DNA of 6,811 nt from Candidatus Adiutrix sp. Its GTDB lineage: Bacteria; Desulfobacterota; Desulfarculia; Adiutricales; Adiutricaceae. Of this stretch, positions 1 to 6,811 are shown one piece after another (the stretch's first letter is position 1; every line of letters begins with the position of its first letter). The stretch covers positions 1 through 6,811 of the forward strand of contig JAISRV010000194.1 of the NCBI GenBank assembly GCA_031273445.1, read 5' to 3'. The position numbers and the translations under genes are program-made. Under the pieces are notes generated by a model. It had not been told where the DNA came from and did not search any database. It saw only the letters and a list, made by a program, of their open reading frames with translations.

Positions 1-571
1 CCGGAAGCGCGACATTTGGCCGCGCCTCGTCGGCCGCGGGCGACGAGGCCGGCTCAAGCGGCTGCGGAGGGACGGGAGCGAAAAATTCGAATTCAGCCTG
101 AGACATCAGGACGCGCGCCTTGGCGAAAACCGCTTCTCCTTCTTTGGAGACGAGCCCTCCGATATGGTCGGGGTGGGTGTGGGTCAACAAAACCATATCT
201 ATGTCGTCAGGGCTGAAGCCGGCGCTTCGCAATCGTTCTATGAAATGATTTTCGCCGGGTCCGGCTTCGCCGTATCCGGCGTCGATCATAATATTGCGGC
301 CGCCGCCCTTGACGATGAAAACATTTACGGAAGCCGGCGCTTTGCCGCCGGGCATGGCCTTTTGCTTTTCGGCCGGCGTCAGGGGGCCGCTAAAGATTGA
401 GGCCGGCATCTCCGCGGCGCGGTCCTGTATGGAAAAGACGGTAAAATCGCCGACGGAGAATTGTTTGACGGCGTCGCTCTGGGCCAGACAGGCCCGCGGC
501 CCCGCCAGAAAACAGGCCAGGGCCAGAGCGAATATTCCCATAAAGACGTATGCGTATGAATGACTTGGCAT
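1..571 (-). CDS. Exported metallo-beta-lactamase-fold hydrolase, N-terminal part (cut by window edge)
   Basis: The frame is open from the ATG at 569-571 to the window start, giving 190 codons with the C-terminus missing. Residues 1-30 look like a Sec signal peptide: a hydrophobic stretch at about 9-23, then a plausible cleavage site after ACLA (27-30). The mature part has a beta-rich opening, the strand-plus-Asp element NIMIDAGYG (93-101) and the zinc motif THTHPDH (130-136), which supplies H131, H133, D135 and H136. These mark the MBL fold, probably a periplasmic dizinc hydrolase; the layout resembles lactonase-like members, but the substrate cannot be told. A Pro/Ala-rich stretch (about 165-190) follows. 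The start is supported by AGGAG six bases upstream (578-582) and by the signal peptide beginning there; M11 is an unlikely alternative. It has its own promoter and is probably unrelated to the oxidoreductase operon. Confidence 0.85.
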   Translation of the reverse strand, partial: MPSHSYAYVFMGIFALALACFLAGPRACLAQSDAVKQFSVGDFTVFSIQDRAAEMPASIFSGPLTPAEKQKAMPGGKAPASVNVFIVKGGGRNIMIDAGYGEAGPGENHFIERLRSAGFSPDDIDMVLLTHTHPDHIGGLVSKEGEAVFAKARVLMSQAEFEFFAPVPPQPLEPASSPAADEARPNVALP

Positions 572-619
572 TTGCTTCTCCTGCTTGATTGACTGTATTC
601 ACGCTTCCCATGCCTTGCG

Positions 620-648
620 ACACTAACACTAGTAGGCGGTGGAGTCAA
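620..648 (-). promoter_or_regulatory. Sigma-70-like promoter for the MBL-fold hydrolase gene
   Basis: On the minus strand TTGACT (643-648) and TAGTGT (620-625) are separated by exactly 17 bp. The -35 is a 5/6 match; the -10 keeps the conserved TA at its start and T at its end. Transcription would begin near 613 and leave a leader of about 42 nt before the ATG. The hexamer TAGTGT is repeated directly at 626-631, so the -10 region is a tandem repeat. The assignment rests on motif match and position only. Confidence 0.5.
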
Positions 649-678
649 GCGCACACCCATGTTTACGTTTGAGCTTGA

Positions 679-722
679 GGCCGGCTTTAATCTTGATATT
701 CCGGATAATATTCAAGTCGGCC
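679..722. repeat. Imperfect inverted repeat in the regulator/hydrolase intergenic gap
   Basis: CTTGATATT (692-700) faces AATATTCAAG (707-716), pairing except for one bulged base around a CCGGAT loop. Outside it, GGCCG (679-683) faces CGGCC (718-722). This could be the 3' end structure of the regulator transcript, but no T-run follows on either strand, so it is not a classical intrinsic terminator. It is the best terminator-like candidate in the 190 bp gap. Confidence 0.3.
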
Positions 723-766
723 TGACATATGGCGGCCAGGGCGGTCTGGATGGCATAAATGTCAGG
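721..766. repeat. Perfect 8-bp inverted repeat overlapping the regulator stop codon
   Basis: CCTGACAT (721-728) and ATGTCAGG (759-766) are perfect inverted copies with a 30-base spacer. The right arm covers the TGA stop of the sigma-54 regulator (762-764). The left arm is adjacent to the 679-722 repeat, so the two form a pair of structures at the 3' end of the regulator mRNA. No T-tract is present. Confidence 0.4.
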
Positions 767-2741
767 CGTTGCCGTTGTCCCTGTCCCGCTGATTTTTCCA
801 CAGGGTCACCCGGCTCATGCCCAATATTTCGGCCACTTTGGTCTTGTTGCCGCCATGCCGCTTCATCAACTGGCTGATGAGCTGTTGCTGCATATCCTTC
901 ATGGGGCCCAGGGCCACCGTCAGACGGTCTTCCTCTTCTCCGGATTCATCCTCCCTGGCTTCCTGAAAATGGCGAACCTGTTCGCCGACGCTGTCCAGCA
1001 GCCACTCATTGATGTCCTGGCCCGGGTCGCAGAGGATGACGCTGCGGCCGACGCAGTTTTCCAATTCGCGGACATTCCCGGGCCAGTGGTGCTCCTGCAG
1101 AGTTTTCAGCGATTCCTGGCTGGCGGTCAGCGGTTCGCGCTGGCACATTTCAGTATACTGAGCCAAAAAATGCTCCATCAGAACGGGAATGTCCTGCTGA
1201 CGCCGCCTTAAGGCGGGTAGGTGTAGGGTCAGCAGATTGAGCCGGTAATACAAGTCGCTGCGAAACTGGCCGTCGCGAACCATCTTATACATATTTTTGT
1301 TGGTGGCGGCCACCACCCTGACATTGACGTTGATGACCTTGTCGCCCCCGACCCGCATGACCTCTTTTTCCTGCAGAGCCCGCAAGAGACGGCCCTGGAT
1401 GTTGGACGAGGTCTCCCCGATTTCATCCAGAAAAATCGTGCCGTTGTGGGCCAGTTCAAACAGGCCGGGCTTGCCGCCTTTTTTGGCGCCGGTAAACGCG
1501 CCTTCCTCATAGCCGAACAGTTCGCTTTCCAAAAGGCTCTCCGGCAGGGCCGCGCAGTTGATGGCCACGAAAGGCCCGTCGCGCAAAGGGCTTTCATTGT
1601 GGATGCTCTGAGCCATTAATTCCTTGCCGGTGCCGGTTTCACCCTCGATCAGAACGGCCGCCTGAGCCCGGCTGAATTTTTTGGCTTTGGCGATGATCTC
1701 CTTCATGGGTTTGCTGACGGCGATGATGTCGCTGAAAGTGTATTTGGCGAAAAGACCCTTTGCCCCCAACTGGGCCCTGGCCCTGGCCTCGACCTTCTGA
1801 AGATAACTCAGCCCTTGAAAAGTCAGGACTGTTTCGCTTCGCTCCGAACGAAAATGAATAGGCGCTCGGCTGACCATGAATTTTTTGTCGCCCCAGACGA
1901 TGAGCTTGTTGACCACCGGCTGGCCGTCGCCATAGAGCTGAGTCAAGCCGGCCGGGCTGGCGTCCGAATCCAGACGCTGGCCCAGAACGTCCTGGCCGCG
2001 AAGGTCGAGCATAAGTTTGGCGGCTTCGTTCATGACCGTCACCTGCGACTGATGATCGACGGTCACAATGCCTTCGCGGGAATAGTTTAAAATGCTGGCC
2101 AGACGCATGGATCGCATGGCGTCCCGGGCGTTCAGGTCGGTAATGTTGCGGGCCGCCAGAAGAGCTTCCCTGACGTGCTTTTCCTTGGACTGCACCAGCA
2201 CGTACGGTAGGCCGATGGATAAGGCGTATTTCTCCACGCAGCCTCCGAAACCGATCAGAGCGTAGTCCTGCCCGAAAGTCATCACCTTGTCCAGCATGCT
2301 GTCAAACTCTTCCCGGCAGGTGTAGGAAAAAGACAGGGCCGTGTCGTGGGTGATGGCCTGATACATGGCTTCGAATTCCTGCTGTTCCTCGCCCTGGTGG
2401 GACAGCAGCACCATTTTCTTGCCCAGGGTTTTGGCTTTTTGAAAGGCTCGCAGATAATCACGGGCAGTCAGGGCAATGGCGATGACCGGCTTATGAACCA
2501 TTTCTTTGATGGCGTTGGCAGTGCCGGCCTGGCTGATGATGACGTCGTATTCATCTTCATGGTCGCGGGCTAAAATATGACCGTTCAGATGGATGCCGCC
2601 CTGAACTATATCCAGCGGTAGATCGATTTCCTCGGCCAGGCGGGCCGCGGTTTCAGCCAGCTCGCTATAAATGGCCACCATAAGGATGCAGGCCTTGCGG
2701 GGAGCGCCCAGGCGGATAATTTCCAGAGTTTGCGATTCCAT
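762..2741 (-). CDS. Sigma-54-dependent transcriptional activator with PrpR_N, PAS, AAA+ and Fis-type HTH domains
   Basis: This complete 659-residue protein is a bacterial enhancer-binding protein. Residues ~10-190 resemble the PrpR N-terminal sensory domain and ~205-310 a PAS fold. The AAA+ core (~335-575) has Walker A GETGTGKE (367-374), the sigma-54-contacting loop GAFTGA (414-419) intact, Walker B TIFLDE (435-440), and the arginine-rich FRSDLYYRLN (492-501). After an acidic linker (~593-606) comes a Fis-type helix-turn-helix (~630-648) with recognition helix SRVTLWK. The intact GAFTGA loop means it should activate sigma-54 polymerase. The ATG is the first start after an in-frame stop (TGA about 30 bases upstream), with GAGG five bases before it. 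It is divergent from an operon bearing a sigma-54 promoter, which is its likely target. The ligand is unknown: PrpR itself senses 2-methylcitrate, but a 2-oxoacid or acyl derivative fits this context better (inference). Confidence 0.93.
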   Translation of the reverse strand: MESQTLEIIRLGAPRKACILMVAIYSELAETAARLAEEIDLPLDIVQGGIHLNGHILARDHEDEYDVIISQAGTANAIKEMVHKPVIAIALTARDYLRAFQKAKTLGKKMVLLSHQGEEQQEFEAMYQAITHDTALSFSYTCREEFDSMLDKVMTFGQDYALIGFGGCVEKYALSIGLPYVLVQSKEKHVREALLAARNITDLNARDAMRSMRLASILNYSREGIVTVDHQSQVTVMNEAAKLMLDLRGQDVLGQRLDSDASPAGLTQLYGDGQPVVNKLIVWGDKKFMVSRAPIHFRSERSETVLTFQGLSYLQKVEARARAQLGAKGLFAKYTFSDIIAVSKPMKEIIAKAKKFSRAQAAVLIEGETGTGKELMAQSIHNESPLRDGPFVAINCAALPESLLESELFGYEEGAFTGAKKGGKPGLFELAHNGTIFLDEIGETSSNIQGRLLRALQEKEVMRVGGDKVINVNVRVVAATNKNMYKMVRDGQFRSDLYYRLNLLTLHLPALRRRQQDIPVLMEHFLAQYTEMCQREPLTASQESLKTLQEHHWPGNVRELENCVGRSVILCDPGQDINEWLLDSVGEQVRHFQEAREDESGEEEDRLTVALGPMKDMQQQLISQLMKRHGGNKTKVAEILGMSRVTLWKNQRDRDNGNA

Positions 2742-2775
2742 TGGGGCCTCAAGGCGAGATGGCCGTCAAGCCCTT

Positions 2776-2797
2776 GTCCGGGGCCAAAAGCCCGGAC
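2776..2797 (-). repeat. GC-rich hairpin in the presumed 5' leader of the regulator
   Basis: GTCCGGG (2776-2782) and CCCGGAC (2791-2797) form a perfect 7-bp stem around an 8-base loop. The structure lies 35 bases upstream of the regulator ATG, so it would be near the 5' end of that mRNA. Neither strand has a following T-run, so it is not an intrinsic terminator. It could influence mRNA stability or translation. Confidence 0.4.
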
Positions 2798-2803
2798 ATC
2801 ACT

Positions 2804-2817
2804 GCCGCTACGGCGGC
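2804..2817. repeat. Small hairpin with a TACG loop
   Basis: GCCGC (2804-2808) and GCGGC (2813-2817) pair around the tetraloop TACG. Read on the plus strand this is a C(UACG)G loop of the very stable UNCG class; on the minus strand the loop is CGUA. It sits next to the 2776-2797 hairpin in the regulator leader. Its function is unknown. Confidence 0.35.
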
Positions 2818-2890
2818 GCATTGTCCTGATTGAGGCAATGCGATTTATAAATTAACGAAAATGTAAAAATAATTAACTATTACAATTTAT

Positions 2891-2944
2891 GGGCTGGCTC
2901 CTGCAATTCAGCTTTGTTGCCGAATTTTTCCGGCCTGCCAGCCC
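2891..2944. repeat. Perfect 8-bp inverted repeat with nested arms
   Basis: GGGCTGGC (2891-2898) is perfectly inverted at GCCAGCCC (2937-2944), and the flanking T2890/A2945 pair extends it to 9 bp. Inside lies a smaller inverted pair, AATTC (2905-2909) and GAATT (2922-2926). The GC-rich arms stand out in AT-rich surroundings. It could be a looped operator, a cruciform or an RNA stem; no T-run follows, so terminator function is not supported. Confidence 0.45.
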
Positions 2945-2952
2945 AACTCAGA

Positions 2953-2994
2953 GTTCAGGGCATTTGTAAATATATTGTCTGAACATTTAGTTCA
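2953..2994. promoter_or_regulatory. Candidate operator: three GTTCA/TGAAC half-sites
   Basis: GTTCAG (2953-2958) is inverted at CTGAAC (2979-2984), and TGAAC (2980-2984) is inverted again at GTTCA (2990-2994) across ATTTA. The middle element is thus shared by two dyads, one with a 5-bp and one with a 20-bp gap. They lie about 190-230 bp upstream of the expected sigma-54 start. A dimeric Fis-type HTH activator would plausibly bind the 5-5-5 dyad, but nothing in the sequence proves which repeat is its site. Confidence 0.35.
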
Positions 2995-3121
2995 AATATT
3001 TCTCACATATCGTTAATTTTTGAATCAGCATACGTTAAATTTTAAAATATGGCAAGCCCTGTTTCTCTCTCCTTCCTCAATGGCTCTTTATGATCATCTC
3101 TGAAAAAATATTTAATTATCA

Positions 3122-3160
3122 GCCGATTCTCTAAAACTAAAAAATAAAATCAAAATCGGC
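3122..3160. repeat. 7-bp inverted repeat running into the -24 element
   Basis: GCCGATT (3122-3128) and AATCGGC (3154-3160) are perfect inverted copies separated by 25 mostly A-rich bases. The right arm contains the GG of the sigma-54 -24 box. A protein bound here, or a cruciform, would compete with polymerase, so this could be a repressor operator. Chance occurrence is also possible. Confidence 0.35.
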
Positions 3161-3172
3161 ACACTCCTTGCA
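3157..3172 (+). promoter_or_regulatory. Sigma-54 (-24/-12) promoter of the oxidoreductase operon
   Basis: CGGCAC (3157-3162), five bases, then TTGCA (3168-3172) match the sigma-54 consensus YTGGCAC-N5-TTGCW closely, with invariant GG and GC at the right spacing. Transcription should start near 3183-3185, leaving a leader of about 117 nt. The promoter faces the operon, and the divergent gene encodes a GAFTGA-containing activator, so both halves of a sigma-54 system are present. Confidence 0.85.
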
Positions 3173-3299
3173 TACTACTGGGGCAACATCGCGACAACAT
3201 TTCCGTAACGATATTTCCATCTGTTATTAACTGCTGGGATATACTATATTTTTATTTTTCTTCAGCTCGGTTGGCAAGCAGCCGGAAGGATGAGAAGGC

Positions 3300-4421
3300 A
3301 TGGCCAGAAAACAGGAACTTATCCAGGGCAACCACGCCATCGCCCTGGGCGCTTTTTACGCCGGCGCCCGTTTTTATGCCGGCTACCCCATCACCCCTTC
3401 TTCGGAGATCGCCGAAGTCTGCGCCCGGGAACTGCCGGGCTTGGGGGGCGCCTTCATGCAGATGGAGGACGAGATCGCCAGCATGGGAGCCATCATCGGC
3501 GCTTCGCTGGCCGGAGTCAAATCTTTCACCGCCACCAGCGGCCCCGGTTTTTCCCTGATGCAGGAAAACCTCGGAGTGGCGATAATGGGAGAAGTTCCGG
3601 TGGTGGTGGTCACTGTGCAGCGCTCAGGCCCCAGCACGGGCCTGGCCACCAAACCGGCCCAAGCCGACCTCATGCAATTGCGCTGGGGCCGCCACGGCGA
3701 CCAGAGCCTCGTCGCCCTGATTCCGGCCACTGTGGCCGAGTGCTTTGAGCTGACGGTCAAGGCTTTCAATCTCAGTGAAAAATACCGGGCGCCGGTCATC
3801 GTCGCTCCCGATGAAATCGTCGGCCACATGCGGGAAAACTACGCCCCGCCGGAACCAGGCCAACTGGAAATAGTCGACCGGGCCCAGCCCCACGGATTGA
3901 TCGAGGACTATCGGCCTTTTAATTTTGAAGACGGCGCGGTGGCCCCCTTGGCTTCCTTCGGCAGCCCTTACATCAGTCACATCACCAGTTCCATGCACGG
4001 GGAAGATGGTTACAGCGACAACTCGCCGGACAACGCCGGCCGTCGGATCAGCCAACTGCACCGAAAACTGGAAAAAAACATCGACGATATCGTCATGACC
4101 CGCTCTTTTGACCTCGACGGCTGCGATACCCTCATCGTGGCCGTGGGCTCGGCCGTGCGGGCCGCCCGGGCCGCCGCCAAAGAGGCCCGCCAGCGGGGAC
4201 GCCAGGTCGGCGTGCTTCAAGTCGTCACCATGTGGCCCTTCCCGGAGCGTGAGGTTCGGCGGGCGGCCTCCCGGGCCGAAACCGTGATCGTGCCCGAAAT
4301 GAACTACAGCGGACAACTGGCCGGTGAAGTGGGCCGGGCCGCGCCGGGAGCGCGCCTGATTCGGGCGCCCAGCTTTGACGGCCGGGGCCTCACTCCGGCC
4401 GACATCACCGCTGTGTTATAA
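3300..4421 (+). CDS. korA: 2-oxoacid:ferredoxin oxidoreductase, alpha subunit (KorA type)
   Basis: This 373-residue subunit carries the pyrimidine-binding half of the thiamine diphosphate site. It contains GYPITPSSE (28-36), the QMEDEIAS element (54-61), TATSGPGFSLM (77-87), QRSGPSTG (107-114) and RWGRHGD (128-134), then domain II ending in VPEMNYSGQL (331-340). Length and motifs fit KorA, and TATSGPG and QRSGPSTG favour KorA over VorB. The enzyme oxidises a 2-oxoacid with CoA to acyl-CoA and CO2 and reduces ferredoxin in the cytoplasm. AAGGA at 3286-3290 lies nine bases before the ATG; an out-of-frame ATG at 3290 sits directly on that RBS and is unlikely to be used. It is first in the sigma-54-controlled operon. 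Substrate is uncertain: 2-oxoglutarate by family, but a branched-chain or aryl 2-oxoacid is possible given the Ptb/Buk sequence downstream. Confidence 0.92.
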   Translation: MARKQELIQGNHAIALGAFYAGARFYAGYPITPSSEIAEVCARELPGLGGAFMQMEDEIASMGAIIGASLAGVKSFTATSGPGFSLMQENLGVAIMGEVPVVVVTVQRSGPSTGLATKPAQADLMQLRWGRHGDQSLVALIPATVAECFELTVKAFNLSEKYRAPVIVAPDEIVGHMRENYAPPEPGQLEIVDRAQPHGLIEDYRPFNFEDGAVAPLASFGSPYISHITSSMHGEDGYSDNSPDNAGRRISQLHRKLEKNIDDIVMTRSFDLDGCDTLIVAVGSAVRAARAAAKEARQRGRQVGVLQVVTMWPFPEREVRRAASRAETVIVPEMNYSGQLAGEVGRAAPGARLIRAPSFDGRGLTPADITAVL

Positions 4422-4425
4422 ACAC
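4413..4425 (+). other. Small stem-loop over the alpha-subunit stop codon
   Basis: GTGTT (4413-4417) and AACAC (4421-4425) pair around an ATA loop, and TGTTTTG follows. The TAA stop (4419-4421) lies in the loop and right arm. It is too short and T-poor to be a convincing terminator but could reduce readthrough or protect the upstream mRNA. It marks the only gap (30 bp) inside the operon. Confidence 0.25.
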
Positions 4426-4451
4426 TGTTTTGTGCCTGAAGGAGTAATATT

Positions 4452-5285
4452 ATGGGCCACACCAACGGTCTCGCCTATCTGAGAACCGATATCCTACCCA
4501 ATATGTGGTGTCCCGGTTGCGGCAACGGCATCGTGCTTTCGGCCATGCTACGAGCCTTCGAAGCCCTGAAGCTGGAACATCACGAAGTGGTGGCGGTCAG
4601 CGGCATCGGCTGCTGGGGCAAGGTTGACGATTACATCACCGTCAACGCCCTCCACGCCACGCACGGCCGGGCCCTGAGTTTTGCCACGGGCGTGAAGGCG
4701 GCCAATCCCCGGCTGCGCGTCCTGGTGCTGGCCGGCGACGGCGACGGGACCACCATCGGCGGCAATCACTTGATTCACAGCGCCCGCCGGAATATGGATC
4801 TGACGATGATCATGGTCGACAATTTCAACTACGGCATGACCGGCGGCCAGTATTCGGCCACCACCCCCGGCGGACGCGTCACCAGCACCACCCGGGGGGG
4901 CAATCCCGAGCGCGCCTTTGACGTCTGCGAACTGGTGCGGGCGGCCGGCGGCAACTATGTGGCCCGCCAGTCCATCGCCGAAGGAGCGCTGATTCAGAAA
5001 AGAATTGAAGAAGGCTTAAGCCGCCCCGGCTTTTCCTTCATTGAGGTGATCAGCGCCTGCACCACTCTTTACGGCCCCAACAACGGACTGAAAACGCCGG
5101 TGGATATGTTCCGGCAGTTTAAAGAGAAATGTCTGCCCAAGGAAAAATACGACCGGATCGAAAACGCCGCGGCCAAAGGCTATCTGACCACCGGAGTGCT
5201 GCACCAGGCCGACGCCCCGGATTTTCTGAGCCAATATGAGGCCATGCGCGGGCGTCTGGCCGCCGCGAAAGGTGGCCGGGCATGA
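4452..5285 (+). CDS. korB: 2-oxoacid:ferredoxin oxidoreductase, beta subunit (KorB type, TPP and [4Fe-4S])
   Basis: This 277-residue subunit binds the thiamine diphosphate and the proximal [4Fe-4S] cluster. WCPGCGNG (19-26) supplies C20 and C23; C54 of SGIGC (50-54) and C203 of SACTT are the other likely ligands by family analogy. The TPP/Mg motif starts at GDGD (95-98), continues through IGGNHLIHSARR (102-113) and ends at NFNYGMTGGQYS (124-135). Length and motifs are normal for KorB, and no key residue is missing. AAGGAG (4439-4444) lies seven bases before the ATG. The 3' end overlaps the gamma gene by four bases (ATGA), implying translational coupling. The TPP beta half pairs with alpha to form the active site. 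Confidence 0.93.
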   Translation: MGHTNGLAYLRTDILPNMWCPGCGNGIVLSAMLRAFEALKLEHHEVVAVSGIGCWGKVDDYITVNALHATHGRALSFATGVKAANPRLRVLVLAGDGDGTTIGGNHLIHSARRNMDLTMIMVDNFNYGMTGGQYSATTPGGRVTSTTRGGNPERAFDVCELVRAAGGNYVARQSIAEGALIQKRIEEGLSRPGFSFIEVISACTTLYGPNNGLKTPVDMFRQFKEKCLPKEKYDRIENAAAKGYLTTGVLHQADAPDFLSQYEAMRGRLAAAKGGRA

Positions 5286-5824
5286 GTCGTCATTTCGAAT
5301 TGCTGTTGGGCGGCTCCGGCGGTCAGGGGCTGGTTTTCGTCTCCTCTTTCATCGCCAAGGCGGCCATGGCCGACGGACTTAACGCCGCCCAGACTCAATC
5401 ATACGGCATCGCCCAGCGCGGCGGATTCATTTCGGCGGAAGTGGTGGTCTCGGATCAGGAAATACTCTATCCCAAAGTCACCCGGCCGGATCTGGTCATC
5501 GCCCTCCATGAGGCGGCCGAGCCCCATTTCGTTAAACTCGACTCCAAGGTCGTCTTTGACAGCGGGCTTATGGACTCCCAGCCGCGCCCCGGCTGGGCGG
5601 GTTTGCCCTTCACCGACCTGGCCCGTTCGCTGAACTGTCCCAAGGCGGCCAATCTGATCGCCTTTGGCGCGGCCCTTCATTTCGCCCCCTTCATTCCCTT
5701 GGAGGCGGCGGAAGCGGCGGCCCGGGAATCGTTTCCGTCCGGCGCGGCCGAGATCAACATTCAGGCCCTGCGCCTCGGCCGCTCCGAGGCGGTTAAAAAA
5801 TTTCGCGGCGGGAGGCTGAGGTGA
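5282..5824 (+). CDS. korC: 2-oxoacid:ferredoxin oxidoreductase, gamma subunit (KorC type)
   Basis: This 180-residue protein is the gamma subunit, corresponding to the separate catalytic-gamma domain of one-chain pyruvate:ferredoxin oxidoreductases; it contributes to CoA handling and assembly. The glycine-rich GGSGGQG (10-16) near the N-terminus is the family signature. QTQSYGIAQRGG (37-48) matches the usual SYGxxxRGG block, although many KorC proteins read SYGPEARGG there. YPKVTRPDLVIAL (63-75) is also typical. The ATG overlaps the beta stop as ATGA, with AAAGGTGG (5268-5275) six bases upstream. The end overlaps the next gene by four bases (GTGA). It is complete and in frame. Confidence 0.9.
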   Translation: MSRHFELLLGGSGGQGLVFVSSFIAKAAMADGLNAAQTQSYGIAQRGGFISAEVVVSDQEILYPKVTRPDLVIALHEAAEPHFVKLDSKVVFDSGLMDSQPRPGWAGLPFTDLARSLNCPKAANLIAFGAALHFAPFIPLEAAEAAARESFPSGAAEINIQALRLGRSEAVKKFRGGRLR

Positions 5825-6042
5825 AAAAATATACGGTGCAAATATTGTCCGAACGCTGCAAGGGCTGTGGCCTGTGCCGCGAAGTCTGCTCCCGGCAAGT
5901 GCCGGAAAATTCCGGCTGTTTTAACCGCCACGGTTATGAATATTTCCGGGCCGCCCAGACCGAGGACTGCGTCGGCTGCCGCCGTTGTCTGATGGTCTGC
6001 CCCGATTTCAGCATCGAACTGACCGAGACCGGAGGCGCGTGA
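5821..6042 (+). CDS. korD: Ferredoxin-like delta subunit with two [4Fe-4S] sites (KorD type)
   Basis: This 73-residue protein has two CxxCxxCxxxC motifs, with ligands C13, C16, C19, C23 and C50, C53, C56, C60. The second is followed by Pro as usual; the first is followed by Ser. C33 is an additional cysteine. It is the electron-transfer delta subunit that carries electrons from the beta-subunit cluster towards ferredoxin. The start is a GTG overlapping the gamma stop (GTGA), with GGAGG (5811-5815) five bases upstream. Delta is last here, whereas many kor operons place it first (korDABC). The downstream ORF starts inside its stop codon, so all genes of the operon are coupled. Confidence 0.9.
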   Translation: MKKYTVQILSERCKGCGLCREVCSRQVPENSGCFNRHGYEYFRAAQTEDCVGCRRCLMVCPDFSIELTETGGA

Positions 6043-6811
6043 TGATCCCCGTCACTTTTCAGCAACTGGCCGATCAGGTTTTAAAGGACAAAGGGCCGAA
6101 AACAGTGGCGGCCGTGATCGCCCCCGAAGACGCCCACACCCTGGAGGCGGTCGTCTACGCCGCTGATCAGGGCCTGGTCGAGCCGCTTCTGTTCGGCCGG
6201 AAAACGGCCGTCAAAGCCGATATCTACGACGCGGTGGTGGTCGATGAGCTGGAAGACATCGCCCGCTTCACCGGCGTTCCCCAACTGACCCGACGGGCCT
6301 CCTGCCACGTCCTGAACATGCGGGCCGTGGCCCTCAAGACCGCCCAAAAATACGGCCGCCTTTTTCAAGATTTGAATTTCGTGGTCTGCCACATGGGCGG
6401 GGGCATCACCGCCACGGTCATCAGCCGGGGCCGGATGATCGACGCCCTGACCGACGAGGAGGGATCTTTCTCCCCAGAAAGGGCCGGGGGCGTGCCCTGC
6501 CGTCAGTTGGCGGATCTCTGCTATTGCGGCCAATACAGCCGCCAGGAGATCACCAAGCTCATGCGGGGCAGGGGCGGGCTGGTGGCCTACCTGGGCGCCA
6601 ACAGCGCCCTTGAAGTCGAAAAACGTATCGCCGCCGGCGACCACCGGGCCGAGCTGATTTATTCGGCCATGGCCTACCAGACCGCCAAGGGCATCGGCGG
6701 GCTGACCACCGCTTTGAAGGGCCAAGTCGACTACATCGTTCTAACTGGGGCCCTGGCCCGGTCGCCCCGTTTCCTCGACCAGGTTCGGGAGCGGATCGGC
6801 TTCATCGCCCC
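6042..6811 (+). CDS. Ptb-Buk chimera: phosphate butyryltransferase N-terminus joined in frame to butyrate kinase C-terminal part (cut by window edge)
   Basis: The frame is open for 256 codons to the window end. The start is ATG overlapping the delta stop (TGATG), with GGAGG (6031-6035) six bases before it. Residues 1-~55 resemble the start of phosphate butyryltransferase, including VAAVIAPEDAHTLEAV (22-37) and GLVEPLLFG (44-52). From about residue 58 the protein is butyrate kinase, entering at the family's mid-protein motif: IYDAVVVDELEDIAR (61-75), then HMGGG (117-121), SFSPERAGG (142-150), GRGGLVAYLG (176-185) and LTGALA (234-239). Buk normally has ~118 residues before the first of these, including NPGSTSTK, which is absent. 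Most of Ptb is also missing. Codon use looks uniform and there is no stop, suggesting a recent in-frame deletion or an assembly collapse. Kinase and transferase activity are both unlikely. The parent enzymes would convert acyl-CoA to acyl phosphate and then to acid plus ATP. Confidence 0.8.
   Translation, partial: MIPVTFQQLADQVLKDKGPKTVAAVIAPEDAHTLEAVVYAADQGLVEPLLFGRKTAVKADIYDAVVVDELEDIARFTGVPQLTRRASCHVLNMRAVALKTAQKYGRLFQDLNFVVCHMGGGITATVISRGRMIDALTDEEGSFSPERAGGVPCRQLADLCYCGQYSRQEITKLMRGRGGLVAYLGANSALEVEKRIAAGDHRAELIYSAMAYQTAKGIGGLTTALKGQVDYIVLTGALARSPRFLDQVRERIGFIA
6194..6210. repeat. Paired CGGCCG hexamers at the chimera junction
   Basis: CGGCCG occurs at 6194-6199 and 6205-6210 with GAAAA between. 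The hexamer is itself palindromic, so the pair is both a direct and an inverted repeat. It coincides with residues 52-57, exactly where Ptb-like sequence gives way to Buk-like sequence. It may mark a recombination or misassembly point, but the hexamer is common in GC-rich DNA. Confidence 0.4.

Follow-up and report, generated by a model that had tools for sequence, protein, structure and literature searches.

A probable deletion remnant of a ptb-buk gene pair at the end of an oxidoreductase operon in a Candidatus Adiutrix sp. draft genome

The last open frame of the window, by which we mean the whole stretch of DNA analysed (6811 nt, exactly one contig), joins the beginning of a phosphate butyryltransferase gene (ptb) to the middle and later part of a butyrate kinase gene (buk). 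We think that it probably stems from a recent deletion in the sampled bacterium that would leave a protein with neither enzyme activity. This is a known kind of event, an ordinary broken gene pair; on present evidence the frame is not a new family but is best read as a deletion remnant, with an artefact as the less likely alternative. The frame (6042-6809, plus strand) encodes 256 residues, contains no stop and runs open into the contig end, behind an oxidoreductase operon laid out as follows.

762..2741, minus strand: divergent sigma-54 activator with a PrpR_N domain (PF06506, PF00158, PF02954)
3158..3172, plus strand: sigma-54 type -24/-12 promoter-like site (GGCAC-N5-TTGCA; 1 match against 0.04 expected)
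3300..4421, plus strand: 2-oxoacid:acceptor oxidoreductase alpha subunit, full length, 373 aa (NF006412, 479.6 bits, cut-off 411)
4452..5285, plus strand: 2-oxoacid:ferredoxin oxidoreductase beta subunit (PF02775; best NCBIfam models below their cut-offs)
5282..5824, plus strand: 2-oxoacid:ferredoxin oxidoreductase gamma subunit (PF01558; best NCBIfam models below their cut-offs)
5821..6042, plus strand: ferredoxin-like subunit, korD type (NF042987, E 1.7e-13, below the curated cut-off)
6042..6215, plus strand: 5' part of ptb, codons 1-58 (45/58 residues identical to the 302-aa Ptb P0122)
6216..6221, plus strand: joint, codons 59-60 (A, D), which could originate from either gene (alignment with the Ptb proteins P0122/P0123 and the Buk proteins P0003-P0005)
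6222..6811, plus strand: 3' part of buk, corresponding to residue 128 onward of a 361-aa relative and truncated at the contig end (174/196 residues identical to P0003)

Ptb residues 1-58, the ambiguous two-codon joint and Buk from its residue 128 thus follow one another in a single frame. An earlier note had described an in-frame Ptb-Buk fusion starting at 6042, and both the translation and the separate matches of the two halves confirm it. Its boundaries need adjustment: it was right about the Ptb start, but the match extends to K58 instead of ending at residue 55, and the IYDAVVVDE motif at which it let Buk begin from residue 58 is indeed present, but starts at residue 61. The start codon shares bases with the ferredoxin gene's stop (TGATG) and GGAGG lies ahead of it at 6031-6035, so the gene start looks intact. 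The frame lacks about 244 of the 302 residues of Ptb and 125-127 of the 361 of Buk, and its joint is some 590 bases away from the contig end.

The kinase half is recognised with ease. Residues 61-256 align gap-free with residues 128-323 of Buk P0003 at 89% identity (I61 corresponding to I128); judged by the nearest Buk, 38 further C-terminal residues would lie beyond the contig end. Of the separate model searches of both halves that the earlier note had called for, the one with residues 58-256 gave 244.5 bits to the NCBIfam butyrate kinase NF002834 (model positions 125-324 of 357), and the one with the Ptb part gave weak NCBIfam matches. NF002834, a subfamily model, passes its cut-off of 222 with 248.8 bits; the equivalog TIGR02707 reaches 241.0 bits, under its cut-off of 289.1, a score that the contig end also lowers. 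Pfam names the kinase part of the fused protein, and the C-terminal ASKHA domain is recognisable up to the 38 residues beyond the contig. The phosphate loop NPGSTSTK (P0003 residues 10-17), present in the full-length relatives of the alignment, is absent, as had been proposed, and Buk domain I has lost its GRGGK stretch as well.

The 60-residue Ptb part gives weaker signals: NF004472 (Ptb) matches it with 22.4 bits (E 5.4e-5) and NF006045 (Ptb/Pta-type) with 24.2 bits (E 1.3e-5), TIGR02706 (Ptb) scores 13.1 bits over residues 9-59 only, far from its cut-off of 410.5 bits, and Pfam PTA_PTB (PF01515) has no match up to E 1 in the fused protein (P0001) or its first 60 residues. When residues 1-60 were searched alone, three of 24 candidates matched: besides the frame's own product, these were two Ptb proteins of 302 aa (E 5.3e-20 and 4.6e-19). 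An N-terminal Ptb profile made from these two and the window's segment matches all three by construction; run over 123 proteins, it gave E 0.36 as the best other match among those listed. We also considered whether residues 1-58 might be a kinase N-terminus instead; the 45 of 58 identities to full-length Ptb reject this. The Buk alignment of P0001 does start at residue 18-29, inside the Ptb part, in 12 of the 94 loci compared, which we read as weak chance similarity.

Compared with Ptb (TIGR02706; solved relative 7vg9), residues 1-58 of the remnant match the N-terminus, but four fifths of the protein is gone; compared with Buk (TIGR02707; solved relative 1x9j/1saz, butyrate kinase 2), it lacks residues 1-127 with the phosphate loop. 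The best solved match of its predicted structure is nevertheless butyrate kinase 2 (1x9j). Mean pLDDT is 63.5, with block means of 79-91 over residues 91-130 and 82-91 over residues 191-256; residues 1-87 lie almost entirely below 50, a region where the alignment of 23 sequences, with two Ptb rows, is weak. Kinases of the ASKHA family need the phosphate loop. Because it lacks this loop and four fifths of Ptb, the remnant is presumably not a kinase and inactive.

The nearest relatives found of each half are separate full-length proteins, a Ptb of 302 aa and a Buk of 361 aa (P0003). The whole fused protein matched 6360 proteins at E<=0.001, the best besides itself being the 361-aa Buk, and no second protein with the Ptb-Buk architecture occurs among the 120 listed of these matches or among the three proteins of the Ptb-part search. 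An 807-aa frame in a relative was examined as a natural fusion and rejected, its Ptb and Buk lying in different frames as separate genes. Complete adjoining pairs occur in relatives, where the earlier note had suggested looking: in all 11 of the nearest named loci (L037-L047) buk directly follows a ptb match that is close to full length. Between ptb codon 58 and buk codon 128 these loci span 1147-1293 bp, a length divisible by three in 5 of the 11; given this spacing, the missing stretch is likely about 1.1-1.3 kb, in keeping with the deletion of about 1.1 kb, and the deletion-like joint, postulated earlier.

The operon context is shared with some of these loci. L037-L039 carry the same genes as the window, and matches to its sigma-54 activator; in L038 and L039 kor alpha, beta, gamma, delta, ptb and buk are ordered as in the window (about 1.5 kb separates gamma and delta in L039), and in L037 kor lies downstream of buk. 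They differ from the window in that ptb and buk are complete and separate. The other 14 of the 17 named loci with gene order examined have no kor match at E<=1e-10. The activator at 762-2741 is likely the regulator of the operon. The promoter-like site at 3158-3172 lies ahead of the oxidoreductase genes and faces the divergent activator gene; 9 of 200 shuffles also contain such a site. An AT-rich imperfect inverted repeat at 2842-3026 (arms 2842-2874 and 2994-3026, 73% complementary) possibly holds activator binding sites. At the other end of the contig, positions 2-571 on the minus strand encode a metallo-beta-lactamase-fold protein (PF00753) with a hydrophobic N-terminus, its gene cut by the contig end.

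All 80 loci kept from a named genome collection (the best of 125) have a Buk match running from residue <=12 to >=330, a count that leans to full length since the query was full-length Buk; a large ptb match occurs in 54 of them, and kor alpha and beta both match in 15 at E<=1e-8, a lax threshold applied to loci of varying size. In 10 stretches from five genomes of the same genus or family, which account for 11 of 16 matches stronger than E 1e-30 outside our own genome, full-length Buk occurs in 10/10, a ptb match in 5/10 and the fused architecture in none. One family relative (L117) has two tandem buk genes, at 4060-5133 and 5490-6563, after one ptb. Among 395 sampled genomes of the phylum, four besides our own, all of one genus, match the fused protein at E<=1e-70 (54-56% identity), and all four have long ptb and buk matches. 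A class search for P0003 at E<=1e-130 over 63 genomes returned nothing, not even from our own genome, and so shows little.

We propose that a recent in-frame deletion of about 1.1-1.3 kb would have joined ptb codon 58 to buk codon 128 onward, presumably at short or no homology; it would be present in cells of the sampled bacterium, and its product would have neither enzyme activity. At the joint, the two Ptb relatives have KEV or KEE followed by L, and in Buk relatives IYD is preceded by PAY or PPY, so that the bases common to both genes would number at most about 10, too short for an ordinary k-mer misjoin. None of the three repeat families found within the remnant spans the joint.

The foremost alternative, less probable than a deletion yet carrying real weight, is an assembly or library artefact: ptb and buk would be intact here, and the joint would come from a chimeric read, gap closing or low-coverage repair. 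The bin is a fragmented draft (439 contigs, 2.79 Mb, 71.67% complete, 2.89% contamination), the joint is close to the contig end, and the fused architecture was met once among the matches listed. The missing stretch was not found on other contigs of the bin, although a short leftover contig could have been discarded. A shared stretch of about 20 bases or more at the joint seems implausible, and a random chimera rarely joins expected neighbours collinearly and in frame; with no long shared stretch and with the expected neighbours, order and orientation, we consider a real deletion likelier than a random chimera. A deletion of the same appearance would also result if templates switched while the library was amplified.

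The state of the kinase half bears on both readings. It contains no stop and no gap. At columns conserved at >=90% it has three rare residues (range 0 to 9 in 120 sequences; 0 in its three nearest relatives), and its T186A is found in none of the other sequences compared. In relative-rate comparison with its sister P0003 (outgroup P0004) the window has 13 changes against 5 (chi-square 3.6); six other outgroups give 8:2 to 12:5, and over all seven chi-square runs from 2.9 to 4.5, exceeding 3.84 in one of seven, uncorrected. Changes unique among the four nearest sequences number 10 in the window, 3 in P0003, 7 in P0004 and 12 in P0005, and terminal branches measure 0.134 for the window, 0.051 for P0003 and 0.148 for P0005. 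A long decay of the kinase half is not borne out by rare-residue counts, rates or branch length, so a real break would be recent; we read the half, which shows no clear decay, as fitting a recent deletion or no deletion at all. A remnant free of constraint should evolve faster, and the weak rate signal may count slightly against the deletion; an about normal rate is what an intact gene, and hence an artefact, would give. The alpha subunit evolves no faster than its nearest relative with 8/8 outgroups (chi-square <=1.3); its nine rare residues, 116th of 120 in that count, indicate that the lineage is divergent anyway.

A separate question, compatible with either a deletion or an artefact, is whether the contig was mis-binned from another organism, which we consider possible but less likely than not. 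The alpha subunit was found in none of the 36 other genomes of the family at E<=1e-60, its best named relatives being Desulfovibrio proteins (68-69%), and the scarcity of strong matches to the fused protein in the phylum, confined outside the own genome to those four genomes of one genus, points the same way. On the other side, the GC content of 0.586 lies within the bin range of 0.538-0.672, the tetranucleotide distance is the 9th lowest of 23 bin contigs, and lateral transfer of the operon would look alike. From these search results for the alpha subunit, lateral transfer or mis-binning of the operon is possible.

That selection maintains a genuine short Ptb-Buk hybrid here in some new role, such as a regulatory ATP-binding protein, is highly improbable: the frame is open behind an apparently intact start site, and stretches of the C-terminal ASKHA region are modelled fairly confidently, but no second such protein appears among the matches listed, the stretches from genus and family relatives lack it, and nearly all of the first 87 residues are predicted at low confidence. 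The 'new short protein' of the earlier note thus finds no backing, the architecture being confined among the matches listed to one protein on one contig instead of recurring in several unrelated genomes as a natural fusion family would, and no title among the literature matches listed describes a natural Ptb-Buk fusion. We give hardly any credence to a living lineage that expresses a kinase-dead, nucleotide-binding Ptb-Buk hybrid tuning acyl-phosphate metabolism in a sigma-54 controlled oxidoreductase operon.

The earlier note also held that the deletion kills substrate-level phosphorylation, and had advised searching the rest of the genome for intact copies. Two further complete pairs are present in the bin, one on C138, where ptb comes first, and one on C215, where buk does; their Buk proteins are 42% and 48% identical to P0003 and their Ptb proteins 40% and 50% identical to P0122. 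There is also a strong acetate kinase family match, and two more PTA_PTB matches lie on two contigs without a P0122 match at E<=1e-10. Because of the two complete pairs the organism would keep such ATP synthesis, and the loss would concern at most this operon's own step.

The main value of the finding lies in annotation: automatic pipelines could name the frame butyrate kinase, as one curated model passes its cut-off, and such a call would ascribe to the operon an ATP step not encoded in its sequence. With oxidoreductase genes upstream that look intact, the operon would still yield an acyl-CoA; the ATP step would fall to the bin's two remaining ptb-buk pairs or to different enzymes. Provided that the deletion is real, the bacterium has recently lost one of three ptb-buk pairs and kept an oxidoreductase operon without its own ATP step.
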